A stretch of DNA of 64,000 nt from Phycisphaeraceae bacterium (GTDB taxonomy: Bacteria; Planctomycetota; Phycisphaerae; Phycisphaerales; SM1A02): assembly GCA_019636755.1 (NCBI GenBank), contig JAHBWZ010000012.1, positions 1 to 64,000 of the forward strand, in the 5' to 3' direction. Positions 1 to 64,000 of this stretch are shown in pieces (position 1 is the stretch's first letter; each line of letters opens with the position of its first letter). A program made the position numbers and the translations under genes. The notes beneath the pieces are model-generated. The model saw only the letters and a program-made list of their open reading frames with translations, ran no database searches and was not told the DNA's origin.

Positions 1-1
1 T

Positions 2-1414
2 ACCTCCGGGCAGGACCCGGAGCCCATCCTGACCGGCGACTCCTACGCGCGTGACATTGGTGACGGGGGCTTCATCGTGGGGCAGTTCGGCGGCGAAGGC
101 GTCCTCGCGGGCATCGGCAAGGCGTTCATCGCTGATCCCGCGGACCTGCTGGGACTGCCGTGGCAGGTCCTGGTCTTCGACGGCGAAGCACCCGATCCGT
201 GCAATCCGGGGTCCCGGTGGGCACGGGCGATGGCGGTGACGGGAGACGACGATCCTGCGGTCGTGATCGAGACGGGCAGAGACGGGACGTGCGTGTACTC
301 GGACTGCCAGGGAAGCGAGCACTCGCGCTGCTTCGTGTCGGCTGGAGTGCTGGAGGACCTGGGTGACACGCCGACCTTCTCACCGCTTGGTCGCGCGGTG
401 TGCGTGACGGGTGGCCCCGAGATGCCCAGCACGTTCGCGTACGACGCGGAACGCCGCACGGTGGTGATCGAGGAGGTGGAGGTGGACGAGATCGTGCTGG
501 CAGGGCGCGCGTGGCAGACGCCACGCAACGACACATGCGGTCTGGCGCAGGAGGCGGCCTGCCAGGACGGTGTGCGCCCTCTGCGCTTCCAGCCGTCCAT
601 CGAAGTGCTGGAGACCCTTGGCGACGCGGCTTCGCCTCCCCGGATCAGGCACTCGACCGCGCGTGGCGTGCAGGTCCAGGGCACCGCGGTGGGCTTCAGT
701 TTCGCGTTCTACGAAGGGGAGGAGGAAGAGATCGACTGTCAGCAGGAGGCGGTGCTCTGGCCGGCGGGGTCGTCATCGCTGGTGCGGCTGCACGATGCGG
801 TGGATGCGGTGGCATCTGAGTCACGTGCCGAGTCGATCAATCGAGGTTCCTTCATGGCGCAGGTCGTCGGATGGCATCCCATTCAGGGGCTCCCGCTCCT
901 CTGGAGACTCCCGGCGTTTGCATCGATGACGAACAGCGGCGCATGGGAAGGGTGGCGGCTCCAGGTGGGTGGCGGCTCCGGGACCGCGGACATCGAGTGC
1001 GATGACTGCGGATCAGTTGTTCTGCGACAGGCGTTCGACATCAATGACCACGGCTGGATCATTGCCTGGGGCGAACGTGGTTCCCAGGGCGATGACCGCT
1101 ATCGCCTCTACCTTCTGACCCCGATCGACGACTGCGACCGTCCCGGAGACCTGGACGAGGACGGCGAGGTCGGGTTCAGCGATCTGCTGCTGCTCCTGGC
1201 CAACTGGGGGCCGTGCGGCCATGCGTGCGCGTGGTGTCCGTGGGACCTGGACGGGAATCGTGATGTCGGGTTCTCCGACCTCCTGATCCTGAGTTCCAAC
1301 TGGGGCGTCTGCGGCCAGCAGGCGCAGGGCCTGCCGCAGTCGGTGCAGGACTGCATCGCGCGTGTGGGCTACGACCCGGTGGCGCTGTCGGCGTGCATCG
1401 CGACGATCGAGTGA
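2..1414 (+). CDS. Exported HAF-like/dockerin protein, 5' partial (copy 1)
   Basis: The reading frame is open from base 2, so the start lies upstream of the window. It aligns along its length with the gene at 2788-4305 (shared TGxSYARDIGD, GGGSG and AFDIND segments). The middle holds HAF-like text (AFDINDHGWIIAWGE), a motif of exported beta-rich proteins in planctomycetes. The last ~90 residues contain two dockerin-type calcium-loop repeats (GDLDEDGEVGFSDLLLLL, then WDLDGNRDVGFSDLLIL), each ending in NWG-x-C. The protein closes with a short two-cysteine helix-like motif (QDCIARVGYDPVALSACI). Probably secreted or surface attached; the signal peptide is outside the window. A PEP-CTERM-like gene follows 23 bases downstream, as in the second copy. 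Molecular function unknown. Confidence 0.8.
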   Translation, partial: TSGQDPEPILTGDSYARDIGDGGFIVGQFGGEGVLAGIGKAFIADPADLLGLPWQVLVFDGEAPDPCNPGSRWARAMAVTGDDDPAVVIETGRDGTCVYSDCQGSEHSRCFVSAGVLEDLGDTPTFSPLGRAVCVTGGPEMPSTFAYDAERRTVVIEEVEVDEIVLAGRAWQTPRNDTCGLAQEAACQDGVRPLRFQPSIEVLETLGDAASPPRIRHSTARGVQVQGTAVGFSFAFYEGEEEEIDCQQEAVLWPAGSSSLVRLHDAVDAVASESRAESINRGSFMAQVVGWHPIQGLPLLWRLPAFASMTNSGAWEGWRLQVGGGSGTADIECDDCGSVVLRQAFDINDHGWIIAWGERGSQGDDRYRLYLLTPIDDCDRPGDLDEDGEVGFSDLLLLLANWGPCGHACAWCPWDLDGNRDVGFSDLLILSSNWGVCGQQAQGLPQSVQDCIARVGYDPVALSACIATIE

Positions 1415-1437
1415 CCGTAGAGGAGAGGAGCAGACTC

Positions 1438-2073
1438 ATGAGATCCATGCATTCAGTAGCCGTCGCGGTGGCGATGGCCCTCTTCGCAACGACGCTGATG
1501 AACTCTGCGGCATGTGCCGCCATCATCAGGTACTGGCACAATGACCGTGATGCGTGGTTCATGGACGCCGGCGCGCTCAGTGCGATCGAGACGATCACAT
1601 TCACGGAACACCCGGTCGCGCTGCTCAACACGCAGTACCAGGAGTCCCACGGGCTCTCGGTGACAGGGTCGGGGTGGGTGCAGATCTGGTCATCACTTCC
1701 CGACTTGCCGCTCGACGGGCGCGGCATGAAGGCCGTGAACAGCGACGCGATCCTGCACTTCGACCGTCCGATGCAGGCACTGGCGGCGGACTTCCCGGGG
1801 ACGCTCACGGCGCAGTTCTACTGGGATGACACGTTTCTTGGAGCGGAGGCATTCACAGGTCCCGGCGGCCCCGGCAACTTCTCCGGCGCTATCTCGACCA
1901 CGCCGTTCAACCGCGTCCGGCTGTTCGACTCGGACCATGTCTTCGCGATCGATGACCTGCACTTCGTCCCCGTGGCGGTACCCGGTCCTGCCACGGTGGC
2001 GCTGCTGCCGCCGGCGGCGTGGTTCATGCGTAGGCGCCGCAGGCGCGTTCATCGCGTGATGACGGTCCGGTGA
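1438..2073 (+). CDS. PEP-CTERM-like exported protein (copy 1)
   Basis: A 211-residue protein. I chose the ATG at 1438 because a GAGGAGAGG ribosome site precedes it and a signal peptide follows at once (VAVAVAMALFATTLMNSAAC, cut near A-A-C-A). An upstream in-frame start at 1393 would overlap the preceding gene by 22 bases and push the signal peptide inward. The C-terminus has a VPGPATV-type motif, a hydrophobic segment and a run of arginines, the layout of PEP-CTERM sorting tails, although the motif is not the canonical V-P-E-P. The body is beta-rich with ETITFTEHP and PFNRVR segments shared with the gene at 4322. No enzyme motif is visible. It is probably sorted to the outer surface by an exosortase encoded elsewhere. 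Confidence 0.75.
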   Translation: MRSMHSVAVAVAMALFATTLMNSAACAAIIRYWHNDRDAWFMDAGALSAIETITFTEHPVALLNTQYQESHGLSVTGSGWVQIWSSLPDLPLDGRGMKAVNSDAILHFDRPMQALAADFPGTLTAQFYWDDTFLGAEAFTGPGGPGNFSGAISTTPFNRVRLFDSDHVFAIDDLHFVPVAVPGPATVALLPPAAWFMRRRRRRVHRVMTVR

Positions 2074-2102
2074 CCCGGGCACACCTGCGCGGGCGGTTCA
2101 CT

Positions 2103-2158
2103 CACCCGGCGCCTGCACGCCGCGGCACGTCGTGCTGCGGACGCGCAGGCGCCGGGTG
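2103..2158 (+). terminator. Hairpin downstream of the PEP-CTERM-like gene (copy 1)
   Basis: A 14-bp perfect stem (CACCCGGCGCCTGC at 2103-2116 pairing with 2145-2158) encloses a 28-base loop that contains a small GCAC/GTGC hairpin. There is no T-tract, so this may be a factor-independent pause or mRNA-stabilising structure rather than a classical terminator. A nearly identical structure follows copy 2 at 4981-5036. Confidence 0.55.
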
Positions 2159-2211
2159 GGAGGCGCAGGAAACGTCGATCCGCTGGCGCGAACGTCACGG
2201 AGACCACCCAT

Positions 2212-2453
2212 CCGCCAGGGGGGTTCAAGGGGGGCGACAGCCCCATTGGCGTGCGCGATCAGGGTGCGCAGGAAGACACGTTGTCGCGAGATGCAAGGCA
2301 TCAGTCGAGCGCGTTGGAGCGCGGCGGAGCGCTGTCGCTGAGGTCGAGAGATGGCATGTCCTCGATCAGGTGCAGTCGATCATCTCGCTCATTCGACGCG
2401 GTCTGAAAGCGCACGCCAATGGGGGCTGTCGCCCCCCTTGAACCCCCCTGGCG
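2212..2453. repeat. MITE-like element with ~44-bp terminal inverted repeats
   Basis: Left arm 2212-2256 and right arm 2409-2453 are reverse complements apart from one base in a C run (core GGGGGGTTCAAGGGGGGC / GCCCCCCTTGAACCCCCC). About 150 bp between the arms has no convincing ORF. A related element with the same G-run/C-run design lies at 26766-27016. This fits a non-autonomous mobile element or a REP-type intergenic palindrome; no transposase is nearby. Confidence 0.6.
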
Positions 2454-2759
2454 TGGTCAGGCGCCCGGTTGCATGCGCGCAGGGACCGCGAAGCGTCCGG
2501 CCGGCTGAGAGTGCCTGTCCCCTGTCCGCCCCTGTCGGCCGAGTTGGCCCTGTCCGCGTGTTCGAGGCCCCGATCTGGCTCCCCACCCGTCCCGAACAAT
2601 TTTTCTGATTTCGCGCCGATGCCCCAGGATCCCGGCAGGATGGCGTACCTGAAGAAGAATGAGGACGGCCCGGCCGACCTCGTGCCTCCCGCCCTCGTTC
2701 ACTGGATCCGCCTTTTCGCGTTCATGACACCAGACCTCACCAAAGGAGTACCCGCCGTC
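2454..2759. other. Non-coding stretch upstream of the second HAF/dockerin gene
   Basis: No ORF with credible composition is seen here. The only clear signal is an AAAGGAG ribosome site at 2742-2748, placed 11 bases before an ATG at 2760. A T-rich patch near 2598 (CAATTTTTCTGATTT) is the least GC-rich part and may belong to a promoter, but no -35/-10 pair is convincing. Confidence 0.3.
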
Positions 2760-2787
2760 ATGACGAACACTCGACATCCCATCTCCC

Positions 2788-4305
2788 TTGACGCCGGCGC
2801 GTCGGCCGGCACGATTCCCGTTCGCGGTTCGCGGTTCTTGCGCGCTGATGGCGCTGACGTGCATGCTGCCGGGGCTGGGTGACGTCACGCGCTCGGCGCA
2901 GGCCGATCCGCCGCAATACGAAATGACAGAGATCGCCATCCTGCGGTTTGCCCCGGATGCCGACATCCAGGGCCGGTTCGGGATCAACCGGCATGGACAG
3001 AGTGCATTCACCCGGCGTGTCGTGATCGAGTCCGTGGAGACGTACCGCGCCACCCTCTTCCTGCCGGAGGCCGCGTACGGCCTCAGTGCCGGGGTGCATG
3101 ATCTTGGCTCACTGTTCTCGCTGACCGGGCACTCCTATGCGCGGGACATCGGCGACGCCGGATTCGTGGTGGGTCAGGTCGATGGCGTGGAGAGCGGCCA
3201 TGGAAGCGCGTTCATCATCGATCTGGCCGATCACCTGAGTCTTCAGGATCAGATCCTGGTCTATGCCCCGACACTGGACGAGCCATGCTCGTCGCCCTGG
3301 GCCCGCGCGATGGCGGTCACGAATGACGAGGACCCGGTCGGATGTGGCATTGGAATCGGTGTTCTGCCCAGCACGCTGGCGTTCGATGCCGACCGCTCTC
3401 CTGCGAACGCACTGCTGCGTGCGGGCATGGCAGACAGGCAACGTCGAGACGGGACGTGCGGCTTCTCAGGACCAACCCCGTGCGGTGAAGATGGACTGCG
3501 AACTCGTCCGCTGCGGTGGAATCCGTCAATGGGCGTTCTCCAGTCGCTCGGGGAAGTCGGGAACGATCCAGAACTCCGTCAAGCGGCCGCCCGCGGCGTG
3601 AACGCGGCGGGCCATGCGGTGGGGTGGAGTCTGGATGAGGAATTCTGCGTGCAGCACAGCGTCATCTGGCCGGCCGGATCGACCAGTCCGGCGGACCTGC
3701 ATGGCCTGGTGTCGGCGATCGCGGACCGATCGCGCGCAGAGTCCATCAATCGCTGCGGGTTCATGCCGCAGGTGGCCGGATGGGATCCCCTGTCGAACAA
3801 GCCTCTCCTCTGGCTGCGTGACGCAGTCGGAGACTGGCACGGCTGGCTGCTCCAGGTGGGCGGCGGATCCGGCGTCGCGGAGATTCAGTGCGACACCTGT
3901 GACGACGTGAGGCTCACTCACGCATTCGACATCAACGACGCCGGGCAGATCATCGTCTGGGGTGTCGATGACTCAGCGACTGTCGAGGCGGAGAAGTACC
4001 GGCTCTATCTGTTGACGCCCATTCCAACATGCGAACGCGCCGGGGACATCGACGGAGATGGCGAGGTCGGATTCACGGACCTCGTGCTCCTGCTGGCATG
4101 GTGGGGCGACTGTGACTGCCCATGGTGTCCCGCCGACCTGGATGGAAACGGGTTGGTCGGGTTCGCAGACCTCCTGATCATCCTCGCCAACTGGGGTCCG
4201 TGCTCGGAGCCGTCGATGGGGCTTCCGAAGTCGCTCGAGGACTGCATCGCCCGTGTCGGCTATGACCCGGTGGCGCTGTCGGCGTGCATCGCGACGATCG
4301 AGTGA
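2788..4305 (+). CDS. Exported HAF-like/dockerin protein (copy 2)
   Basis: This is the full-length paralogue of the gene ending at 1414. Residues ~15-40 look like a signal peptide (ALMALTCMLPGLG ending in S-A-Q-A). The middle has a DINDAGQIIVWG HAF-like motif, the end has two dockerin-type loops (GDIDGDGEVGFTDLVLLL and ADLDGNGLVGFADLLIIL), and the last residues repeat the DCIARVGYDPVALSACI motif. The start is uncertain. A TTG at 2788 opens this frame without a ribosome site, whereas the well-placed AAAGGAG-ATG pair at 2742-2760 reads into a different frame that stops at 2882. A one-base indel between 2760 and 2848 would join the good start to the signal peptide; the ATG at 2848 is another option. 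Confidence 0.75.
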   Translation: MTPARRPARFPFAVRGSCALMALTCMLPGLGDVTRSAQADPPQYEMTEIAILRFAPDADIQGRFGINRHGQSAFTRRVVIESVETYRATLFLPEAAYGLSAGVHDLGSLFSLTGHSYARDIGDAGFVVGQVDGVESGHGSAFIIDLADHLSLQDQILVYAPTLDEPCSSPWARAMAVTNDEDPVGCGIGIGVLPSTLAFDADRSPANALLRAGMADRQRRDGTCGFSGPTPCGEDGLRTRPLRWNPSMGVLQSLGEVGNDPELRQAAARGVNAAGHAVGWSLDEEFCVQHSVIWPAGSTSPADLHGLVSAIADRSRAESINRCGFMPQVAGWDPLSNKPLLWLRDAVGDWHGWLLQVGGGSGVAEIQCDTCDDVRLTHAFDINDAGQIIVWGVDDSATVEAEKYRLYLLTPIPTCERAGDIDGDGEVGFTDLVLLLAWWGDCDCPWCPADLDGNGLVGFADLLIILANWGPCSEPSMGLPKSLEDCIARVGYDPVALSACIATIE

Positions 4306-4321
4306 ATCCGAAGAGAGGAGC

Positions 4322-4951
4322 ATGACAATGCGCACTATGAGATCGACGGTCATCGCGCTGCTGATCGCAGCAACTGCGGCGTCGTGGATGCCGGGACGCG
4401 CCTCCGCGGCGCTGGTCATCTACGGACAGACGCAGCGGGACGCATGGTTCGCCGATGCGGGTGCGGTGGAGACGATCACGTTCACGGAACACCCGCTGGG
4501 CCAACTGACCACGCAGTACCAGGAGTCGCACGGCCTGACGGTGACGGGTTCGGGCTGGGTGGGGATCATGTCGCTCAACCTGAGCTTCCCGAACGATGGA
4601 CATGGACTGCTGACCTTTTCCAGCGACGCCGTCCTGCACTTCGACCGTCCCATGCAGGCCCTGGGGATGGACTTCCCCGGGATCTTCTGGGCGGAACTGT
4701 ACATGGATGATCTGTACATGGAGACCGTGTTCCTCGGACTCCCTGGGATCGGCAACTTCCGCGGCATCATCTCATCGCTCCCGTTCAACCGCGTGCGGAT
4801 GTACGACGTGGACGGTGACTTCGGCATCGACGACCTGCACTTCGCCCCCATGGCGGTGCCCGCTCCGGGTGCGGCGGCGCTTCTGATTCCGCTGGCATGG
4901 TTCATGCGAAGAGGCCGCAGGCGCCCTCGTCACCTGATGATGGCCCGGTGA
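4322..4951 (+). CDS. PEP-CTERM-like exported protein (copy 2)
   Basis: A 209-residue paralogue of the gene at 1438. The start at 4322 has an AGAGAGGAG ribosome site just upstream and is followed by a signal peptide (STVIALLIAATAASW ... RASA). Shared body segments are ETITFTEHP, QYQESHGLTVTGSGWVG, LHFDRPMQAL and LPFNRVRMYD. The tail is VPAPGAAALLIPLAWFMRRG followed by basic residues, again a PEP-CTERM-like arrangement. It sits 16 bases after the HAF/dockerin gene, exactly mirroring copy 1, so the pair is probably co-transcribed and works together at the cell surface. Function unknown. Confidence 0.75.
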   Translation: MTMRTMRSTVIALLIAATAASWMPGRASAALVIYGQTQRDAWFADAGAVETITFTEHPLGQLTTQYQESHGLTVTGSGWVGIMSLNLSFPNDGHGLLTFSSDAVLHFDRPMQALGMDFPGIFWAELYMDDLYMETVFLGLPGIGNFRGIISSLPFNRVRMYDVDGDFGIDDLHFAPMAVPAPGAAALLIPLAWFMRRGRRRPRHLMMAR

Positions 4952-4980
4952 TCCGGGCGCACCTGCGCCGGCGGTTCGTT

Positions 4981-5036
4981 CACCCGGCGCCTGCGCCCCG
5001 CGGCACGTCGTGCTGCGGACGCGCAGGCGCCGGGTG
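4981..5036 (+). terminator. Hairpin downstream of the PEP-CTERM-like gene (copy 2)
   Basis: A 16-bp perfect stem (4981-4996 with 5021-5036) and the same inner GCACGTCGTGC mini-hairpin as at 2103-2158. Its presence after both paralogues shows that the duplicated unit included the 3' untranslated region. No T-tract. Confidence 0.55.
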
Positions 5037-5306
5037 AGGTGGCGGCAGACTGGGTGGTCCGCGGGAGCCGGTTCCACGCCAGGCTCAACAGGATCTCGTC
5101 CAGGACGGCGTCCCATCGCCCCTGTGCGCATGGCACATCGGCTGGCGTGACCCGGTCTGTCGCCCCATGCCTGCACGCTCATGGCCCTGGGATGCCCGGT
5201 GCCGGTGGCATTCTCGCGAATTCTCGGAGTTCTGCCGCCGGACAGCGCGCCGATTGCGGCTGTATCTGGTGATGGCGTTGAGTTCGCGGGCGCCCTGTGG
5301 TGACTG

Positions 5307-8300
5307 ATGGAGACTGGTAGGATGCACTCGGAAGACAATCGCTCGCAGATCCCGATGCCTGCGCACGGCTCATCCAACCTGACTCCTGCCGCGCACGACC
5401 ACGCGGCGACGTGTGCGGCATTCGAGCAGCCGGGTTGCCGGCGGGCCACACCGGCGCGTCCCCGTCCCGACAGCGCCCGCACTCGCGCGATCGGAACGTG
5501 CTTCCTGGTCGCCGCGGTCGTGTGGGTTTCCGCGGCGGCCCGCAGTGCCACGTCGGCGTTCCGGCCTGTCGGTCCGGTGGCTGGTGCTCTCGTGCCGGCG
5601 CTCGATCCTCCTGAATCGCCATGCGATCCCGAGGCATTCGAGCCGGACACCCTGTGCGGATGGTTGTGCAGGTGCGCCGGTCTCAGCGAGCCGTCGCTGT
5701 GCATGAGTACGACGGACTGCGAGGGTATCTACCCGGCGGTCCCGATGGACTTCTCGATCAACTGCGGCGAGAAACTGCAGTATGACATCCGTCTCTGTGT
5801 CCCGCCTTGCGCGGATGTGTGCGACACGTTCGGCTTCTCGCAGTGGTCCGTCGTCGTCCGTGCGTACCTGGCGGAGTGCGAGGAACTGCCTGACGAGTGT
5901 GTCCTCGCACTCCCGCCCTGGCTGCATGAGAACTGGCAGGACCGGTGCTGCCGGGAGGCATTCGAGGAGTGGTTTGGCAAGAGTGACGACAGCTGGCTTC
6001 CGAGTTGCGGGGCTCTGGGATTCCCGCCGGAGCCGGGGGAGCCGCTCGAGCCGGACGACGCGTGTGACTGCCATCCCACGCTGTCGATCGGGGACATGCA
6101 TGATGCCATCAGCGCGAAGCTCGATGCGTTCCTGTCGCTGCTGTCCGAGGATCCCGACGCGCGGCCATGCTGCGCCACGCTCGAGCACCTGATTCCGGAG
6201 TTCGAGGAGGCGCTGCGATGCCGCTACCTGAGCCGGTGGGTCGCCTGTTACCTCGCCCGCTGCCCACCATTCGGTGACGGGGACACGATGGAGGAAGTGC
6301 TCTGTCCGGACATCATTGCGCGGCTGGCCGAGGCGATGGGCGGTGCTGTCGACTGGGCTTGCATCGTCCCCGGGGCGCTGCCGTGCGATGACTGCGAGGA
6401 TCCGAATCCGGAGACCGACGAGCCGTCCAGTCCGATCAACTGCCCGTTCACCCCAGACCCTGTCGACCTCCAGTCCGGCGCGAAGGCGGAGTTCGAGCCG
6501 GACATTGCTGTGCAGGTACCTGGTGCAGACTTCGAAGCACTTCGGTACCTGACCAGCAATCCTCGCTTCGACCGGGGCCGCGTGCTGGGGGAGCGCCAGA
6601 CGCTCAGTGTGTTCGACTACGTGCACTCGGGCTTCTCACTCGCTGACCCCCCAATCGATGGCGCGCACCACTCACAGTCGTGGCTCTTCGTCGACCTCTA
6701 CTCGCACACCGGCCGGACGCGTTTCATCAGCCCCACCGTCCACCGCCAGTATGCCAGTTTCCCGACGGAGTACACGTATTACCTGGATGCGTATCGGGCA
6801 GGCATGCCGGGCGGGCAGTATGTCCTTGCGGACGCCCTGACAGTGGCTGGAGTGCATCACGCGGTCTGGAAGGTGGTCATTCCCTCCGTCGGCGCGCGGT
6901 ACTTCTATCGGGCGTGGCCGGGGGGTGCTGACTCGGGCCTCCCGGATCCGGCGGCCCGGTCGAAGCCGCTGCGACGGACGCAGGCCGAACTGACGGGCCT
7001 GCTGCTGGCGGAAGACTTCATCTATGCGGCGAACCAGCGGCTGTACACCTACCACCTGATCCCGAAGACCGACGGTCGCGTGGCACGGCTCGCATTCGTC
7101 GACATCAACCGTTCCGGTACGGATGTCGCGGCCCGGATCCACTTCGACTGGGACACCGCCCGCGGCTGGCTGCGGCGCGTGCGGGTCGAGCGGCCGGGCG
7201 CTGGTGGCATGCGGCTTACGCAGCAGGTCGAGTACCGCTACGTGACGGACCAGTCGCCAGGCCCGTTCCACGACGATGTGGGCACCTCCGGCGATCTTGC
7301 GCTTGTCATCCAGCGTGAGCGCATCGACTGCGACCGCGTCTCGGGATGCGGGTCCGACGCGTGGTACACCCGCTACTGGCACTACAGATTCCACGGGGAG
7401 AACAGCGAGGACGGCAATCAGCACCAGCTTCGCATGATCATTGCGCCGGAGCAGATCGAGTACGTGGCGCGATTCCTGGACCTGGACCAGGAACACGTTG
7501 TCGAAGTGCTGTGCGACTCAGCAGACGGCGCGCGCCCCTGGGAACTCCTCGGGCTCGACCTCAGGGTCTCCGACCTTGCACGGAAGATCATCAGCCGATA
7601 CGAGACCGATACAGAGTCGGAGCAGCGTGTGCTCGAGCAGTTCGTCCGCGACGGATGTGACTGTTCGGGCCCGTCGGCGGGCGGCCGGCGGCTCACGTAC
7701 AGCTACTGGGAGGGAAGTGCGTCGATCACGGGCCTGGCCGATGACCCCGAGACACTGGCAGGTGTCGTGACGACGATGATCGTCGACGAGGTCGAGGAAT
7801 TCGTCGACAGCGAGCCGGTCTACACGCCCCGATACCACCGGTTTCACCACGTCGCGAAGCGACCGTTCGAGCCGCACGACCTTGAGGGTGATCTCCCGGC
7901 GGGGTTTGCGCAGCCGGTGACCTGGATCGCGCTCGAGGCCGTTGTCGATCTGTCGGGTCCGGAGACCGGCTGTCGGCGGGCGTGGGCGCAGTCGACTCGG
8001 ACGGACGGGCGCGGCGAGGTGATCGAGGAGTACGCGCCCTCCGCGACCGACTGCTATGAGCCGGGATCGGACTCGACTCCTGCAGCGTGGACCGCGTCGC
8101 CGATGGGGCTCGCTCGTGCGTATGCGTACGACGGCTTCGGCAATCGCATCGGCAGCAGCGTGTGGAGCGGTGAGGCGTTCGTCGCCGTCGAGTGCATCGA
8201 GTACGGCGCCCCCGGGGAGTCGTCGGCGTGGCCGGGGCCGCCGGACCGCCACCTGCCCGTGCGCCGGTCGCGCTTCCCATCCGGCGGGCTTCTGGTGGGT

Positions 8301-11300
8301 CCGTGTACTCCGGACGACGGTGTTGCGGAGGTCGTGGAGTACACGTACGAGTTCATGCAGGGGGCAGAGGCCGCCGCACCACGCATCAGTCGTCTGACGA
8401 CGCGGCGACCGCTTGCGGTTGAAGAGCGGAATGGTCCATCCGAAGATCCGATGGACCCGCTGTATGCCACCACGGACGTCTTCTATGACGTGCATGGCCA
8501 GGTCGCCTGGCAGCGGAGCGGGACGAACGTTCTGACGCATCGAACGTGGTCGCCGTTGTTCGGTCACTGGCTGACTGAGACGGTGAACGCGGAGCATCCT
8601 GGTACCGGCGCCGTCCCCGGTGGATATGGAAGGCAGTCAGGTCCGCGCCTGACGACGACCCGTACGTTCGACGAAGCAGGTCGCATCAGGTCGATCACGG
8701 ATCCGACCGGTGTGACCGTGTCGTGGAGTCGTGAACTGCGGCGCTGCCAGATGAATGGCGTTCACGACCCGGTTCTTCTTGCAACCGTCGAGTTGCCGCA
8801 CAAGACGGGCGCTTCCGGCCCGTTCGCAGGACCTGCACGGATCACCTGGGCGACCGCCGGTGGGGCGATCGTCGCACGCCGCGAGTTCCTGCTGACCTCA
8901 AGTCAGCACGATGAGTCGATCACGTCCTACACGCTGGGAGACGAGACGGCGCGTACCGTGGCGGAGGTCGGGCTGTTCGGGAAGACGACCGAGTCACGGA
9001 CATGGCACGAGCTGGACGCCGGATGGGGTGCAGGCTTCGACACGACATCGTGGCAGTACGACGCGCTCGGGCGCGTGATCGAGACGCGGGCGCCGTCCGG
9101 CACGGTGGAGACCGTGGAGTACGACGTGATCGGGCGGGTCGCGCGCCGTTCCATCGGCGTGCTCGACAATGGATCGGTCGTCGACAGCACGCCGGTCGTC
9201 GAGTATGAGTACGACGGCGGCGGCGTTGGCAACAGTGTCGTGACAGCGGAACGCCGATTCGTTGATGAGAACGCCGCCACGGATCGAGTCATTGTCTTCC
9301 ACTATGACAATCGTGACCGGTTGATTCTCACTGTGAATCCGCTGCCGCCGCATACGGCGTCACGATACGACAACCTTGACCGGCTGGTCGCGACCGCTGC
9401 CTATGCCGGTGAGGTGCCGCCGGATGTTGATGATGACACGACGGACGAGAGCGAAGGCCGTGTCACACTCATCAGGTACTTCCATGATGAGCGAGGCCTC
9501 CTGTTCCGCCAGGCCGTGGCGACCAACCCGACGGAGGCGGATGCGGAGGCAGTCGACTTTCTCGAGACTCACTTCTGGTACGACGCGGATGGCGCGGAGG
9601 TCGGGCGCCTTGAACCTGGTGGGATCCGGACCAAGACCACCTGGGCGCCGACCGGTGTCCCGGGCGCTGTGTATGTCACCGACGGAGGTGGTGATCCGGC
9701 GCCCATGGCGCCGGGGAACTTCGCGGCCGTTCACAATGCCGGCACGCATCTCGCCACGCTCGCCGGAGACCGTGTTCTCCGGCAGACGGAGTGGACGCTC
9801 GACCCCGCCGGCCTCCCCCGACTCGCGACCGTGCGCCGCATGGTTGGCGGATCGACGCACACCGGAGCGCTGACCGCGGGCGGGCACAACGCCTTTGCGG
9901 TCCATCTCGGCATGGCGTATGACGCCTTCGGCCGACTGGTGCGTGAACTCAACTTCGGGACAGGCGACGAAGAGTTCAGCACGGCGTCGACACCGCCCAC
10001 GCAGACGTTCTGGGTCGACCTGCCGGACCCGGGGGACTCCGGCTATGAGGATGTCATCATTGCGGCCACCCAGTACGACGAGCTTGGCCGCCCCTCGATG
10101 ACGATCGATCCAGCCGGCGTACGGACGCGCCGCCTCTACGATGACGCAGGTCGCGTTCGCGCGCTGGTGGAGAACTACGACACCGGTTGGACGACGGTCG
10201 ACGCCGATGTGTCCGCCGACACGGTCACCTGGCCGTCCGGCTCGACCGGGCACCGTGACCGGAATCGCGTCACGACATTCCAGTTCGATGCTGGTGGCCG
10301 CGTGATCCGGGAGGCGGCTCATGACCCGGGGAGCGGGACCGGCTCGGCCCGGCAGGTCACGCAGTATGTCTACGGAGCGCGACTCAGCGACGGGTCGACC
10401 ATCTCGAGCATGGACCTCATTGCGGAGGTCCGACACCCCGACCCGCAGTCCGGCGATCCCGGCGAGTCTGCCGCCCTCACCGTCAGTCACACGTGGAATC
10501 GGCAGGGAGAGCGCACGAGCAGCCGGGATCAGAACGGGACGGTGCATGCCTACGCATACGACGCGCTCGGTCGCCTGACCAGTGACCAGGTCACGACCTT
10601 CGGCAGCGGGCCGGGCGGGTATGCGGTCGACGACGCGGTCGATCGGATCGCATTCGAGCGCGGGTACGACCCGCAGACCTTCGAGTGGATCGAGCGTGCG
10701 AGGTCGCGTCAGGGCACGACAGTCCTGAACGCGGTCGAGCATCGTTATGACCATGCGGGGCGTCTCACGTCGATCCGCCGCGCCATCGATGATGACATTG
10801 GCGAGGAGACGCCGGAGTACCGTCTGACCTACGAAGTCGTCCCGTTCACGGACGAGTCGGACATCCGCAACTTCGCACGGATCGCCTCCGTGAGATACCC
10901 CCTGGCCGCATCGGAGTCGGTCGAGTGGCGGTACATCGCCGGGGGCGCGGACCCGGATGATCTCGATGCACGCATCTCCCGCGTCCAGACGCTCGTTCGT
11001 GATCCGGACGGAAACGACGAACGGGAGCTGGTCACGTACGGATACTTCGGTCTCTCGGACCTGGTCCGCGTGGACTACCCCGTGCCCGCAGTGCGTATGG
11101 ACCGGGGCGTGTACGGCAATACCGGCGCCGGGACGTTCGGATCGTCCCCGACGTCAGAAGCCACGATCTACCCGGGACTCGATCGATTCGGAAGGCCCGT
11201 CTCGCATCTCTGGATCCGGGATCGGGGCGGATCGGGGCTCTTCACCACGGCAGAGTCCGTCTATGACCGTGACCTTGCCGGCAACGTGCTCCGGCGCCAC

Positions 11301-12095
11301 AACGTCGACCCGCACATCCTGTGGAATCACCAGGAAGGCCGGTTCGGGTACGACGGGCTCCACCGTCTGCTTGTCTCCGACGAAGGACTGGATGGCGGGC
11401 AGGGATTCCAGGCGGCGCCGGAGTCGCGCGCGTGGAGCCTGGACATGCTCGGGAACTGGGCGGAGGTGGCGTGGCAGGGTCAGCAGGATCCTGAGAGCCG
11501 GGAACACGACCTGGCCAACCAGACGCTGAGTGTCACGCCGCCCATCGGGCCCGAGTACGCGCTGACGTACGACCATGCGGGCAACCTGATCCGGCGCGTC
11601 TCCGACGACGGGTCATCGACCACGACGGTGCGCTTCCAGTGGGATGCGTGGAATCGTCTGGTCGCCGTCACGTCCGCCGTGGACCAGGGCGCGCCGGTCG
11701 CGCGCTCGCGTTCGGTCTACGACGCGCACCATCATCGCATCACGCATGACGCCGACACGACCGGGAATGGCGCGATCGACACGCGCCGGGAGGCCTACTA
11801 CGACGAGTCCTGGCGTGCGGTCCAGGTTCTTCTCCGGGCGTATGACACCGGTACGTCGTCGTGGGCGGACCCGCACGAACAGGAAGACCTGTTCTGGGGC
11901 GTAGCGAGCCGAACACGACCTTGTGCACCGCACCGTTCTGGACATCGACGATCGGGAACCGGTGCGCTGAGCAGTGGAGTCATCTCTGACCTCAGTTCTC
12001 CGTCGCCCAGCAGTGGTGGACGGTGCGGCACGTCGTTGAGCGCGGTGTCCTACAGGCCATACGGCGACCCGCGGCACCACCCCACGCGGACCTGA
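5307..12095 (+). CDS. Giant RHS/YD-repeat polymorphic toxin, main body (3' end frameshifted)
   Basis: About 2260 codons; the start is the ATG at 5307 or 5322. A hydrophobic segment (residues ~61-79) could be a long signal peptide or membrane anchor. A cysteine-rich region with several C-x-C and C-x3-C spacings follows to residue ~375. PVDLQSGAKAEFEPDI near residue 385 is the usual opening of an RHS shell (DUF6531-like). YD repeats run from residue ~840 to ~2150 (YDALGRVIETR, YDAFGRLVREL, YDDAGRVRALV, YDALGRLTSDQ, YDHAGRLTSIR, YDHAGNLIRRV). RHS proteins fold into a hollow shell around a C-terminal toxin. Here the frame is lost near 11900: the expected RTVLDIDDREPV core is read only in another frame, and the annotated tail after ~residue 2198 is out of frame. 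The core, toxin and immunity parts continue downstream. Confidence 0.85.
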   Translation: METGRMHSEDNRSQIPMPAHGSSNLTPAAHDHAATCAAFEQPGCRRATPARPRPDSARTRAIGTCFLVAAVVWVSAAARSATSAFRPVGPVAGALVPALDPPESPCDPEAFEPDTLCGWLCRCAGLSEPSLCMSTTDCEGIYPAVPMDFSINCGEKLQYDIRLCVPPCADVCDTFGFSQWSVVVRAYLAECEELPDECVLALPPWLHENWQDRCCREAFEEWFGKSDDSWLPSCGALGFPPEPGEPLEPDDACDCHPTLSIGDMHDAISAKLDAFLSLLSEDPDARPCCATLEHLIPEFEEALRCRYLSRWVACYLARCPPFGDGDTMEEVLCPDIIARLAEAMGGAVDWACIVPGALPCDDCEDPNPETDEPSSPINCPFTPDPVDLQSGAKAEFEPDIAVQVPGADFEALRYLTSNPRFDRGRVLGERQTLSVFDYVHSGFSLADPPIDGAHHSQSWLFVDLYSHTGRTRFISPTVHRQYASFPTEYTYYLDAYRAGMPGGQYVLADALTVAGVHHAVWKVVIPSVGARYFYRAWPGGADSGLPDPAARSKPLRRTQAELTGLLLAEDFIYAANQRLYTYHLIPKTDGRVARLAFVDINRSGTDVAARIHFDWDTARGWLRRVRVERPGAGGMRLTQQVEYRYVTDQSPGPFHDDVGTSGDLALVIQRERIDCDRVSGCGSDAWYTRYWHYRFHGENSEDGNQHQLRMIIAPEQIEYVARFLDLDQEHVVEVLCDSADGARPWELLGLDLRVSDLARKIISRYETDTESEQRVLEQFVRDGCDCSGPSAGGRRLTYSYWEGSASITGLADDPETLAGVVTTMIVDEVEEFVDSEPVYTPRYHRFHHVAKRPFEPHDLEGDLPAGFAQPVTWIALEAVVDLSGPETGCRRAWAQSTRTDGRGEVIEEYAPSATDCYEPGSDSTPAAWTASPMGLARAYAYDGFGNRIGSSVWSGEAFVAVECIEYGAPGESSAWPGPPDRHLPVRRSRFPSGGLLVGPCTPDDGVAEVVEYTYEFMQGAEAAAPRISRLTTRRPLAVEERNGPSEDPMDPLYATTDVFYDVHGQVAWQRSGTNVLTHRTWSPLFGHWLTETVNAEHPGTGAVPGGYGRQSGPRLTTTRTFDEAGRIRSITDPTGVTVSWSRELRRCQMNGVHDPVLLATVELPHKTGASGPFAGPARITWATAGGAIVARREFLLTSSQHDESITSYTLGDETARTVAEVGLFGKTTESRTWHELDAGWGAGFDTTSWQYDALGRVIETRAPSGTVETVEYDVIGRVARRSIGVLDNGSVVDSTPVVEYEYDGGGVGNSVVTAERRFVDENAATDRVIVFHYDNRDRLILTVNPLPPHTASRYDNLDRLVATAAYAGEVPPDVDDDTTDESEGRVTLIRYFHDERGLLFRQAVATNPTEADAEAVDFLETHFWYDADGAEVGRLEPGGIRTKTTWAPTGVPGAVYVTDGGGDPAPMAPGNFAAVHNAGTHLATLAGDRVLRQTEWTLDPAGLPRLATVRRMVGGSTHTGALTAGGHNAFAVHLGMAYDAFGRLVRELNFGTGDEEFSTASTPPTQTFWVDLPDPGDSGYEDVIIAATQYDELGRPSMTIDPAGVRTRRLYDDAGRVRALVENYDTGWTTVDADVSADTVTWPSGSTGHRDRNRVTTFQFDAGGRVIREAAHDPGSGTGSARQVTQYVYGARLSDGSTISSMDLIAEVRHPDPQSGDPGESAALTVSHTWNRQGERTSSRDQNGTVHAYAYDALGRLTSDQVTTFGSGPGGYAVDDAVDRIAFERGYDPQTFEWIERARSRQGTTVLNAVEHRYDHAGRLTSIRRAIDDDIGEETPEYRLTYEVVPFTDESDIRNFARIASVRYPLAASESVEWRYIAGGADPDDLDARISRVQTLVRDPDGNDERELVTYGYFGLSDLVRVDYPVPAVRMDRGVYGNTGAGTFGSSPTSEATIYPGLDRFGRPVSHLWIRDRGGSGLFTTAESVYDRDLAGNVLRRHNVDPHILWNHQEGRFGYDGLHRLLVSDEGLDGGQGFQAAPESRAWSLDMLGNWAEVAWQGQQDPESREHDLANQTLSVTPPIGPEYALTYDHAGNLIRRVSDDGSSTTTVRFQWDAWNRLVAVTSAVDQGAPVARSRSVYDAHHHRITHDADTTGNGAIDTRREAYYDESWRAVQVLLRAYDTGTSSWADPHEQEDLFWGVASRTRPCAPHRSGHRRSGTGALSSGVISDLSSPSPSSGGRCGTSLSAVSYRPYGDPRHHPTRT

Positions 12096-12361
12096 ACGGC
12101 GATGGCGCGGTCACGTTCGCTGACTCCCTGCTGCTCGGGGGAACTGGGGCAGCCCGGGCACAGGCGATCTCAACGAGGACGGCACGGTCGGTTTCTCCGA
12201 TCGGTTGATCCTCACCGGCTCGTACGCGTCGGCGCTTGCCGCCAGGCCTTGGCCTGTCGACGGACGGGAACGGCGATCGGGTTCACAGGGCACGTGTTCG
12301 ACGCGGAAACCGGCCTGCTGCTCGCGCGCCTGCGCGTGCATGACGCAGTGGTGCTGGGCCG
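11896..12361 (+). pseudogene. RHS core with inserted dockerin repeat, broken by small indels
   Basis: Pieces of one continuous protein appear in all three plus-strand frames: HRTVLDIDDREPV near 11930, SYRPYGDPRHHP near 12050, DLNGDGAVTFADSLLL near 12091, then the FTGHVFDAETGLLLARLRV type core near 12290. Compared with the clean copy at 19554-19991, this stretch carries several one- or two-base gaps, many in G or C runs. It links the RHS shell to the toxin tip that follows. The dockerin loop sits inside the RHS core just ahead of the usual TGxxLLRxRxYDxxLGRW segment, which I know of no other RHS having. Either the gene has decayed, or the assembly is wrong in this multi-copy segment. Confidence 0.7.
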
Positions 12362-13234
12362 GTGGCTCTCACTTGCGACCCGGCGAGGCTAGTGAGCGGG
12401 ATGAACCTGTACGTGTACGTGCGGGAAATCCGCTGGTGTGGTGGGGATCCGCTGGGGCGCTTGCGCCCGTGCCGGCAGGCCCGCGCGACGTGGGCATCGG
12501 ACAGCGAGTTCATTTCAGTCTGCACAATCCCTATGGAGGGCGAAGCAGTCCTGCATCGGCATCTGTCAGAAGGATGGCGGGAGCCGCTGGTTGCTCGAAT
12601 CAGCCGACGGGCTGTCGTCAGCCTGCAGGGCACTTTTTGCTCCTCGAATGGGCCGTCGAGAACTGGGCGAGCGGCCGGCTCGATATGTCAGGACTTCCGC
12701 AATCAGCTTGCGCCGAGAATGCTGGATCCGCAGGCGACCGAGTCCGAGCACGTGCAGCGTCAGATCAACGAAGCACGAGCGCAGGCCGCGGAGGACCTCC
12801 AGCCGTTCATCGATGCACTGCGCACCGGCGGCGAGATCGGCATTGGTCTCGTTCCCGGCGGCGGCCTTGCGGTGTTTCTTGGGACACCGAGCCTGATGAA
12901 CGCCGCGGCGATGCTGCCGTTGGGTGGGGCTGCGGCGAAGGTGGTCGGGGGAGCGGCGAGAGGTGTACGGGGAGCGGAGGGGCTGTATCTCAGGGCATCG
13001 CGCGCGGGACCACGACTGAGCGGCAAGATACCCCATCAGGGCGAACTCCGAGCGTTCTCGACGCAGAGTCTCTCCGAGTTGCGAGATTCCGTTCAGATGA
13101 GTCTTCGAACCCGAGAGCGCGAAATCCGCCAGCTTGGCGACATCGGCGGACATGGTCGGCGAATCGGTCAAGAGCGTCGTTTGCTCGAGTCGATCAATGA
13201 CCTGCTCAGAGATCGCGGGGTGCCGGGTGGATGA
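12362..13234 (+). CDS. RHS toxin tip A with shared pretoxin (frame recovered; 5' part frameshifted)
   Basis: The frame carrying the C-terminal toxin of the first RHS unit. From about 12690 to 12950 the DNA nearly matches 16540-16810 (pretoxin with QDFRNQLA, QATESEHVQRQINEARAQAA, GEIGIGLVPGGGLAVFLG). After that the tip is unique: GLYLRASRAGPRLSGKIPH, then a helical domain with LSELRDSVQMSLRTRERE, RQLGDIGGHGRRIGQE and SINDLLRD. I do not recognise the tip's activity. The first ~100 codons are an out-of-frame reading of the pretoxin because of indels (for example 12500-12700 against 16350-16560). The stop overlaps the start of the next gene, as expected for a toxin followed by its immunity gene. 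Confidence 0.6.
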   Translation: MALTCDPARLVSGMNLYVYVREIRWCGGDPLGRLRPCRQARATWASDSEFISVCTIPMEGEAVLHRHLSEGWREPLVARISRRAVVSLQGTFCSSNGPSRTGRAAGSICQDFRNQLAPRMLDPQATESEHVQRQINEARAQAAEDLQPFIDALRTGGEIGIGLVPGGGLAVFLGTPSLMNAAAMLPLGGAAAKVVGGAARGVRGAEGLYLRASRAGPRLSGKIPHQGELRAFSTQSLSELRDSVQMSLRTREREIRQLGDIGGHGRRIGQERRLLESINDLLRDRGVPGG

Positions 13235-13883
13235 GGGTCGCGAAGCCAACTCAGATCGAATTGACCAGCTGTTGGCGGAGTTGGAGCACAGTCCTGACCG
13301 CTTTCGAGCGACCGGCGGGTTTGAACGACTGTTGGCGCTGCTGGAAGCCGGCGTGCACACGGATGCCCTGAGGAGGTTTCTCCATGAGCATCCCGAGCAT
13401 GTCGGCGATCTGCTCTGGACGATTGTTCAGCTCGATGATGTTGAGCCGTTCTTGTCCGAGTGTCTGCACTACCTATCAAGCCCAGATAGGGCCACAGCCG
13501 CGTATGCGATGGAAGTAGTCCTTCGAAGCGCGAAGTCCGAGGCGCAGATAGGAGCAGCACTGAACCGTCTGGTCTCGTGCGACATCGCGATATGCGAGCA
13601 TGCCGTGAGGACGTTGTCCGGAGAGGGTCTTGTTCGACTCGTCGAGATCTTTCGTGCCGGAGGATGGTGCTGGGCTGCCACTCTTACAGAGTCGCTTCTG
13701 CATCGTTCGTTTCGACCGGAGATCGTTGAAGAACTGGTCACAGATTCGTCACGAGAGCGCCAGATAGTGGGCATGGTCCTCGCAACGCTCGGCCAGGAGG
13801 TGGACCGTCAGTCAGCGGACGCACTTCGTAGATCCGTACATGACTGGGTTCGGAACTACGGGAAGTGGCTGGAAGACGAATAG
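13227..13883 (+). CDS. Putative immunity protein for RHS tip A
   Basis: About 218 residues, all-helical in appearance, with repeated ~35-residue units suggestive of HEAT/ARM-like packing (LLAELEHSPDRF, LLALLEAGVHTDALRRFL, ALNRLVSCDIAICEHAV, ESLLHRSFRPEIVEELV). I chose the GTG at 13227, which overlaps the toxin stop at 13232-13234, giving tight translational coupling. A longer in-frame start at 13134 would lie inside the toxin gene. No signal peptide is seen, so it would act in the cytoplasm. Position, size and coupling point to an immunity protein; the family is not one I can name. Confidence 0.65.
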   Translation: MDEGREANSDRIDQLLAELEHSPDRFRATGGFERLLALLEAGVHTDALRRFLHEHPEHVGDLLWTIVQLDDVEPFLSECLHYLSSPDRATAAYAMEVVLRSAKSEAQIGAALNRLVSCDIAICEHAVRTLSGEGLVRLVEIFRAGGWCWAATLTESLLHRSFRPEIVEELVTDSSRERQIVGMVLATLGQEVDRQSADALRRSVHDWVRNYGKWLEDE

Positions 13884-13900
13884 TGAGGCCCCCGGCTCCT

Positions 13901-14455
13901 TCCGTGCCAATATGACCGAGGCGTTATCGACTCATTGTCCCGCGTGGAGCAGACAGAGCAGTGTCCCCGCTGAGTCCGCGGGCCGGTACCAGATTCGTCG
14001 GGCGCAATCGCCGCGTCATGTCCTCCTCCCCCCAATCCGGTACGCTCTCCCGCGCACATGCCCCTCCCGCGTGCCATTCGCCTGATGGTCTTCCTCCTGC
14101 TGCTGGCGCTGATCGCGTCAGGCATGCTGACCAGGTCCGCGCATGGCAGTCAGGTCCGCGGGCCCAGTGAACACGTTCACGCCACCGGCACGGTCGACTT
14201 CTCCGATCAGTTGATCCTCTCCGGCTCGTATGCGTCCGCGCTGCCGCGCGGCCTGGGCCTGTCAACGGACGGGAACGTGATCGGGTTCACGGGGCACGTG
14301 TTCGACGCGGAGACCGGGCTGCTGCTCGCGCGCCTGCGCGTGTATGACGCGGTGGTGCTGGGCCGCTGGCTGTCGCGCGACCCGGCGGGCTTCGTGGACG
14401 GGATGTACGTGTACGTGCGGGGGAATCCGCTGGTGTGGTGGGATCCGCTGGGGAT
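13901..14455 (+). repeat. Direct repeat, cassette upstream region plus RHS core (copy B)
   Basis: About 555 bp that recurs almost unchanged at 15758-16313. It opens with TCCGTGCCAATATGACCGAG, runs 157 bases to the cassette start codon and continues through the dockerin/RHS core to the DPLG boundary. The part coding for the signal peptide (about 14058-14190) is clearly more divergent than the sequence on either side. Confidence 0.8.
14041..14046 (+). promoter_or_regulatory. Possible -10 box (TACGCT) before the cassette B start
   Basis: CCGGTACGCTCTCCCGCGC ends just before the ATG at 14058. The same string precedes the starts at 15915 and 19554, and no ribosome site is present at any of them. 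If TACGCT is a -10 box, the leader would be only a few bases. No good -35 is visible. Confidence 0.35.
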
Positions 14456-15281
14456 GTCAGTCTGGGGTGGGCTCCTCAGTCTGGGGCTCGGCTACGGCTA
14501 CAACCCGGATGCGACCGTTGGTGACATTCTGCGGGGTACCGGTTCAGCAACTGTGACCGGCGCGAAAGCGGTCGTCAACGGCGTTTCACAGGCAGGGGTG
14601 AATCTTGTGACGCTGGGACTCGGTCCGGACAATGTTGAAGTCTGGCGAGTGAACGATTGCGACCGGGACAATGACTACGACCTGGCGCGTGGTTTTGCGA
14701 TGGTGGGTGGTGAGATCCTCACCGGTGTACTCACGGGCGGAGCGTCGTACGCGTCGAAGGTCGGCACCGCTGTGCGGACGATTGACCAGGCAGGCAATGT
14801 GGTGATGGCCGCTCGTGGTGCGGCCGACATGCTCGATGAAGGTATCACGGCTGAAAACAGCCTGAGGCTGGCAGGAGGCGCATTCGGATTCGGTGCAAAC
14901 AGCGTGGCGCGCCGTGCGGCGATGGGACGGAGTGCGGATGATGCGCTACGGCAAGCGGATACTGAGGTTGTTCAGCGGGCTATGTCGCGGGCAGAGCTAG
15001 CTGCCACACGGGAGACAGGCCTCCTGCGCGGTGGAAGGGATGGTACCCACTACGTAAGCGATGCGGTGAACTCCGGTGCGACCCGCGCTCAGCAGCGCCT
15101 CGCCTTGCCGGAACGACCGGAGGTCAGAGTCACACTCGAGGTACCGGCCGGTCGTTTCTCATCACCAACGAGGGTGGGGCCGTTGGAGTTGCCCGGTGGT
15201 GGGGTACTCCAGGGCGGAGGCATGGAGCGTTCTGCGACGGGGAACATTCCCGTCAGGATCCTGGGCGTGAGGAGCATGTGA
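14058..15281 (+). CDS. Secreted mini-RHS/dockerin cassette B with ART-like toxin tip
   Basis: A 407-residue protein. Residues 1-31 are a signal peptide (RLMVFLLLLALIASG ... SAHG). One dockerin half-repeat (TGTVDFSDQLILSGSYASAL) leads into an RHS core (FTGHVFDAETGLLLARLRVY, VVLGRWLSRDPAGFVDGM, NPLVWWDPLG). A Gly/Ala-rich pretoxin follows (~residues 135-310). The last ~90 residues (TGLLRGGRDGTHYVSDAV, AQQRLALPERPEVRVTLEVP, GGGMERSATG) resemble the ADP-ribosyltransferase-type RHS tips described as TreTu-like; that call is from memory of the R-G-G-x2-G-T-H-Y motif and needs a profile search. There is no YD-repeat shell, so this is an orphan tip with its own export signal. Its TGA overlaps the ATG of the immunity gene. 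Confidence 0.75.
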   Translation: MPLPRAIRLMVFLLLLALIASGMLTRSAHGSQVRGPSEHVHATGTVDFSDQLILSGSYASALPRGLGLSTDGNVIGFTGHVFDAETGLLLARLRVYDAVVLGRWLSRDPAGFVDGMYVYVRGNPLVWWDPLGMSVWGGLLSLGLGYGYNPDATVGDILRGTGSATVTGAKAVVNGVSQAGVNLVTLGLGPDNVEVWRVNDCDRDNDYDLARGFAMVGGEILTGVLTGGASYASKVGTAVRTIDQAGNVVMAARGAADMLDEGITAENSLRLAGGAFGFGANSVARRAAMGRSADDALRQADTEVVQRAMSRAELAATRETGLLRGGRDGTHYVSDAVNSGATRAQQRLALPERPEVRVTLEVPAGRFSSPTRVGPLELPGGGVLQGGGMERSATGNIPVRILGVRSM

Positions 15282-15625
15282 TGATCGGGCGGAGCGATCT
15301 GACGAACCAGCGTGTTGCGTTATCGATCAGCGATCCGTGGGACTTCGGCACCGAATGCGGTACGGGGCCGTTCACGGGAACGATCGCACGTATCGATGAT
15401 GAGCAGTTCGTCGTACAGTTGGATCATCCGATCTCGTACCGTGGGAGAGTGCTCCGCATTGGTGTTGTCCGAGCCCGTCATATAGGCGAACGGATCGGTT
15501 CGGTTCGCAGTAGGACACTCGCCGCGAATATCCTCCTTCTTCCTTTGAGTCTTGCAGAGATGACTCCGTCGGCAGACACACAACGAGGTGTGAGCGTAGT
15601 TGGTAGCGCGGAGAGAGTGATGTGA
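15281..15625 (+). CDS. Putative immunity protein for tip B
   Basis: About 114 residues starting at the ATG at 15281, whose first base is the last base of the toxin's TGA; a GTG at 15278 is also in frame. It carries ALSISDPWDFGTECGTGPF and a beta-rich middle (TIARIDDEQFVVQLDHPISY). The C-terminal half has a short hydrophobic stretch (ANILLLPLSLAEM). Its place directly after an ART-like tip, its small size and the overlapping start make it the cognate immunity protein. Presumably cytoplasmic. Confidence 0.7.
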   Translation: MIGRSDLTNQRVALSISDPWDFGTECGTGPFTGTIARIDDEQFVVQLDHPISYRGRVLRIGVVRARHIGERIGSVRSRTLAANILLLPLSLAEMTPSADTQRGVSVVGSAERVM

Positions 15626-15757
15626 ACGAAGGCCGTGCATCGACTTTCTCCTTGCCGCAAGGGGGGACGAGGCGCCGTCAACGTCACGTCGGGCGGCCGC
15701 ACGGTCGATGAGGCGCTGACGACGGACCAGCGATTCGTCGGGGAGGGTGCGCAGCCC

Positions 15758-16313
15758 TCCGTGCCAATATGACCGAGGCGTTATCGACTCATTGTCCCGC
15801 GTGGAGCAGGCAGAGCAGTGTCCCCGCTGAGTCCGCGGGCCGGTACCAGATTCGTCGGGCGCAATCGCCGCGTCATGTCCTCCTCCCCCCAATCCGGTAC
15901 GCTCTCCCGCGCCCATGCCCCAGCGCCGCGCCATCCACGTGATGATCGTCGCACTGCTGGCGCTCGTCGCGTCAGGCATCACGACCACGCCCGCGCATGG
16001 CACCCTGGTCCGCGGGCCCAATGAACACGTTCACACCACCGGCACGGTCGACTTCTCCGATCAGCTGATCCTCTCCGGCTCGTACGCGTCCGCGCTGCCG
16101 CGCGGCCTGGGCCTGTCGACAGACGGGAACGTGATCGGGTTCACGGGTCACGTGTTCGACGCAGAGACCGGGCTGCTGCTCGCGCGCCTGCGCGTGCATG
16201 ACGCGGTGGTGCTTGGCCGATGGCTGTCGCGCGACCCGGCGGGCTTCGTGGACGGGATGAACCTGTACGTGTACGTGCGGGGGAATCCGCTGGTGTGGTG
16301 GGATCCGCTGGGG
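15758..16313 (+). repeat. Direct repeat, cassette upstream region plus RHS core (copy C)
   Basis: Second copy of the 13901-14455 repeat, with the same 157-base distance from TCCGTGCCAATATGACCGAG to the start codon. Base changes upstream of the ATG are few (for example GCAGACAGAG to GCAGGCAGAG). The 15626-15757 spacer before it has no recognisable gene. Confidence 0.8.
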
Positions 16314-17165
16314 CTTGCGCCGATGCCGGCAGGTACGCGCGCGACGTGGGCATCGGACAACGAGGTTCATTTCAGTCTGCACAATCCCTATGGAGGGGGC
16401 GAAGCAGTCCTGCGCATGCGGCGCATCTGTCAGAAGGATGGCGGGAACCGCTGGTTGCTCGAATCAGCCGACGGGCTGTCGTGGCCTGCGGGGCGCACGC
16501 TCCTCGAATGGGCCGTCGAGAACTGGGGCGAGAGCGGCCGGCTCGACTATGGTCAGGACTTCCGCAATCAGCTTGCGCGAATGCTGGATCCGCAGGCGAC
16601 CGAGTCCGAGCACGTGCAGCGTCAGATCAACGAAGCACGAGCGCAGGCCGCGGAGGACCTCCAGCCGTTCATCGATGCACTGCGCACCGGCGGCGAGATC
16701 GGCATTGGTCTCGTTCCCGGCGGCGGCCTTGCGGTGTTCCTTGGAACGCCGAGCCTGATGAACGCCGCGGCGATGCTGCCGTTGGGTGGGGCTGCGGCGA
16801 AGGTGGTCGGGGCAGCGGGAAGGGGTGCCGCAAGGGGGGGAAGAATCGCCTGGCGGAGTTGGGGCGGCTACGGTAAGGTCACCGTCGGCGGTCGGGAGTA
16901 CGCGAAGGTGGGCGATCGGCTCTACACTCGGCACGCCGTCGATCGCATGCAGCCGAGTGGGCTCGGCACCCCAGCCGGGGGCTCCGGTCCGGGACGCAGC
17001 ATCGCACCGAACTTCGTCGAAGACGTGATTCAGAACGGGACGACGCGGTCGGTGACCGTAAACGGGGTGGAAAGGACGATTCACACGTCGGGATCGGTAC
17101 AGGTCGTCACTGAACAAGGCGGGAGGATCGTAGTCACGGTCAACCCGTTCAGCGGAGGCGGATGA
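15915..17165 (+). CDS. Secreted mini-RHS/dockerin cassette C with BECR-like nuclease tip
   Basis: A 416-residue protein. The signal peptide is IHVMIVALLALVASGI ... PAHG. Next come one dockerin half-repeat (TGTVDFSDQLILSGSYASAL) and the RHS core ending in WWDPLGL. The pretoxin (residues ~140-300, HFSLHNPYGGGEAVLRM, QDFRNQLARML, GEIGIGLVPGGGLAVFLG) is the clean version of the frameshifted one in unit A. The tip (LYTRHAVDRMQPSGLG, SIAPNFVEDVIQNGTTRSV, HTSGSVQVVTEQGGRIVVTV) begins with an H-A-x-x-R-M motif and ends in beta strands, like DUF4258/BECR-fold (barnase-EndoU-colicin-RelE) RNase domains. That would make it a ribonuclease toxin; fold assignment is by motif only. The stop overlaps the next gene. 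Confidence 0.75.
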   Translation: MPQRRAIHVMIVALLALVASGITTTPAHGTLVRGPNEHVHTTGTVDFSDQLILSGSYASALPRGLGLSTDGNVIGFTGHVFDAETGLLLARLRVHDAVVLGRWLSRDPAGFVDGMNLYVYVRGNPLVWWDPLGLAPMPAGTRATWASDNEVHFSLHNPYGGGEAVLRMRRICQKDGGNRWLLESADGLSWPAGRTLLEWAVENWGESGRLDYGQDFRNQLARMLDPQATESEHVQRQINEARAQAAEDLQPFIDALRTGGEIGIGLVPGGGLAVFLGTPSLMNAAAMLPLGGAAAKVVGAAGRGAARGGRIAWRSWGGYGKVTVGGREYAKVGDRLYTRHAVDRMQPSGLGTPAGGSGPGRSIAPNFVEDVIQNGTTRSVTVNGVERTIHTSGSVQVVTEQGGRIVVTVNPFSGGG

Positions 17166-17434
17166 TGCCCACCATCTATCCCGATCAGGTCAGGGCTGTG
17201 CTCAAGGCCTGCCTCGCTTACCAGGACGGCAACGTCGACCTCGACGAACTCAAGGCAAGGATCTGGGAGGGCGCACAGGCAGTTGTTGCCGTTGAGGAAG
17301 CGGAGTTCCGACGTTTTCTCCAGAGTGCCGAGGGAAAGCTGGACGTGATTCAGTTCACGGCAGAAGACGTACGCGATTCAGCGTTGGATGTCGTTCGAAA
17401 GATTGAGGCGCGAGTTCGCGCGCATCTTGCGTAG
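17162..17434 (+). CDS. Putative immunity protein for tip C
   Basis: A 90-residue helical protein (AVLKACLAYQDGNVDLDELK, VEEAEFRRFLQSAEGKLDV, DSALDVVRKIEARVRAHL). Two ATGs at 17162 and 17165 are in frame, and the first forms an ATGA overlap with the toxin stop. It is acidic, as is usual for proteins that bind basic nucleases. No signal peptide. The name rests on position and coupling; I do not recognise the family. Confidence 0.65.
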   Translation: MMPTIYPDQVRAVLKACLAYQDGNVDLDELKARIWEGAQAVVAVEEAEFRRFLQSAEGKLDVIQFTAEDVRDSALDVVRKIEARVRAHLA

Positions 17435-17468
17435 TTGCTGTCGCGAGATCAGCGTAGTCGGCTATCGC

Positions 17469-17812
17469 CTATCGCCCGACGATCTCGTCGAGCACCCCGC
17501 GCAACGCCCGCGCGTCGTCTTCCTCTCTCCGTGCCAATGTGACCGAGGCGCCCGAGTCTGCGCAGGACGAGTCCCTTCTCGATGGTCGCGAGCAGCGGCT
17601 TGAGCACGGAGGGCCTGAGGAGCCCGACCTCCTTCCACTTGCCTGCCGATCGCCGGCTCCGCGCGCGCGCCTGGCTGGTGATGACGAGGATGATCAGGTC
17701 GAAGCGCCCCTGATGGGAGCGATGTGGGCTGACCACGACGGCGGGTCGCCTCTTCGTAATGCGCTGGACGGTGACGCGGAACGGATTGAGTGGAGCGCAG
17801 GATCTTCCCGGG
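17469..17812 (-). pseudogene. MazF/PemK-like toxin remnant 1
   Basis: On the minus strand the segments KRRPAVVVSPHRSHQGRFD, LIILVITSQARAR, KWKEVGLLRPSVLKPLLATI and EKGLVLRRLGRLGHIGTE appear in one frame, and the end ARALRGVLDEIVGR in another. Together they follow the MazF/PemK order: a (K/R)RPA-V-VVSP strand, a V-I-T-S-Q strand, LRPSVVKP, then a final L-x3-R-LG helix. A frameshift near 17520 and a shortened middle (GEAAIA of copy 2 is missing) suggest it is inactive. MazF proteins are mRNA-cutting toxins; no antitoxin gene is recognisable beside it. Confidence 0.65.
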
Positions 17813-17845
17813 CCCTGGCCGATCCGCTGGCATTCCTCGCCGCCC

Positions 17846-18300
17846 ATGCCCCTGCGTCGCGCCATCCACGTGATGCTCGTCGCATCATGCTCGTCGCGTC
17901 AGGCATGACGAGCTCGCTCATGGCACCCTGTCCGCGGGCCGCATGACCACCATCACACCACCGCGCGGTCACGTCTGCTGACTTCCTGCTGCTCCAGGGC
18001 TGGGGCCAACGGCCTCGCTGATACCTCAACCAGACGGCACGGTCGACTTCTCCGATCAGTTGATCCTCACCGGCCTGTACGCGTCCGCGCGTCGCGCGGC
18101 CTGGCCTGTCGACGGACGGAACGTGATCGGTTCGTCACGTGTTCGACGCGGGAGACCGGCCTGTTGCCGCTATGGCCGCGCGTGGCATGATCAGGAAAAG
18201 GCCGGTGGCTCGCGGCGACCCGCGGCGGGCTTCGTGGACTGAAATTGCACGTGTACGTGTGCGGGGCCCGGCGTGGTGGGATCCGCTGGGGATGTGGAGC
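17846..18300 (+). pseudogene. Mini-RHS/dockerin cassette D, heavily frameshifted
   Basis: The DNA follows the clean cassette at 19554-19991 from the start codon (ATGCCCCTGCG) through the signal peptide, dockerin loop and RHS core to WWDPLG, but with about twenty small deletions, many of a single G or C in a run (for example GGGGAACTGG read here as GGGCTGG). No frame survives for more than ~40 codons. It contains both dockerin halves, like cassette E and unlike B and C. Confidence 0.7.
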
Positions 18301-18780
18301 TTGAGCGATGGTGGCGACCGTGAGCGCCGCCGTCATCGCGGTGACGCCGTCAGCGCATGGCGCGAACGACCAGGCGATGCTGGAGCGTCACCGCAACGCG
18401 ACCGGATGACCTGACAAAGTGTGCGGCTCTCGAACGATGCGGCCGGAAGCCTCGCGAGGGGGAATCGGGCGAGACCCAGAGCGGTCACGGACTCCACCAG
18501 GGGCCGAGCCGCCGTAAGGACACAGCCGGCCCTGCGGCGAACCGCCGCTGGCGATCGGAGGGCAAGGGTGAACGCGGCGATCGATGTGTCGCAGGGCAAA
18601 GATGCGAACGCGGTGATGGGCGGTGCCGGGCAGGCGGGCGCGGCAGTGAGCCGGATCATGGAGCCGGCTGGGCTTCCGGTGCACTGGGCCGCAAGGTCGA
18701 CCGGTGCCGCAGTGGCAGGCGGATGAGGTGGCGGGTGCGGAAGAGGGGTACAGCCGTTTCCGTCGGGCGGTATGGCGACC
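18301..18780 (+). pseudogene. Pretoxin remnant of cassette D
   Basis: Short fragments of an RHS pretoxin are readable in different frames: MVATVSAAVIAVTPSAHGAN near 18308 and AAIDVSQGKDANAVMGGAGQ followed by AGAAVSRIMEPAGLPVHWAA near 18570-18700. The Gly/Ala-rich helical style matches pretoxins of B and C, but the sequence is not shared with them, so this cassette once carried a different tip. No intact ORF. Confidence 0.5.
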
Positions 18781-19290
18781 TCCGTTGCAAAGCCGCGAGT
18801 CGGTGATGATCTGCGTTGCATCGTTCATCAGCAGCACCCGATGCGGCAGATCATCCCTGGTACAACTTCATACGGCTCCAGTGATACCTGCCCGACTGCA
18901 CAGCATCGCGCCGGATGCCCACCTCCAGGACTTATGGAGGCGACCGCGGCGTGACCTTCTTGCTCGGGACATTCGTAACATGCGTGCCACCGATGCTCCA
19001 AACAGCGGGCTCCGGAGAGTCGATCGAACTCAACAGGCAGATGTATCCAGGTACCCGCAAATGAACTCACGACTGTCCTGCGTTATCACGACTGCTGTTT
19101 ACAAGCTGCAGCCGTCAAGGGTACGCTGGATGTCATTGAGAGTCCCCTCCCGGTTAGTCCCATCCTGATTGGTGGAGCCCAGCCAGTGGTCTCACGTTTG
19201 AGCCTGGAAGGCCGAGGCCATTGTCGAGATCGTCGAGCTATGGCGAATCAGGCAACGTACAACTTTCTTTGTTCTTGACGGACTCCTGAC
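18781..19290. other. Degenerate region after cassette D
   Basis: No convincing gene. A TFLLGTFVTCVPPMLQTAGS fragment near 18955 could be leftover toxin-tip coding sequence, but stop codons interrupt every frame. The base composition is less GC-rich than the surrounding genes, as in the immunity genes of this locus. Sequence shared with 17599 onward starts abruptly at about 19291. Confidence 0.3.
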
Positions 19291-19530
19291 TCTTGAGCAC
19301 GGAGGGCCTGAGGAGCCCGACCTCCTTCCACTTTGCGATCGCCGCCTCGCCGATCGCCGGCTCCGCGCGCGCGCCTGGCTGGTGATGACGAGGATGATCA
19401 GGTCGAAGCGCCCCTGATGGGAGCGATGTGGGCTGACCACGACGGCGGGTCGCCTCTTCGTAATGCGCTGGACGGTGACGCGGAACGGGACGAGGGAGGC
19501 GCAGGCGCTGATCTTCCCGGGCCCCGGCCG
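19291..19530 (-). pseudogene. MazF/PemK-like toxin remnant 2 (3' truncated)
   Basis: Nearly identical to 17599-17810 on the minus strand: VPFRVTVQRITKRRPAVVVS, then LIILVITSQARARSAIGEAA and KWKEVGLLRPSVLK, after which similarity stops. The C-terminal third of MazF is missing. It lies head to head with cassette E, whose start is ~24 bases away, so the duplicated block contained both genes in divergent orientation. Copies B and C keep only the 3'-end stub of this gene (TGCCAATATGACC). Confidence 0.6.
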
Positions 19531-19553
19531 ATCCGGTACGCTCTCCCGCGCCC

Positions 19554-19991
19554 ATGCCCCTGCGCCGCGCCATCCACGTGATGCTCGTCGCACTGCTGGC
19601 GCTCGTCGCGTCAGGCATGACGAGCTCGCCTGCGCATGGCACCCTGGTCCGCGGGCCGCATGACCACCATCACACCACCGGCGCGGTCACGTTCGCTGAC
19701 TTCCTGCTGCTCCAGGGGAACTGGGGCCACCCGGGCCTGGGCGATCTCAACCAGGACGGCACGGTCGACTTCTCCGATCAGTTGATCCTCACCGGCTCGT
19801 ACGCGTCCGCGCTGCCGCGCGGCCTGGGCCTGTCGACGGACGGGAACGTGATCGGGTTCACAGGTCACGTGTTCGACGCGGAGACCGGCCTGCTGCTCGC
19901 GCGCCTGCGCGTGCATGACGCGGTGGTGCTGGGCCGGTGGCTCTCGCGCGACCCGGCGGGCTTCGTGGACGGGATGAACCTGTACGTGTGA
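19554..19991 (+). CDS. Secreted mini-RHS/dockerin cassette E, truncated after the core
   Basis: A 145-residue ORF and the cleanest copy of the cassette head: signal peptide (HVMLVALLALVASGM ... PAHG), a His-rich linker (HDHHHTTG), two dockerin halves (GAVTFADFLLLQGNWG and GDLNQDGTVDFSDQLIL) and the RHS core (FDAETGLLLARLRVHDAVVL, RWLSRDPAGFVDGMNLYV). It then stops at TGA where B and C continue with YVRGNPLVWWDPLG; the break falls inside the repeated GTACGTGTACGTG string. There is no tip and no immunity gene. It could be a secreted RHS-core/dockerin product or a dead end of the array, perhaps a donor for recombination. Confidence 0.65.
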   Translation: MPLRRAIHVMLVALLALVASGMTSSPAHGTLVRGPHDHHHTTGAVTFADFLLLQGNWGHPGLGDLNQDGTVDFSDQLILTGSYASALPRGLGLSTDGNVIGFTGHVFDAETGLLLARLRVHDAVVLGRWLSRDPAGFVDGMNLYV

Positions 19992-20108
19992 CATGCGCGC
20001 GCATGAGGGCGAGTGTCGCCGCGTTCGTGCGACAGCCGTCCGGATGCGCCACCTGGCCCGCCCCCGTCGGCGGCGTGCGCGACCAGGTCGCGAAGTCATG
20101 GACGTCGG

Positions 20109-20184
20109 CCTGCATCGAGGCGATGCCCATCAACGGCATGCCACAGCCTGCACTGCCGCGACCACCAGCCGATGTCATCGACGC
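20109..20184 (+). repeat. Short repeat shared with 27204-27279
   Basis: Starting at CTGCATCGAGGCGATG, about 76 bp match 27204-27279 at roughly 80% identity, counted by eye. At 27204 the sequence encodes the end of the small CIEAMIING motif protein; here only CIEAMPINGMP remains inside an unlikely ORF. It marks a relic of the same C-terminal tag. The rest of 19992-20195 has nothing I recognise. Confidence 0.5.
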
Positions 20185-20195
20185 ACCGCCCGCGG

Positions 20196-20843
20196 TCATC
20201 GTCCCAGCGCGCGTGCCACACCGCGTGCGGCAGCGCCGCGGTGCGAGCGGCGGTTCTTGTCTTCTGGCGGGAGTTCCGCGCTGGTGCATCCCGCGTCCGG
20301 GACAAGCAGCAGCGGGTCGTAACCGAAGCCATGTGTGCCGCGCGGTGTGTCGATGATCGTGCCTTCGAACGTGCCGCGCGACTCCGCCAGGATCCGGCCG
20401 TCGGGCGCGGCGAGGCACATGGCGCAGACGAAGCGGGCGCTGCGCTGCGCGGGCGGGACGTGGGCCAGGTCCCGGAGGAGGCGCTCATTGTTCGCGCGGT
20501 CGCGCTCGGCGCGCGTGCCTCCCGCGCCCGCGTACCGCGCCGAGCGCACGCCCGGCGCGCCGCCCAGCGCGTCCACCTCGAGGCCGGAGTCGTCGGCCAG
20601 GCAGGGGCGCCCCGTGGTGCGGGCGTAGAAGAGCGCCTTCAGCCGGGCGTTGCCCTCGAACGTCTCCTCGTCCTCGTCGGGTTCGGGCGGAATCGCCGGC
20701 AGCGCATCGAGGCCGTCCACGTGGAACCCCAGCGGCTCCAGGATCGCGCGGACCTCGTTCAGTTTGTGCGGGTTGGAGGAGGCGAAGAGGATGCGATCGA
20801 GCGCCGGCATCGGCATCGGCGTCGGTGACGGTGACGCGGTCAT
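20196..20843 (-). CDS. rdgB: Non-canonical purine NTP pyrophosphatase (RdgB/HAM1)
   Basis: Hydrolyses ITP, dITP and XTP to monophosphates, keeping deaminated purines out of DNA and RNA; cytoplasmic. Family motifs are in order: ILFASSNPHKLNEVRAIL at the N-terminus, EDEETFEGNARLKAL, CLADDSGLEVDALGGAPGV with SARYAG, and FGYDPLLLVPD followed by ELPPEDKN and SHRGAA at the end. At 215 residues it has the usual length. I chose the ATG at 20843 because its ATGA overlaps the stop of queF; a longer in-frame ORF to 20918 would lie inside queF. The N-terminal stretch before ILFASSN has an odd Ser/Pro/Met run. Confidence 0.92.
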   Translation of the reverse strand: MTASPSPTPMPMPALDRILFASSNPHKLNEVRAILEPLGFHVDGLDALPAIPPEPDEDEETFEGNARLKALFYARTTGRPCLADDSGLEVDALGGAPGVRSARYAGAGGTRAERDRANNERLLRDLAHVPPAQRSARFVCAMCLAAPDGRILAESRGTFEGTIIDTPRGTHGFGYDPLLLVPDAGCTSAELPPEDKNRRSHRGAAARGVARALGR

Positions 20844-21208
20844 CCGCATCGCCACTCCGTGGGGACCTCGCCGGCCGACGCGATGATGCGCGAGCGGATC
20901 CCGCCGCGGCCGCGCCATTCCGTGACCACCTGCAGCCAGCGCGCGGCGAGCAGGGCGGCCAGATCATCGCGGATCCGGCTGGTCACGGCCTCGTAGAAGA
21001 TCCCCTCGTTGCGGAACGAGTGGAAGTAGAGCTTGAGGCTCTTGAGTTCGACACACGTCGCGCCCGGGACATAGCGCAGCGTGACGCGGCCGAAGTCCGG
21101 ATGACCGGTCATCGGGCAGACGGACGTGAACTCCTCGTGTACGTGTTCGATGACGAGCGGCGCGGACGGGGGCGCGGGGAAGACAGTGAGCAGGGATGCG
21201 TCCGGCAT
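20840..21208 (-). CDS. queF: NADPH-dependent 7-cyano-7-deazaguanine reductase (short QueF)
   Basis: Reduces preQ0 to preQ1 in queuosine tRNA modification. The 122-residue length matches the unimodular QueF subfamily. The catalytic region is clear: EFTSVCPMTGHPDFG carries the nucleophilic cysteine and a downstream Asp, then CVELKSLKLYFHSFRNEGIF gives the ELKS-K-Y-SFRN signature. It overlaps rdgB by ATGA and shares its transcript. A -10-like TACACT lies 10 bases before the ATG with no ribosome site, so the leader would be very short. No preQ1 riboswitch fits in that leader. Confidence 0.93.
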   Translation of the reverse strand: MPDASLLTVFPAPPSAPLVIEHVHEEFTSVCPMTGHPDFGRVTLRYVPGATCVELKSLKLYFHSFRNEGIFYEAVTSRIRDDLAALLAARWLQVVTEWRGRGGIRSRIIASAGEVPTEWRCG

Positions 21209-21218
21209 GATGGGCGCC

Positions 21219-21224
21219 AGTGTA
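21219..21224 (-). promoter_or_regulatory. Possible -10 box of queF-rdgB
   Basis: TACACT on the minus strand, followed by 10 bases and the queF ATG. No -35 match. It would start a message with a leader of only a few bases. Confidence 0.35.
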
Positions 21225-21322
21225 CGCGCATCCGGTTCCCGGCTGACCCGCCGGTCCCCGCTCGCCGGGTGTACCGGGTCGATCGGGCGATCTCCGGCCG
21301 AGGTCGCCCCGGTGACCGGTCA

Positions 21323-22348
21323 TCAGAAGCGGTACTTGAGCATCAGTTCGACGACGCGTTCCTGCGACGGATTCAGGCTCAGCGATCGTCGGAAGGCGTC
21401 GCGGGCGCGGAGACGGGCGGCCTCGTTCGACCGCTCGCTGAGCAGCCACTCGTTGAGAGCGCCGACACCGATGCCGTTCCATCCCGGCCAGTGCATCGGG
21501 TCGATCTCCACCGCCGCCTCGTACGAGATCATCGATTCCGCGTACTCGCGCAGTTTGAACTGGCACCAGCCCAGTCGCTCATAGGCGTTGGCGGACGGCG
21601 CCAGCCGGATGAGCGTCTGCGCGGTGTTCGCGGCCTCCCGATACCGCTTCTGGCGCGCGAGGACATTGATCAGGTTGACCATGAGCGGGGGCTGGTTGCC
21701 CATGAGTTCGATCGCGGCCAGGTACGCATCCGCCGCTTCCGCGTCGCGTCCCAGTTCCTCCAGCGTTGCGCCCAGATTGGCGTGCGCTGCACCGTTCGAC
21801 GGATCGTTGCGAACCGCGAGTTCGGCGAAGGCGACCGCGCGGTCCGGCTGCCGGAGATGCAGGAAACTCGTCGCCAGGTTGAGGTTCGTGCGCCCGTCCT
21901 GCGGCCGGATCGTGAGTGCCCGCTGGTAGGCGAGCACCGCATCCCGGAAACGGCCGAGCATCTGCAGCGCCAGGCCGTGGCCGTACTGTGCGTCGAAGTT
22001 GCGGGGCTCCAGTCGCGCGGCGCGGGCGAACGCAGGCTCGGCGCGCTCGTAGTCCTGCTGGATCATGTAGATGTCGCCGACGCCCAGGTACGCGGTGACG
22101 ATGGTGGGGTTCTCGCCCAGGATGTCCTGGAAGATCCGCAGCGCCTCGTCATAGTCGCCGGCGTTCCGGGCGGCCGTGGCGCTGTCCAGACGCTCCAGCT
22201 GGTCGCTCGAGGGTCCCGTGAAGATCGGGACGCGATCGACGGCGGGCGCCGCGGGCCCGGCGTCCTCGGGCGTGGAGGCGCATCCGGCCGCGATGGCGGC
22301 GGCGGCCATCGCGCTCCACCGGAGGACTCGTGTTCTGAGAGAGGGCAT
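21323..22348 (-). CDS. TPR-repeat lipoprotein
   Basis: A 341-residue protein. The N-terminus is a lipoprotein signal (VLRWSAMAAAAIAAGC, lipobox A-A-G-C), so it is anchored to a membrane from the periplasmic side. From residue ~55 it is a chain of about seven tetratricopeptide units with the W/L-G-Y-A-F-A-P spacing, for example AYLGVGDIYMIQQDYERAEP, AHANLGATLEELGRDAEAA and AYERLGWCQFKLREYAESM. TPRs are protein-binding scaffolds; the partner is not shown by the sequence. On the minus strand an ATAACA hexamer sits seven bases before the ATG and may be a -10 box. Confidence 0.85.
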   Translation of the reverse strand: MPSLRTRVLRWSAMAAAAIAAGCASTPEDAGPAAPAVDRVPIFTGPSSDQLERLDSATAARNAGDYDEALRIFQDILGENPTIVTAYLGVGDIYMIQQDYERAEPAFARAARLEPRNFDAQYGHGLALQMLGRFRDAVLAYQRALTIRPQDGRTNLNLATSFLHLRQPDRAVAFAELAVRNDPSNGAAHANLGATLEELGRDAEAADAYLAAIELMGNQPPLMVNLINVLARQKRYREAANTAQTLIRLAPSANAYERLGWCQFKLREYAESMISYEAAVEIDPMHWPGWNGIGVGALNEWLLSERSNEAARLRARDAFRRSLSLNPSQERVVELMLKYRF

Positions 22349-22357
22349 CGGGGGGTG

Positions 22358-23314
22358 TTATCGGCTCGGTTGGCGGGGTCGAATCATTCGTTTCAGGCGA
22401 CCGACGTTCACGTGATCCCACGATCGGCCGGATTCGTCCTCACCCTTCGGCGTCTCGAGAATGAGCGGTACGAGGGCGAGCGCGGGATGGTTCAGGATGG
22501 CCCGGAAACACGATCGCCCGCAGGCGCCGTCACCGATGTGTTCATGCCGGTCCTTCCGGGAGCCGACGCCGAAGACCGAGTCGTTCACGTGGACCGCCCG
22601 CAGCGCGTCGAGTCCGCAGACGTCATCGAACCGCGCCAGGACGGCGGCGGCGCGGTCGTCGGTGGTCATGTCGTATCCCGCGGCGGTCACGTGGCAGGTG
22701 TCCAGGCAGAACGCGACGCGATCGGGCTCACGGACCAGCCCCCGGATCCGCGCCAGGTGGTGGAAGGCGTAGCCCAGGTTGGTGCCGGTGCCGGCGGTGG
22801 TCTCGAGGCACGTGATCGTCCGATAACCGGGCAGCTCGCCATGAAGCATGTTCAGCGCGTCCGCGATCCGCTGGATGCCCGCGGCCTCGTCCGGCGAGGG
22901 ATCGGCCTCCAGGTCGAGCGGGCCTCTGGGTGGCGGGGTGCCGAGATGCGCGCCGGGATGGGTGACGAGCAGCGGGATCTCGAGCGCCTCGCACCGCTCC
23001 ATCTCGATCCGCTCCAGCGCGATCGACTTCCGGCGGATCTCCGGATCGGCGGAGGCGAGGTTGATGAGATACGAGTTGTGACTGACGACGCGGTCGCCGT
23101 CGCCGTCGGACGGCCGCCACCGCATGGACGCCAGTTCCGCCAGCCAGGCGTGCTGCTCCTGCTCCGTGAGCGCCGGTGCCTTCCACTGGCGCTGGTTCTT
23201 CGTGAAGACCTGCACGCAGTCGAGACCGAGCGACTCCGCCTCCGTGAGCGCATTGACCAGCCCGCCGGCGATCGAGAGATGGGATCCGTATCGCGGCATG
23301 GCGGCGACTGTCAT
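22358..23314 (-). CDS. nfo: Endonuclease IV (AP endonuclease)
   Basis: Cuts DNA 5' to abasic sites in base-excision repair using three zinc ions. The 318-residue protein has the AP2 TIM-barrel motifs: YGSHLSIAGGLVNAL (first zinc His), VFTKNQRQWKAPALT, VSHNSYLINLAS, LLVTHPGAHLG, CLETTAGTGTNLGY, FCLDTCHVTAAGYD, LRAVHVNDSVFGVGSRKDRH, HIGDGACG and LILETPKG. The start is the ATG at 23314, which overlaps the ubiX stop (ATGA). The open frame continues far upstream only because of high GC. It is slightly longer than the E. coli enzyme (285 residues). Confidence 0.95.
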   Translation of the reverse strand: MTVAAMPRYGSHLSIAGGLVNALTEAESLGLDCVQVFTKNQRQWKAPALTEQEQHAWLAELASMRWRPSDGDGDRVVSHNSYLINLASADPEIRRKSIALERIEMERCEALEIPLLVTHPGAHLGTPPPRGPLDLEADPSPDEAAGIQRIADALNMLHGELPGYRTITCLETTAGTGTNLGYAFHHLARIRGLVREPDRVAFCLDTCHVTAAGYDMTTDDRAAAVLARFDDVCGLDALRAVHVNDSVFGVGSRKDRHEHIGDGACGRSCFRAILNHPALALVPLILETPKGEDESGRSWDHVNVGRLKRMIRPRQPSR

Positions 23315-23922
23315 CCACCCTTCCAGCGCGGCACGTCGGCACGGATGCCGACCAGGTCCAGCAGTTTCCCGGCCATGAAGTCGACGACCTCGCCGATCGA
23401 CTTCGGCAGCAGGTAGAAGCCGGGATTGAGCGGCGCGATGATCGCGCCGCTCAGCGTCAGCGTCTCCATGCTCCGGATGTCGATCAGCGTGAGCGGTGAC
23501 TCGCGATGCGCGATGACAAGCCGGCGGCGCTCCTTCAGCGTCACCAGCGCCGCGCGCTGGACCAGCGTGCCGGTCAGCCCGGCCGCGATCGCGTTGAGCG
23601 TGTTGCTGGACGCCGGCACGATGATCATGCCGTCGTGCACGAACGACCCCGACGCGATGGCCGCGCCGTAGTCGTTGTCTCCGTGCAGCACGACCTGCGC
23701 CCCGCGGCCGCCCGACAGCGCGTCGGGGTCCAGCCGTTTCATGTCCAGTTCGTCCGCCAGCAGGCGACGCCCGAGCGGCGTGACGGCGACGTGCACCTCG
23801 CGACCGGCGTCCAGCAGCATCCCGATGGTCCGGGTCGCGTAGAGCGCACCGCTGGCACCGGTGATGCCGACGACGATCCGTGACGGCGGCGAGGTGGATG
23901 ACTGTGTCGCAGGCGTGGTCAT
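23311..23922 (-). CDS. ubiX: Flavin prenyltransferase UbiX
   Basis: Makes prenylated FMN, the cofactor of UbiD-type decarboxylases, from FMN and dimethylallyl phosphate. Motifs: IVVGITGASGALYATRTIGM near the N-terminus (FMN-binding loop), the SGSFVHDGMIIVPASSNTLN segment, GLTGTLVQRAALVTLKERR, LVIAHRESPLTLIDIRSM and IIAPLNPGFYLLPKSIGEVV. The length of 203 residues is typical when the ATG at 23922 is used; the open frame upstream is low-complexity and was left out. It is translationally coupled to nfo. No ubiD is in the window, so the pathway served cannot be told. Confidence 0.93.
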   Translation of the reverse strand: MTTPATQSSTSPPSRIVVGITGASGALYATRTIGMLLDAGREVHVAVTPLGRRLLADELDMKRLDPDALSGGRGAQVVLHGDNDYGAAIASGSFVHDGMIIVPASSNTLNAIAAGLTGTLVQRAALVTLKERRRLVIAHRESPLTLIDIRSMETLTLSGAIIAPLNPGFYLLPKSIGEVVDFMAGKLLDLVGIRADVPRWKGG

Positions 23923-24626
23923 GGGAAAGGCGCTGACCGGGACTCCTCGTGCGCGGCTCGACCGCCGGCGGGGGAGCGGTCCGGTCCGTCCGGCGGCGCC
24001 CCGCGGGCCCGTCAGCGTACCGCGGCGGATCCGTCCGGGCGCGACGTGGGACCGATCGCGGCGGTGGGGGCGCGCCTGGCCGCTCGGGTTCTCTCGCCCG
24101 GGCGCAGAGGTCGCGAGGACGACGAGGTGATCGCGCTCCAGTGATGGACGGCTCAGGATGTCGTCGAGCGTCATGTGAACTGTGCATGAAGCAGATGAGT
24201 GCCTTTTGTCCTTGCTATCGTCGCGTCTTCGCGGGAGCATCCGGATGGAGAGTGGCGCTTGAGTTGAGTGGATCTGCCGTGACGGCTCTTTGCTGGGATG
24301 GTGGTTCGTGCGCGATCAGGTCGTGCAGAAGTGAGCATCGGCTCAGGACGACGGGCATCGGTCGAGCGGTCTATCGCACGCTCGTCCACTGGCGAAAGTG
24401 CCCAGAAGTTGCATGTCGCCGATCAGAGTCTGTCGGTCACCTGTCTTGTCGACGCGGTCTGGAAGCGGCGCCGATGGGAGATTGCGCCACGCTTGAACGT
24501 ACGTCGCGACGTCGGCGCAAGTGCCCGCTCCGACTCTCTCGCCAAGGCGCGAAGGTCGCGAAGATCATCCGTGAGGCGATTGAGTCACCGTCTGTGCACC
24601 GCCCTGTTCATGGACATGATCATTGC
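23923..24626. other. Long intergenic region between ubiX and the HAF/dockerin gene
   Basis: About 700 bp with no credible gene on either strand. Several degenerate copies of a GCGAAGGTCGCGAAG-like string are scattered here (near 24085-24115 and 24536-24562, and reversed near 24215), resembling short dispersed repeats. No riboswitch or RNA gene was recognised. Confidence 0.35.
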
Positions 24627-24654
24627 TTGACACGCGCGGTCGACGTGGTACAGT
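24627..24654 (+). promoter_or_regulatory. Sigma-70-like promoter candidate
   Basis: TTGACA at 24627-24632, a 16-bp spacer and TACAGT at 24649-24654. It is the best -35/-10 pair in the window outside the integrated element. It points at the HAF/dockerin gene, with a leader of ~260 bases or more. Confidence 0.55.
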
Positions 24655-24830
24655 GTCCGCCGTCCGATCACGCCCATGTCACTTCAGGGCGCGGCGGTCG
24701 GGACTTGCAGGGGTCCGGTGGACCCCTCCGGTCGAGACAGTCCGGTCAAATCACTCCGGACGACATTCGAGGAAGGGATGCGGGCCGGGCCCGCGTCCGG
24801 GATCGGGTAAGGGCCCAGTCGTGAGACGAC

Positions 24831-24866
24831 TCGAGGGCCCAGTCGAGGGCCCAGTCGAGGGCCCTG
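24831..24866. repeat. Three tandem 12-bp repeats
   Basis: Unit TCGAGGGCCCAG at 24831, 24843 and 24855 (last copy CTG). It lies in the leader of the next gene, and GGGCCC is self-complementary, so the RNA could form alternative hairpins. A fourth GGGCCCAG with a different start lies at 24811. Confidence 0.6.
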
Positions 24867-24917
24867 TCGTATTGGGCCCGGGGTACGCCGAATCGGCCCA
24901 CGGGGCCGGGGAGTGCG

Positions 24918-26543
24918 GTGATGGGACGGAATGCGCGGGGTGACACGGGCCGGATCGCGGGCGGCGTGCAGCGTTGGCGCGCGCCTGGTGGGGTGGAGGT
25001 GCAGGTGGTGTCGGGGGCGCCGGCTGCGGCTTGGGGGGCGGCAGATGCAAGGGACATGTCGAGTGCGCGCCGGCTGGACGGGGTGCATGCCGGCGTCGAC
25101 GTGGTCGGCCGACCGCGGCGCCATCGCGGGCGAGGCCGCCGCGCGCTGCTTCGCGCAGTGCTGTCTGCGTGCGTGGTTGCGCTGGTGTTTGCCGGGGTCA
25201 TCGGTCCGGCGCTGCCCGCCGTGGCCGGTGATGGGGCGAAGGACTCCGGGGACTCCGGGGGCGCCGGGGGGTCCGGGGGCGCCGGCGCGGGTGGACTGGT
25301 CGGGCCGTGCTCCATGGTGCTCGAACCGGTGGAACTGCCGTATCCGCCGTGCTTTCGCGTGGACAGGACGATCACGGTGACGTGTCCCGGAGGAAGTCCC
25401 CCCTTCTACTCGGCGCTGGATATCAACGATCTCGGGGACATCTGCGGCTACCGCTTGTGTGGCGCCGGTGTACGCAAGGCGGTGGTCTGGCCGCGTGAAG
25501 GCGGGATGCTCCAGCCGCCGTTCCCGGCGGGTGCAAGCTCGAGCGAGGCGAGGGCGATCAACAACGGACGGTGGGCGACGGGGATGGTGTCTCTGCCGAC
25601 GAGTGGCTTCGGCGGCTGGCACGGCGTGATGTGGCTGTGGAACATCGTGACGAACGAACTGCTGCTGGTGCCGCCGCCGCTGTTCGATGGCGACCCTGGC
25701 GAACTCATTCAGCCTGAAGATCTGAACGACGCGATGGACGTGGTGGGCTGGTTGATCGGTCCATCGTCGAACGACTACGCCAACTACGGCCCCTATGCGT
25801 TCCGCTGGCGCGGCGGGGAGTTCGAGATCTTCCCGTTCGTGGATCCGCTGGGGGTGGAGCGGAGCGAGGGGTACAGGACCAACGCTCATGGAGACATCTT
25901 CGGGACGGCCGGCTACCGCATCGGCGGGCTCCCCAACGAATTAGCGTTTGTCGACGCGCAGGGGTTGGCGACTCTTCCCCCGTACGACGGATGGACGGCA
26001 ATGCGACCGGCTGGGTTTGCAGACAGCGGCGCTTTCGTTGCGTATACAAGCATGTCGGGAAACCCCGGCGTGTGGATCGGTCTGCTCGGGACGAGGGACG
26101 GCTACCTGTGCGAACTCCCGGGGATCGAGCAGCCGCAGGGGACACGCCGGATCAGTCCCTATGCAATCAACAACGCCGGCGATGTGGTCGGATACCAGCA
26201 GTACAACACGGGCGGCGGACAGTTTGCCATGCTCTGGCGGAACGGCGTGGCGCATCGCCTGGTACGCATGGTGATCGCTGCGCCGTGGCCGGCCACCTAC
26301 AACGGGGGCACTCCTACGGCGATCAGCGAGAACGGGCAGATCGTGATCCCCTCCTCGCCGATCTACCACCTGGTCCCGGCGCCGCCGCCGCCGGGTGATC
26401 TCAACCATGACTGCCGTGTCGGCTTCCAGGATCTTCTCCTCATGCTGAGCCGATGGGGTACGGCGGGCGAAGGCGATCTCAATGGTGACGGCGTGATCGA
26501 CACGGCGGACCTGTGGATGCTGTTCGATCACTGGAATCCGTGA
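24918..26543 (+). CDS. Exported HAF-repeat protein with dockerin end
   Basis: Up to 541 residues; the likely start is the ATG at 24918 or the one at 25056, which puts the signal segment (VLSACVVALVFAGVIGPALP) closer to the N-terminus. A Gly-rich linker follows (SGGAGGSGGAGAGGLVG). The body has HAF-like repeats (ALDINDLGDICGYR, AINNGRWATG, YAINNAGDVVGYQ, AISENGQIVIPSS) that probably form a beta-propeller-like exported domain. The end carries two dockerin-type loops (GDLNHDCRVGFQDLLLML and GDLNGDGVIDTADLWMLF). Unlike the copies at 2 and 2788 it ends directly after the dockerin, without the two-cysteine tail; a tail-like ORF lies 600 bases downstream beyond an inserted repeat. Confidence 0.8.
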   Translation: MMGRNARGDTGRIAGGVQRWRAPGGVEVQVVSGAPAAAWGAADARDMSSARRLDGVHAGVDVVGRPRRHRGRGRRALLRAVLSACVVALVFAGVIGPALPAVAGDGAKDSGDSGGAGGSGGAGAGGLVGPCSMVLEPVELPYPPCFRVDRTITVTCPGGSPPFYSALDINDLGDICGYRLCGAGVRKAVVWPREGGMLQPPFPAGASSSEARAINNGRWATGMVSLPTSGFGGWHGVMWLWNIVTNELLLVPPPLFDGDPGELIQPEDLNDAMDVVGWLIGPSSNDYANYGPYAFRWRGGEFEIFPFVDPLGVERSEGYRTNAHGDIFGTAGYRIGGLPNELAFVDAQGLATLPPYDGWTAMRPAGFADSGAFVAYTSMSGNPGVWIGLLGTRDGYLCELPGIEQPQGTRRISPYAINNAGDVVGYQQYNTGGGQFAMLWRNGVAHRLVRMVIAAPWPATYNGGTPTAISENGQIVIPSSPIYHLVPAPPPPGDLNHDCRVGFQDLLLMLSRWGTAGEGDLNGDGVIDTADLWMLFDHWNP

Positions 26544-26639
26544 TTCGTGACATGATCCGCGCGTGAGTCGCCCATGCGGGCGGCAGCGCGGTGATCTTCA
26601 CTCCATCTGTCCGCGCACGAAGCGCGGAGGAGGTATCCC

Positions 26640-26726
26640 ATGGTGTGCATGCAACGCATGCGCGTTCTCGAGTGGGTGCGCACGCGCTCGCTTGCTCGCT
26701 CGATGTCATTCAAGGCCTGCGGTTGA
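26640..26726 (+). CDS. Possible 28-residue basic peptide
   Basis: A strong GGAGGAGG ribosome site six bases before an ATG opens a 28-codon frame (MVCMQRMRVLEWVRTRSLAR then a short Cys-containing end). No known family. The ribosome site is the only reason to list it; it could be chance in a G-rich region. Confidence 0.25.
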   Translation: MVCMQRMRVLEWVRTRSLARSMSFKACG

Positions 26727-26765
26727 CCTCTGGTCTCCTTGATCACGTTGGTCTGCCGTACCGGT

Positions 26766-27016
26766 GCGCGAGCGCAGGGGGGGCTGAGGCCCCCCCTGCA
26801 ACCCCCTTGCGCGCACGAGGGTGGTGGTGGTCGGCCGGCGCGCGAGTGGTGGAGTCTGCGCGCATGGGGTCCAGCATCGCGCGCTGAGGCCCTCTGGCGG
26901 CGCGGCGCGTCCGGCGCGGCGCATCCGCGACCGACGCATTGCGCGCGAAGTCGCACCCGGGTCATCCATCCGCCGGGGGGGGTTGCAGGGGGGCGCTTCA
27001 GCCCCCCTGCGCTCGC
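26766..27016. repeat. MITE-like element 2 with G/C-run inverted repeats
   Basis: Left arm 26766-26812 and right arm ~26968-27016 are reverse complements with few mismatches (AGGGGGGGCTGAGGCCCCCC against GGGGGGCGCTTCAGCCCCCC). The ATCCGCC-G-run border is shared with element 1 at 2212. About 155 bp lie between the arms, the same spacing as element 1. No ORF of note inside. Confidence 0.55.
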
Positions 27017-27142
27017 GCGTCCGGCAGGCGATGGCGTGCATGGCGCCATGCCCCGGTGCATTGTCAGGATTGCTCACTCGTGCGCGCGCGTGCGCGCGCT
27101 CGATCGCTCGATCTCTCTCACAGCGTCCACGGGTGCACGCTG

Positions 27143-27238
27143 ATGTCGGTCGCAGAGTGCATCGATCGCCTGGGGTACACGAACCCGGCCGCGCTGGCAG
27201 CCTGCATCGAGGCGATGATCATCAACGGCACGCCATAG
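27143..27238 (+). CDS. Small ORF encoding a detached two-cysteine C-terminal motif
   Basis: 31 codons: MSVAECIDRLGYTNPAALAA, then CIEAMIING and a short end. It matches the tail that closes the proteins ending at 1414 and 4305 (SVQDCIARVGYDPVALSACI), with both cysteines, the GY pair and the A-L-x-A-C-I end conserved. It has no clear ribosome site and may be the severed tail of a protein rather than a gene. Confidence 0.4.
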   Translation: MSVAECIDRLGYTNPAALAACIEAMIINGTP

Positions 27239-27618
27239 CCCGCGCTGCGGCGATTGCCCACTGATGTCATCGACCCATGGCCTGGCGATGTCCCGGTGGA
27301 TGGCGCCATCCGCCGCCGGGACATCCCGGGCGTCCTGGGGCCTGTGCGCGCGCTGGCTCCGACGAGCACGCGGGACTCGACCGGCAGAAGGCCTGGACGC
27401 GCAGAGCCGCGGCGCGCCGTCGACGCCGAGGCACGCAGGCGAGGATCTCCAGAGCGACGACACGCCGGCTGCGGTTCATCGTGCAGGCGCCTGACGACAG
27501 CGGAGGGGGGTTGAAGCAGCGGGCCGCACCCGTCAGCCACGCGACATGAAGTCGTCCAGCTCCCGCGATCGTCGTCTCTGGCTTGGCCCCCGGGGCGTCG
27601 TCCCCTGAACCGGGCTGG

Positions 27619-27624
27619 TACACT
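27619..27624 (+). promoter_or_regulatory. Possible extended -10 box (TGGTACACT)
   Basis: TGG then TACACT, 19 bases before the lipoprotein ATG at 27644. The TG one base ahead of the hexamer fits an extended -10 promoter; no -35 is clear. Confidence 0.4.
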
Positions 27625-27643
27625 CGCGGCCGAGGTTGCCGCC

Positions 27644-28219
27644 ATGCATCGCATCGCTTCCCTTCGCGGGGTCACACCGTTCCTTCGCCTGCACTGCCTG
27701 CTCCTGATCGCCGCGATCGGGGCGGGCGGATGTTCGCCGTGGTCGACGTTCCCGCCGGCCGGCGATACGCGCGGCATCATCGAGTACCCCGAACTGCCGC
27801 CGATTCCGGGGCTGATCGCCCGCGCGCTCGGCCGGGTGCATGACCTCGACGGACAGAGCGGGCCGGTCCTCTTCAATCTGCCGGCATCCAGTCCGCCGCA
27901 GCTCTTCGGCAAGGTCCGCTGGGAACTGGACGGGGCTCGCGTCCTGACGGATCCGGCGCAGGAGGACGCGGACCGGGCGGTCCACCTGGCACACGTGCGG
28001 CTGCGCGGAACCGAGTGCGAGGTCGATGTCATCTCGCGCGGCGCCGACGGCGTGCCGCGCGTCACGACGGTGTACTTCCGCCGGGGCGTCTTCGAATCGT
28101 GGCAACTCGAGCGGACGCGCGTCTGGCGCATCCGCACCGAGATCCCGCCGGTCGGCTGGTCCGGCGCGCCCGAGGACGCGAACGCGCCGCTTCCACCTCG
28201 CCGCGGCGAACTGCCCTGA
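27644..28219 (+). CDS. Small predicted lipoprotein
   Basis: 191 residues with a lipoprotein signal: a hydrophobic run (LLLIAAIGAGGC) ending in a G-G-C lipobox near residue 30. The mature part has beta-rich stretches (HVRLRGTECEVDVISR, VPRVTTVYFRRGVFESWQL) and a proline-rich end. I do not recognise the family. The gene is followed by the sugar epimerase 62 bases downstream, probably under the same promoter. It should be membrane-anchored on the periplasmic side. Confidence 0.65.
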   Translation: MHRIASLRGVTPFLRLHCLLLIAAIGAGGCSPWSTFPPAGDTRGIIEYPELPPIPGLIARALGRVHDLDGQSGPVLFNLPASSPPQLFGKVRWELDGARVLTDPAQEDADRAVHLAHVRLRGTECEVDVISRGADGVPRVTTVYFRRGVFESWQLERTRVWRIRTEIPPVGWSGAPEDANAPLPPRRGELP

Positions 28220-28280
28220 CGGGCAGGGGGACACCATCGCCGGTCATCCCCACGGTCACGATGGTGCGCTGCCCGCGGCC

Positions 28281-29273
28281 ATGCAGGCGCAGGACGCGCG
28301 ATTCGCGTCGTACGCGCGTCGATCGGTGTGCGTGACCGGCGGCGCGGGCTTCATCGGGTCGCACCTTGTCGATGCGCTCCTGCACACGGGCGCCCGCGTG
28401 ACGGTGATCGACGATCTCTCCGGCGGGCGGCGCGGGAACCTGCCCGCGACGGGCGTCCGCTTCATCCGTGGATCCGTCCTCTCGCCGGGGGCGCTGGCAA
28501 CGGCGACGGAAGGCGCGGAGATCGTCTTCCACCTGGCCGCCGTCCCCTCCGTGCCGCGCAGCGTCGCGGAGCCCCTGCACTCCTGGCATGCGAACGCCGA
28601 CGGTACGCTCGCGGTGCTGGAGGCGGTCCGGCGCTCCGGGGCGCGATGCATCTACGCCGCGTCGAGCAGCGCGTACGGCGACCGGCCGGGCCTGCCCCGC
28701 GTCGAGACGTTCCCGCCGGATCCTCGCTCGCCGTATGCGGCGGCGAAACTGGCGGGCGAACACCTGGTCCGCGCGTATGCAGCGTGCTACGACCTCGAGG
28801 CCGTGAGCCTGCGCTACTTCAACATCTTCGGCCCCCGGCAGCGTCCCGACTCCGCATACGCCGCGGTGATTCCGCGCTTCATCCGGCAGGTCCTTGACGG
28901 CGGCCGGCCGGTGATCTTCGGCGACGGACTGCAGACGCGCGACTTCACGTTCGTTGCCAACGCGGTGCATGCGAACCTGCTCGCCGGTCTCGCGACGGGT
29001 CCGCTCGACGGTCGCGTGATCAATGTCGCGTCGGGCGAACGGCGCTCGCTGCGCGAACTCGTGCGCGCCATCGGAGAGGCCATGGGCGTGCCGATCGAAC
29101 CGTCGTTCGCGCCCGCGCGCACCGGCGAGGTGCAGCACAGCCTTGCGGACCTGTCCCGGGCGCGGGAACTGCTCGGCTACACGCCGATCGTCTCATTCGA
29201 ATCGGGACTGGCCGGGACGGTCGAGTGGCTGCGCGGGCAGGGGGACGGGCGGGACGCCGCGCCGGGCGCGTGA
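28281..29273 (+). CDS. NAD-dependent sugar-nucleotide epimerase/dehydratase
   Basis: An extended short-chain dehydrogenase of 330 residues. The NAD loop is VCVTGGAGFIGSHLVDALL (G-x2-G-x2-G). VIDDLSGGRRGNLP binds the adenine ribose. The catalytic Ser/Tyr/Lys set is AASSSAYGD with SPYAAAKLAGEHL, and substrate-loop text follows (LRYFNIFGPRQRPDSAYAAV, GDGLQTRDFTFVANAV). The resemblance is to UDP-glucose/UDP-GlcNAc 4-epimerases used for surface polysaccharides. The ATG at 28281 was chosen because it precedes the NAD strand by 15 residues; the longer ORF overlaps the lipoprotein gene. Exact substrate unknown. Confidence 0.85.
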   Translation: MQAQDARFASYARRSVCVTGGAGFIGSHLVDALLHTGARVTVIDDLSGGRRGNLPATGVRFIRGSVLSPGALATATEGAEIVFHLAAVPSVPRSVAEPLHSWHANADGTLAVLEAVRRSGARCIYAASSSAYGDRPGLPRVETFPPDPRSPYAAAKLAGEHLVRAYAACYDLEAVSLRYFNIFGPRQRPDSAYAAVIPRFIRQVLDGGRPVIFGDGLQTRDFTFVANAVHANLLAGLATGPLDGRVINVASGERRSLRELVRAIGEAMGVPIEPSFAPARTGEVQHSLADLSRARELLGYTPIVSFESGLAGTVEWLRGQGDGRDAAPGA

Positions 29274-29310
29274 CCGGGATGCGCGCGCGCCCGCCGGCGG
29301 AGAGTCCAGG

Positions 29311-30501
29311 ATGCCGACCGAACGCACGATCCTCCACGTCGACATGGACGCGTTCTTCGCGAGCGTGGAGCAGCTCGATGCCCCTGCGCTGCGCGGAAAG
29401 CCGGTGCTTGTCGGTGGCGACGGACCGCGCGGGGTCGTCGCGGCCGCGTCCTACGAGGCGCGTGCCTTCGGCTGCCGGTCCGCGCAGCCGATGGCGGTGG
29501 CGAAGCGGCTCTGCCCCGGTGCCGTCATCGTGCGCGGCCGGTTCGAGCGGTACCGCGAACTTTCCCGCGCGGTCGTCGGCATCCTGGAGTCGTACACACC
29601 GCTCGTGGAGCAGGTTTCCATCGACGAGGCCTTCCTGGACGTGACCGGCTGTGCCCGGCTGTTCGGGGACGGGCCGTCGATCGCCCGCGCCATCCGGTCG
29701 CGCATCTCGACGGAGGTCGGACTCACCGCATCGGTCGGCGTCGCGGCAAACAGGTTCCTGGCGAAACTGGCGTCCGACCTGGAGAAGCCCGACGGCCTCA
29801 CGGTCGTCCCGGCGGAGGCGACGGCGTCCTGGCTTGCCCCGCTGCCGGTCGAGCGCCTCTGGGGCGTCGGACCGAAGAGCGCGGAGCGGCTGCGGGCGCT
29901 CGGCGTCTCGACGTTCGGTGCGGTCGCCGCGGCCGATGCGCGCGTCCTCGAGCGCCTGTTCGGATCGCACGCGGCGGCGATGCGGGACCTTGCCCGCGGG
30001 ATCGATGATCGGCCCGTCGAACCCGGGCACGACCGCCGGAGCATCGGGCATGAACAGACCGTCGGTCGCGATCTGCCCGACGCCGACGCGGCGGAGCGGC
30101 TGCTGATCGACCTCGCGCAGCGCGTCGCGCGCCGGCTGCGTCGCGACGGGCGCCTGGCGCGAACGATCGTCATCAAGCTCCGCCGCGGTGCGGACTTCAT
30201 GACGTCGACCCGGCGGCGCTCGCTGCCCGAGCCGACGGACTCGACCGCCGCCCTGGAGCGCGAGGCGCGTGCGCTCTTCCGGTCGTGGGCGGCGGCGGGG
30301 TATGCGCCGCTGCGCCTGGTCGGTGTCCAGGTCTGCGATCTCGTGCCGCGCGACGACGGCGCGTCGCTGCTCCCGCGCCCGGACCGGGAGCGGGACGAGC
30401 GGCTCGATCGGACGGCCGATCGGATCGTGGCGCGGTTCGGTGAGACGGGTCTGAGCCGCGGGATCCATGGGGAAACGGCCGCGAAGAAGCGACGCACGTG
30501 A
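29311..30501 (+). CDS. dinB: DNA polymerase IV (Y-family)
   Basis: A translesion polymerase of 396 residues. ILHVDMDAFFASVEQLDAP holds the first catalytic Asp residues, VLVGGDGPRGVVAAASYEAR and FGCRSAQPM form the fingers, and VEQVSIDEAFLDVTGCARLF has the SIDE motif. GVAANRFLAKLASDLEKPDG and LWGVGPKSAERLRALGVSTF give the thumb with helix-hairpin-helix; a little-finger domain fills the C-terminal third. The start ATG at 29311 has GGAGAG upstream. It follows the epimerase by 37 bases. The basic end (AAKKRRT) has no obvious clamp-binding QL-F motif. Confidence 0.93.
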   Translation: MPTERTILHVDMDAFFASVEQLDAPALRGKPVLVGGDGPRGVVAAASYEARAFGCRSAQPMAVAKRLCPGAVIVRGRFERYRELSRAVVGILESYTPLVEQVSIDEAFLDVTGCARLFGDGPSIARAIRSRISTEVGLTASVGVAANRFLAKLASDLEKPDGLTVVPAEATASWLAPLPVERLWGVGPKSAERLRALGVSTFGAVAAADARVLERLFGSHAAAMRDLARGIDDRPVEPGHDRRSIGHEQTVGRDLPDADAAERLLIDLAQRVARRLRRDGRLARTIVIKLRRGADFMTSTRRRSLPEPTDSTAALEREARALFRSWAAAGYAPLRLVGVQVCDLVPRDDGASLLPRPDRERDERLDRTADRIVARFGETGLSRGIHGETAAKKRRT

Positions 30502-30535
30502 TCCGTTCGCGCTTCAGGGATCGAGCCCCTCGGGC

Positions 30536-30541
30536 TATGAT
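30536..30541 (+). promoter_or_regulatory. Possible -10 box of nadA (TATGAT)
   Basis: TATGAT 72 bases before the nadA ATG, directly after the dinB stop; no convincing -35 (TTCAGG is the nearest). Confidence 0.3.
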
Positions 30542-30613
30542 CGGGGCCGCGCACGGCAGGGCCCCCGTCTCCCGACCCGCCGCCGGGGTCACCTGCACGG
30601 ACTCCACCTCCGC

Positions 30614-31945
30614 ATGCTCTGGCAGCCACCACTTCCCGATCGGTACCAGGCGCTCTCCGAGGAGGAACTTGCCCAGGGGATCGAGCAGCGCCGACGGGAA
30701 CTCGGCCCGGATCTGCTCATCCTGGGCCATCACTATCAGCGCGACGACGTCATCGTGCACGCCGACCTGCGCGGGGACTCGCTCAGGCTGTCGCAGATGG
30801 CGGCGGTCGAGGCGGAGAAGCGGGGCGCGAAGTGGATCGTGTTCTGCGGCGTGCACTTCATGGCGGAAACGGCCGACATCCTGACGTCGCCGGACGTGAC
30901 CGTGATCCTCCCGGACCTGTCGGCCGGCTGTTCCATGGCGGACATGGCGGACTACGAGGACGCGATCTTCGCGTGGGATCACATCCACCGCGTGCTGGGC
31001 CCGGCCTGGGAAGGGCGCGTCATCCCGATCACCTACGTGAACTCCTCCGCGGCGGTCAAGGCGTTCGTCGGCGAGCGCGGCGGCGCGTGCTGCACCAGCG
31101 GCAACGCGGAAGCGATCTTCCGCTGGGCGCTCGCCGGAGGTGAAGAGGCCCCGGCCGCGGCGCGGAACGGCGGCGCCGCGGCGGGCGACCGGGACGTCCG
31201 GATCCTGTTTCTTCCCGACCAGCACCTGGGTCGGAACACCGCCTCCCGGTTCGGGCTCCGCACGGAGGTCGATGCGGCGCGGGACGGCGGGCCGTCCGAC
31301 ACGGCGCTGTGGGATCCGAAGAAGCCGCATGGCGGTCTGACCGACGATGCGATCCGGCGCTCGAAGGTTCTGCTCTGGGCCGGACACTGCTCGGTGCACC
31401 GGCTCTTCCGGCCGGAGCACGTCCACGCGGCGCGCGAGCGGTTCCGCGACGAGGGCGGCGTGACGGTCCTCGTGCATCCCGAGTGCGAGAAGGAGGTCGT
31501 GGACCTGGCGGATCTCGCCGGATCGACCGAATTCATCATCGAGACCGTACGCGCCGCGCCCCCGGGATCGAACTGGGCCGTCGCGACCGAGCATCACCTC
31601 GTCAACCGCGTCGCCGCGGAAGCGCGCGCTCGCGGCGTGACCGTCATCGCGCTGAGCGAGTGTCACTGCCTGTGCACGACGATGATCCGGATCAGTCCGC
31701 GGAACCTGCTGTGGGTGCTGGACTCGCTCGCCGCGGGTAAGGTGGTCAACCAGGTGCTGGTGCATCCGGAGGCGAAGCGGCTGGCGCGCCTGGCGGTCGA
31801 TCGCATGCTCGCGCACGCCTCCCGTGCCGCGTCGTCGGCTTCCCCCGCCCGGACGCGGTCGACCGGCGCCGGGTCGAAGCGCCGCGCGACGGGCTCCGGT
31901 CGACGATCGCCCGGCGCCGACACCGCGCGATCACACCCCGGATGA
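30614..31945 (+). CDS. nadA: Quinolinate synthase A
   Basis: Condenses iminoaspartate with DHAP to quinolinate in NAD biosynthesis, using a [4Fe-4S] cluster. Family text: LLILGHHYQRDDVIVHADLR, GDSLRLSQMAA, IVFCGVHFMAETADIL, VILPDLSAGCSMADMA (first cluster Cys), VIPITYVNSSAAVKAFVGER, CCTSGNA, ILFLPDQHLGRNTA, WAGHCSVH, VLVHPECEKEVVDLADLAGS, ATEHHLVNRV and LSECHCLCTTMIRISPRNLL. The start is the ATG at 30614. Two unusual parts: a ~20-residue Ala/Gly insertion before DRDVRILFLPDQ and a basic, disordered tail of ~45 residues. No nadB or nadC is in the window. Confidence 0.93.
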   Translation: MLWQPPLPDRYQALSEEELAQGIEQRRRELGPDLLILGHHYQRDDVIVHADLRGDSLRLSQMAAVEAEKRGAKWIVFCGVHFMAETADILTSPDVTVILPDLSAGCSMADMADYEDAIFAWDHIHRVLGPAWEGRVIPITYVNSSAAVKAFVGERGGACCTSGNAEAIFRWALAGGEEAPAAARNGGAAAGDRDVRILFLPDQHLGRNTASRFGLRTEVDAARDGGPSDTALWDPKKPHGGLTDDAIRRSKVLLWAGHCSVHRLFRPEHVHAARERFRDEGGVTVLVHPECEKEVVDLADLAGSTEFIIETVRAAPPGSNWAVATEHHLVNRVAAEARARGVTVIALSECHCLCTTMIRISPRNLLWVLDSLAAGKVVNQVLVHPEAKRLARLAVDRMLAHASRAASSASPARTRSTGAGSKRRATGSGRRSPGADTARSHPG

Positions 31946-32011
31946 CGTCCAGCATGAACGCCCGCGCTGCGTCGACACGACGATGCGCCGCAGGGCCCGG
32001 GACCTGATGCG

Positions 32012-35000
32012 ATGCCGAGGACACGACGCCGTTCCATCTTCCGGATCCTGTTCTTCCTGGTGGTGCTGGTCGTCTTCGCGATCGTCCTGGCGCCGACGGC
32101 GATCGGCCTCTTCATCGCGCGCGGCATGATCGAGCGCGCCGCCGGCGACGCGCTCGGGGCCCCGGTCCGGATCGGCTCGGTCCGGCTCGGATGGACCGGG
32201 CACCAGGCGATCGAGGGCTTCCGCGTCACCGCGCCGGACGGAAGCGAGGCGATGCGCGCCGATCTGCGGGTCGACGCCGGACTCTTCTCGCTCCTTGTCG
32301 CCAGGCCATCGACGCTGCGCGTGCACCTGACCGGGGCGGCGCGCGGTGAACTGCTGGAGGACGGGCGGGTCATCCTGCCCGGCGCGCCAACGCCGGCGCC
32401 GCGTCCCCCCGCGGCGCCGGAGCCCGCCGCGCCCGGTGTGCCGGGGGTTCCCGGGCCGCCCGGCGAACTGATTCCCCGGAACCTCCCGGCGCTGGACGTG
32501 GCGATCGACGGCCTTGACCTTGACCTGGCGATGCGCGGCACCGGTTCCGCATCGTCGACGCTCCGGCTGCGCGATCTGCGCGGCGCGATCGCCGTGGAAT
32601 CGTCGGGCGCGGGAACCGCCGTGGGAGAACTCCGAAGCGCGTCCGGCGCGGACATGACGGACCTGGCCGTCGAACTGAGCGCGCGCAACTTCATCGATCC
32701 GGGAACGCGACGGATGGTCCTGCGCGGCGCCTCGGGCGACTTTCAGCTCCGCGCCGGCGCGGTGACGGTGCCGCCCGGTGCGACGGTCCGCTCGATCGAG
32801 TCGCTCCGCATCCACGTCCGGACCTCCGATGCGTTCGAACGCATCGACCTGGACGTGGACCTGCGTTCGGCGGTCGGCGACGGTCCCGATCCGGTGGGAC
32901 TCCAGGGAACCATCGTGGCGCGCCGGCCGGCGGAGATCGTGGCGGCGCCGCTCATGGCGCTTCCGCTCATCGATGTCGACCTGGTCGCGCGGGCGCTCCC
33001 GGTCTCGCTTCTCCAGCCGTTCCTGGCGGCGACGCCGCTCCTCCTGGCGCAGGATCTCGGCCCGATGATCGACGCGCGGATGCGCGTGGAAGGCGGCGCC
33101 GCATCGCTCGTCGACGTGGAACTCAAGGCGGATCGACTGCAGTTCACGGGCGGCGGGCGCGTGTCGAGCCGGGGCGACCTGGAGACCGGCGCGATCGACC
33201 TGGTGTGGACGCCGGAGCCCGCGCGCGTCACCGCGCTGGCCGGGGTCGACGTCCCGGGACCGGTGATCGTCCGCGTCCGGGGCACGGACCTGGATGTCCC
33301 GTTTGCGCCGGGCGATCCCGCCGTGATCATGCAGGCGGCATCGGGCGTCATCGCGATCGACGTGGAGGGGACAGTCGGCGTGCCGGTGGCGGCGCGTGGT
33401 GCTGACGAACCGGGCGGGCGACCGCCGGATGGCGCGACCGGCGCGGGGACGGCCTCCGAAGCCGTCCTGTCGGCCACGGAAACCCTCCCGGTGCGGGACC
33501 TGACGATGCAGGCGTCGCGCGCCGCGGGCGACGCGACGGTCCACGTCACGATGGGGATGCTGGTGGACGGCGTGCGCGCGGAGGTCGATCAGCGGGTGCG
33601 GATCCCCGAGGTGCTTCCGGACACGGCGTTCGGACTCGCGCGCCTGACGGCGGGCCTCGTGCGCGTGGACGGCGCGCCCGAAGCGGCCCTGCGCCGCTGG
33701 ATCGAGCGCGCCGCCGGGGACGCCGTCCCGCGCGAGGTGATCGACGGGCGCTGGTCGATGGAACTGCGCAGCGGACCGACGGAGGACGCCGGCGCCGCGC
33801 CGGCGACACCGCGCTGGAACGCCGCGCTGACGCTGACCGGGCCGCGGGTCCAGGTCGAGTCGCAGGGGGGGCTGGGCACAGACACGCCGGATGCCTGGGA
33901 CCTGGCGACGACCGTCATCCGCGTGCAGGTCACGCCGGAACTCCTGGCGCCGTTCCTGCCGGCCGGCGCCGGGAGCGACGCCGGCGCGGTCGCGCTGAAC
34001 GGCGCGGTCGATCGCGCCGCCGCGGTGTCCACCGGTACGCCGCCGGTCGTGCTGCGGAGGCCCACGGGATTCGTCGTGCAGGTCGATCCGATCCGCGGCC
34101 GCGGCGTGCCGACGCTGCACACGCTGCTGGAATCGCCGCTCCGCGCTTCGTTCACGGCGGAGCGCACCGCGTTCGGCGTTGCCGGGCTCCGCGAGGACCT
34201 GCGGATGGAGTCGTTCCGCGGAGAGGTGCGCGCTCGACGCGGCGATGGGGACCGCGTGGACGCCGAGGTGGAGGCGCGCTTCGCGGCACGGGTGGATCGG
34301 GGCGGTGCGCTGATCGGTCGGGTCGCGGCCGACGCGCGCGTGCAGGACCTGCTGGGCGCCGCGCCGCCGCGATGGACCGCCGATCTCGGACTGAACGAGA
34401 TCGCGGTGGTGATCGTGGAGCAGGTGCTGGGGCGGCCGGCCGGATCCATCGCGGACCTGCTGGGCGCCACGGGTGCACTGACGGTGCATGCCGCGGCGGA
34501 CGCGCCGGATGGAGACGCCATCGCATTGGAAGCGCGGCCCGCGTTCCCGCAGGTCACCGGACGATTCCCGCTGACCGTGTCGCAGGACACGGTCGGGATC
34601 CGCGGCGCGGAGTCGGTGGTGCGCCTGCCCGCCGCGGTGCTGGACCGGTGGATGTCGGAGTCACCGTCATCGTCGGGCGGCGCGGCGCCGGCGGATCGAC
34701 TGACGGTGACCGGCGATCTTGCCGTCGCGCTGGCCGTCCGCGAAGTGACGATGCCGCTTGCCATGCTCCGTGGCGAGGCATTCGCACCGGGGGAGGTGCG
34801 CATCGACGTGGACGGCGCCGCGGAGCCGCTTCCGTGGCGCATGCCGGACGGCACGCGCCTCGCGCTCTCGGGCGGCTCGGTGCGCGCGCGCGCGACCGAT
34901 CTCTCCGGCGGCGTGACGGTGGTGATCGACGGCGAGGTCCGCGAAGGCGACGCGACCGTCGGACGGCTCTCCGTGGATGGACTGCTCCGCGATCTGATCG

Positions 35001-35902
35001 GCGACAACGGCGTGTTCACGCCGCAGCGCGTGGCCTTCACCGGCCGCGCGTCGGCGGCCGGCATTCCGACGCGCGTGCTGGATCGCATGCTCCGGCAGGA
35101 CGGCATGCTCGTCGCGGCGGTCGGCGAAACGATGACCGGCACGATCGACGCGATGCGTTTCTCCGCCACGTTCGAGGTGGGCCACGCCGATCTCGATATC
35201 ACGTCCCCGGCCGCGCGACTCAAGGCGCGCGTGATGGGGCGGGAGAAGATGATCCGGATCCCGGTCGAGCAGCCGATCGACGGCACCATGGAGGCCACGC
35301 CGGAACTGCGGCAGCGACTCCTGCAGCGGATCCATCCGATCTTCGCCGACATCCGCGCGGTGGATCAGCCGATCACCGTCCGTTCGACCGAGGTGCTCCG
35401 GATCCCGATCGACGGCAATCCGGCGGGCCTGAACGGCGCCCTGCGCCTGACCGTCGGCGCGATCGCGATCGACAGCGGATCGAGCCTTCTCTCCGTCTTC
35501 TCGCTCTTCAATCGGAGTGACCGGGTGGCCACGCTGCGCGGCTCGATCGATCCGGTCGACGTGCGCATCCGCAACGGCGTCGTTTCGTACGACCGGTTCG
35601 CGATGAAGATCGACCAGGTGACGATCGTCTACTCCGGGCAGATCGACCTGGTGAAACAGCAGGCGAACCTGCGATTCGAGGTGCCCCTCTCGGTCCTCGC
35701 CCACTCGTTCCGGGAACTCGAGGGCTTCGCGGAGCGCATCACGGTGCCGGTCGTCACGCGCGGACCGCTGGACCGCCTGAAGACCGAACTGGACCCGGAC
35801 TTCGACATCGGCAAGGCGGCGCTGGAAGCCGGCTTCCGCGGCGGCCTGGACTCGCTGCTGCGCGGACGGCTCCGCGGCCTGTTCGACCGGCCCGGACAGT
35901 GA
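32012..35902 (+). CDS. Large AsmA-like envelope protein
   Basis: 1296 residues. An N-terminal membrane anchor (RILFFLVVLVVFAIVLAPTA) is followed by a long beta-rich periplasmic region. The opening (ARGMIERAAGDALGAPVRIG, SVRLGW) and the end (LRGSIDPVDVRIRNGVVSYD, QIDLVKQQANLRFEVPLSVL, RGPLDRLKTELDPDF) have the style of AsmA/TamB-type proteins, which bridge inner and outer membranes and are linked to phospholipid transport. A proline-rich linker (PTPAPRPPAAPEPAAPGVPG) interrupts the first domain. Assignment is by architecture, not by a strict motif. Nothing shows its regulation. Confidence 0.7.
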   Translation: MPRTRRRSIFRILFFLVVLVVFAIVLAPTAIGLFIARGMIERAAGDALGAPVRIGSVRLGWTGHQAIEGFRVTAPDGSEAMRADLRVDAGLFSLLVARPSTLRVHLTGAARGELLEDGRVILPGAPTPAPRPPAAPEPAAPGVPGVPGPPGELIPRNLPALDVAIDGLDLDLAMRGTGSASSTLRLRDLRGAIAVESSGAGTAVGELRSASGADMTDLAVELSARNFIDPGTRRMVLRGASGDFQLRAGAVTVPPGATVRSIESLRIHVRTSDAFERIDLDVDLRSAVGDGPDPVGLQGTIVARRPAEIVAAPLMALPLIDVDLVARALPVSLLQPFLAATPLLLAQDLGPMIDARMRVEGGAASLVDVELKADRLQFTGGGRVSSRGDLETGAIDLVWTPEPARVTALAGVDVPGPVIVRVRGTDLDVPFAPGDPAVIMQAASGVIAIDVEGTVGVPVAARGADEPGGRPPDGATGAGTASEAVLSATETLPVRDLTMQASRAAGDATVHVTMGMLVDGVRAEVDQRVRIPEVLPDTAFGLARLTAGLVRVDGAPEAALRRWIERAAGDAVPREVIDGRWSMELRSGPTEDAGAAPATPRWNAALTLTGPRVQVESQGGLGTDTPDAWDLATTVIRVQVTPELLAPFLPAGAGSDAGAVALNGAVDRAAAVSTGTPPVVLRRPTGFVVQVDPIRGRGVPTLHTLLESPLRASFTAERTAFGVAGLREDLRMESFRGEVRARRGDGDRVDAEVEARFAARVDRGGALIGRVAADARVQDLLGAAPPRWTADLGLNEIAVVIVEQVLGRPAGSIADLLGATGALTVHAAADAPDGDAIALEARPAFPQVTGRFPLTVSQDTVGIRGAESVVRLPAAVLDRWMSESPSSSGGAAPADRLTVTGDLAVALAVREVTMPLAMLRGEAFAPGEVRIDVDGAAEPLPWRMPDGTRLALSGGSVRARATDLSGGVTVVIDGEVREGDATVGRLSVDGLLRDLIGDNGVFTPQRVAFTGRASAAGIPTRVLDRMLRQDGMLVAAVGETMTGTIDAMRFSATFEVGHADLDITSPAARLKARVMGREKMIRIPVEQPIDGTMEATPELRQRLLQRIHPIFADIRAVDQPITVRSTEVLRIPIDGNPAGLNGALRLTVGAIAIDSGSSLLSVFSLFNRSDRVATLRGSIDPVDVRIRNGVVSYDRFAMKIDQVTIVYSGQIDLVKQQANLRFEVPLSVLAHSFRELEGFAERITVPVVTRGPLDRLKTELDPDFDIGKAALEAGFRGGLDSLLRGRLRGLFDRPGQ

Positions 35903-35974
35903 TGCATCGGGCGGCGATGTCGCGGCGCGCCGGCGCGTCTGCGGCATCCCGTGGCAGTGCGGGCAGCGCGGACG

Positions 35975-35980
35975 TATCTT
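35975..35980 (+). promoter_or_regulatory. -10 box placed for a leaderless message (TATCTT)
   Basis: TATCTT, six bases, then the ATG at 35987. With the usual 6-8 base gap from -10 to the transcription start, the message would begin at or within two bases of the start codon. No ribosome site is present. Confidence 0.45.
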
Positions 35981-35986
35981 CACGGC

Positions 35987-37480
35987 ATGGCGACCGATCC
36001 TCGACATCGCCGTTCGTCCCGGGTGTCCCGCGCCGGCGCGGCAGGCATCGGCGGCGGTCGGTCGGGCGCTGCGATGGCGATCATGGGGCTCGCAATCGTG
36101 GCGCCCGGTGGCCTGCTGTGTTCCGCCGGATGCCGTCCGTCCGGGCCCGGTCCGTCGGCGTCCTCGTCGGAGATCCACGCCGTGGCGCCGCTGCCCGACC
36201 TTGCCTCGGTCGATCCGGTCGCGGTGGAGATGATCCGGCGCGAACATGCCGCGGCCGTCGGCGCGCCCCGCTCCGCGGCGCAGCGCGGTCGCCTGGCGAT
36301 GGCGCTGCATGCGAACGGGCTTCCGGATGCCGCGGTCGCCGAGTACCGCGCCGCCGAAGTGCTGGCCCCGGCCGATCACCGCTGGCCCCACCACATGGGC
36401 CGGGCACTTCGATCGCTCGGGCACATCGATCCGGCGATCGACGCGATGGAGCGGGCGTCCGCGGTGAGCGCACGACCGGCCATCGCGCTCGCGTACGCGG
36501 GCCTGTGGAACCTGGAGCGGGGCGACCTGAGCGCGGCGCGCCGTGCCCTGGAGCGGGCGGCGGCGACGGAACCGACGCTCGTTCCCGCGCATCTCGGACT
36601 CGCGCAGCTTGCGATCGCGGAGGGACGTCCCGCCGACGCGCTTTCCGCGATCGAGCAGGCGCGCCGGCTGGCGCCCGGCGATCGCTATGCGCGCTATCTC
36701 AACGGCCTGGTCCTCCGCGATGCAGGGCGCATGGACGACGCGCGGATCGAACTCGCCGTGGGCGCGGGAAGCACGCTGGACTGGAGCCGGGTCGATCCGC
36801 TTCTCGCGGAGGTTCAGGCGCTCTGGGTCGGGTACCGCGCGGAGTACGCGAAGGCGCAGGCGATGGTGGCGGCCGGACAGATTCCGCAGGCGCAGACGGT
36901 GCTCCGCGGCATGCTTGCCCGGTCCCCCGGCGATGTCCCGGCGGCCACGCTGCTGGCCGGCACGCACGTGACGGCGGGTCGTCCGGACGATGCCATCCAG
37001 GTGCTCACCGTCGCGCTTCGCGAGACGGGCGAGCAGTTCGCGCTTCAGATGGGGCTCGCGTCGGCACACGCCGCGGCGGGACGCCCTGAAGTGGCGCTCC
37101 GTCATGCGGAGCAGGCGCTTGAACTCAACCCGACGCTCGCGGCCGGGCATCGGCAGCGGGCGCGCCTGCTTGCCCTGACCGGGCGGACGGGCGATGCGAT
37201 CGATGCCGCCCGGCGTGCGGCGGCGCTGGATCCCTCGCAGCCCGACGGCGACCTGCTCCTGGTCGAACTGCTGATCGGCGCGGACGAGCGCGCCGAAGCA
37301 ACGCGGCTGCTGGAGCAGGCCATCCAGAGACTCCCCGGACGGATCGAGCCGTGCCTCCGGCTTGCGGCGATCCGCGCGGAGGCGGGGCAGGCCGCCGCCG
37401 CCCGCGCGCTCCTGGAGCACGTGCTTCGAATCGACCCCGCGAATCGCGCCGCGCAGCAGGGGCTGGCCGCACTCCGGTAG
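35987..37480 (+). CDS. TPR-repeat lipoprotein
   Basis: 497 residues from the ATG at 35987. A long basic n-region precedes a hydrophobic segment ending in LLCSAGC, a lipobox. The mature protein is TPR repeats throughout: LAMALHANGLPDAAVAEYRA, HHMGRALRSLGHIDPAIDAM, LAYAGLWNLERGDLSAARRA, AHLGLAQLAIAEGRPADALS, and a second block after residue ~290 (LRGMLARSPGDVPAATLLAG, GLASAHAAAGRPEVALRHAE). It is followed one base later by the FG-GAP/UnbV gene, a pair often seen together in planctomycetes, so both probably work in one envelope complex. Confidence 0.8.
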   Translation: MATDPRHRRSSRVSRAGAAGIGGGRSGAAMAIMGLAIVAPGGLLCSAGCRPSGPGPSASSSEIHAVAPLPDLASVDPVAVEMIRREHAAAVGAPRSAAQRGRLAMALHANGLPDAAVAEYRAAEVLAPADHRWPHHMGRALRSLGHIDPAIDAMERASAVSARPAIALAYAGLWNLERGDLSAARRALERAAATEPTLVPAHLGLAQLAIAEGRPADALSAIEQARRLAPGDRYARYLNGLVLRDAGRMDDARIELAVGAGSTLDWSRVDPLLAEVQALWVGYRAEYAKAQAMVAAGQIPQAQTVLRGMLARSPGDVPAATLLAGTHVTAGRPDDAIQVLTVALRETGEQFALQMGLASAHAAAGRPEVALRHAEQALELNPTLAAGHRQRARLLALTGRTGDAIDAARRAAALDPSQPDGDLLLVELLIGADERAEATRLLEQAIQRLPGRIEPCLRLAAIRAEAGQAAAARALLEHVLRIDPANRAAQQGLAALR

Positions 37481-37481
37481 G

Positions 37482-39323
37482 ATGCCGCACGCCATGCGCC
37501 AGAGGAATCGGACAACGGCGAGCCGGCCGGCACCGGTACGCGCGGCCGGGCGGTGCCGTGCCGCGTCGATCGTCGTGTCGATCGCCGCCACGACGTTCTG
37601 GTGGTCGGCCGCCGTCCTGTCCGGCGGGTGCGGCGAGGAGCGCGCGCCGGGCCCGGCATCGGCGGGACCCGAGGGTCGTTCCCCGGCGTTGCCCGGCGCG
37701 GGCGATCGCGGGCCCGCGGGTGCCGACGGCGTCCCGTGGCTGGCGGTGCGCGCGGATGCCGGCATCTCGTTCCGGCACGTGTCCGGCGCCCGGCCCGGGC
37801 GGCACCTCATGCCGGAGATCATCGGCGGGGGCGCGGCGCTGGCGGACCTGGACGGCGACGGGAAACTGGATGCGTACCTGGTGCAGAGCGGTGACCTGGA
37901 CGCGACGCCCGGGGATGCGGGGCGCAATCGCGTCTATCGCAACCGCGGGGACGGCACGTTCGAGGATCGCACGTCCGGGAGCGGCGCGGATGACCCCGGC
38001 TACGGCATGGGCGTCGCGTGCGGCGACGTCGACGCCGACGGGCGCGTGGATATCTACGTCACGAACTTCGGTCCCAACGCACTGCTGCGGAACTCCGGCG
38101 GATTCCGCTTCGACGATGTGACCACGGCGAGCGGGACCGGTGACCCGGAGTGGAGTACCAGCGCGGGCTTCCTCGACTATGACCGCGACGGTCACCTCGA
38201 CCTCTTCGTGTGCAACTACATCCGGTGGACGCGCGGGTCGGAACTGACCTGCTACAACCTGATGGGCACGCCGGACTACTGCCTCCCGACCAACTACAAC
38301 GCGCCCGCGCGGGACACGCTGTACCGCAACCGCGGCGACGGGACGTTCGAGGACGTGAGTGCGGCCGCCGGGATCGCCGCGCGGGCCGCGACGGGGCTGG
38401 GCGTCGTCGCGGCGGACTTCACCGGGAACGGGCTGATCGATCTCTTCGTGGCCAACGACGCGATGCCGGACCACTTCTGGCTGAACCGCGGTGATGGTCG
38501 ATTCACGGACGAGGCGCTGCTGGTCGGCGTGGCGGTGAACCTGGACGGCAAGGCGACGGCCAGTATGGGCGTCTCGATCGGAGACCTGCACGGCAGCGGG
38601 CGCCCCGACCTGATCGTGTGCAACATCCGGCACGAGTCCGATGCACTCTTCCGGAACACCGGGAAGGGATTCGTGGACATTACGGCCGCCAGCGGGCTCG
38701 GCTCGATCTCGCGCGCCTACACGCGCTGGGGCATGGGTCTCGTCGACTTCGACAACGACAGCCTGCTGGATCTCTACCAGGCAAACGGGCGCGTCATGCG
38801 GCAGGACGAGTCGGCGACGGAGGATCCCTATGCCGAGGTCAACGTCCTCTTCCGCGGGACGCCGGGCCCCAGGTTCACCGAGGTCCGCCCGCGCGGCGGC
38901 ACCGTGCCGCCGGTGATCGGCTCCAGCCGGGCCGCGGCGTTCGGAGACGTCGACGACGACGGCGGCATCGACATCCTGCTCGTCGAGCGGGACGGCCCGG
39001 CACGCCTTCTGCGGAATGCCGTGCCCGATCGCGGGAACTGGCTGCTGATCCGCGTGGAGGACCGGCACGGCCGCGATGCGCTGGGGGCGGTCGTCACGAT
39101 GGAGGCAGCGGGCCGGACGGTGCGCAGGGACGTGATCGCCGCGTGGAGCTACTGCGCGAGCAATGACCCGCGCGTGCACGTGGGGCTGGGGTCGGAGACG
39201 CACGGACGCGATGTCACGGTCCGATGGCCGGACGGTTCGCTCGAGCAGTATGGCAGCCTGTCGGCGAACAGCGTTCATCGAGTCCGGCAGGGCGAGGGAA
39301 GGACGGCGGATCCCGACCGCTGA
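37482..39323 (+). CDS. FG-GAP/ASPIC-UnbV repeat lipoprotein
   Basis: About 613 residues; the start is the ATG at 37482 or 37494. A signal segment ends in AVLSGGC, a lipobox. The mature part has repeated calcium-binding FG-GAP-like units: GGGAALADLDGDGKLDAYLV, ACGDVDADGRVDIYVTNFG, FLDYDRDGHLDLFVCNYI, AADFTGNGLIDLFVAND, AAFGDVDDDGGIDILLVE. Short RNRGDGTFED linkers lie between them. The C-terminus has the ASPIC/UnbV segment (RGNWLLIRVEDRHGRDALGA, VHVGLGSETHGRDVTVRWPD). Such proteins form a beta-propeller in the envelope; their molecular role is not established. Coupled to the TPR lipoprotein upstream. Confidence 0.88.
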   Translation: MPHAMRQRNRTTASRPAPVRAAGRCRAASIVVSIAATTFWWSAAVLSGGCGEERAPGPASAGPEGRSPALPGAGDRGPAGADGVPWLAVRADAGISFRHVSGARPGRHLMPEIIGGGAALADLDGDGKLDAYLVQSGDLDATPGDAGRNRVYRNRGDGTFEDRTSGSGADDPGYGMGVACGDVDADGRVDIYVTNFGPNALLRNSGGFRFDDVTTASGTGDPEWSTSAGFLDYDRDGHLDLFVCNYIRWTRGSELTCYNLMGTPDYCLPTNYNAPARDTLYRNRGDGTFEDVSAAAGIAARAATGLGVVAADFTGNGLIDLFVANDAMPDHFWLNRGDGRFTDEALLVGVAVNLDGKATASMGVSIGDLHGSGRPDLIVCNIRHESDALFRNTGKGFVDITAASGLGSISRAYTRWGMGLVDFDNDSLLDLYQANGRVMRQDESATEDPYAEVNVLFRGTPGPRFTEVRPRGGTVPPVIGSSRAAAFGDVDDDGGIDILLVERDGPARLLRNAVPDRGNWLLIRVEDRHGRDALGAVVTMEAAGRTVRRDVIAAWSYCASNDPRVHVGLGSETHGRDVTVRWPDGSLEQYGSLSANSVHRVRQGEGRTADPDR

Positions 39324-39380
39324 CCGCGCCGCGCAAAGCGCGGGCGACTCAGACGCCTCCCGTTCCGGCGCAGAGTACCG

Positions 39381-41036
39381 ATGCTCGAGGACGTTGCCCT
39401 TCTCCGCAATCTCGGCGTCCTCCTGCTCACGGCCATTGCGCTGCTGATCCTGGTGCGCCGGATCGCCATCCCGAACATCGTCGTCTACATCGTGTCCGGG
39501 CTGCTGCTCGGTCCGATTCTCGGCCTGGTCACGCCCGGCGACGGCGAGGGGAACGGCGGTGCGCTGCCGGTCCTGACGCACGTCGGAATCGCGCTGCTGC
39601 TCTTCCTGGTCGGGCTGGAACTCAGCTTCGATCGCATCCGGGACGTCGGCAGAGTGGCGGTCGTCGCCGGCATCGGGCAGATCATCTTCACCGCGTTCTT
39701 CGGCTTCCTGTTCGCGATCCCGCTCGGGTTCACCGTCGTTGAATCCGCGTTCATCGCCGTCGCGCTCACCTTCAGCAGCACGGTCGTCGTCGTCAAGCTG
39801 CTGCGGCAGAAGAACGAACTGACGACGCTCTACGGGCGCATCTCCGTCGGGATTTTCCTGGTCCAGGACCTCGCCGTCGTCGTCGCGCTGACGCTGCTGG
39901 CAGGATTCGGCGGCGGCTCCGACGACAGTGCCGTCGGCTCGGTCGCGATGAACCTCGGGAAGGCGGTATCCGGGATGATGATCCTGGCCGCGGTAGCGCT
40001 CCTGTCGCTGCGGTACTTCCTGGGCCGGGTATTCGACTGGGCCGCGCGATCGGGTGACGTGCTCTCGATCTGGGGGCTGACGTGGTGCTTTCTCTTCGTC
40101 CTGGGAGCGGAACTGCTCGGGCTCTCGCTGGAGATGGGTGCGTTCCTGGCCGGGGTCGGCCTGGCACAGCATCCCGCCAGCGGCGAACTCCGACGGCGGC
40201 TCGGGCCGCTGATGAATTTCTTCGTGGCGCTCTTCTTCCTCTCGCTGGGCGCGGAGATGGATCTCAGCGGGGCGACCCGGTACTGGGCGGCGTGCGTGCT
40301 GCTCTCGCTCTTCGTGCTGATCGGCAATCCGCTGATCTTCATCATCATCGTCGGGCGGTTCGGCTACAGCGAGCGTACGACGTTCCTGACCAGCGTGACG
40401 GTCGCCCAGATCAGCGAGTTCTCGCTCATCCTCGGCGCCCTTGCGGTGGCGAAGGGCATCATCGATCAGTCGATTCTCTCGCTCGTGACGGTCATCGCGC
40501 TGCTGACGATCATCGGATCTGCATACATGATCCTGTTCAATGAGCAGCTCTACCGATGGTGCCGCGATCGCGGACTGCTCCGTGTCTTCAATATTCACGG
40601 GACCGACCGCGCGACGATCGACGCCGAGCACAGCGGGCACGTCATCGTGGTCGGCATGAATCCGCTCGGGCGCCGGCTCGTCGGCGACCTGCTGGCCCGC
40701 GGATGCCACGTGCTGGCCATCGACACCGATCCCGGGAAGCTGTCCGGCCTCGCGTGCCGGACGCTGCATGGTGACGTCGAGCACGTGGAGATCATGGAGG
40801 AGGCGGAGTTCGATCGGGCGCGACTGGTGATCAGCGCGCTCCAGATCGAGGAGGTCAACATGCTGCTGGCGTGGCGATGCCGGCGGCTCGGCGTCCCGGT
40901 GGCGATCCACGCGTTCGACGGCTCGGTGGTGCGCGACCTGGAGAAACTGGGTGTCGAGCATCTGATCGATTCGAAGATGGTCGGCAACGTCCGGCTGGTG
41001 ACGGTCCTGGCGGAACGCGGGCTGGTGGACGTGTGA
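39381..41036 (+). CDS. CPA2-type cation/proton antiporter with RCK domain (1)
   Basis: 551 residues. The first ~380 form a KefB/CPA2 membrane domain of about twelve segments (NIVVYIVSGLLLGPILGLV, GIALLLFLVGLELSFDRIRD, ALTFSSTVVVVKLLRQKNEL, RISVGIFLVQDLAVVVALTL, LSLEMGAFLAGVGLAQHPAS, FFVALFFLSLGAEMDL). A TrkA-N/RCK nucleotide-binding domain follows (HVIVVGMNPLGRRLVGDLLA, then IDTDPGKL and a HGDVEHVEIMEEA switch). Such proteins exchange K+ or Na+ for protons and are gated by NAD(H)/nucleotides. The ATG at 39381 has a weak ribosome site. The GTGA overlap with the next antiporter suggests the two work as a pair. Confidence 0.88.
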   Translation: MLEDVALLRNLGVLLLTAIALLILVRRIAIPNIVVYIVSGLLLGPILGLVTPGDGEGNGGALPVLTHVGIALLLFLVGLELSFDRIRDVGRVAVVAGIGQIIFTAFFGFLFAIPLGFTVVESAFIAVALTFSSTVVVVKLLRQKNELTTLYGRISVGIFLVQDLAVVVALTLLAGFGGGSDDSAVGSVAMNLGKAVSGMMILAAVALLSLRYFLGRVFDWAARSGDVLSIWGLTWCFLFVLGAELLGLSLEMGAFLAGVGLAQHPASGELRRRLGPLMNFFVALFFLSLGAEMDLSGATRYWAACVLLSLFVLIGNPLIFIIIVGRFGYSERTTFLTSVTVAQISEFSLILGALAVAKGIIDQSILSLVTVIALLTIIGSAYMILFNEQLYRWCRDRGLLRVFNIHGTDRATIDAEHSGHVIVVGMNPLGRRLVGDLLARGCHVLAIDTDPGKLSGLACRTLHGDVEHVEIMEEAEFDRARLVISALQIEEVNMLLAWRCRRLGVPVAIHAFDGSVVRDLEKLGVEHLIDSKMVGNVRLVTVLAERGLVDV

Positions 41037-42622
41037 TCGAACTGCTCACGATCGTCGTTGCGGCCGCCGCGGCGGTCGGTGTCGCACGGCGGCTTCGGCT
41101 GCCGGCGGTCCCCGTGTTCGTGATCGCCGGGCTGCTGCTCGGGCTCAGCGGCCTCCTGGGAGAGCGCGGTGCGCTCGGCACCGAGACGATCCGCGGCGAC
41201 GTGATCACGCTGGGACTCGCGTTCCTTCTCTTCGCGGCCGGCCTGGAACTCGATCCGTCGCGCGTGGGCGGCCAGCGCCGCGCCGCCATGGTCATCGGAT
41301 GCTCGCAGTTCATCGCGATCCTCCTCCTGGGTTTCGGCGCGGCGGTGCTCTTCCGGATGGAACTGACCGCCGCGATGCACATCGCGCTCATGCTGGCGGC
41401 GAGTTCGACGATCATCGGCGTCCAGCTCCTGGCGCAGCGCCGGCAGCTCTACGAATCGCTGGGCCGGCTGGTGCTCGGCGTGCTGCTGCTGCAGGATCTG
41501 CTGATGGTGGTCGCCATCGGCGTGCTGTCCGGTGCAGCGGGCGGGCCGCTGGCGCCCCTTCGCGCCACGACGGCGACGGTGCTCCTCCTGATCCTGGCGT
41601 TCGTGGTGATCCGCGTGGCATCACCGCGGATCTTCGTACGGCTCAACCTGGACCAGGAGACGCTCCTGCTGGCCGCGCTGGCCATCCTCTTCGGATTCTG
41701 CGGCCTGGCGTGGTGGATCGGGCTGCCGATCACGGTGGGGGCGTTTCTTGCCGGTGTCTCGCTCTCCTCGTTTCCCACCGGGCCGAGCATCCGCAAGCCG
41801 ATCGGGTCGGTCGCGTCGTTCTTCACCGCCGTGTTCTTCGTGGCGCTGGGGTCGCTGCTGACGCTGCCGCCGCTGTCCGGCGTGTGGCAGGGCGCGGTAT
41901 TCGTTGCGATCGTGCTCATCGGCACGCCGGTGGTCGTGGTGATCGCGTCGCTGCACATGGATCTTCCGCGCCGGACCGCGATCGAAGCGGGCCTGCTCCT
42001 GGCGCAGGCGGGAGAACTGGCGATCGTGGTGGCACTCTTCGGCTTCGGTCGCGGCGTCATCGATGAGCCGCTGCTGGCCGGGCTGATGTTCGTCACGGTG
42101 GGGACGATGGTGCTGACTCCGATCCTGGCGACGGAGGAGAACGCATGGCGCATCCTGCGCCTGCTGCCGGTGAGGATTCCTGCGCTTCCACGGCATGAGG
42201 GTCATGCCCTGCTCCTGGGGTGCAGCGGGAACAGTCGCGTGCTGCTGGACCTGCTCATGCTCTCCGGCATGGACGTCATCGTGATCGACGAGGATCCGGC
42301 GGTGGTGGCGCGCCTGCGCGAGCGCGGTGTGGCGGCGATCCGGGGTGACGCATCGGATCCGCGCGTGCTGGAGGCGGCGAGCGCGCGGGACGCGCGCCTC
42401 GTCATCTCCACGCTGCGCCGGACGCTGGCGAACGAACGCCTGCTCCGCTGCGTGCCGCCCGAGCGCGTGACGTTCCGGGTCTTCGAGGAGAATGACGTGG
42501 TGCGACTGCGGGCCGCGGGTGCGACCGTGGTGTCCGAGGCGGAAGCAGCCGCCGCGGAGACGATCACGCTGCTGCAGGAAGCAGGCCGCATCGGGGCGGC
42601 GGGGCGGCCGGATCGCCCGTAG
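41033..42622 (+). CDS. CPA2-type cation/proton antiporter with RCK-like domain (2)
   Basis: 529 residues from a GTG at 41033 that overlaps the previous stop (GTGA); the longer open frame upstream is inside the first antiporter gene. Membrane domain: VPVFVIAGLLLGLSGLLGER, LGLAFLLFAAGLELDPSRVG, ALMLAASSTIIGVQLLAQRR, LGVLLLQDLLMVVAIGVLSG, ITVGAFLAGVSLSSFPTGPS, FFTAVFFVALGSLLTLPPLS. The C-terminal third is a TrkA-N-like Rossmann domain (HALLLGCSGNSRVLLDLLML, VIVIDEDPAVVARLRERGVA, AIRGDASDPRVLE). It is a diverged paralogue of the upstream gene, possibly forming a heteromer. Confidence 0.85.
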   Translation: MIELLTIVVAAAAAVGVARRLRLPAVPVFVIAGLLLGLSGLLGERGALGTETIRGDVITLGLAFLLFAAGLELDPSRVGGQRRAAMVIGCSQFIAILLLGFGAAVLFRMELTAAMHIALMLAASSTIIGVQLLAQRRQLYESLGRLVLGVLLLQDLLMVVAIGVLSGAAGGPLAPLRATTATVLLLILAFVVIRVASPRIFVRLNLDQETLLLAALAILFGFCGLAWWIGLPITVGAFLAGVSLSSFPTGPSIRKPIGSVASFFTAVFFVALGSLLTLPPLSGVWQGAVFVAIVLIGTPVVVVIASLHMDLPRRTAIEAGLLLAQAGELAIVVALFGFGRGVIDEPLLAGLMFVTVGTMVLTPILATEENAWRILRLLPVRIPALPRHEGHALLLGCSGNSRVLLDLLMLSGMDVIVIDEDPAVVARLRERGVAAIRGDASDPRVLEAASARDARLVISTLRRTLANERLLRCVPPERVTFRVFEENDVVRLRAAGATVVSEAEAAAAETITLLQEAGRIGAAGRPDRP

Positions 42623-42752
42623 CAGGCTGCCCGGCGTTCGAGCCGACGTGGATCCGCCGCCGCCGAAGGAGATGCCACGATTGGCGAGGCGACGGGCAGC
42701 GCGCCCGATGTCCGCGGAGTGGCCGCCCGGATCATCGCGTCGCCACGTGTGC

Positions 42753-43874
42753 TCAGACGAGGCTCAGCGGATCCGCATCCCGTCCGGAGATCAGCAAGCA
42801 GGCGTCCGGGCAGTGCGGTTGCAGCGCATCACGCAGGTGCGGCAGGAAACCGCGTTCCGTGTTCGAGTGCCCGGCGAGCAGCACGGAACAGCCGCGCTCC
42901 AGTGCTGCGAGGACATCGTGGTGCCGGAGTTCGCCCGTGATGAAGAGATCGCATCCCTGGCGGAGGGCGCTGTCGAGCAAGGCGCCGCCGGCTCCCGCGG
43001 AGAGTCCGATCGTCCGGACGATCCCCTCGGACGCGCATCGTGCCCGTCCGACGTGGAGATGCGGCACGCCGAGGTGGGCGCGGACCCGGGTGACGATCTC
43101 CGTCATCGCGACCGGCTGGTCGAGGACGACGCGCCGGCCGCCGCCCGCGCCGCGCCGCGGTCGCGGCTCCAGGCGGTGGATCTCGAAGGCGGGTTCCTCG
43201 TAGGGGTGCACCTGCCGGAGCGTCACGATCGCCAGCGGCAGTGACTCGGCGGCGCAGACCATCTCGAGCCGCAGTTCGTCGACGCGCTCCAGTCGGCCCG
43301 CCGCGCCGACCGCCGGGTTCGTCCCGGCGTCACCCTCGAACGTGCCGAATCCGCGGGTGAAAAAGGCGCAGCGCCGGTAGGCGCCGATGCGTCCCGCGCC
43401 GACCGCGGCCAGCGCATCCCGGAGGCGCTCGGCGGCGTCTTCCGGCACGAACGTGATCAGTTTGAACGCCTCGGACTGCGGAAGGTCCGGGTGCGGAACC
43501 AGCGCACGTACGTCACCCGCGCCGACGGCCGCGGCGAGCCAGTCGTTGATGCCGCCCTGTACCGTGTCGAGTCGCGTGTGCGGCGAGATGATCGCGATCC
43601 GACGACCGGCCGCCGCCAGCGCGACGGCGCCGGCGGGCGTGGCATCGGTCACCGTCCGCATCTCGCGGAAGACCGGCGGGTGGTATGCGATCACGGCGTC
43701 CACGCCCTGTTCGATCGCCTCGGCGAGGACCGGCTGCGTAAGGTCGATCGTGAGCAGCACCCGGGATGCGGGCCAGGTCGCGGCGCCGACGATCAGACCG
43801 GTGTTGTCCCAGGGCTCGGCGCCGTCGGACGGCGCGATCCGCTCCAGGACTTCCAGGAGTTCTGCGATGGTCAC
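42753..43874 (-). CDS. Nif3-like dinuclear metal protein
   Basis: 373 residues, the long form of the Nif3/YbgI (DUF34) family with a central PII-like insert. Metal-site motifs: PWDNTGLIVG near the N-terminus, VIAYHPPVF, ISPHTRLDTVQGGINDWLA, and at the end LFITGELRHHDVLAALERG and LLAGHSNTERGFLP. The insert (residues ~130-235, KLITFVPEDAAERLRDAL ... RQVHPYEEPAFEIHRL) matches the known family layout. The family forms hexamers; its biochemical role is unsettled. I chose the GTG at 43874 because a TACCAT box sits exactly six bases upstream; an ATG at 43889 is also in frame but lies over that box. Confidence 0.88.
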   Translation of the reverse strand: MTIAELLEVLERIAPSDGAEPWDNTGLIVGAATWPASRVLLTIDLTQPVLAEAIEQGVDAVIAYHPPVFREMRTVTDATPAGAVALAAAGRRIAIISPHTRLDTVQGGINDWLAAAVGAGDVRALVPHPDLPQSEAFKLITFVPEDAAERLRDALAAVGAGRIGAYRRCAFFTRGFGTFEGDAGTNPAVGAAGRLERVDELRLEMVCAAESLPLAIVTLRQVHPYEEPAFEIHRLEPRPRRGAGGGRRVVLDQPVAMTEIVTRVRAHLGVPHLHVGRARCASEGIVRTIGLSAGAGGALLDSALRQGCDLFITGELRHHDVLAALERGCSVLLAGHSNTERGFLPHLRDALQPHCPDACLLISGRDADPLSLV

Positions 43875-43880
43875 GCGGCC

Positions 43881-43886
43881 ATGGTA
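43881..43886 (-). promoter_or_regulatory. -10 box placed for a leaderless message (TACCAT)
   Basis: TACCAT on the minus strand followed by six bases and the GTG start of the Nif3-like gene. The same six-base gap occurs at 35975 and 63608. Confidence 0.4.
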
Positions 43887-43955
43887 CATCGGGCACGGAG
43901 GACGTCGAGCCGGCGCGAAGCGGGTCGATCGACGGTCCGGTCCCTCGACCCGCGG

Positions 43956-45503
43956 TCACGCCTCGCGGGCGCGCTCATGCCCGTCGCGCGACGGGCGGAT
44001 CACGTCGATGATGAGCGCGGCGTAGATGGGCAGGTGGGCGATGATCGGCAGCCATGACGGCCCGTCGGCGCCGGATGTGTCGCTCCACCCGCGGCTACCG
44101 GCGGAGAGGTACGCCGCGTAGCCCCACGGCAGGGTCAGCGACGCGATCCAGACGGCCCGCAGCCGGGCGATGGGAAGGAGCACCAGCGACCAGAGCAGGT
44201 ACCACGGATGCGCCGTCGGCGTGAGCAGCACCATGGCGAGGAAGATGCACGATGCATCGCGCCACGCATCGCGCCCGCGGGCGAAGATGACCGCGATCGC
44301 TCCGGCCAGGATGGCGAGGCAGATCGTGCGCGCCGTCTGCTCCTGCGCATCGTTCGACCAGTCGCGCAGACGCGGCACGGACTCGATCGTCGCCAGGATC
44401 CAGTCATGCAGACCGCCGAAGTGCGCCCACTTGAGCGAGAAGCGCGTGGCGGTGGCGGCCAGGTTGCGGATCGACTCGCCCGCGCCGCCGCCCAGCAGCA
44501 CGAGCGGCACCGTGACGACCGTCACCAGCGCGGCGCCGACCGCCGCCGCGAGCAGCCAGGCGCGCCACTCGCGCCCGCGGAGCAGGAGTGCGGTGACGGG
44601 CAGGACGACGGGCTTGACGAGCACGGCCGCGGCAAGCGCGAGCGTCCACGCGATGATGCGCCGCGGCGAGAGCGTGAAGAGGAGCAGCGCGCCGACCAGG
44701 AGGGGCAGGCCGATGGCATCCTGGTGACCGGATCCGGCGATCTCGGTCAGCGGAAGGGGATGCCATGCGTAGAGCGCGAGCCAGAGCGGGTGTCGCCCGG
44801 TGGCGACGAGTGCACGGGCAAGCAGCAGGAGCGCCGCCAGTTCCAGGAGGACGAAGAGCGCGCGGAGGCGACGGGCGAGGGCGGACGGTGACGGCGGGTC
44901 GTCGCCTGCGCCCAGCGTGGCCGCGGCGAAGATCCACTGGCTCAACGGCAGGTAGATCGTGTGCAGTTCCGGGTGGTTGACGAGCGCGGCGACGGTGGAC
45001 TGGCCGGCCCATGCCTCCGCGCGGGTCCGCAGCGCGGGATCGGTGTACTCGATCGGGGCGACGAGATACGGGCTGCTTCCCGCCCCGACGGTCCGTCCGT
45101 CGAAGATGTACCGGTGGATGTCGTCGCTCAGGACCGGTTCATGGGTGACGAGGACCGCGATGCGCGCCAGCGCCGCGACTCCGATCACCAGCAGCAGGAG
45201 TCGCGATCGCACGGTGGCGCGGCGCGAATTGCGGTGGACGCGGGCGGGGTCCGACGCGCCGCGCCGTCGACGGCGCGGCAGCACGAGCCACAGCAGCGTC
45301 AGCGCGCACCACTGCAGGAACGACGTGATCCAGATCAGCGAGAGGTGTTCGGGCCAGAGCGCCGGTGTCCCGGACTCCGGGTCCTGCACCCGACCAAGGA
45401 CGGCGAGCGCCACCGTGACCGCGCCCAGTCCGAGGATGCCGAGCGCCGTCGCCAGCGCGATCAGTCGCGCCTGCGTGAGCGTCTGTTCGCGTGGGGTGGT
45501 CAT
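43956..45503 (-). CDS. Multi-spanning membrane glycosyltransferase (GT-C fold, GT87-like)
   Basis: 515 residues with about ten to twelve hydrophobic segments (LGILGLGAVTVALAVLG, LLLVIGVAALARIAVL, ALFVLLELAALLLLARALV, LPLLVGALLLFTL, LALAAAVLVKPVVLPVTALL). The first large loop has EPVLSDDIHRYIFDGRTVGA then SSPY, the D-x2-RY-x-(W/F)-DG-x5-G-x-(N/S)-PY pattern of lipid-sugar-dependent mannosyltransferases. It would add a sugar from a polyprenyl carrier on the periplasmic side, in glycolipid or polysaccharide building. The ATG at 45503 was chosen; the upstream extension is GC-rich noise. Acceptor and sugar unknown. Confidence 0.75.
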   Translation of the reverse strand: MTTPREQTLTQARLIALATALGILGLGAVTVALAVLGRVQDPESGTPALWPEHLSLIWITSFLQWCALTLLWLVLPRRRRRGASDPARVHRNSRRATVRSRLLLLVIGVAALARIAVLVTHEPVLSDDIHRYIFDGRTVGAGSSPYLVAPIEYTDPALRTRAEAWAGQSTVAALVNHPELHTIYLPLSQWIFAAATLGAGDDPPSPSALARRLRALFVLLELAALLLLARALVATGRHPLWLALYAWHPLPLTEIAGSGHQDAIGLPLLVGALLLFTLSPRRIIAWTLALAAAVLVKPVVLPVTALLLRGREWRAWLLAAAVGAALVTVVTVPLVLLGGGAGESIRNLAATATRFSLKWAHFGGLHDWILATIESVPRLRDWSNDAQEQTARTICLAILAGAIAVIFARGRDAWRDASCIFLAMVLLTPTAHPWYLLWSLVLLPIARLRAVWIASLTLPWGYAAYLSAGSRGWSDTSGADGPSWLPIIAHLPIYAALIIDVIRPSRDGHERAREA

Positions 45504-45553
45504 CGCGCGAACCGGCAAGGTATCCGGGCGGGACACGTCCCGCCCGCCCGCGG

Positions 45554-45559
45554 TACGAT
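45554..45559 (+). promoter_or_regulatory. Possible -10 box (TACGAT) before the PIN-PhoH gene
   Basis: GCGGTACGATCGCGG; TACGAT lies 125 bases before the GTG at 45685, in the space between the divergent glycosyltransferase and PhoH genes. No -35. Confidence 0.3.
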
Positions 45560-45684
45560 CGCGGCATGTGACCGGCGGCGGCACCCCGGGCCCGGTCCCT
45601 CCGCGGCGATTCCGCCGCGTCGCGGGCCCCCCGGAATCGCGGAGGATCCGCGCGGGCCCCGCCGCGAGCCGGCAAGGAGTGGCG

Positions 45685-47163
45685 GTGGCCAGGAAGACGT
45701 CGAGTGCAGCAGGCGGGGGACGGAAGGGCGGGGGAGCCACGGGTCGACGGTCCGAACGCGCCGAGCGACGGCACAGCGGTCGCGGCGGCCCGACGGGCGG
45801 GCGCAAGCACTTCGTGCTCGATACGAACGTGCTCCTGCACAATCCCGGCGCGATGTTCATGTTCGATGAACACGAGGTGGTGATCCCCCTCTCGGTGATC
45901 GAGGAACTGGATCACTTCAAGACGAACAACGACGGAACCGGGCGTGCCGCGCGGCAGTCGATCCGCGAGATCGACCGGCTGCGCAGGCTCGGACGGCTGT
46001 TCGAGGGCGTTCCGATCAACGACCACGGCGGCACGCTCCGCGTCGATCGATGCGACCGGACGATGCCGTTCGCGCTGGACCTGGGCCTCGCCGACAACCG
46101 CATCCTGGCCGTCGCGCACGCGATGGTGCAGAGCGGAATGCCGACGGTCTTCATCTCCAAGGACATCAACGCGCGCGTCAAGGCGGACGCGCTCGGAATC
46201 TACGTCGAGGACTTCGAGGCGCTCAAGGTCGACGCCGACTGGCTCTACACCGGGTATCGCGAGGCGACGGTGCCGGATGCACTGATCGATGAGCTCTACA
46301 ACGAGCGGCAGGTGCCCCTGGCGTCGCTGACGGAGTTCCTTCCGCGCGGCGAGGATGAGGATGCGCCGCCGGAACTGATCGCGAACGAGTTCCTGCACCT
46401 TCGAAGCGCCGAGGACCCGGCGCATACCGGTCTCGGTCGTCGCCTGGCGAGCACGGAGTACCTTGTCCCGGTGACGCGTCCGCGCAAGCCCACGTTCGGC
46501 GTGATGGCGCGGAACGTCGAACAGCACATGGCGTTCGACCTCCTGCTTGACGAGGAGATCAGGCTGGTGACGCTGCTCGGTTCCGCCGGAACCGGGAAGA
46601 CCCTGGTCGCGCTCGCGGCCGGGATGAGCAAGGTCTTCAAGGAGCAGAGGTTCGACAAGCTCCTGGTAGCGAGACCGATCATGCCGATGGGACGGGACAT
46701 CGGCTACCTGCCGGGCGACAAGGACGAGAAGCTGGCCCTCTGGATGCAGCCGATCTTCGACAACCTGGCCTACCTGCTCTCGACGCGCGGCAGTCACCTG
46801 GAGCAGGCGGAGAGCCGTACGACGGAACAGCACATCGACGCGCTCATCCGCGAGCGGAAGCTGGTGCTCGAGCCGCTGACCTACATCCGCGGTCGATCGC
46901 TTCCGCACCAGTACTTCATCGTCGACGAGGCGCAGAACCTGACGCCGCACGAGGTCAAGACGATCGTCTCCCGTGCGGGCGAGGGGACGAAGGTGGTGCT
47001 GACCGGCGACATCAACCAGATCGACAATCCGTACCTCGATTCGTCGTCGAACGGTCTGTCCTACCTGGTCGAGCGCATGAAGGGGCAGGGTGTCTCCGGG
47101 CACGTCATGCTGACGCGCAGCGAGCGGAGCAGCCTGGCGAGCCTGGCCGCTGAAGTCCTCTGA
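45685..47163 (+). CDS. PhoH-family ATPase with N-terminal PIN domain
   Basis: 492 residues. A basic Gly-rich head is followed by a PIN nuclease domain (HFVLDTNVLLHNPGAMFMF, VIPLSVIEELDHFKTN, LADNRILAVAHAM, VFISKDINARVKAD), whose Asp residues bind metal and cut RNA. The second half is a PhoH ATPase: Walker A LLGSAGTGKTLVALAAG, then ARPIMPMGRDIGYLPGDKDE, Walker B YFIVDEAQNLTPHEVKTIVS and VVLTGDINQIDNPYLD. Such proteins unwind and degrade RNA as a hexamer. The GTG at 45685 is preceded by AAGGAG at five bases; the open frame upstream is antisense to the glycosyltransferase and was not used. Confidence 0.93.
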   Translation: MARKTSSAAGGGRKGGGATGRRSERAERRHSGRGGPTGGRKHFVLDTNVLLHNPGAMFMFDEHEVVIPLSVIEELDHFKTNNDGTGRAARQSIREIDRLRRLGRLFEGVPINDHGGTLRVDRCDRTMPFALDLGLADNRILAVAHAMVQSGMPTVFISKDINARVKADALGIYVEDFEALKVDADWLYTGYREATVPDALIDELYNERQVPLASLTEFLPRGEDEDAPPELIANEFLHLRSAEDPAHTGLGRRLASTEYLVPVTRPRKPTFGVMARNVEQHMAFDLLLDEEIRLVTLLGSAGTGKTLVALAAGMSKVFKEQRFDKLLVARPIMPMGRDIGYLPGDKDEKLALWMQPIFDNLAYLLSTRGSHLEQAESRTTEQHIDALIRERKLVLEPLTYIRGRSLPHQYFIVDEAQNLTPHEVKTIVSRAGEGTKVVLTGDINQIDNPYLDSSSNGLSYLVERMKGQGVSGHVMLTRSERSSLASLAAEVL

Positions 47164-47202
47164 CCGTCCGGCCGATCTCGAACCGCCGGGGGAATACCGG
47201 CC

Positions 47203-47211
47203 TGCTATACT
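47203..47211 (+). promoter_or_regulatory. Extended -10 promoter (TGC-TATACT)
   Basis: TG at 47203, one base, then TATACT at 47206-47211: a strong extended -10. It starts the message of the Bax-inhibitor-like gene with a leader of about 75 bases that can fold into a GC hairpin (GGCGCCACAGGCGCC near 47243). Confidence 0.6.
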
Positions 47212-47292
47212 CGCCCCCGCGGCGGGGACCCCGGGAATACGGCGCCACAGGCGCCGGGCAACCCGCCTGACACGCGACGCGGAAACTGCACC

Positions 47293-48129
47293 ATGTGGAA
47301 CTCATCGAATCCGGCACTCTCGAACGTCGATGCGCTGTCGACCCTCTTTCAGGACGGGCGTACCGCGCGGTCCGATCAGGCCACGCTGACCGGCGTCGTC
47401 AACCGGACCGGCCTGCTCGTGCTCGTGGCCTGCGTGAGCGGCGCGGGCGGCTACACGCTCGTGACGGCGATGCCCTCCCTGATGTGGATCAGTGCGATCA
47501 CCGCCTTCATCATCTGTCTGGGAATGGGATTCGTGCTCCGCGGGAATCCGCGGCTGGCGCCCGTGATCGCGGTCCCGTATGCGATCGTCGAGGGCGTCTT
47601 CCTGGGAGCGTTCACCAGCGTCATCGACCGCACGCTGGCGTCCATGCTCGCCGGACGCGCGGGCATGGCCGAGTCACTGACGTCCATGGGCGTCGCCCTG
47701 CCGGCGCTCGTCATCACGCTCTCGGTGACGGTGGCGATGCTCGGGCTCTACCGCGCGGGGATCGTCCGCCCGACCGCCGGATTCAAGGCGGCGGTCGGCG
47801 CCGCGGTGATCGGGATCATGATCGCGTACCTCCTCGGGTTCGTGCTGTCGTTCTTCGGCATGCAGATCCCGTACCTCTCGCTCGGCAGCGCGCTGGAGGG
47901 CGGTACGGCGGCGTGGATCGGCCTCGGCATCAACGCGATCATCCTGGTCGTTGCCGCGCTCACGCTCGTGGTCGACTTCGGCGAGATCGACTCGATGGTG
48001 GAGTCCGGCTCACCGAAGGTGATGGAGTGGTATGGTGCATTCGCACTCCTCGTGAGCCTGGCGTGGATCTACTTCGAGGCCGTGAAGATCATCTTCCGCC
48101 TGGCGCTGATCTTCGGGCGACGTGACTGA
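47293..48129 (+). CDS. Bax inhibitor-1/YccA-like membrane protein
   Basis: 278 residues with seven hydrophobic segments (GLLVLVACVSGAGGYTLV, LMWISAITAFIICLGMGFV, VAVPYAIVEGVFLGAFTSVI type loop, ALPALVITLSVTVAMLGLY, AVIGIMIAYLLGFVLSFFG, GLGINAIILVVAALTLVVDF, WYGAFALLVSLAWIYFEAVK). The end VVDFGEIDSMVESGSPKVME and the EAVKI helix carry the family's conserved acidic residues, which in the BsYetJ homologue form the pH-sensitive calcium latch. Probably an inner-membrane calcium leak or stress protein. Single gene with its own extended -10 promoter. Confidence 0.88.
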   Translation: MWNSSNPALSNVDALSTLFQDGRTARSDQATLTGVVNRTGLLVLVACVSGAGGYTLVTAMPSLMWISAITAFIICLGMGFVLRGNPRLAPVIAVPYAIVEGVFLGAFTSVIDRTLASMLAGRAGMAESLTSMGVALPALVITLSVTVAMLGLYRAGIVRPTAGFKAAVGAAVIGIMIAYLLGFVLSFFGMQIPYLSLGSALEGGTAAWIGLGINAIILVVAALTLVVDFGEIDSMVESGSPKVMEWYGAFALLVSLAWIYFEAVKIIFRLALIFGRRD

Positions 48130-48153
48130 TCCGCCGGGGCGGGAGCGCAGGAC

Positions 48154-49251
48154 GTGCAGCGCCATGCCGTGAACGTCTGGACGTGGAACGGCGCCGGTCG
48201 GGGCCGGCGCGGACGCACGGTCCTTGTCGCCCTGGCGGTGTTGCCCCTGGCAACCGCCGCCCGCGGCGGGTGCGACACGGCGGCGGCGGTCGCCGGCGCG
48301 GGCGGTACCCGGACAGCCGCATCCGCGGTCGTCGTCGGCCGGCACACGATCCACCCGGCGCCTTCGATGCAGGCACCGTGGATGCAGGTGTCGCCGAGCC
48401 CGGATCGGACCCCGACGCCGCCGCCGGCGGCGCGGCCCCCCGAGACGCGACCGTCGACGGTGCCGTCGACCCGGCCACATCGGGTGCCGCCGCCCGACGG
48501 CGACGGGCCCGGCGACCCCGCACCCACGGCGCGTGATGTCAACGCCGATCGAGTCGCGGATGCTGTCCTGGCGCGCCTGGGCGGCGCCGAGGCGTGGTCG
48601 CGGACGCGGTATCTCACATGGAGCTTCTTCGGTGCCCGGCGCCACCTCTGGGACCGCGCGACGGGCCTGCTGCGGATCGAGGGCGAGGACCGGGCAGAAG
48701 GCCCCTTCGTGGTCCTGATGAACGTCCACACCCGGACGGGGGAGGTCTCCTTCGGTGGCGTTCGCGCGGTGGATCCGGAGACTCACCGCACCTGGTCGGA
48801 CCGGGGCTACCGCTGGTTCATCAATGACAGCTACTGGCTGCTCATGCCGTACAAGCTCCGCGATCCCGGCGTCCGGCTCCGGTTCATGGGCGAGGGCAGG
48901 TTCGACGGGACCGACCGGCTGGCCGACATCCTGGAGCTCACGTTCGACGGCGTGGGCGTCACGCCGCAGAACCGGTACCTCGTGTACGTCGATCGCGCCA
49001 GTCGGCTCGTGGTCCGATGGGACTTCTTCAGGACGGCGACGGACGAGTCGCCCGCCTTCTCGCTTCCCTGGACCGGCTGGCGGCGGATCGGAGGGATCCT
49101 GCTGAGCGGCGGCCGCGGCGAGCGGAACCTGACGGATCTCGGGGTGCCGGAGTCCGTGCCGGCAGCCGCGTTCACGGCGCACGGCGCGGTGGACTGGGCA
49201 TCGCTCGTCTCCACCGGGGATCCCGAAGCCCCTGCGGAGCAGGATCCATGA
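48154..49251 (+). CDS. Exported LolA/DUF6503-like protein
   Basis: 365 residues from a GTG with GGGAG upstream. A signal segment (TVLVALAVLPLATAARGGC) may include a lipobox. A proline- and threonine-rich spacer covers residues ~65-125. The folded domain begins at ADAVLARLGGAEAWSRTRYL and continues YLTWSFFGARRHLWDRATGL, WFINDSYWLLMPYKLRDPGV, ILELTFDGVGVTPQNRYLVY and RLVVRWDFF. This W-x-D-R-x-T-G, D-S-Y-W-L-x-M-P-Y-K pattern resembles DUF6503-type proteins with a LolA-like beta fold that binds lipids. Function unproven. The stop overlaps the small lipoprotein gene (ATGA). Confidence 0.65.
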   Translation: MQRHAVNVWTWNGAGRGRRGRTVLVALAVLPLATAARGGCDTAAAVAGAGGTRTAASAVVVGRHTIHPAPSMQAPWMQVSPSPDRTPTPPPAARPPETRPSTVPSTRPHRVPPPDGDGPGDPAPTARDVNADRVADAVLARLGGAEAWSRTRYLTWSFFGARRHLWDRATGLLRIEGEDRAEGPFVVLMNVHTRTGEVSFGGVRAVDPETHRTWSDRGYRWFINDSYWLLMPYKLRDPGVRLRFMGEGRFDGTDRLADILELTFDGVGVTPQNRYLVYVDRASRLVVRWDFFRTATDESPAFSLPWTGWRRIGGILLSGGRGERNLTDLGVPESVPAAAFTAHGAVDWASLVSTGDPEAPAEQDP

Positions 49252-49490
49252 GACAGCACGATGTGCAGATCCTGTGGGTGTTCAGCCGGGCTGCACTACG
49301 CCTTGGGGCAGTCGCGATACTGTTGCTGTGCGTGACCGCGGGTGGATGCCAGCGCGCCCTGTTTCCAAAGGGCGAAGCGCGGAACCAGTTCCAGGTGCAC
49401 GATGAGATGCGTCAGCGATACATCCCGGCACAGGAGTACGACGTCTTCGGTGCGCCGCAGCCTGCGCTTCGGGCACGACTGCTGCGATAG
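49248..49490 (+). CDS. Small lipoprotein coupled to the LolA/DUF6503-like gene
   Basis: 80 residues. The hydrophobic segment ALRLGAVAILLLCVTAGGC ends in a lipobox Cys at about residue 34. A short polar mature part follows (NQFQVHDEMRQRYIPAQEYD). The ATGA overlap with the upstream stop shows coupled translation, so the two probably act together at a membrane. Not a family I recognise; the motif YIPAQEYDVFGAP-Q-P is reminiscent of short planctomycete lipoproteins. Confidence 0.6.
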   Translation: MRQHDVQILWVFSRAALRLGAVAILLLCVTAGGCQRALFPKGEARNQFQVHDEMRQRYIPAQEYDVFGAPQPALRARLLR

Positions 49491-49660
49491 CGGGCGTCGC
49501 CGCGGGTGCGATTCGTGATCACTTTCAAGCGCTGCGAAGCGGCATGGCCGATACCTGCTGCCATGCCCGTCGCGTCGCCCGGTCCCGGATGGGTAACGGG
49601 CAATCGGATGAGCGCGGGCGCCGGAATCCTGCTTCACGGACGAAGAGGTCAAGACAGCGC

Positions 49661-50338
49661 ATGAGTGCAGCACGCGGCCGGAAGGGCGGACGCACGTCGC
49701 GGCGGGAGGCCGCGAGGGATGCACGGCGGACCAGGATGGTCTGGACCGTGTTCGTCGTGGCGGCGTCGATGCTCGTGGTCGTGCTGGCGATGAGCGAGGG
49801 CCGGCCGCGGGCCGGATTCCTGGTTGCCACGAATGTCTCGCCGATGGCCTCGTCCGAGCGGCCGGATCCGATCTTCGATCTCCGGGCGGAACTGGACCTG
49901 GACCGATGGACCGGCATCGTGATTCACCATCTCGGTCGTCCCGCCGGCGACGCGGAGTCGATCCGCCGCCAGCATCAGGCCTGGGGCTATGCGAGCATGG
50001 GATACCACTTCGTCATCGGAAACGGGAACGGCCTGGGCGACGGCGTCATCCAGGTCGGGGAGCGCTGGACGCATCAGCAGCCCGGCGTACACGTGCTCGA
50101 TGCAGCCGGTGAGCACCACAACGAACGATCCATCGGCATCTGCCTCATCGGCAACGGGGACCGGCGCCCGTTCACGGCGGCCCAGATCGAGAGCCTGGTC
50201 CGGCTTGTCCGCGCATTGCAGGACGAGATCGGCGTACCGGCCGATCGCGTCTACCGCCACAGCGACCTGGTGGCCGGTGTGTCCAGTCCCGGCACCTGGT
50301 TCCCGATCGCCGCATTCCGCGACCGGCTTCGGCGCTGA
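49661..50338 (+). CDS. Membrane-anchored N-acetylmuramoyl-L-alanine amidase (Amidase_2/PGRP)
   Basis: 225 residues from the ATG at 49661 (AAGAGG upstream). A basic head and one membrane segment (MVWTVFVVAASMLVVVLAM) anchor it, and the catalytic domain faces the periplasm. Zinc-site motifs of the Amidase_2 fold are seen: IVIHHLGRPAGDAESIRR (first His pair), MGYHFVIGNGNGLGDGVIQV, a mid-domain SIGICLIGNGDRRPFTAAQI, and VYRHSDLVAGVSSPGTWFP, where a His is followed by the usual K/S-D. It should cleave the amide bond between MurNAc and the peptide stem. A typical PGRP-type DC-PG motif is replaced by SSPG. Confidence 0.85.
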   Translation: MSAARGRKGGRTSRREAARDARRTRMVWTVFVVAASMLVVVLAMSEGRPRAGFLVATNVSPMASSERPDPIFDLRAELDLDRWTGIVIHHLGRPAGDAESIRRQHQAWGYASMGYHFVIGNGNGLGDGVIQVGERWTHQQPGVHVLDAAGEHHNERSIGICLIGNGDRRPFTAAQIESLVRLVRALQDEIGVPADRVYRHSDLVAGVSSPGTWFPIAAFRDRLRR

Positions 50339-50737
50339 TCGGGGTGGGCCGCGTGCCGGTGAGCGGTCGCACCACGGGCGGCCGGGACAGCGCCCGGCGC
50401 GTGCCGGGGCCCGGCGGGTCCGGGGGATGACCTGAACAATTCTCCCGTTGATGCACCCGCGGCGAGACGATACCGTATCGCCCTCCCGTTTCTGCGGCGC
50501 CGTCCGACCGGGCGGACCTGATCTGCGGGCGTGGTCGGTATTCGTGCCCGATGGCGGATCTCCCGGTGCACGCATTCTGTCCAGGCACGTCGACCACCCG
50601 GATTGCCGCGCCGGGATCGATCGTGACGGCTTCGGCCCCGGTGTCTCCCGGAGCCGAGGCCCAGTTGAGTACCCCCGGGGCGGCCGACTTCGTCCCCTCC
50701 CGGTCTGATCGGCCGAGTCCTTCCCGTGTCCCTCCGC
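50339..50737. other. Intergenic region before the kinase gene
   Basis: About 400 bp without a convincing ORF or promoter; ATACCGTAT at 50471 is a short AT-rich palindrome and the only non-GC feature. Confidence 0.3.
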
Positions 50738-51625
50738 ATGGCGGAACCAACCGAGATCGCTGGCTACAAGGTGCTGACGCGGCTTGGCGAAGGCGCTGCG
50801 TCCTCGCTGTACCTCGTCCAGGATCCACGGTCGAAGCAGCTCTTCACGCTGAAGCACGTCGTGAAGAAGCAGGAGCGGGACCAGCGTTTCCTGGAGCAGA
50901 CGGAGAATGAGTACGAGGTCGGATCACGCCTGAAGAACTCGCGCATCCGCGGCGTGGAGCGCCTGCAGAAGCATCGTCGGATGCTGCGCGTCGAGGCCGA
51001 GTCGCTGATCATGGAATTCGTGGACGGCGATACGCTGGACCAGCGGCCGCCGCTCTCGCAGCTCGACATCATCCGGATCTTCCGCGAGGTCGCGGAGGGG
51101 CTCTCGTACATGCACAGCCAGGGATGGTGTCACGCGGACCTGAAGCCGAACAACATCATTCTGACGCACACCGGCCACGTGAAGATCATCGATCTCGGCC
51201 AGGGCTGCCGGATCGGGACCATCAAGAAGCGCATCCAGGGGACGCCCGGCTACATGGCGCCGGAGCAGGCGCACCGGCAGGCCATTACGCCGAAGACGGA
51301 CATCTACAACCTGGGGGCGACCCTGTACTGGGTGCTCCTGCGGGACGTGATTCCCACCGCACTGCCCCCGAAGGACGAGTCGAACCTCTACTCCGGTGCG
51401 CTCGACGTGGACATGGTCGAGCCACCGGTTCCGCCCCACGAGCGGAATCCGGCGATCCATCCGCTGCTCTCGAGGCTCGTCCTCGACTGTGTCCGGGTGG
51501 AGCCGGACGAGCGCCCGGCATCGATGGATGTCGTGATCGCCCGGCTGGAGGCGCTGGAGGACCTGCTTGCCGCACCGCCGGACCGGGCGATGGTCGTGGA
51601 TGACGGCGAGGAAACGACGGTCTGA
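50738..51625 (+). CDS. Soluble Ser/Thr protein kinase (Hanks type)
   Basis: 295 residues from the ATG at 50738; a GTG at 50726 is also in frame. Kinase subdomains are in order: YKVLTRLGEGAASSLYLVQD (Gly loop, G-x-G-A-A-S), FTLKHVV (Lys), a Glu-containing helix, IMEFVDGDTLDQRPPL (hinge), WCHADLKPNNIILT (catalytic loop, H-A-D-L-K-P-N-N), VKIIDLGQGC (D-L-G instead of D-F-G), GTPGYMAPEQ (P+1 loop) and DIYNLGATLYWVLL. The Arg of the HRD motif is replaced by Ala, so it is a non-RD kinase. No membrane segment or sensor domain is present. Substrate unknown. Confidence 0.9.
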   Translation: MAEPTEIAGYKVLTRLGEGAASSLYLVQDPRSKQLFTLKHVVKKQERDQRFLEQTENEYEVGSRLKNSRIRGVERLQKHRRMLRVEAESLIMEFVDGDTLDQRPPLSQLDIIRIFREVAEGLSYMHSQGWCHADLKPNNIILTHTGHVKIIDLGQGCRIGTIKKRIQGTPGYMAPEQAHRQAITPKTDIYNLGATLYWVLLRDVIPTALPPKDESNLYSGALDVDMVEPPVPPHERNPAIHPLLSRLVLDCVRVEPDERPASMDVVIARLEALEDLLAAPPDRAMVVDDGEETTV

Positions 51626-51667
51626 CCGGTCCGCGCGCGGGCACGGACGTGGTCCCGCGCCGCCGCG

Positions 51668-52699
51668 CTACTCCATCGGAGGTGCCAGCCTGTGGAGTTC
51701 GATCTCGGCGGCGATCCGTCCGAAGGCCGCCGTCGCCGGTGCCGCGCAGATTCGGTCGAGTGTCCGCCGCGCGTCGACTCGACGCCCGTGCAGAATGTGC
51801 CACATCGCCAGTCCGTAGCCGCGGGTCATGTCCGCGAGTTCCAGCGGCGCCCCCGTCGCGACCGGCGCCACGTCGTGCGGCTGAAGCACGCCGGCGATCA
51901 GGCCAAGGAGCAGGCGATAGTCCTCGTTCTCGATGACGTCCGTCGACGTCTCGAAGAGTCGCGCGGCCAGCGCTCGCGCCTGTTCGTGGCTTCCGAGCTG
52001 GATGAGGCAGAGCGTGGTCCACCACCCGGCGGCGACGCGCATGTCATCGTTGGGAGAGATCTCAAGGCACTCCGCGAAGCGGGCACCGGCCTCGGCATAG
52101 CCGCCGAGCAGGTAGTGGGCAAGACCCAGGTGATACAGCACATTCGTGTGCAGCGTGCTGCGCGGAATGCCCAGGGCGTTCGGTCGGCCGTCCGGCTCCA
52201 CCTCATCCGGCTGGCCGGACAGTCGCCGTCGGGCGTGATCGAGATCGCGGACGGCTTCGCCGAAACGGCGCACGGAGATGAACCGGTGGCCGCGGTGACG
52301 CAGGAGGCGTGCGCTCTGCGGATGGATGCGCAGCCCTTCCGTGAAGACCAGGATCGCCTGCTCGTAGTCGCCCGCGTAGGCGAGGTGCCGGCCGAGCCAG
52401 ATGATCGCGGACTCGTCGGCGGGATCCGCATCATGGAGCGTCCGGGCCTCCTCCAGTGTCCGCGGCACGGCGGGTGCCGGCGACGCCGTGTCAGGCGCGC
52501 CGCCCGCGGCGGTCGTACCGTCAGCCACGGCGGGCTCCGGGGGACTGTCGACCGATGGTGCCGGTGACTGTGGATGGGGCGCGGCCTCGGAGTCCTGTGC
52601 GGTGATCGTGGCATCACCGCCCGGTCGCTCGTCGCTGCGCATGGCGCAGCCGGCCGCCAGCAGGAGGCCCGCCGTGAGCATGGCGGGTGCCGGGAGCAT
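51668..52699 (-). CDS. TPR-repeat lipoprotein
   Basis: 343 residues from the ATG at 52699: LPAPAMLTAGLLLAAGC is a lipoprotein signal with lipobox A-A-G-C. A spacer rich in Pro, Ala and Ser runs to about residue 75. TPR-like units follow (AIIWLGRHLAYAGDYEQAIL, RLLRHRGHRFISVRRFGEAV, LYHLGLAHYLLGGYAEAGAR, WWTTLCLIQLGSHEQARALA), and a helical end includes DMTRGYGLAMWHILHGRRVD. Probably periplasmic scaffold. It is convergent with the kinase gene and divergent from the SPFH gene. Confidence 0.78.
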   Translation of the reverse strand: MLPAPAMLTAGLLLAAGCAMRSDERPGGDATITAQDSEAAPHPQSPAPSVDSPPEPAVADGTTAAGGAPDTASPAPAVPRTLEEARTLHDADPADESAIIWLGRHLAYAGDYEQAILVFTEGLRIHPQSARLLRHRGHRFISVRRFGEAVRDLDHARRRLSGQPDEVEPDGRPNALGIPRSTLHTNVLYHLGLAHYLLGGYAEAGARFAECLEISPNDDMRVAAGWWTTLCLIQLGSHEQARALAARLFETSTDVIENEDYRLLLGLIAGVLQPHDVAPVATGAPLELADMTRGYGLAMWHILHGRRVDARRTLDRICAAPATAAFGRIAAEIELHRLAPPME

Positions 52700-52952
52700 G
52701 GATTTCCCGGCGCGGCAGTTCGGGCGGCTCAACCGCCGGGGCGGCGGGGCCGCCGGGTCCACGGGGTGTCCGCGCAGTTCAGTGGTCGGGTGCATGCACG
52801 TCTCCACGGCAGCGCATGTCCCGCAGCAGGGGGGTGCGGGGCATCGTGCGGATGCAGGTCCGTACGATACTCTCCGAACAACGCTGCCGTGGCGCGGAAT
52901 CGACCGACCGGTGTGGTCATCGTCGGTCCCGCCCGGAAAGAGAGGATGTCGG

Positions 52953-54083
52953 ATGTCCATCTGGAAGAAGCTCCGCGGAGAACTGATCGACATCGTCGAG
53001 TGGCTCGACGATTCCCGGGACACGCTCGTCTACCGGTTCCAGCGGCACAACAACGAGATCAAGTACGGCGCCCAGCTCACCGTTCGCGAGGGCCAGGCGG
53101 CGGTCTTCATCGAAGAGGGTGCGCTCGCCGACGTCTTCGGGCCCGGGCGGCACGTCCTGACCACCCAGAACCTGCCGATCCTCTCGACACTCCGCGGCTG
53201 GAAGTACGGGTTCGAGAGTCCCTTCAAGGCCGAGGTCTACTTCGTCAGCACCCGCCAGTTCACAGATCTCAAGTGGGGCACCATGAATCCGGTGATGCTC
53301 CGCGACGCCGAGTTCGGGCCGGTCCGGCTCCGCGCCTTCGGGACCTACGCGATCCGCGTGTCGGATCCGGGGAAGTTCGTCCGCGAGATCTCCGGCACGA
53401 CCGGCCGGTTCACGGCAGACGGCATCACGGATCAGCTCCGGAATTTCATCATCAGCGAGTTCACCGACACGATCGGCGAGAGCAGGATCCCGATCCTGGA
53501 CCTTGCCGCGAACTACAACGAACTCGGACGGTTCGTCCGTGACCAGATCGCGCCGCACTACGCGGCACTTGGACTGGAACTGACCGCGTTCCTGGTCGAG
53601 AACATCTCTCTGCCGCCGGAGGTCGAGAAGGCGCTCGACAAGCGATCGAGCATGGGAATCATCGGAGACCTGCGCGCATTCACGCAGTACCAGACCGGCC
53701 AGGCCATCGGTGATGCCGCGACGGCGCCCGGCGGGTCGGGGATGGCGCAGGGCATGGGACTCGGCGCCGGATTCGCGATGGCGCAGCAGATGGCGCAGGC
53801 GATGCAGCCGTCCGCCGCGCCTCCGCCGCTGCCCGGTGCGCCCGGCGCTGCCGCGCTCTGGGTGGCGCTGGATGGTCGCCAGGATGGCCCGCTGGATGAA
53901 CATGCCCTGCGCTCGCTGGTGAGCACCGGTCGCCTCACCGCGCAGACCCTGGTCTGGCGCCAGGGCCTCGCGGGCTGGCTGCCGGCGGCGCAGGTTCCGG
54001 AGGCACAGCGCCTGCTCGCTCAGGTTCCACCACCGCTGCCGGACGATGCGTCCGGCGGCGCCCCGCCGCCATCCGGTTCATGA
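52953..54083 (+). CDS. SPFH (band 7) protein with C-terminal GYF_2 domain
   Basis: 376 residues from the ATG at 52953, with AAAGAGAGG upstream. The N-terminal two thirds form the 'virion core'-type SPFH domain (RFQRHNNEIKYGAQLTVREG, FGPGRHVLTTQNLPILSTLR, FVSTRQFTDLKWGTMNPVML, LRAFGTYAIRVSDPGKFVRE, LGLELTAFLVENISLPPEVE). A Gly/Ala/Met-rich linker follows (GMAQGMGLGAGFAMAQQMAQ). The last ~55 residues are a GYF_2/DUF4339 domain (ALWVALDGRQDGPLDEHALR, TLVWRQGLAGWLPA), which binds proline-rich partners. No membrane segment. The next gene starts 9 bases downstream and encodes a zinc-ribbon membrane protein that usually accompanies this SPFH type. Confidence 0.87.
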   Translation: MSIWKKLRGELIDIVEWLDDSRDTLVYRFQRHNNEIKYGAQLTVREGQAAVFIEEGALADVFGPGRHVLTTQNLPILSTLRGWKYGFESPFKAEVYFVSTRQFTDLKWGTMNPVMLRDAEFGPVRLRAFGTYAIRVSDPGKFVREISGTTGRFTADGITDQLRNFIISEFTDTIGESRIPILDLAANYNELGRFVRDQIAPHYAALGLELTAFLVENISLPPEVEKALDKRSSMGIIGDLRAFTQYQTGQAIGDAATAPGGSGMAQGMGLGAGFAMAQQMAQAMQPSAAPPPLPGAPGAAALWVALDGRQDGPLDEHALRSLVSTGRLTAQTLVWRQGLAGWLPAAQVPEAQRLLAQVPPPLPDDASGGAPPPSGS

Positions 54084-54092
54084 CATCGCCCG

Positions 54093-55232
54093 ATGCAGCG
54101 GCACGAGACCGACACTGAAACGGAGGCAGCGACGACGGAGCCGTCCTCGCCGGACGCCGGGGAGACCTTCTTCCCCTGCGCGCAGTGCGGAGCGGATCTC
54201 GCCTTCTGCCCAGGTGCCCAGGCGCTGCGATGCAGCCACTGTGGCGCCGTCAACAATCCGCCCGCGACCGATGCCCTGGTCGAGGAGCGGGCGTACCTGG
54301 ATGCATTGCGCGACATGGAGGCTTCCGCGGTTCATGACGAGCGGATCGTCGTGCACTGCCGGACCTGCGGCGCGAACGTGTCGATGGCGGACTCGATCAC
54401 GAGTGACGTATGCGCCTTCTGCGGATCCGCCGTGGTTGCCACCAACCGGGCCGCACGGTTCATCCGTCCGTGGGGGGTTCTTCCCTTCCGCGTGACGAAG
54501 GCGCAGGCGGACGAGAGCTGGCGCCGCTGGCTGCGCGGCCTCTGGTTCGCGCCGGGCCATCTGCGCCGGAATGCCGTCGCCCACATGATGCAGGGCATCT
54601 ACCTGCCCTACTGGACCTACGACACGTTCGTGACCACGCAGTACCGCGGGTGGCGCGGCGTCGACTACTGGGTGACGCAGACGTACACGACGATGGTGAA
54701 CGGGAAGCCGACGGTCCGGACGCGCCGTGTGCGACGGACGCGCTGGTATCCCGCCGCGGGCGTCGTGAAGAACGACTTCGATGACGTGCTGGTCGCCGCG
54801 AGCGAGTCGCTGCCGCGCAACTCGCTTCGCGCGATCGAGCCATGGGACCTGGCAACCGTGCAGCCGTACGCTGATGCGTTCCTTGCCGGATTCCGCGCCG
54901 AGTCCTACCGGACGGATCTCGAACAGGGCTTCGAGATCGCCAAGGACCGGATGCAGGAGAGGATCGACGCGTCCATCCGGCGGGCCATCGGCGGCGATCA
55001 CCAGCGGATCTCCAGCCGGAGTTCCACGTACGAGCGGATCACGTTCAAGCACCTTCTGCTCCCGGTCTGGGTGGCCGCGTACCGGTACAACGATCGCGTC
55101 TTCCGCGTGATCGTGAACGCCCGGACCGGTCGGATCTCCGGGGAGCGGCCATGGAGCGGATGGAAGATCGCCGGCGCCGTGGCGGTGGTCGTGGCGATCG
55201 TCGGGATCGCGATCCTGCTCCTGGCACGCTGA
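54093..55232 (+). CDS. Zinc-ribbon membrane protein, partner of the SPFH protein
   Basis: 379 residues. Two zinc ribbons at the N-terminus: FFPCAQCGADLAFCPGAQAL with RCSHCG, and VVHCRTCGANVSMADSIT with VCAFCGS. Such proteins are often mislabelled as primosomal helicase N' because of the fingers; no helicase motif is present. The middle has PYWTYDTFVTTQYRGWRGVD and VRRTRWYPAAGVVKNDFDDV, typical of this family, and the last ~25 residues are a membrane segment (IAGAVAVVVAIVGIAILLLA). It probably sits at the membrane with the ribbons in the cytoplasm, together with the SPFH protein made from the same transcript. Confidence 0.82.
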   Translation: MQRHETDTETEAATTEPSSPDAGETFFPCAQCGADLAFCPGAQALRCSHCGAVNNPPATDALVEERAYLDALRDMEASAVHDERIVVHCRTCGANVSMADSITSDVCAFCGSAVVATNRAARFIRPWGVLPFRVTKAQADESWRRWLRGLWFAPGHLRRNAVAHMMQGIYLPYWTYDTFVTTQYRGWRGVDYWVTQTYTTMVNGKPTVRTRRVRRTRWYPAAGVVKNDFDDVLVAASESLPRNSLRAIEPWDLATVQPYADAFLAGFRAESYRTDLEQGFEIAKDRMQERIDASIRRAIGGDHQRISSRSSTYERITFKHLLLPVWVAAYRYNDRVFRVIVNARTGRISGERPWSGWKIAGAVAVVVAIVGIAILLLAR

Positions 55233-55411
55233 TGCGGCGGCGCGCCGGCGGGGGACGTCGGCACGGCTCAGCGCACGGCCGCACAACCCGCCATGCTGCA
55301 AGATCCGCCGCGCGAGGGGACATCTGCCGCATGGTCGCCTGCTGACGCCCTGTCCGGGCTCACCGGCATCCGACGGTCCCCCTTCCCGAACCCCTCCCGG
55401 AGCCCAGATCC

Positions 55412-56059
55412 ATGCGTACCGCTGCACTGATCGCCGTTGTCATCCCGATGCTCGCCACGTCTCCCTCCAGCGCCGCGGAGGCGACTCTCCGGCTGGAATC
55501 GGTCGGGGCCGCGCCGGGATCGACTGTGCGGATGCGGCTGAGTCTCTCGACCGATGACCTCGTCGGCGCCTTCAACATGACCGTCCATGCGGACGGCCTG
55601 GTCGTTGCCGACGTGGACTACACGGGGCCGCTCTTCTCCAGCGGCTGGACCGGGTGGGACACCGCGCCGTCCGATGCCGCGTTCCTCTCGGCGGCATGCA
55701 TCTTCCCGCAGGACCAGGTGATCGGTGATCTGCCGCTCCTGGACCTCCTGGTCGACGTGCCGGCCGGTGCGGCGCCTGGATCAACGATCGATGTCACGCT
55801 GAGCGATGTTCTCGTCACCAACTACGTCTTCACGCCCTACACGGTGGTGATCATCCCCGGAACGATCGAGGTGACCACCGCGACCTGCGCCGAGGACCTG
55901 GATGGAAGCGGTACGGTCGACTTCAGCGACCTCCTGCGCCTCTTCGGTGCCTGGGGTTCATGCGACAGGGCGTGTGCCGAGGACATCGACGGCGATGGCG
56001 TGGTCGGGGCGACGGATCTTCTGCGGCTTCTCGCGGCATGGGGCGCCTGCGCCGGCTGA
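55412..56059 (+). CDS. Exported cohesin-like/dockerin protein
   Basis: 215 residues. Signal peptide TAALIAVVIPMLATSPSSAA. The middle (ATLRLESVGAAPGSTVRMRL, VGAFNMTVHADGLVVADVDY, LLDLLVDVPAGAAPGSTIDV, LSDVLVTNYVFTPYTVVIIP) has the beta-sandwich pattern of cohesin domains. The end has two dockerin-type loops (EDLDGSGTVDFSDLLRLFGA and EDIDGDGVVGATDLLRLLAA), each ending in W-G-x-C. A cohesin and a dockerin in one small protein could let it chain together or hold other dockerin proteins of this genome at the surface. The cohesin call is by pattern only. Confidence 0.7.
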   Translation: MRTAALIAVVIPMLATSPSSAAEATLRLESVGAAPGSTVRMRLSLSTDDLVGAFNMTVHADGLVVADVDYTGPLFSSGWTGWDTAPSDAAFLSAACIFPQDQVIGDLPLLDLLVDVPAGAAPGSTIDVTLSDVLVTNYVFTPYTVVIIPGTIEVTTATCAEDLDGSGTVDFSDLLRLFGAWGSCDRACAEDIDGDGVVGATDLLRLLAAWGACAG

Positions 56060-56103
56060 CGTCCGGCAGGTCAACCGCGGCGCGCGCCGCGGATCGGGGT
56101 CGG

Positions 56104-56109
56104 TACGAT
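56104..56109 (+). promoter_or_regulatory. Possible -10 box of wecB (TACGAT)
   Basis: CGGTACGATG, 69 bases before the ATG at 56179. The GGTAC-A/G-N-T form recurs before several genes in this window. Confidence 0.3.
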
Positions 56110-56178
56110 GCACCCGTCGGCCGGCAATCCCGGTCGGGCGGTCGGATCGCCCGCCTCGCCTGCGGCCGGCCAGGTCCC

Positions 56179-57288
56179 ATGCGCGTGCTCACCGTCGTCG
56201 GCGCCAGGCCACAGTTCGTCAAGGCGGCGGCGATCAGCCGTGCCGTGCGTCGCTATGGCGCGGATCCCCGGGCGGCGTGTCCGCTGGAGGAGATCCTCGT
56301 CCACACCGGGCAGCACTTCGACCACGGCATGTCCGGCGTCTTCTTCGACGAGCTGGATCTTCCGCCGCCGGCGTACAACCTGGGCATCGCCGGAGGACCG
56401 CATGGCGCGATGACGGGTCGCATGCTGGAGTCGGTTGAGCGCGTGCTCCTGGAGTGTCGGCCTGACCGGGTCATCGTGCACGGCGATACGAACTCGACGC
56501 TCGCCGGCGCTCTGGCCGCCGCGAAGCTGCAGATCCCGGTGGCGCATGTCGAGGCAGGCCTGCGCTCATTCGAGCGTCGGATGCCGGAGGAACTCAACCG
56601 GATCGTCGTCGATCATCTTGCCGACCTGCACTTCGCGCCGACCGCGACCGCGGTCGAGAACCTCCGGCGCGAAGGCATCACCGGGCCGGGTGTCGAACTC
56701 GTGGGTGACGTCATGCTGGATGCATTCCGGCATGACCTGGCGCGTGCCCGGGACGGCAGCCGGATCATGGAGTCGCTGGGGCTGACGGACGGGGGATTCA
56801 TCCTGGCGACGGTCCACCGCGCACTCAATACCGACGATCCGGATCGACTTCAGCAGATCCTGGGCGGACTGGCGGATCTCTCCGCGGTAGCGCCGGTGGT
56901 CCTGCCGCTGCATCCGCGGACGCGTGCGCAGATCCGGGCGATGCCGGGGGGACTCCCGTCCGGCGCGGCGGGAATCCGGCTGATTGAGCCGGTGGGCTAC
57001 CTCGACATGCTCCGGCTGGAGAGCGGCGCCGGGCTGATCGCGACGGATTCGGGCGGTGTCCAGAAGGAAGCATTCATGCATGGTGTGCCATGCCTGACGC
57101 TTCGCGAGGAGACGGAGTGGGTGGAACTCGTCGCGGCCGGCGGCAATGTGCTGGTCGGCGCCGATCGGGCGGCCATCGCGGAGGCCGGTCGGTGCCGTTT
57201 CGGCGCGAGGTTCAACCCGCCGGCGCTCTTTGGCGCCGGAGATGCGTCCGATCGGATCGTTCGGCGTCTGTGCGACACCCGCGGGTAA
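56179..57288 (+). CDS. wecB: UDP-N-acetylglucosamine 2-epimerase (non-hydrolysing)
   Basis: Interconverts UDP-GlcNAc and UDP-ManNAc for surface polysaccharides. 369 residues with family motifs: VLTVVGARPQFVKAAAISRA at the N-terminus, EILVHTGQHFDHGMSGVFFD, VIVHGDTNSTLAGALAAAKL, VAHVEAGLRSFERRMPEELN, RIVVDHLADLHFAPT, VGDVMLDAF, ILATVHRALNTDDPDRLQQI (usually R-x-E-N; here R-A-L-N), LPLHPRTRAQI, ATDSGGVQKEAFMHGVPCLT and LREETEWVE. The ATG at 56179 was chosen because the family starts right at the first beta strand; the ORF extends upstream without content. Confidence 0.93.
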   Translation: MRVLTVVGARPQFVKAAAISRAVRRYGADPRAACPLEEILVHTGQHFDHGMSGVFFDELDLPPPAYNLGIAGGPHGAMTGRMLESVERVLLECRPDRVIVHGDTNSTLAGALAAAKLQIPVAHVEAGLRSFERRMPEELNRIVVDHLADLHFAPTATAVENLRREGITGPGVELVGDVMLDAFRHDLARARDGSRIMESLGLTDGGFILATVHRALNTDDPDRLQQILGGLADLSAVAPVVLPLHPRTRAQIRAMPGGLPSGAAGIRLIEPVGYLDMLRLESGAGLIATDSGGVQKEAFMHGVPCLTLREETEWVELVAAGGNVLVGADRAAIAEAGRCRFGARFNPPALFGAGDASDRIVRRLCDTRG

Positions 57289-57362
57289 TGCCCTGCCCGT
57301 GCGCTTCGGACGGGAATCCGACTGCCTCCCGGGATGAGGATCACAGGCAGCAGGCAGAAAGA

Positions 57363-57391
57363 CACCGCCGGATCTCGAGGATCCGGCGGTG
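57363..57391 (-). terminator. Rho-independent-type terminator of the PEP-CTERM gene
   Basis: A perfect 13-bp stem (CACCGCCGGATCC / GGATCTCGAG region, 57363-57391) with a 3-4 base loop. On the minus strand it is followed by TGTCTTTCTGCC, a modest T-rich run. It lies ~70 bases after the stop of the minus-strand gene; it could also stop wecB transcription from the other side. Confidence 0.65.
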
Positions 57392-57461
57392 CGAAAGGTC
57401 AGTCGTTGCAGCCGGCCGTCGGCCCGTGGGCGTCAGTCCCGGCGATGCAGCGCGATCCGGG

Positions 57462-58040
57462 TCACGCGCGACGACGACGGGAGACACCCGTCAGGCCGGC
57501 GAGGCCGATGAGCGCCAGGGCGCCCGGGGCCGGGACCTTGTTGAACTGAACGTGGATGAGGCCGCTCATGACCGCGTCCGGGTTCGGGAAGTTGTCATTG
57601 AACGTGTCGAAGAACTCGAGGTCCAGGATGCCGTCGGAGAGGACGATGTCCGGGATGCCGACGTCGGCGAGCTTGATCATGCCGTCAGACGACAGGATCT
57701 CGCCAGCGACCGGGGCGCCGGTGGAGGACGGTGTGAGGAACACGCCGGCGACGCCTGCGCTGTTGTTGAACGCGATGACGGCCTCATTGCCCCAGCTTGC
57801 GCCGAAGGTGGTGAGTTCGAGGTCCCAGCCGATGCCGGTGATGGTGACCTCGTTGCCGGGCGTGCTCACCATGGCGGCGAGGTCGGCCACGAGATGCGTG
57901 TTCGTCGCGGCACCGTGCCCGCCCGCGTAGATGAGCACTTCCTGCAGCGGAATCGAGACGGTGTAGTCACCGACAGCCATCGCGCTGCTGCCGGCGCCCA
58001 GCGCGGCCACGGCCGCGAGCGAGAGCATGGTCTTGTTCAT
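57462..58040 (-). CDS. PEP-CTERM sorting-domain protein
   Basis: 192 residues. A strong ribosome site (AAGGAAGGAAC) precedes the ATG at 58040. Signal peptide: MLSLAAVAALGAGSSAMA. The body is a beta-sandwich-like exported domain (ITGIGWDLELTTFGASWGNE, SDGMIKLADVGIPDIVLSDG, LDLEFFDTFNDNF). The tail VPAPGALALIGLAGLTGVSR with terminal Arg residues is a standard PEP-CTERM sorting signal (V-P-x-P, hydrophobic helix, RRRR), cut by an exosortase encoded elsewhere. Probably a surface or matrix protein. Expression level may be high given the ribosome site and hairpin terminator. Confidence 0.88.
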   Translation of the reverse strand: MNKTMLSLAAVAALGAGSSAMAVGDYTVSIPLQEVLIYAGGHGAATNTHLVADLAAMVSTPGNEVTITGIGWDLELTTFGASWGNEAVIAFNNSAGVAGVFLTPSSTGAPVAGEILSSDGMIKLADVGIPDIVLSDGILDLEFFDTFNDNFPNPDAVMSGLIHVQFNKVPAPGALALIGLAGLTGVSRRRRA

Positions 58041-58473
58041 TGTGAGTCGTTCCTTCCTTCTTGGGTTGAGAGACCCTTGCGGCGGCCTGCGATCGCTCTG
58101 GCCGGCGCAAGGAGACGAGAGAGAGCGGTCCCGGGGCAGGCGGAGAGAGAGAGGCCTGCGAAACCGGAAAGTGTTTGTCGGCAGCGTGTTCCGGGCCGTG
58201 GGCCCGGCGCAGCGCCGCGGACTGGTCCAAGGTACCCCGTGCTCATGCTGAGTCAAGAACCAAGTTGTCTGCCGGGCGTCCGGATCGTCCGGAATCCCCC
58301 GCCCTCCCCAGCGTGCCCCCTCGGGCGGCCGATTCGGCCGACGCATCCTGCCGCGGCCCGTGCCTGGGTGGTCCCAGGACGTTCCAAGGCCAGCGCCCAC
58401 CCGTGATCGGACCTTCGCCACCGGCCGGAACGCAAACCGCCCCGGACATCGGGGCGGCAAGCGATTCCGTCGA
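58041..58473. other. Intergenic region between the PEP-CTERM gene and the integrated element
   Basis: About 430 bp with no clear gene. It holds the PEP-CTERM promoter region on the minus strand and a GTCCGGATCGTCCGGAATCC string near 58278 that partly resembles the palindromes at 60269 and 60350. The region ends at the tRNA-like core. Confidence 0.35.
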
Positions 58474-58707
58474 ATGGGCCAGAGAGGACTCGAACAGGTG
58501 CAGGATTCCCCGGGGAATACAGGCGTTCGCGGTGAAGGCGGCGCAGAAAGCGGCGCACTTTCCTGCCGTCCGGCTCCCGCGGACCCTGACCTGGCCGCGC
58601 TGGTCGATGCCTGGCCGGACCTCTCCCCGGCGATCCGGGCCGGGATCGTGGCGATGGTCCGGGAATCGTCGAAGGGAGCGCATGGAGGCACCGATGCAAC
58701 GGCTTGA
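58474..58707 (+). CDS. Small protein starting across the attachment site
   Basis: 77 codons from an ATG at 58474 whose first eight codons are the tRNA-derived core (MGQRGLEQVQ). The end is a compact helical unit: DPDLAALVDAWPDLSPAIRA, then GIVAMVRESS. Small W-P-x-L-x-x-(A/P)-I-R-A-G-I proteins of this kind recur in planctomycete integrated elements, as far as I recall. The start may instead lie further in. Function unknown. Confidence 0.5.
   Translation: MGQRGLEQVQDSPGNTGVRGEGGAESGALSCRPAPADPDLAALVDAWPDLSPAIRAGIVAMVRESSKGAHGGTDATA
58475..58495 (-). other. Attachment site: 21-bp tRNA 3'-end remnant
   Basis: On the minus strand the sequence reads GTTCGAGTCCTCTCTGGCCC then A: a T-loop, the 3' half of the T-stem and the 3' acceptor strand of a tRNA. 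The 5' T-stem strand (it would be AGAGG) and the rest of the tRNA are absent. This is what integration at a tRNA 3' end leaves at the far end of an element; an integrase gene at the window end fits. The tRNA identity cannot be read from this piece. Confidence 0.7.
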
Positions 58708-58948
58708 ACTCACCGACGGCTTGACCCTCGCTGACCTGCTGGCCCGGGTGGCGGCCGGCGCGCGGCTGACCCTCTGCCGCGACACGGAGCCGGTGGCGGT
58801 GATCGTCCGTCCGGACGACCTGGGCGCGGCATGGGGGGAACAGGAATGGGCTCGGTCCCTGGCGCTGATCGACGACCTCCTGCGGGAAACGCCGGCACTG
58901 GACCCGTCGGTATGCATGGCCTGCGGCGGTCAGAAGAAGGCCCCCTGA
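58682..58948 (+). CDS. Phd/YefM-like antitoxin-type protein
   Basis: 88 residues from the ATG at 58682 with GAAGGGAG upstream. LTDGLTLADLLARVAAGARL then TLCRDTEPVAVIVRPDDLGA matches the N-terminal half of Phd/YefM proteins (L-x2-V-x2-G, T-x4-E-P-V-A-V-I-V-x-P-D-D). A helical stretch and a C-x2-C end (VCMACGGQ) follow. No toxin gene of the Doc or PIN type follows directly, so it may be a lone DNA-binding regulator. It overlaps the previous ORF by 26 bases in another frame. Confidence 0.55.
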   Translation: MEAPMQRLELTDGLTLADLLARVAAGARLTLCRDTEPVAVIVRPDDLGAAWGEQEWARSLALIDDLLRETPALDPSVCMACGGQKKAP

Positions 58949-58965
58949 CCCCCTGGGGGGGTTTC

Positions 58966-59313
58966 GTGAATCGACGGCCGGGAACGGACTGGCGGGTGAG
59001 ACTCCCCGGGCGTCCGCGTGAGCGGAACCACGTCGAAGAGTACCCGCTGCGCCTGGACGCGGTGCAGGTGCGCCGGGCCGCGATCGAGCGCGGCATCGAC
59101 CCGCGGGAACAGCCGTCGCTGATCGTGCGGTTACAGGGGATCCGCGGCGAACTGGTGGACGTGGTGCCCGTCGAGCACGTCACCGATCCGATCTACGGCG
59201 TGCGTCTCTGGCTCCTGTGCCCGCGGTGCGGTGCGCGGCGCCGTCACCTGTACCCGACGCGCTCGGGCGTCCGCTGCCGGGGGTGCGGACGGATCCGGTA
59301 CGGCGGTCGTTGA
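58966..59313 (+). CDS. Small zinc-ribbon protein
   Basis: 115 residues from a GTG at 58966 that follows the previous stop by 17 bases. The C-terminus carries LLCPRCGARRRHLYPTRSGV then RCRGCGRIRY, a C-x2-C ... C-x2-C ribbon. The N-terminal part is basic (VRLPGRPRERNHVEEYPLRL, RRAAIERGIDPREQPSLIVR). Proteins with this ribbon in mobile elements are usually nucleic-acid binding; the exact role is unknown. Confidence 0.6.
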   Translation: MNRRPGTDWRVRLPGRPRERNHVEEYPLRLDAVQVRRAAIERGIDPREQPSLIVRLQGIRGELVDVVPVEHVTDPIYGVRLWLLCPRCGARRRHLYPTRSGVRCRGCGRIRYGGR

Positions 59314-59467
59314 CGGAGTGATTGAACTGGCGGCCCCTTGGGCGGTCGCGGTATCGTCGCGGTATAGGGCATCGGGACTGGCCCCCCGATGAACGGACCG
59401 GGCGCGACAGTCGGCACTCACCTTCCCCGGCTGTCGCCCCTGTCCGGCCCGGACTGGAGGGTGACTG

Positions 59468-60283
59468 GTGGCAAAGAAGCGAGCGACTGCGCATTCATGC
59501 GGCTCGGACTCCGACTCCATGCCCGAATCGGGTATGTACCGAGCGCTCACGCCGGACGAGCGATCGAGGCTGGAGCAGCAGCTGGCGGTGGCGGTTGAAC
59601 TCGCCAGCGGTGCGGCGAGGGACGCGGCAATCAGGAAGCGCATTGTCTCACTGCTGGTCTGGGCGCGGTATGCCCGGGTGGCGGGTGAACATGCGTACAC
59701 CCTCGCGCATCCGCAGGCCGCAAAGCCGTGCCGGAACGTGGACGTTGGTGGTCGCGCTTGGAAGATTGTCAGCGGGAACCTTGTCGATCTGGCCCCGTCG
59801 TTCACTGACTGGGACACGTTGGCGATGTATGCAGGCATTCCGGGGGCCACAATGGCGGGAAGGCGGCCGGACCTGGCTGCGGTCAAGGCGTCGATCGCTT
59901 CGGCGCCGCGGGCTGATGTTGCCTACACCGAGGCCGTGTCAAGCATTCGCGCCGATCCTGAGGCGGCGGAGGTAGCCGGTGACGTGCTGGAGGCGATGGC
60001 GGAGGCTGAGGAGAAGCCGATTCACGCCGAGGGATCTGAGAAGCGTGAGATGACGATCGTGCTTTGGGAAGGAGCGGCAGACACGACTAGAAACCGTCGC
60101 ATTGCGCTGGTGCGATCCGCTTACCTTGAGGCCGGGGGAAACGTGCGGGCTGCGTTGAAGGCACTGAGTGAGAATGGCCACGAAGTCGGTAAGTCCACTT
60201 TCTATGAGTACCTCAGGGTGCTTGCCAGAGAAGATAGGGGTTGGCGCCATGGAGTGGCGAGCGGTCGCCCGGATTCCGGATGA
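59468..60283 (+). CDS. Hypothetical protein of the integrated element
   Basis: 271 residues from a GTG with GGAGGG upstream. Helical in most parts (ERSRLEQQLAVAVELASGAA, RKRIVSLLVWARYARVAGEH), with a C-terminal segment that looks like a helix-turn-helix (NVRAALKALSENGHEVGKST, FYEYLRVLAREDRGW), as in proteins where each next step depends on DNA binding. I cannot name the family. The base composition is slightly less GC-rich than the chromosomal genes. Its last codons overlap a perfect 13-bp-arm palindrome. Confidence 0.6.
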   Translation: MAKKRATAHSCGSDSDSMPESGMYRALTPDERSRLEQQLAVAVELASGAARDAAIRKRIVSLLVWARYARVAGEHAYTLAHPQAAKPCRNVDVGGRAWKIVSGNLVDLAPSFTDWDTLAMYAGIPGATMAGRRPDLAAVKASIASAPRADVAYTEAVSSIRADPEAAEVAGDVLEAMAEAEEKPIHAEGSEKREMTIVLWEGAADTTRNRRIALVRSAYLEAGGNVRAALKALSENGHEVGKSTFYEYLRVLAREDRGWRHGVASGRPDSG

Positions 60284-60376
60284 TCCGGAATCCGGAAATC
60301 GCTGGTACCGCCAGAACACACGGCGTCACGAGGGGATAAGTGTGACAGTCCGGTTTCCGGATGATCCGGAATCCGG
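60269..60376. repeat. Two copies of a 27-bp palindrome
   Basis: CCGGATTCCGGATGATCCGG continues to a perfect odd palindrome with 13-bp arms at 60269-60295. A near copy with one arm change lies at 60350-60376. They flank an ~55-bp spacer just before the excisionase-like genes, as operators or recombination-directionality sites would. The first could also be a terminator hairpin. Confidence 0.65.
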
Positions 60377-60433
60377 AACGCGCGCCAGTCTTACGCGGGC
60401 TGCAATAGGGCGGCCCCCGCGTGGGACTGACGT

Positions 60434-60637
60434 ATGGAACGCAACAAGGTCGAATCGCCCCCGGTGGCCCTGACGATCGCGGACGCGGCACGGAGGCTGG
60501 CTGTCTCTTCGACGACGATTCGTCGCCTCTTGGCACGGGGCGCACTGTCGCGCGTGGCTGTCGGGCGATCGGTGCGGGTGCTGGCCCGGTCTGTGGAGGA
60601 ACTCGCCGAGCGCGGGGGGCTGTCACATGCCAAGTGA
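60434..60637 (+). CDS. Excisionase-like HTH protein (1)
   Basis: 67 residues. LTIADAARRLAVSSTTIRRL followed by LARGALSRVAVGRSVRVLAR is the MerR/AlpA-type winged helix of excisionases (helix-turn-helix, then a wing with a basic tip). Such proteins bend the attachment site and decide whether the integrase excises the element. It overlaps the next HTH gene by 11 bases. The palindromes at 60269 and 60350 are candidate binding sites. Confidence 0.8.
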   Translation: MERNKVESPPVALTIADAARRLAVSSTTIRRLLARGALSRVAVGRSVRVLARSVEELAERGGLSHAK

Positions 60638-60839
60638 CACGACTTCTCCCATACCGTCCCCGCTGTCGCTGCGGCCGAAGGATGCCGCGAAGGCCCTGGG
60701 CATCGGCCGGCGGAAACTCTGGGAACTCACGAAGGCCGGCGACATCCCGCATGTCAAAGTCGGGACGGCGACGCTGTACCCGACAGAGGCGCTCCGGGCC
60801 TGGCTCATCGAGCACGCGCGGAAGGGGGTGCGACGATGA
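60627..60839 (+). CDS. Excisionase-like HTH protein (2)
   Basis: 70 residues. LSLRPKDAAKALGIGRRKLW then ELTKAGDIPHVKVGTATLYP is an HTH_17 domain with the G-D-I-P-x-x-K-V-G wing. The end LRAWLIEHARKGVRR is basic. It overlaps the upstream HTH gene and the downstream winged-helix gene (ATGA), so these three are translated as a unit. Two different excisionase-like proteins in a row suggest one may be a repressor. Confidence 0.82.
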   Translation: MPSDTTSPIPSPLSLRPKDAAKALGIGRRKLWELTKAGDIPHVKVGTATLYPTEALRAWLIEHARKGVRR

Positions 60840-61243
60840 AACGTCCCCCCGAGAACGACGCGGCCCCGCGGGACGGCGGGGCAGGCGTCAATGAAGCGAG
60901 CGATTCCCCTGATTCTACCTCGCCTGCCGGACTGCGGCTGTGCCCACCTGCTCATCGGCACGCGCCGCGCGGGACATCGGACCTCGCGGCGAACCGGATC
61001 GCCGGATACGCGGTGACGCAACGGGCGTCCGTCCTGGCGGTGATCGTGAAGGCCGGCGCCTTCGGAGCGACCGATGCGGAGATTGAGGCGGCGACCGGCA
61101 TGCGCGCTCAATCCGTTTCTCCGCGTCGCGGCGAACTCTGCGCACTCGGACTCATCATCGACAGCGGACGCCGGCGGCTCACGCCGCGCGGTCGCCATGC
61201 GGCGGTCTGGATGGCCGCGCGGGGCACCGGGGGTGCGCCATGA
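60836..61243 (+). CDS. Winged-helix protein
   Basis: 135 residues. The first ~55 are polar and disordered. TQRASVLAVIVKAGAFGATD then AEIEAATGMRAQSVSPRRGE, LCALGLIIDSGRRRLTPRGR make a winged helix-turn-helix like those that sense or process phage replication (MarR/GntR-size DNA-binding part only). ATGA overlaps join it to both neighbours. Likely a DNA-binding helper or regulator of the primase gene. Confidence 0.65.
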   Translation: MKRPPENDAAPRDGGAGVNEASDSPDSTSPAGLRLCPPAHRHAPRGTSDLAANRIAGYAVTQRASVLAVIVKAGAFGATDAEIEAATGMRAQSVSPRRGELCALGLIIDSGRRRLTPRGRHAAVWMAARGTGGAP

Positions 61244-63294
61244 GCGGCCCCGTCGATCGCATCCTTGAGGCTCTGCGCTCGAACGGGTCCGAACCACGGC
61301 CTGCGGGATCCGGATGGATGGCCCGCTGCCCGGCGCACGACGATCGCAAGCCGTCGCTGTCGATCAATGCCGGCGACGGCGGCCGGGCGCTTGTGACCTG
61401 TCATGCCGGCTGCGCGGTCGATGCGGTATGCAGCGCGATCGGTCTGCGCGTCCCCGACCTCTTCACGCCGGACGCGGACGGCCGGAACGGCTCCGCGCCC
61501 AAGACCTCCGGGCGGCGCTCGAGCGTCGCCGGCACCAAGACGTTCAGCACGGCGAAAGAAGCGGTCCAAGCACTCGAGCGCCGGCACGGGACGCGCTCGG
61601 GGCAGTGGAAGTACCTGGACGCATCGGGTGCGCCCGTCGGCCTGGTGATCCGCTGGGAGTCGTCCACGGGCAAGGACTTCCGCCCGGTGAGCCGGACATC
61701 GGACGGGTGGCAGAACTGCGCGATGCCGACACCGCGGCCGTTGTACGGACTGCCCGACCTCCTGGCGGCGCCGGTGAATGCTCGGGTGTACGTCACCGAA
61801 GGCGAGAAGGCGGCGGATGCAGCGGGCTCGGTCGGACTGGTGGCGACGACGAGCGCGGGCGGCGCGAAGGCTGCGGACAAGTCGGACTGGACGCCGCTGG
61901 CGGGCCGGGACGTCGTGATCCTGCCGGACCACGATGAACCCGGTGAGCGGTACGCGGAGGACGTCATGCGCCTTGCGACTGCCGCGGGTGCGAAGTCGGT
62001 GCGGGTGGTGCGACTGGTGGACCTGTGGCCGGAGATGCCGGCGAAGGGCGACATGGCGGACTACGTTCAGCACCGCGGAGGCGACGCGGAGGCGATCCGT
62101 GCGGATATCGAATCGCTGGTGAACAGGTCGGCAATCTACGCCGGGCCGATTGACGGCACGCCGGTCCTGCGCCGCATCGCGGACGTCAAGCCGGAGCCGG
62201 TGTCATGGCTGTGGCCCGGCCGGTTCGCGCTCGGCAAACTCACCCTGATTGCCGGCGATCCGGGGCTTGGCAAGTCGTTCCTGACGCTGGACATGGCGGC
62301 GCGGGTGTCCACGGGCGCGGGCTGGCCCGACCGGCGCAACGAGCGGACACCGCCGGCCGGCGTTCTCATCCTGAGCGCCGAAGATGCCATCGCGGACACG
62401 ATTCGTCCGCGACTGGACGCGGCCGGGGCCGACGTCGAGCGGATCATGGCGCTCGAGGCAATCCGGACCGTGACGGACAACGGCCGCGAGTCGGTCCGCG
62501 GCTTCGATCTGTCGCAGGACATGGCCGCTCTGGAGCGTGCGATCCGGACCTTGCAGGACTGCCGGCTGGTGGTCATCGACCCGGTGACGGCATACCTGGG
62601 CCGCACCGACTCGCACAAGAATGCCGAGATACGCGGACTGCTCGCGCCGCTGAGCGAACTGGCGGAGCGGCACCGCGTGGCGGTGGTCGCGGTGACCCAC
62701 CTGAACAAGTCGGGCGGCGGCCCGGCGATCTACCGCGCGATGGGATCCCTTGCCTTCGCGGCCGCGGCCCGGGCGGCATGGGCGGTGAGCAAGGACAAGG
62801 CCGATCCGCAGCGGCGACTCCTGCTGCCGATCAAGAACAACATTGCCCCGGATGCCGGCGGACTGTCATATCGGATCCAGCCGGCAGGCGTGGGCGGGTG
62901 CCCTTCGGTCGCATGGGATCCGGACCCCGTGAACGTGAGCGCCGACGATGCCCTGTCCGGGGATCGGGACCACGACGACGGGCGCACCGAGCGGGACGAC
63001 GCGGCCGAGTGGTTGCGCGACTTCCTCGCCGACGGTCCACGGCAGAGCAAGGACGTCGAACAGAATGCGAGGGAAGCCGGATACTCGATCGCCACCCTGC
63101 GCCGCGCGAGGGCCGCACTTGGCGTCAAGGCGACGAAGGCAGGACTCGATGGCCCTTGGGAATGCTCGCTTCCCGCCGAAGATGCTCACCTGCCCCCGAA
63201 GGCGCTCACCCTTGGAGACGTGAGCGCCTTCGGAGTCGGTGAGCGCCTTCGGGCGCCGGACACCGGCAGCGGGGGGGGAGCCGTGGGCGGGTGA
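61240..63294 (+). CDS. Primase/helicase: CHC2-like ribbon, TOPRIM and RepA-like AAA domain
   Basis: 684 residues, the replication protein of the element. Residues ~20-70: a CHC2-type zinc ribbon (WMARCPAHDDRKPSLSINAG, ALVTCHAGCAVDAV). Residues ~180-260: a TOPRIM-like domain (VYVTEGEKAADAAGS, VVILPDHDEPGERYAEDV). Residues ~320-550: a RecA/RepA-type ATPase (LTLIAGDPGLGKSFLTLDMA Walker A, GVLILSAEDAIADTIRPRLD, LVVIDPVTAYLG Walker B, VAVVAVTHLNKSGGG). The C-terminus is a winged helix (DGPRQSKDVEQNAREAGYSI). It should prime and unwind the element's DNA. A strong hairpin lies in the last codons. Confidence 0.87.
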   Translation: MSGPVDRILEALRSNGSEPRPAGSGWMARCPAHDDRKPSLSINAGDGGRALVTCHAGCAVDAVCSAIGLRVPDLFTPDADGRNGSAPKTSGRRSSVAGTKTFSTAKEAVQALERRHGTRSGQWKYLDASGAPVGLVIRWESSTGKDFRPVSRTSDGWQNCAMPTPRPLYGLPDLLAAPVNARVYVTEGEKAADAAGSVGLVATTSAGGAKAADKSDWTPLAGRDVVILPDHDEPGERYAEDVMRLATAAGAKSVRVVRLVDLWPEMPAKGDMADYVQHRGGDAEAIRADIESLVNRSAIYAGPIDGTPVLRRIADVKPEPVSWLWPGRFALGKLTLIAGDPGLGKSFLTLDMAARVSTGAGWPDRRNERTPPAGVLILSAEDAIADTIRPRLDAAGADVERIMALEAIRTVTDNGRESVRGFDLSQDMAALERAIRTLQDCRLVVIDPVTAYLGRTDSHKNAEIRGLLAPLSELAERHRVAVVAVTHLNKSGGGPAIYRAMGSLAFAAAARAAWAVSKDKADPQRRLLLPIKNNIAPDAGGLSYRIQPAGVGGCPSVAWDPDPVNVSADDALSGDRDHDDGRTERDDAAEWLRDFLADGPRQSKDVEQNAREAGYSIATLRRARAALGVKATKAGLDGPWECSLPAEDAHLPPKALTLGDVSAFGVGERLRAPDTGSGGGAVGG
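63196..63253 (+). other. 14-bp hairpin and third copy of its arm at the end of the primase gene
   Basis: CCGAAGGCGCTCAC (63196-63209) pairs perfectly with 63220-63233 across a 10-base loop. A third copy of the right arm (GTGAGCGCCTTCGGG) follows at 63239-63253. The coding text is therefore repetitive (PPKALTLGDVSAFGVGERLR). It could be an RNA structure controlling the next gene or a protein-binding iteron-like set. Confidence 0.6.
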
Positions 63295-63297
63295 ACT

Positions 63298-63666
63298 GTG
63301 AACGACCTTGCCCGAGGGCTCATCGACCTTGGCGCCGCGGGCGTCGAACTGGCCCGGGCCGGGGATCGGATCCGGTTCCGGCCCGCACTCCCGCCGGACG
63401 CGCTCGAGTGGCTGACCCGGTACAGGGCGGCGGTGCTGGCCCTGCTGGAGTCGGGGTACGACCCGGAGGACGCGGAGGCCCGGTACGTCCTGCTCGAGCG
63501 CCTGGGGATCGCGGACGATCTGGACATGCCGACCGATCCCGGCGCCCCGGCATGGCTGGTCGCGGTCGGCGAGTCGATGCTACTTGCACAATGCGAAGCA
63601 TCCGGGGTATACTCCCCGCATGACACTGACGGAGGCCCTGCGGGTGGCGCTCGAGCGATGCGGTGA
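63298..63666 (+). CDS. TubC_N-like small protein
   Basis: 122 residues from a GTG four bases after the primase stop. LARGLIDLGAAGVELARAGD then RIRFRPALPPDALEWLTRYR, AAVLALLESGY follows the TubC N-terminal docking-domain pattern (L-x2-L-x-G-v-x-L-x-GDR-L-x-F then a-x-L-x5-L-x3-K/R-x-x-L-L). Such domains often accompany primases in phage-like elements and dock other proteins. The C-terminal half is acidic and less typical. Its last codons overlap the start of the XRE gene in another frame, and contain that gene's promoter. Confidence 0.7.
   Translation: MNDLARGLIDLGAAGVELARAGDRIRFRPALPPDALEWLTRYRAAVLALLESGYDPEDAEARYVLLERLGIADDLDMPTDPGAPAWLVAVGESMLLAQCEASGVYSPHDTDGGPAGGARAMR
63584..63613 (+). 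promoter_or_regulatory. Promoter for a leaderless XRE/integrase message
   Basis: TTGCAC (63584-63589), an 18-bp spacer, and TATACT (63608-63613). The ATG of the XRE gene comes six bases after the -10, so the transcript should begin at or next to the start codon. The whole promoter lies inside the TubC_N-like gene. Confidence 0.65.
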
Positions 63667-63829
63667 GACGCGGTACGCGGTGAGCAAGGCGACGGGCATT
63701 CCTGAGTCGGTCCTGTCCCGATTCATCCACGGGGACTACCTGCGGGGGCGGAACATGGACCGGCTGGCGGACTACCTGGGAATGGAACTCAAGGCGAAGG
63801 CGGGCAGGAAGGCCCGCAAGGAACGGTGA
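63620..63829 (+). CDS. XRE-family HTH regulator
   Basis: 69 residues, mostly one XRE/Cro-type helix-turn-helix: TLTEALRVALERCGETRYAV then SKATGIPESVLSRFIHGDYL, RGRNMDRLADYLGMEL, and a Lys/Arg-rich end. The ATG at 63620 was chosen because of the promoter six bases upstream. It lies three bases ahead of the integrase gene and probably controls it; the palindromes at 60269 and 60350 are possible targets. Confidence 0.85.
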   Translation: MTLTEALRVALERCGETRYAVSKATGIPESVLSRFIHGDYLRGRNMDRLADYLGMELKAKAGRKARKER

Positions 63830-63832
63830 CGC

Positions 63833-64000
63833 ATGGCGAGCCTGTGCAGAGACAAGAACGGCGGCAAGCGGATCCTGTTCATGGATGGCGACGGTGACCG
63901 TCGGACGCTTCGGCTCGGCACGCTGTCCGTGAAGGCGGCCGAGTCGGTCCGGCTCCGCGTGGAAGCACTGATCGCGGCCCGGTTCGCCGGGACACCGATT
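63833..64000 (+). CDS. Tyrosine-type integrase, 3' partial
   Basis: 56 codons before the window ends: MASLCRDKNGGKRILFMDGD then GDRRTLRLGTLSVKAAESVR, and RVEALIAARFAGTPI. This is the N-terminal Arm-type start common to planctomycete phage-like integrases (M-A-S-L-x-R-D-x-N-G-x-(R/K)-R-I-x-F, R-T-I-R-L-G, K-A-A-E-x-V-x-x-R-V-E). The catalytic Arg-His-Arg-Tyr domain is outside. Right after the XRE gene, on the same leaderless transcript. It should recombine at the tRNA site found at 58475. Confidence 0.75.
   Translation, partial: MASLCRDKNGGKRILFMDGDGDRRTLRLGTLSVKAAESVRLRVEALIAARFAGTPI

Follow-up and report, generated by a model that had tools for sequence, protein, structure and literature searches.

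A planctomycete integrative element with a putative attachment site inside its integrase gene and an integrase tail that integration would detach

Among the closest described systems is that of the Myxococcus xanthus phage Mx8, in which attP lies within the int coding sequence and int acquires another 3' end on integration, the properties of the product being altered and not destroyed; a similar principle is described for Mx9 (reviewed in PMC6070905). In the archaeal suicidal integrases of SSV1, pTN3 and pT26-2, as reviewed in PMC8371274, the att site is also located inside the integrase gene, which is altered by integration. The mycobacteriophage BPs carries attP within a coding frame from which integration strips a C-terminal piece, and the behaviour of the product changes (PMC4557955).

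The window analysed in this work, a stretch of 64,000 nucleotides from a planctomycete genome, ends within a 6.6 kb element that runs from 58474 to approximately C4:65087, C4 coordinates being used past the window (Table 1). The element is inserted at the 3' end of a tRNA gene, with a whole tRNA at its right end and a 3' fragment at its left end. The intact gene, tRNA-Ile(GAT), lies on the minus strand (C4:65088-65161; 67 bits with the Rfam tRNA model) and its 3' end forms the right copy of the core. A search of the 4.1-Mb genome with a 21-bp core pattern, allowing up to two mismatches, returned two copies (window 58475 and C4:65088), both exact and in identical orientation, and a reversed control pattern returned none. 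The first-pass annotation had placed a 21-bp tRNA-end core at 58475, which is present and proves to be 22 bp long from 58474, and an integrase at 63833, where an open reading frame does start and extends to C4:65158. It had also predicted a full tRNA beyond the integrase; a matching downstream tRNA is indeed there, given that the second core copy is the 3' end of tRNA-Ile(GAT). Its suggestion that cargo may lie outside the window was not borne out, with only the remainder of the integrase and the tRNA found beyond it. An empty site was not found when the right flank was searched in 41 genomes (its own and 40 relatives, none of the same genus), where the matches among those listed were confined to tRNA-Ile itself and dispersed hits over part of the flank. 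A genome of the same family carries a related 6.7-kb sister element at a different tRNA (Val-gac), with identities of 66% for the primase, 65% for the integrase, 62% for the Xis-like protein and 59% for the TubC-like protein.

Table 1. Coordinates of the features of the element.
Feature	Position	Strand	Basis or remark
Left att core, ATGGGCCAGAGAGGACTCGAAC, 22 bp	58474..58495	+	repeat of tRNA-Ile 3' end; other copy C4:65087-65108
Orphan integrase tail, 77 aa + stop	58474..58707	+	frame in which integrase enters core; conserved WPxL-type hairpin
Putative arm-type site GGCGCA-N6-GGCGCA (P' arm)	58540..58557	+	sequence repeat
Weakly Phd/YefM-like protein, 84 aa	58694..58948	+	Pfam E 0.03, below cut-off; ATG overlaps tail end
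Protein with CxxC..CxxC zinc-ribbon-like end, 115 aa	58966..59313	+	Pfam E 0.02, below cut-off
271-aa protein, no named family matched	59468..60283	+	Pfam, PHROGs
HTH_17 (excisionase-type) protein 1	60434..60637	+	Pfam
HTH_17 (excisionase-type) protein 2	60627..60839	+	Pfam, PHROGs
Winged-helix-like protein	60836..61243	+	phrog_1123 (no function assigned); winged-helix label from first-pass annotation only
CHC2-TOPRIM-AAA_25 primase-helicase, 684 aa	61240..63294	+	Pfam, PHROGs
Weakly TubC_N-like protein, 122 aa	63298..63666	+	Pfam E 0.02, below cut-off
XRE-type regulator (HTH_26)	63620..63829	+	Pfam E 7e-6, scan from TTG at 63584
Tyrosine integrase, 5' part	63833..64000	+	ORF goes on to C4:65158, 441 aa in total
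Two copies matching putative arm-type site	C4:64934-64951, C4:64957-64974		integrase linker

The gene set, with Xis-like HTH proteins, a CHC2-TOPRIM-AAA primase-helicase, an XRE regulator and a tyrosine integrase, is consistent with an integrative element of compact type. Among the families assigned previously, the HTH_17 excisionases (Pfam E-values of 1e-9 and 7e-12), AAA_25 and HTH_26 are sound, while the Phd-like, zinc ribbon and TubC_N-like assignments fall below Pfam cut-offs. The primase-helicase is well supported by AAA_25 (1e-39) and a PHROGs primase/helicase call (1e-46), its TOPRIM (1.5e-4) and CHC2 (0.03) parts being sub-threshold in Pfam. As noted before, none of the element proteins tested with Pfam and PHROGs was clearly a capsid or terminase protein, weak PHROGs matches to head-scaffold and small-terminase families (E 0.002-0.24) being confined to one HTH protein, the 271-aa protein and the primase-helicase. 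This content without virion genes fits the proposed phage satellite or plasmid-like element and does not distinguish the two. PADLOC, run on six proteins, matched only the primase-helicase, as RTasDnaG-like (2e-8) and, weakly, mad8 (0.002).

The integrase frame traverses the att core into the antisense strand of tRNA-Ile, so that the last 23 codons of the 441-aa chromosomal form fall in the core and antisense tRNA-Ile. The core follows residue 418. At the left end the core opens with an ATG in the frame of the orphan tail, which is also the frame that the integrase follows into the core. Because this frame crosses the core at both ends, conservative site-specific recombination would give a circle encoding an integrase of approximately 495 aa (418 + 77), and integration would exchange its last 70 residues for 16 host-encoded ones. 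Judged from the sequence, attP thus appears to lie inside the 3' part of the integrase gene, with integration giving the protein a new C-terminus. The passage of the frame through both core copies, the main point of this work, had not been seen in the first-pass annotation.

The integrase itself matches phrog_1 (E 2e-32) and, below the cut-off, Pfam PF00589 (1.6e-5), which is above the cut-off for the integrases of relatives L093 and L166. Within an alignment of 16 sequences, R227, K253, R323 and Y354 are invariant and W342 is conserved in at least 90%; we take these residues to have the R-K-H-R-H/W-Y catalytic roles, Y354 being the catalytic tyrosine. The histidine of HxxR is retained in the window integrase and is glutamine in many relatives. 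All of these catalytic residues precede the core, leaving the catalytic domain whole. In AlphaFold models the tail forms a hairpin (pLDDT ~76-92; 56-73 in a second model) on a linker below 50. The predicted fold of a relative integrase has 6en2 and 1z1b as best matches (E ~1e-11 to 1e-10) and includes an N-terminal beta-sheet domain resembling an arm-binding domain. A tblastn search of plasmids for free relatives with the window integrase gave no match, and that of phages gave two records of a single, weakly similar Planktothrix phage (25%).

Among relatives, a set of Planctomycetota integrases was compared, with Mx8 as the sole comparison from another phylum. The 119 matches were reduced to 117 by removing two identical across the first 250 residues; only identical N-terminal parts were merged and near-identical sequences kept (for example L029 and L030), so that close relatives count separately in what follows. 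An antisense tRNA or tmRNA is entered by 91 of the 117 distinct integrase frames, under 26 tRNA labels in addition to tmRNA, and five frames end short of their t(m)RNA. A group ending in SRGESNPR was provisionally taken as tRNA-less, which was rejected when the tmRNA mode of ARAGORN identified tmRNA as the target. An initial search found no left core for 34 of 59 tRNA-ended integrases with more than 3 kb upstream. For L227, the left end lay outside the first fetched stretch and was located by tail homology, with a 14-bp core there.

Of the 35 elements for which both ends could be defined, 32 have a tail in the integrase frame that is 49 aa or longer, the exceptions being L125 (12 aa), L126 (6 aa) and L147 (26 aa). 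Most of these tails fit one profile HMM, a count in which the 18 tails that trained the HMM match by construction, the fair tests being leave-one-out, the portion from 96 nt and the second family. Long tails below recognition were L029, L145 and L148 (E 0.006-0.01), as well as L143 when excluded from training. For the 27 two-ended elements of the first family, tails reaching 49 aa occurred in the integrase frame in 24 and in the other two frames in four and four. With leave-one-out HMMs, 18 of 25 tails were recognised in the integrase frame (E<1e-3) and none in other frames below 0.1. The phase between integrase and tRNA end, as the latter is given by ARAGORN, is distributed as 18, 13 and 4 among the 35 elements, with in-frame tails of at least 49 aa in 17, 11 and 4. 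Among relatives, the tail is conserved in the frame of the integrase.

Part of the tail DNA would be under another constraint, given the arm-type repeats inside some tails. The core, together with arm-type repeats in part of the elements, sits in the stretch between the catalytic domain and the tail. By a strict pattern, arm-type repeats occur in 34 of 100 linkers and one of 582 windows of integrase body, and in nine of 27 left ends against two of 1353; the hexamer is identical on both sides of the core in all six elements with repeats on both. A conserved tail motif, GGAESGA, was rejected as protein conservation, being the same DNA repeat as AQNAAQ of the linker read in another frame, and the tail test was for this reason repeated on the portion that begins 96 nt past the start of the core. 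Here 11 of 22 tails were recognised (10 without L018; in L018 and L102 this portion still contains the arm-site stretch) and none of the five other frames fell below 0.1. Beyond the arm site, the tail end shows 219, 183 and 344 differences at first, second and third codon positions over 559 codons, a third-position excess that is favoured by the choice of the 24 overlapping pairs by amino-acid identity.

The second integrase family shares 26% identity with the first (BLASTP, E 6e-6), and 16 of its 21 distinct integrases run into an antisense t(m)RNA. All seven of its two-ended elements match the HMM trained solely on the first family (E 3e-10 to 1e-14), of which five of five are independent support, as the tails of L233 and L252 came from a tail search. 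Uninterrupted genes joining integrase and tail are present in viral contigs (L093, L159, L163=L164, L166=L167, L182 and L213), and L166 carries the tail where its relative L168 terminates in tRNA-Ser at the same point. Such a gene could derive from a tandem array instead of a circle; contig-end overlap was absent in the 18 contigs checked for circularity, including L021.

We consider it probable that this is a compact integrative element with attP in int, in which loss of the tail on integration alters the integrase and so reports the integrated state. In the free circle, joined core copies would encode the long integrase with its tail, a predicted two-helix hairpin on a disordered tether, which may touch partner protomers, the excisionase or a host factor within the attP complex. 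Insertion would cut off the tail and replace it with the peptide antisense to the host tRNA. The full-length protein would then be the integration form, and the later tail-less protein would differ in its activity or its choice of sites. The integrase would thereby signal whether the element is integrated or free, until re-excision restores the long form.

An unlikely alternative is that the tail has no regulatory role: attP would have come to lie in the 3' end of int through the close packing of arm sites, core and coding sequence, and the tail would be a plain C-terminal domain that can be lost without consequence. The arm-type repeats inside some tails fit it, and the tail could be retained for the arm-site DNA alone; tail lengths and ends also vary, with a short type that has no long hairpin in L097, L098, L110, L117 and L120. 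Against it, the portion beyond 96 nt is recognised by itself in half of the tails tested, and the tail is common to two distant integrase families and in frame across all three phases. It is less probable still that the tail is a degradation signal shed on integration, as in phages with integration-dependent immunity, making the integrase of the circle short-lived and that of the chromosome stable: the conserved portion is a predicted folded hairpin, and tail ends vary, unlike an ssrA tag (most predicted tmRNA tags at these loci end in LAA), for which reason this idea is kept as a weak rival only. The in-frame ATG that starts the window core would suit a separate small gene expressed from the left end of the integrated element, with an incidental frame match. 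This we regard as very improbable, given that a simple scan picked out in-frame starts accompanied by a Shine-Dalgarno-like sequence in just six of 35 elements (including the window, with GTG), that the frame match in 32 of 35 would be left unexplained, and that uninterrupted fusions occur.

Beyond this element, we put forward tentatively, at somewhat less than even odds, that Planctomycetota elements share a detachable integrase domain acting as a recombination-coupled state sensor that sets direction or specificity, and that it passes from one integrase to another, unrelated one where elements lying in tandem at a single tRNA recombine through the common core. The predicted edit recurs across the sampled phylum, at many tRNA targets and tmRNA. 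An element could in this way encode its integrated or free status in the enzyme itself, which opens the control of tyrosine-integrase directionality to testing. In practice, the tail helps to locate the other end of elements whose att repeat is short, as in L227, and integrases read from integrated copies are chimeras with a tRNA-antisense peptide end, which is relevant to cloning them.

The protein-editing integrations known to us are those of certain phages (Mx8, Mx9, BPs and relatives) or of archaeal elements with a split integrase. In lambda and Tn1549, att is not known to fall within the coding frame of int; a relative of the present integrase resembles theirs in predicted fold (6en2, 1z1b) and arm-binding-like domain, and there are arm-site-like repeats. 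In the archaeal suicidal integrases, an N-terminal piece is split from the catalytic piece and the fragments are inactive; unlike the SSV type, the cut here would follow the catalytic tyrosine and leave the catalytic domain intact. For BPs the gene is the repressor, whose lost piece bears a proteolysis tag. Mx8 is alike in having attP inside int and a new C-terminus on integration, here predicted from sequence, and its frame too has a GLEP-type stretch ahead of the tail. The tail HMM finds no match at the end of Mx8 Int, which gives no sign of kinship by lineage, and a search of the phage collection with the window integrase at E 1e-5 did not return Mx8. In the literature searched, no description of a conserved integrase domain of this detachable kind came up. 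The location of attP inside int has Mx8 as precedent, and what seems to differ here is the conserved detachable tail, one domain that, compared with Mx8 and Mx9, is shared across numerous genera and tRNA targets and by two integrase families.

The first-pass annotation had called for a tRNA sharing the repeated 3' end beyond the integrase, and such a gene, tRNA-Ile(GAT), was located there, its 3' end formed by the second copy of a 22-bp core. The two core copies delimit an element of 6613 bp with its genes on the plus strand, in a genome of 4.1 Mb. Gene assignments in the element are firm for the integrase, an XRE protein, two HTH_17 proteins and an AAA_25 primase-helicase, whose TOPRIM and CHC2 matches are weaker. 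The TOPRIM region of this last protein also scores against the PADLOC RTasDnaG-like model (E = 2e-8), most likely through common TOPRIM similarity rather than as a defence gene.

Features of the element and its ends (C4, position on the whole contig JAHBWZ010000012.1)
Feature	Position	Strand
Left core	58474-58495	
Stop of the tail frame	58707	
Primase-helicase	61240-63294	+
Integrase	63833 to C4:65158	+
Right core	C4:65087-65108	
tRNA-Ile(GAT)	C4:65088-65161	-

The integrase ORF contains no stop ahead of the core. Within the right core its frame reads MGQRGLE and continues as PPTSPLSGARSSQLSY inside the antisense tRNA; at the left core the same frame reads MGQRGLE followed by 70 further residues, and the end of this 77-residue tail overlaps the start of the next gene. 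Were the core copies to recombine, as in tyrosine-integrase elements, the circle would therefore encode an integrase of 418 + 77 = 495 residues. The tail gave no match in Pfam, PHROGs or NCBIfam.

Two overlapping scans of viral contigs with alignments returned 33 and 40 loci (L-numbers denote relatives' loci). Uninterrupted integrase-core-tail genes were recognised by HMM (E = 4e-14 to 3e-3) in L093, L159, L163 (= L164), L166 (= L167), L182 and L213, and by eye in L170 and a genome contig, L021; the encoded integrases measure 496 residues in L093 and 492 in L166. Many of the remaining viral contigs break off close to the core, end in a tRNA or tmRNA, or end otherwise. The clearest pair is L166 and L168, whose integrases are 82% identical: past the core, L166 runs on to the tail and L168 reads into tRNA-Ser(gct). 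Contigs with an uninterrupted gene are putative free forms of such elements.

Conservation of the tail was assessed among relatives of the integrase (family 1), which is present in 52 of the 392 phylum genomes searched, its own included. One genome-contig scan gave 55 loci, 53 of them on records with planctomycete titles, from which the host of the element is taken to be a planctomycete; with 60 fetched stretches, one viral contig and the window element, 117 distinct integrases were assembled. The ORFs of 91 enter an antisense tRNA or tmRNA; five stop ahead of one, 16 lack such a gene within 1.5 kb, three are incomplete and two end with the contig. An upstream repeat of the tRNA end (at least 14 bp) was found in 27 elements of 4.2 to 18.7 kb; for many integrases no left end was found inside the fetched DNA. 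Past the left core the integrase frame stays open for at least 49 residues in 24 of the 27, and the other two frames in four each. An HMM trained on the remaining tails recognised 18 of 25, the other frames giving nothing below E 0.1. Restricted to the part from 96 nt past the core start, recognition was 11 of 22 (10 without L018, where this part still contains the arm-site stretch) and zero in the five other frames. Across all six frames of the family-1 loci, the tail HMM matched the known left ends, the integrases of L093 and of the L116 tandem copy, and reading frames lying upstream of the integrases in L042, L047, L048, L051, L058, L100 and L151, other matches being second weak segments of these same frames; left ends were subsequently mapped in L047, L051 and L151.

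Among 35 two-ended elements, three lack a tail of at least 49 residues and three more have tails missed by the HMM. The integrase reaches the tRNA end in three phases (18, 13 and 4 elements), and an own-frame tail of at least 49 residues accompanies 17/18, 11/13 and 4/4, respectively. We do not see how chance, or constraint on the core sequence alone, would place an own-frame tail in all three phases.

One integrase group (L042-L047, L050, L052, L061, L139 and L151) targets the tmRNA gene; the L053 and L054 stretches end short of it. Both ends were seen in L047 and L151, with cores of 29 and 31 bp, sizes of 10.8 and 14.0 kb and the tail in frame. The integrases of L043 and L050, titled Dehalococcoidia and Leptolyngbya sp., resemble those of Phycisphaerales, and these records look mislabelled or mis-binned.

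With the window tail as query, the tail was found in 17 of 41 genomes, its own included. One such locus, L233, carries a different integrase (26% identity to the first, E = 6e-6), whose relatives occur in 46 of the 294 phylum genomes searched. L233 together with 20 fetched stretches yielded 21 distinct integrases of this second family, of which 16 run into an antisense tRNA or tmRNA. All seven elements with both ends known have an in-frame tail matching the family-1 HMM (E = 3e-10 to 1e-14), other frames being open for at most 31 residues; the L233 and L252 tails were matches of the tail search itself and the other five were not. Since two integrase families share one tail, the tail is a modular piece. 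As a suggestion for its exchange, excision between unlike neighbours in tandem at one tRNA, an arrangement apparently present in L116, would swap tails.

With its integrases at 2847 and 11570 in the oriented stretch, L116 apparently holds two elements in tandem at one tRNA-Arg. The frame of one integrase enters the neighbour's left end and is cut short there, so that its C-terminus is a hybrid. The exact repeat of L233 (6711-6735 / 14837-14861) falls in the anticodon arm of a tRNA-Ala, its left copy being also called a tRNA by ARAGORN; in the relative L249 the repeat is 51 bp. Further tails (L228-L232, L234-L246) lie in relatives' genomes on fetched stretches where a family-1 integrase is absent, several preceded in frame by tRNA-antisense-like text; these are perhaps left ends of elements using other integrases.

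A hexamer repeated in tandem (GGYGCA-N6-GGYGCA, with variants) occurs in the integrase linker in 34/100 cases against 1/582 control windows, and in the left end in 9/27 against 2/1353, starting 66 to 101 bases from the left core start among the copies listed. Linker and left-end hexamers agree in all six elements having both, and we read them as putative arm-type sites. In the AlphaFold model of the L093 integrase, residues 376-459, including the core-like stretch, are disordered (pLDDT <50) and the tail forms a two-helix hairpin (457-472 and 477-492, pLDDT ~76-92); the L166 model agrees at lower confidence. In a fold search, the remainder of the integrase groups with Tn1549, XerA and lambda integrases.

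These sequence comparisons show the arrangement of core and tail within the integrase frame, with high confidence, together with its in-frame conservation and the uninterrupted forms. Integration would then swap the integrase C-terminus. The hairpin may be a contact domain required in, or biasing, the integration complex, and its loss on integration would mark the integrated state. A functional effect of the swap seems somewhat favoured, any particular effect less so.

An archaeal integrase review describes self-disrupting recombinases as exclusively archaeal (PMC8371274). For Myxococcus phage Mx8, another review (PMC6070905, whose reference list includes Tojo 1996 and Magrini 1999) places attP inside int, with the C-terminus altered by integration; the new 3' end is reported to leave the integrase active and to alter its specificity, and is termed a molecular switch. 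Julien 2003 reportedly concerns the phage Mx9. In the open literature, which leaves out most subscription papers, no report of such an arrangement in planctomycetes or of a conserved tail was found. The likeness to Mx8 lies in an attP inside int and a changed C-terminus, already known there and here seen in planctomycete elements.
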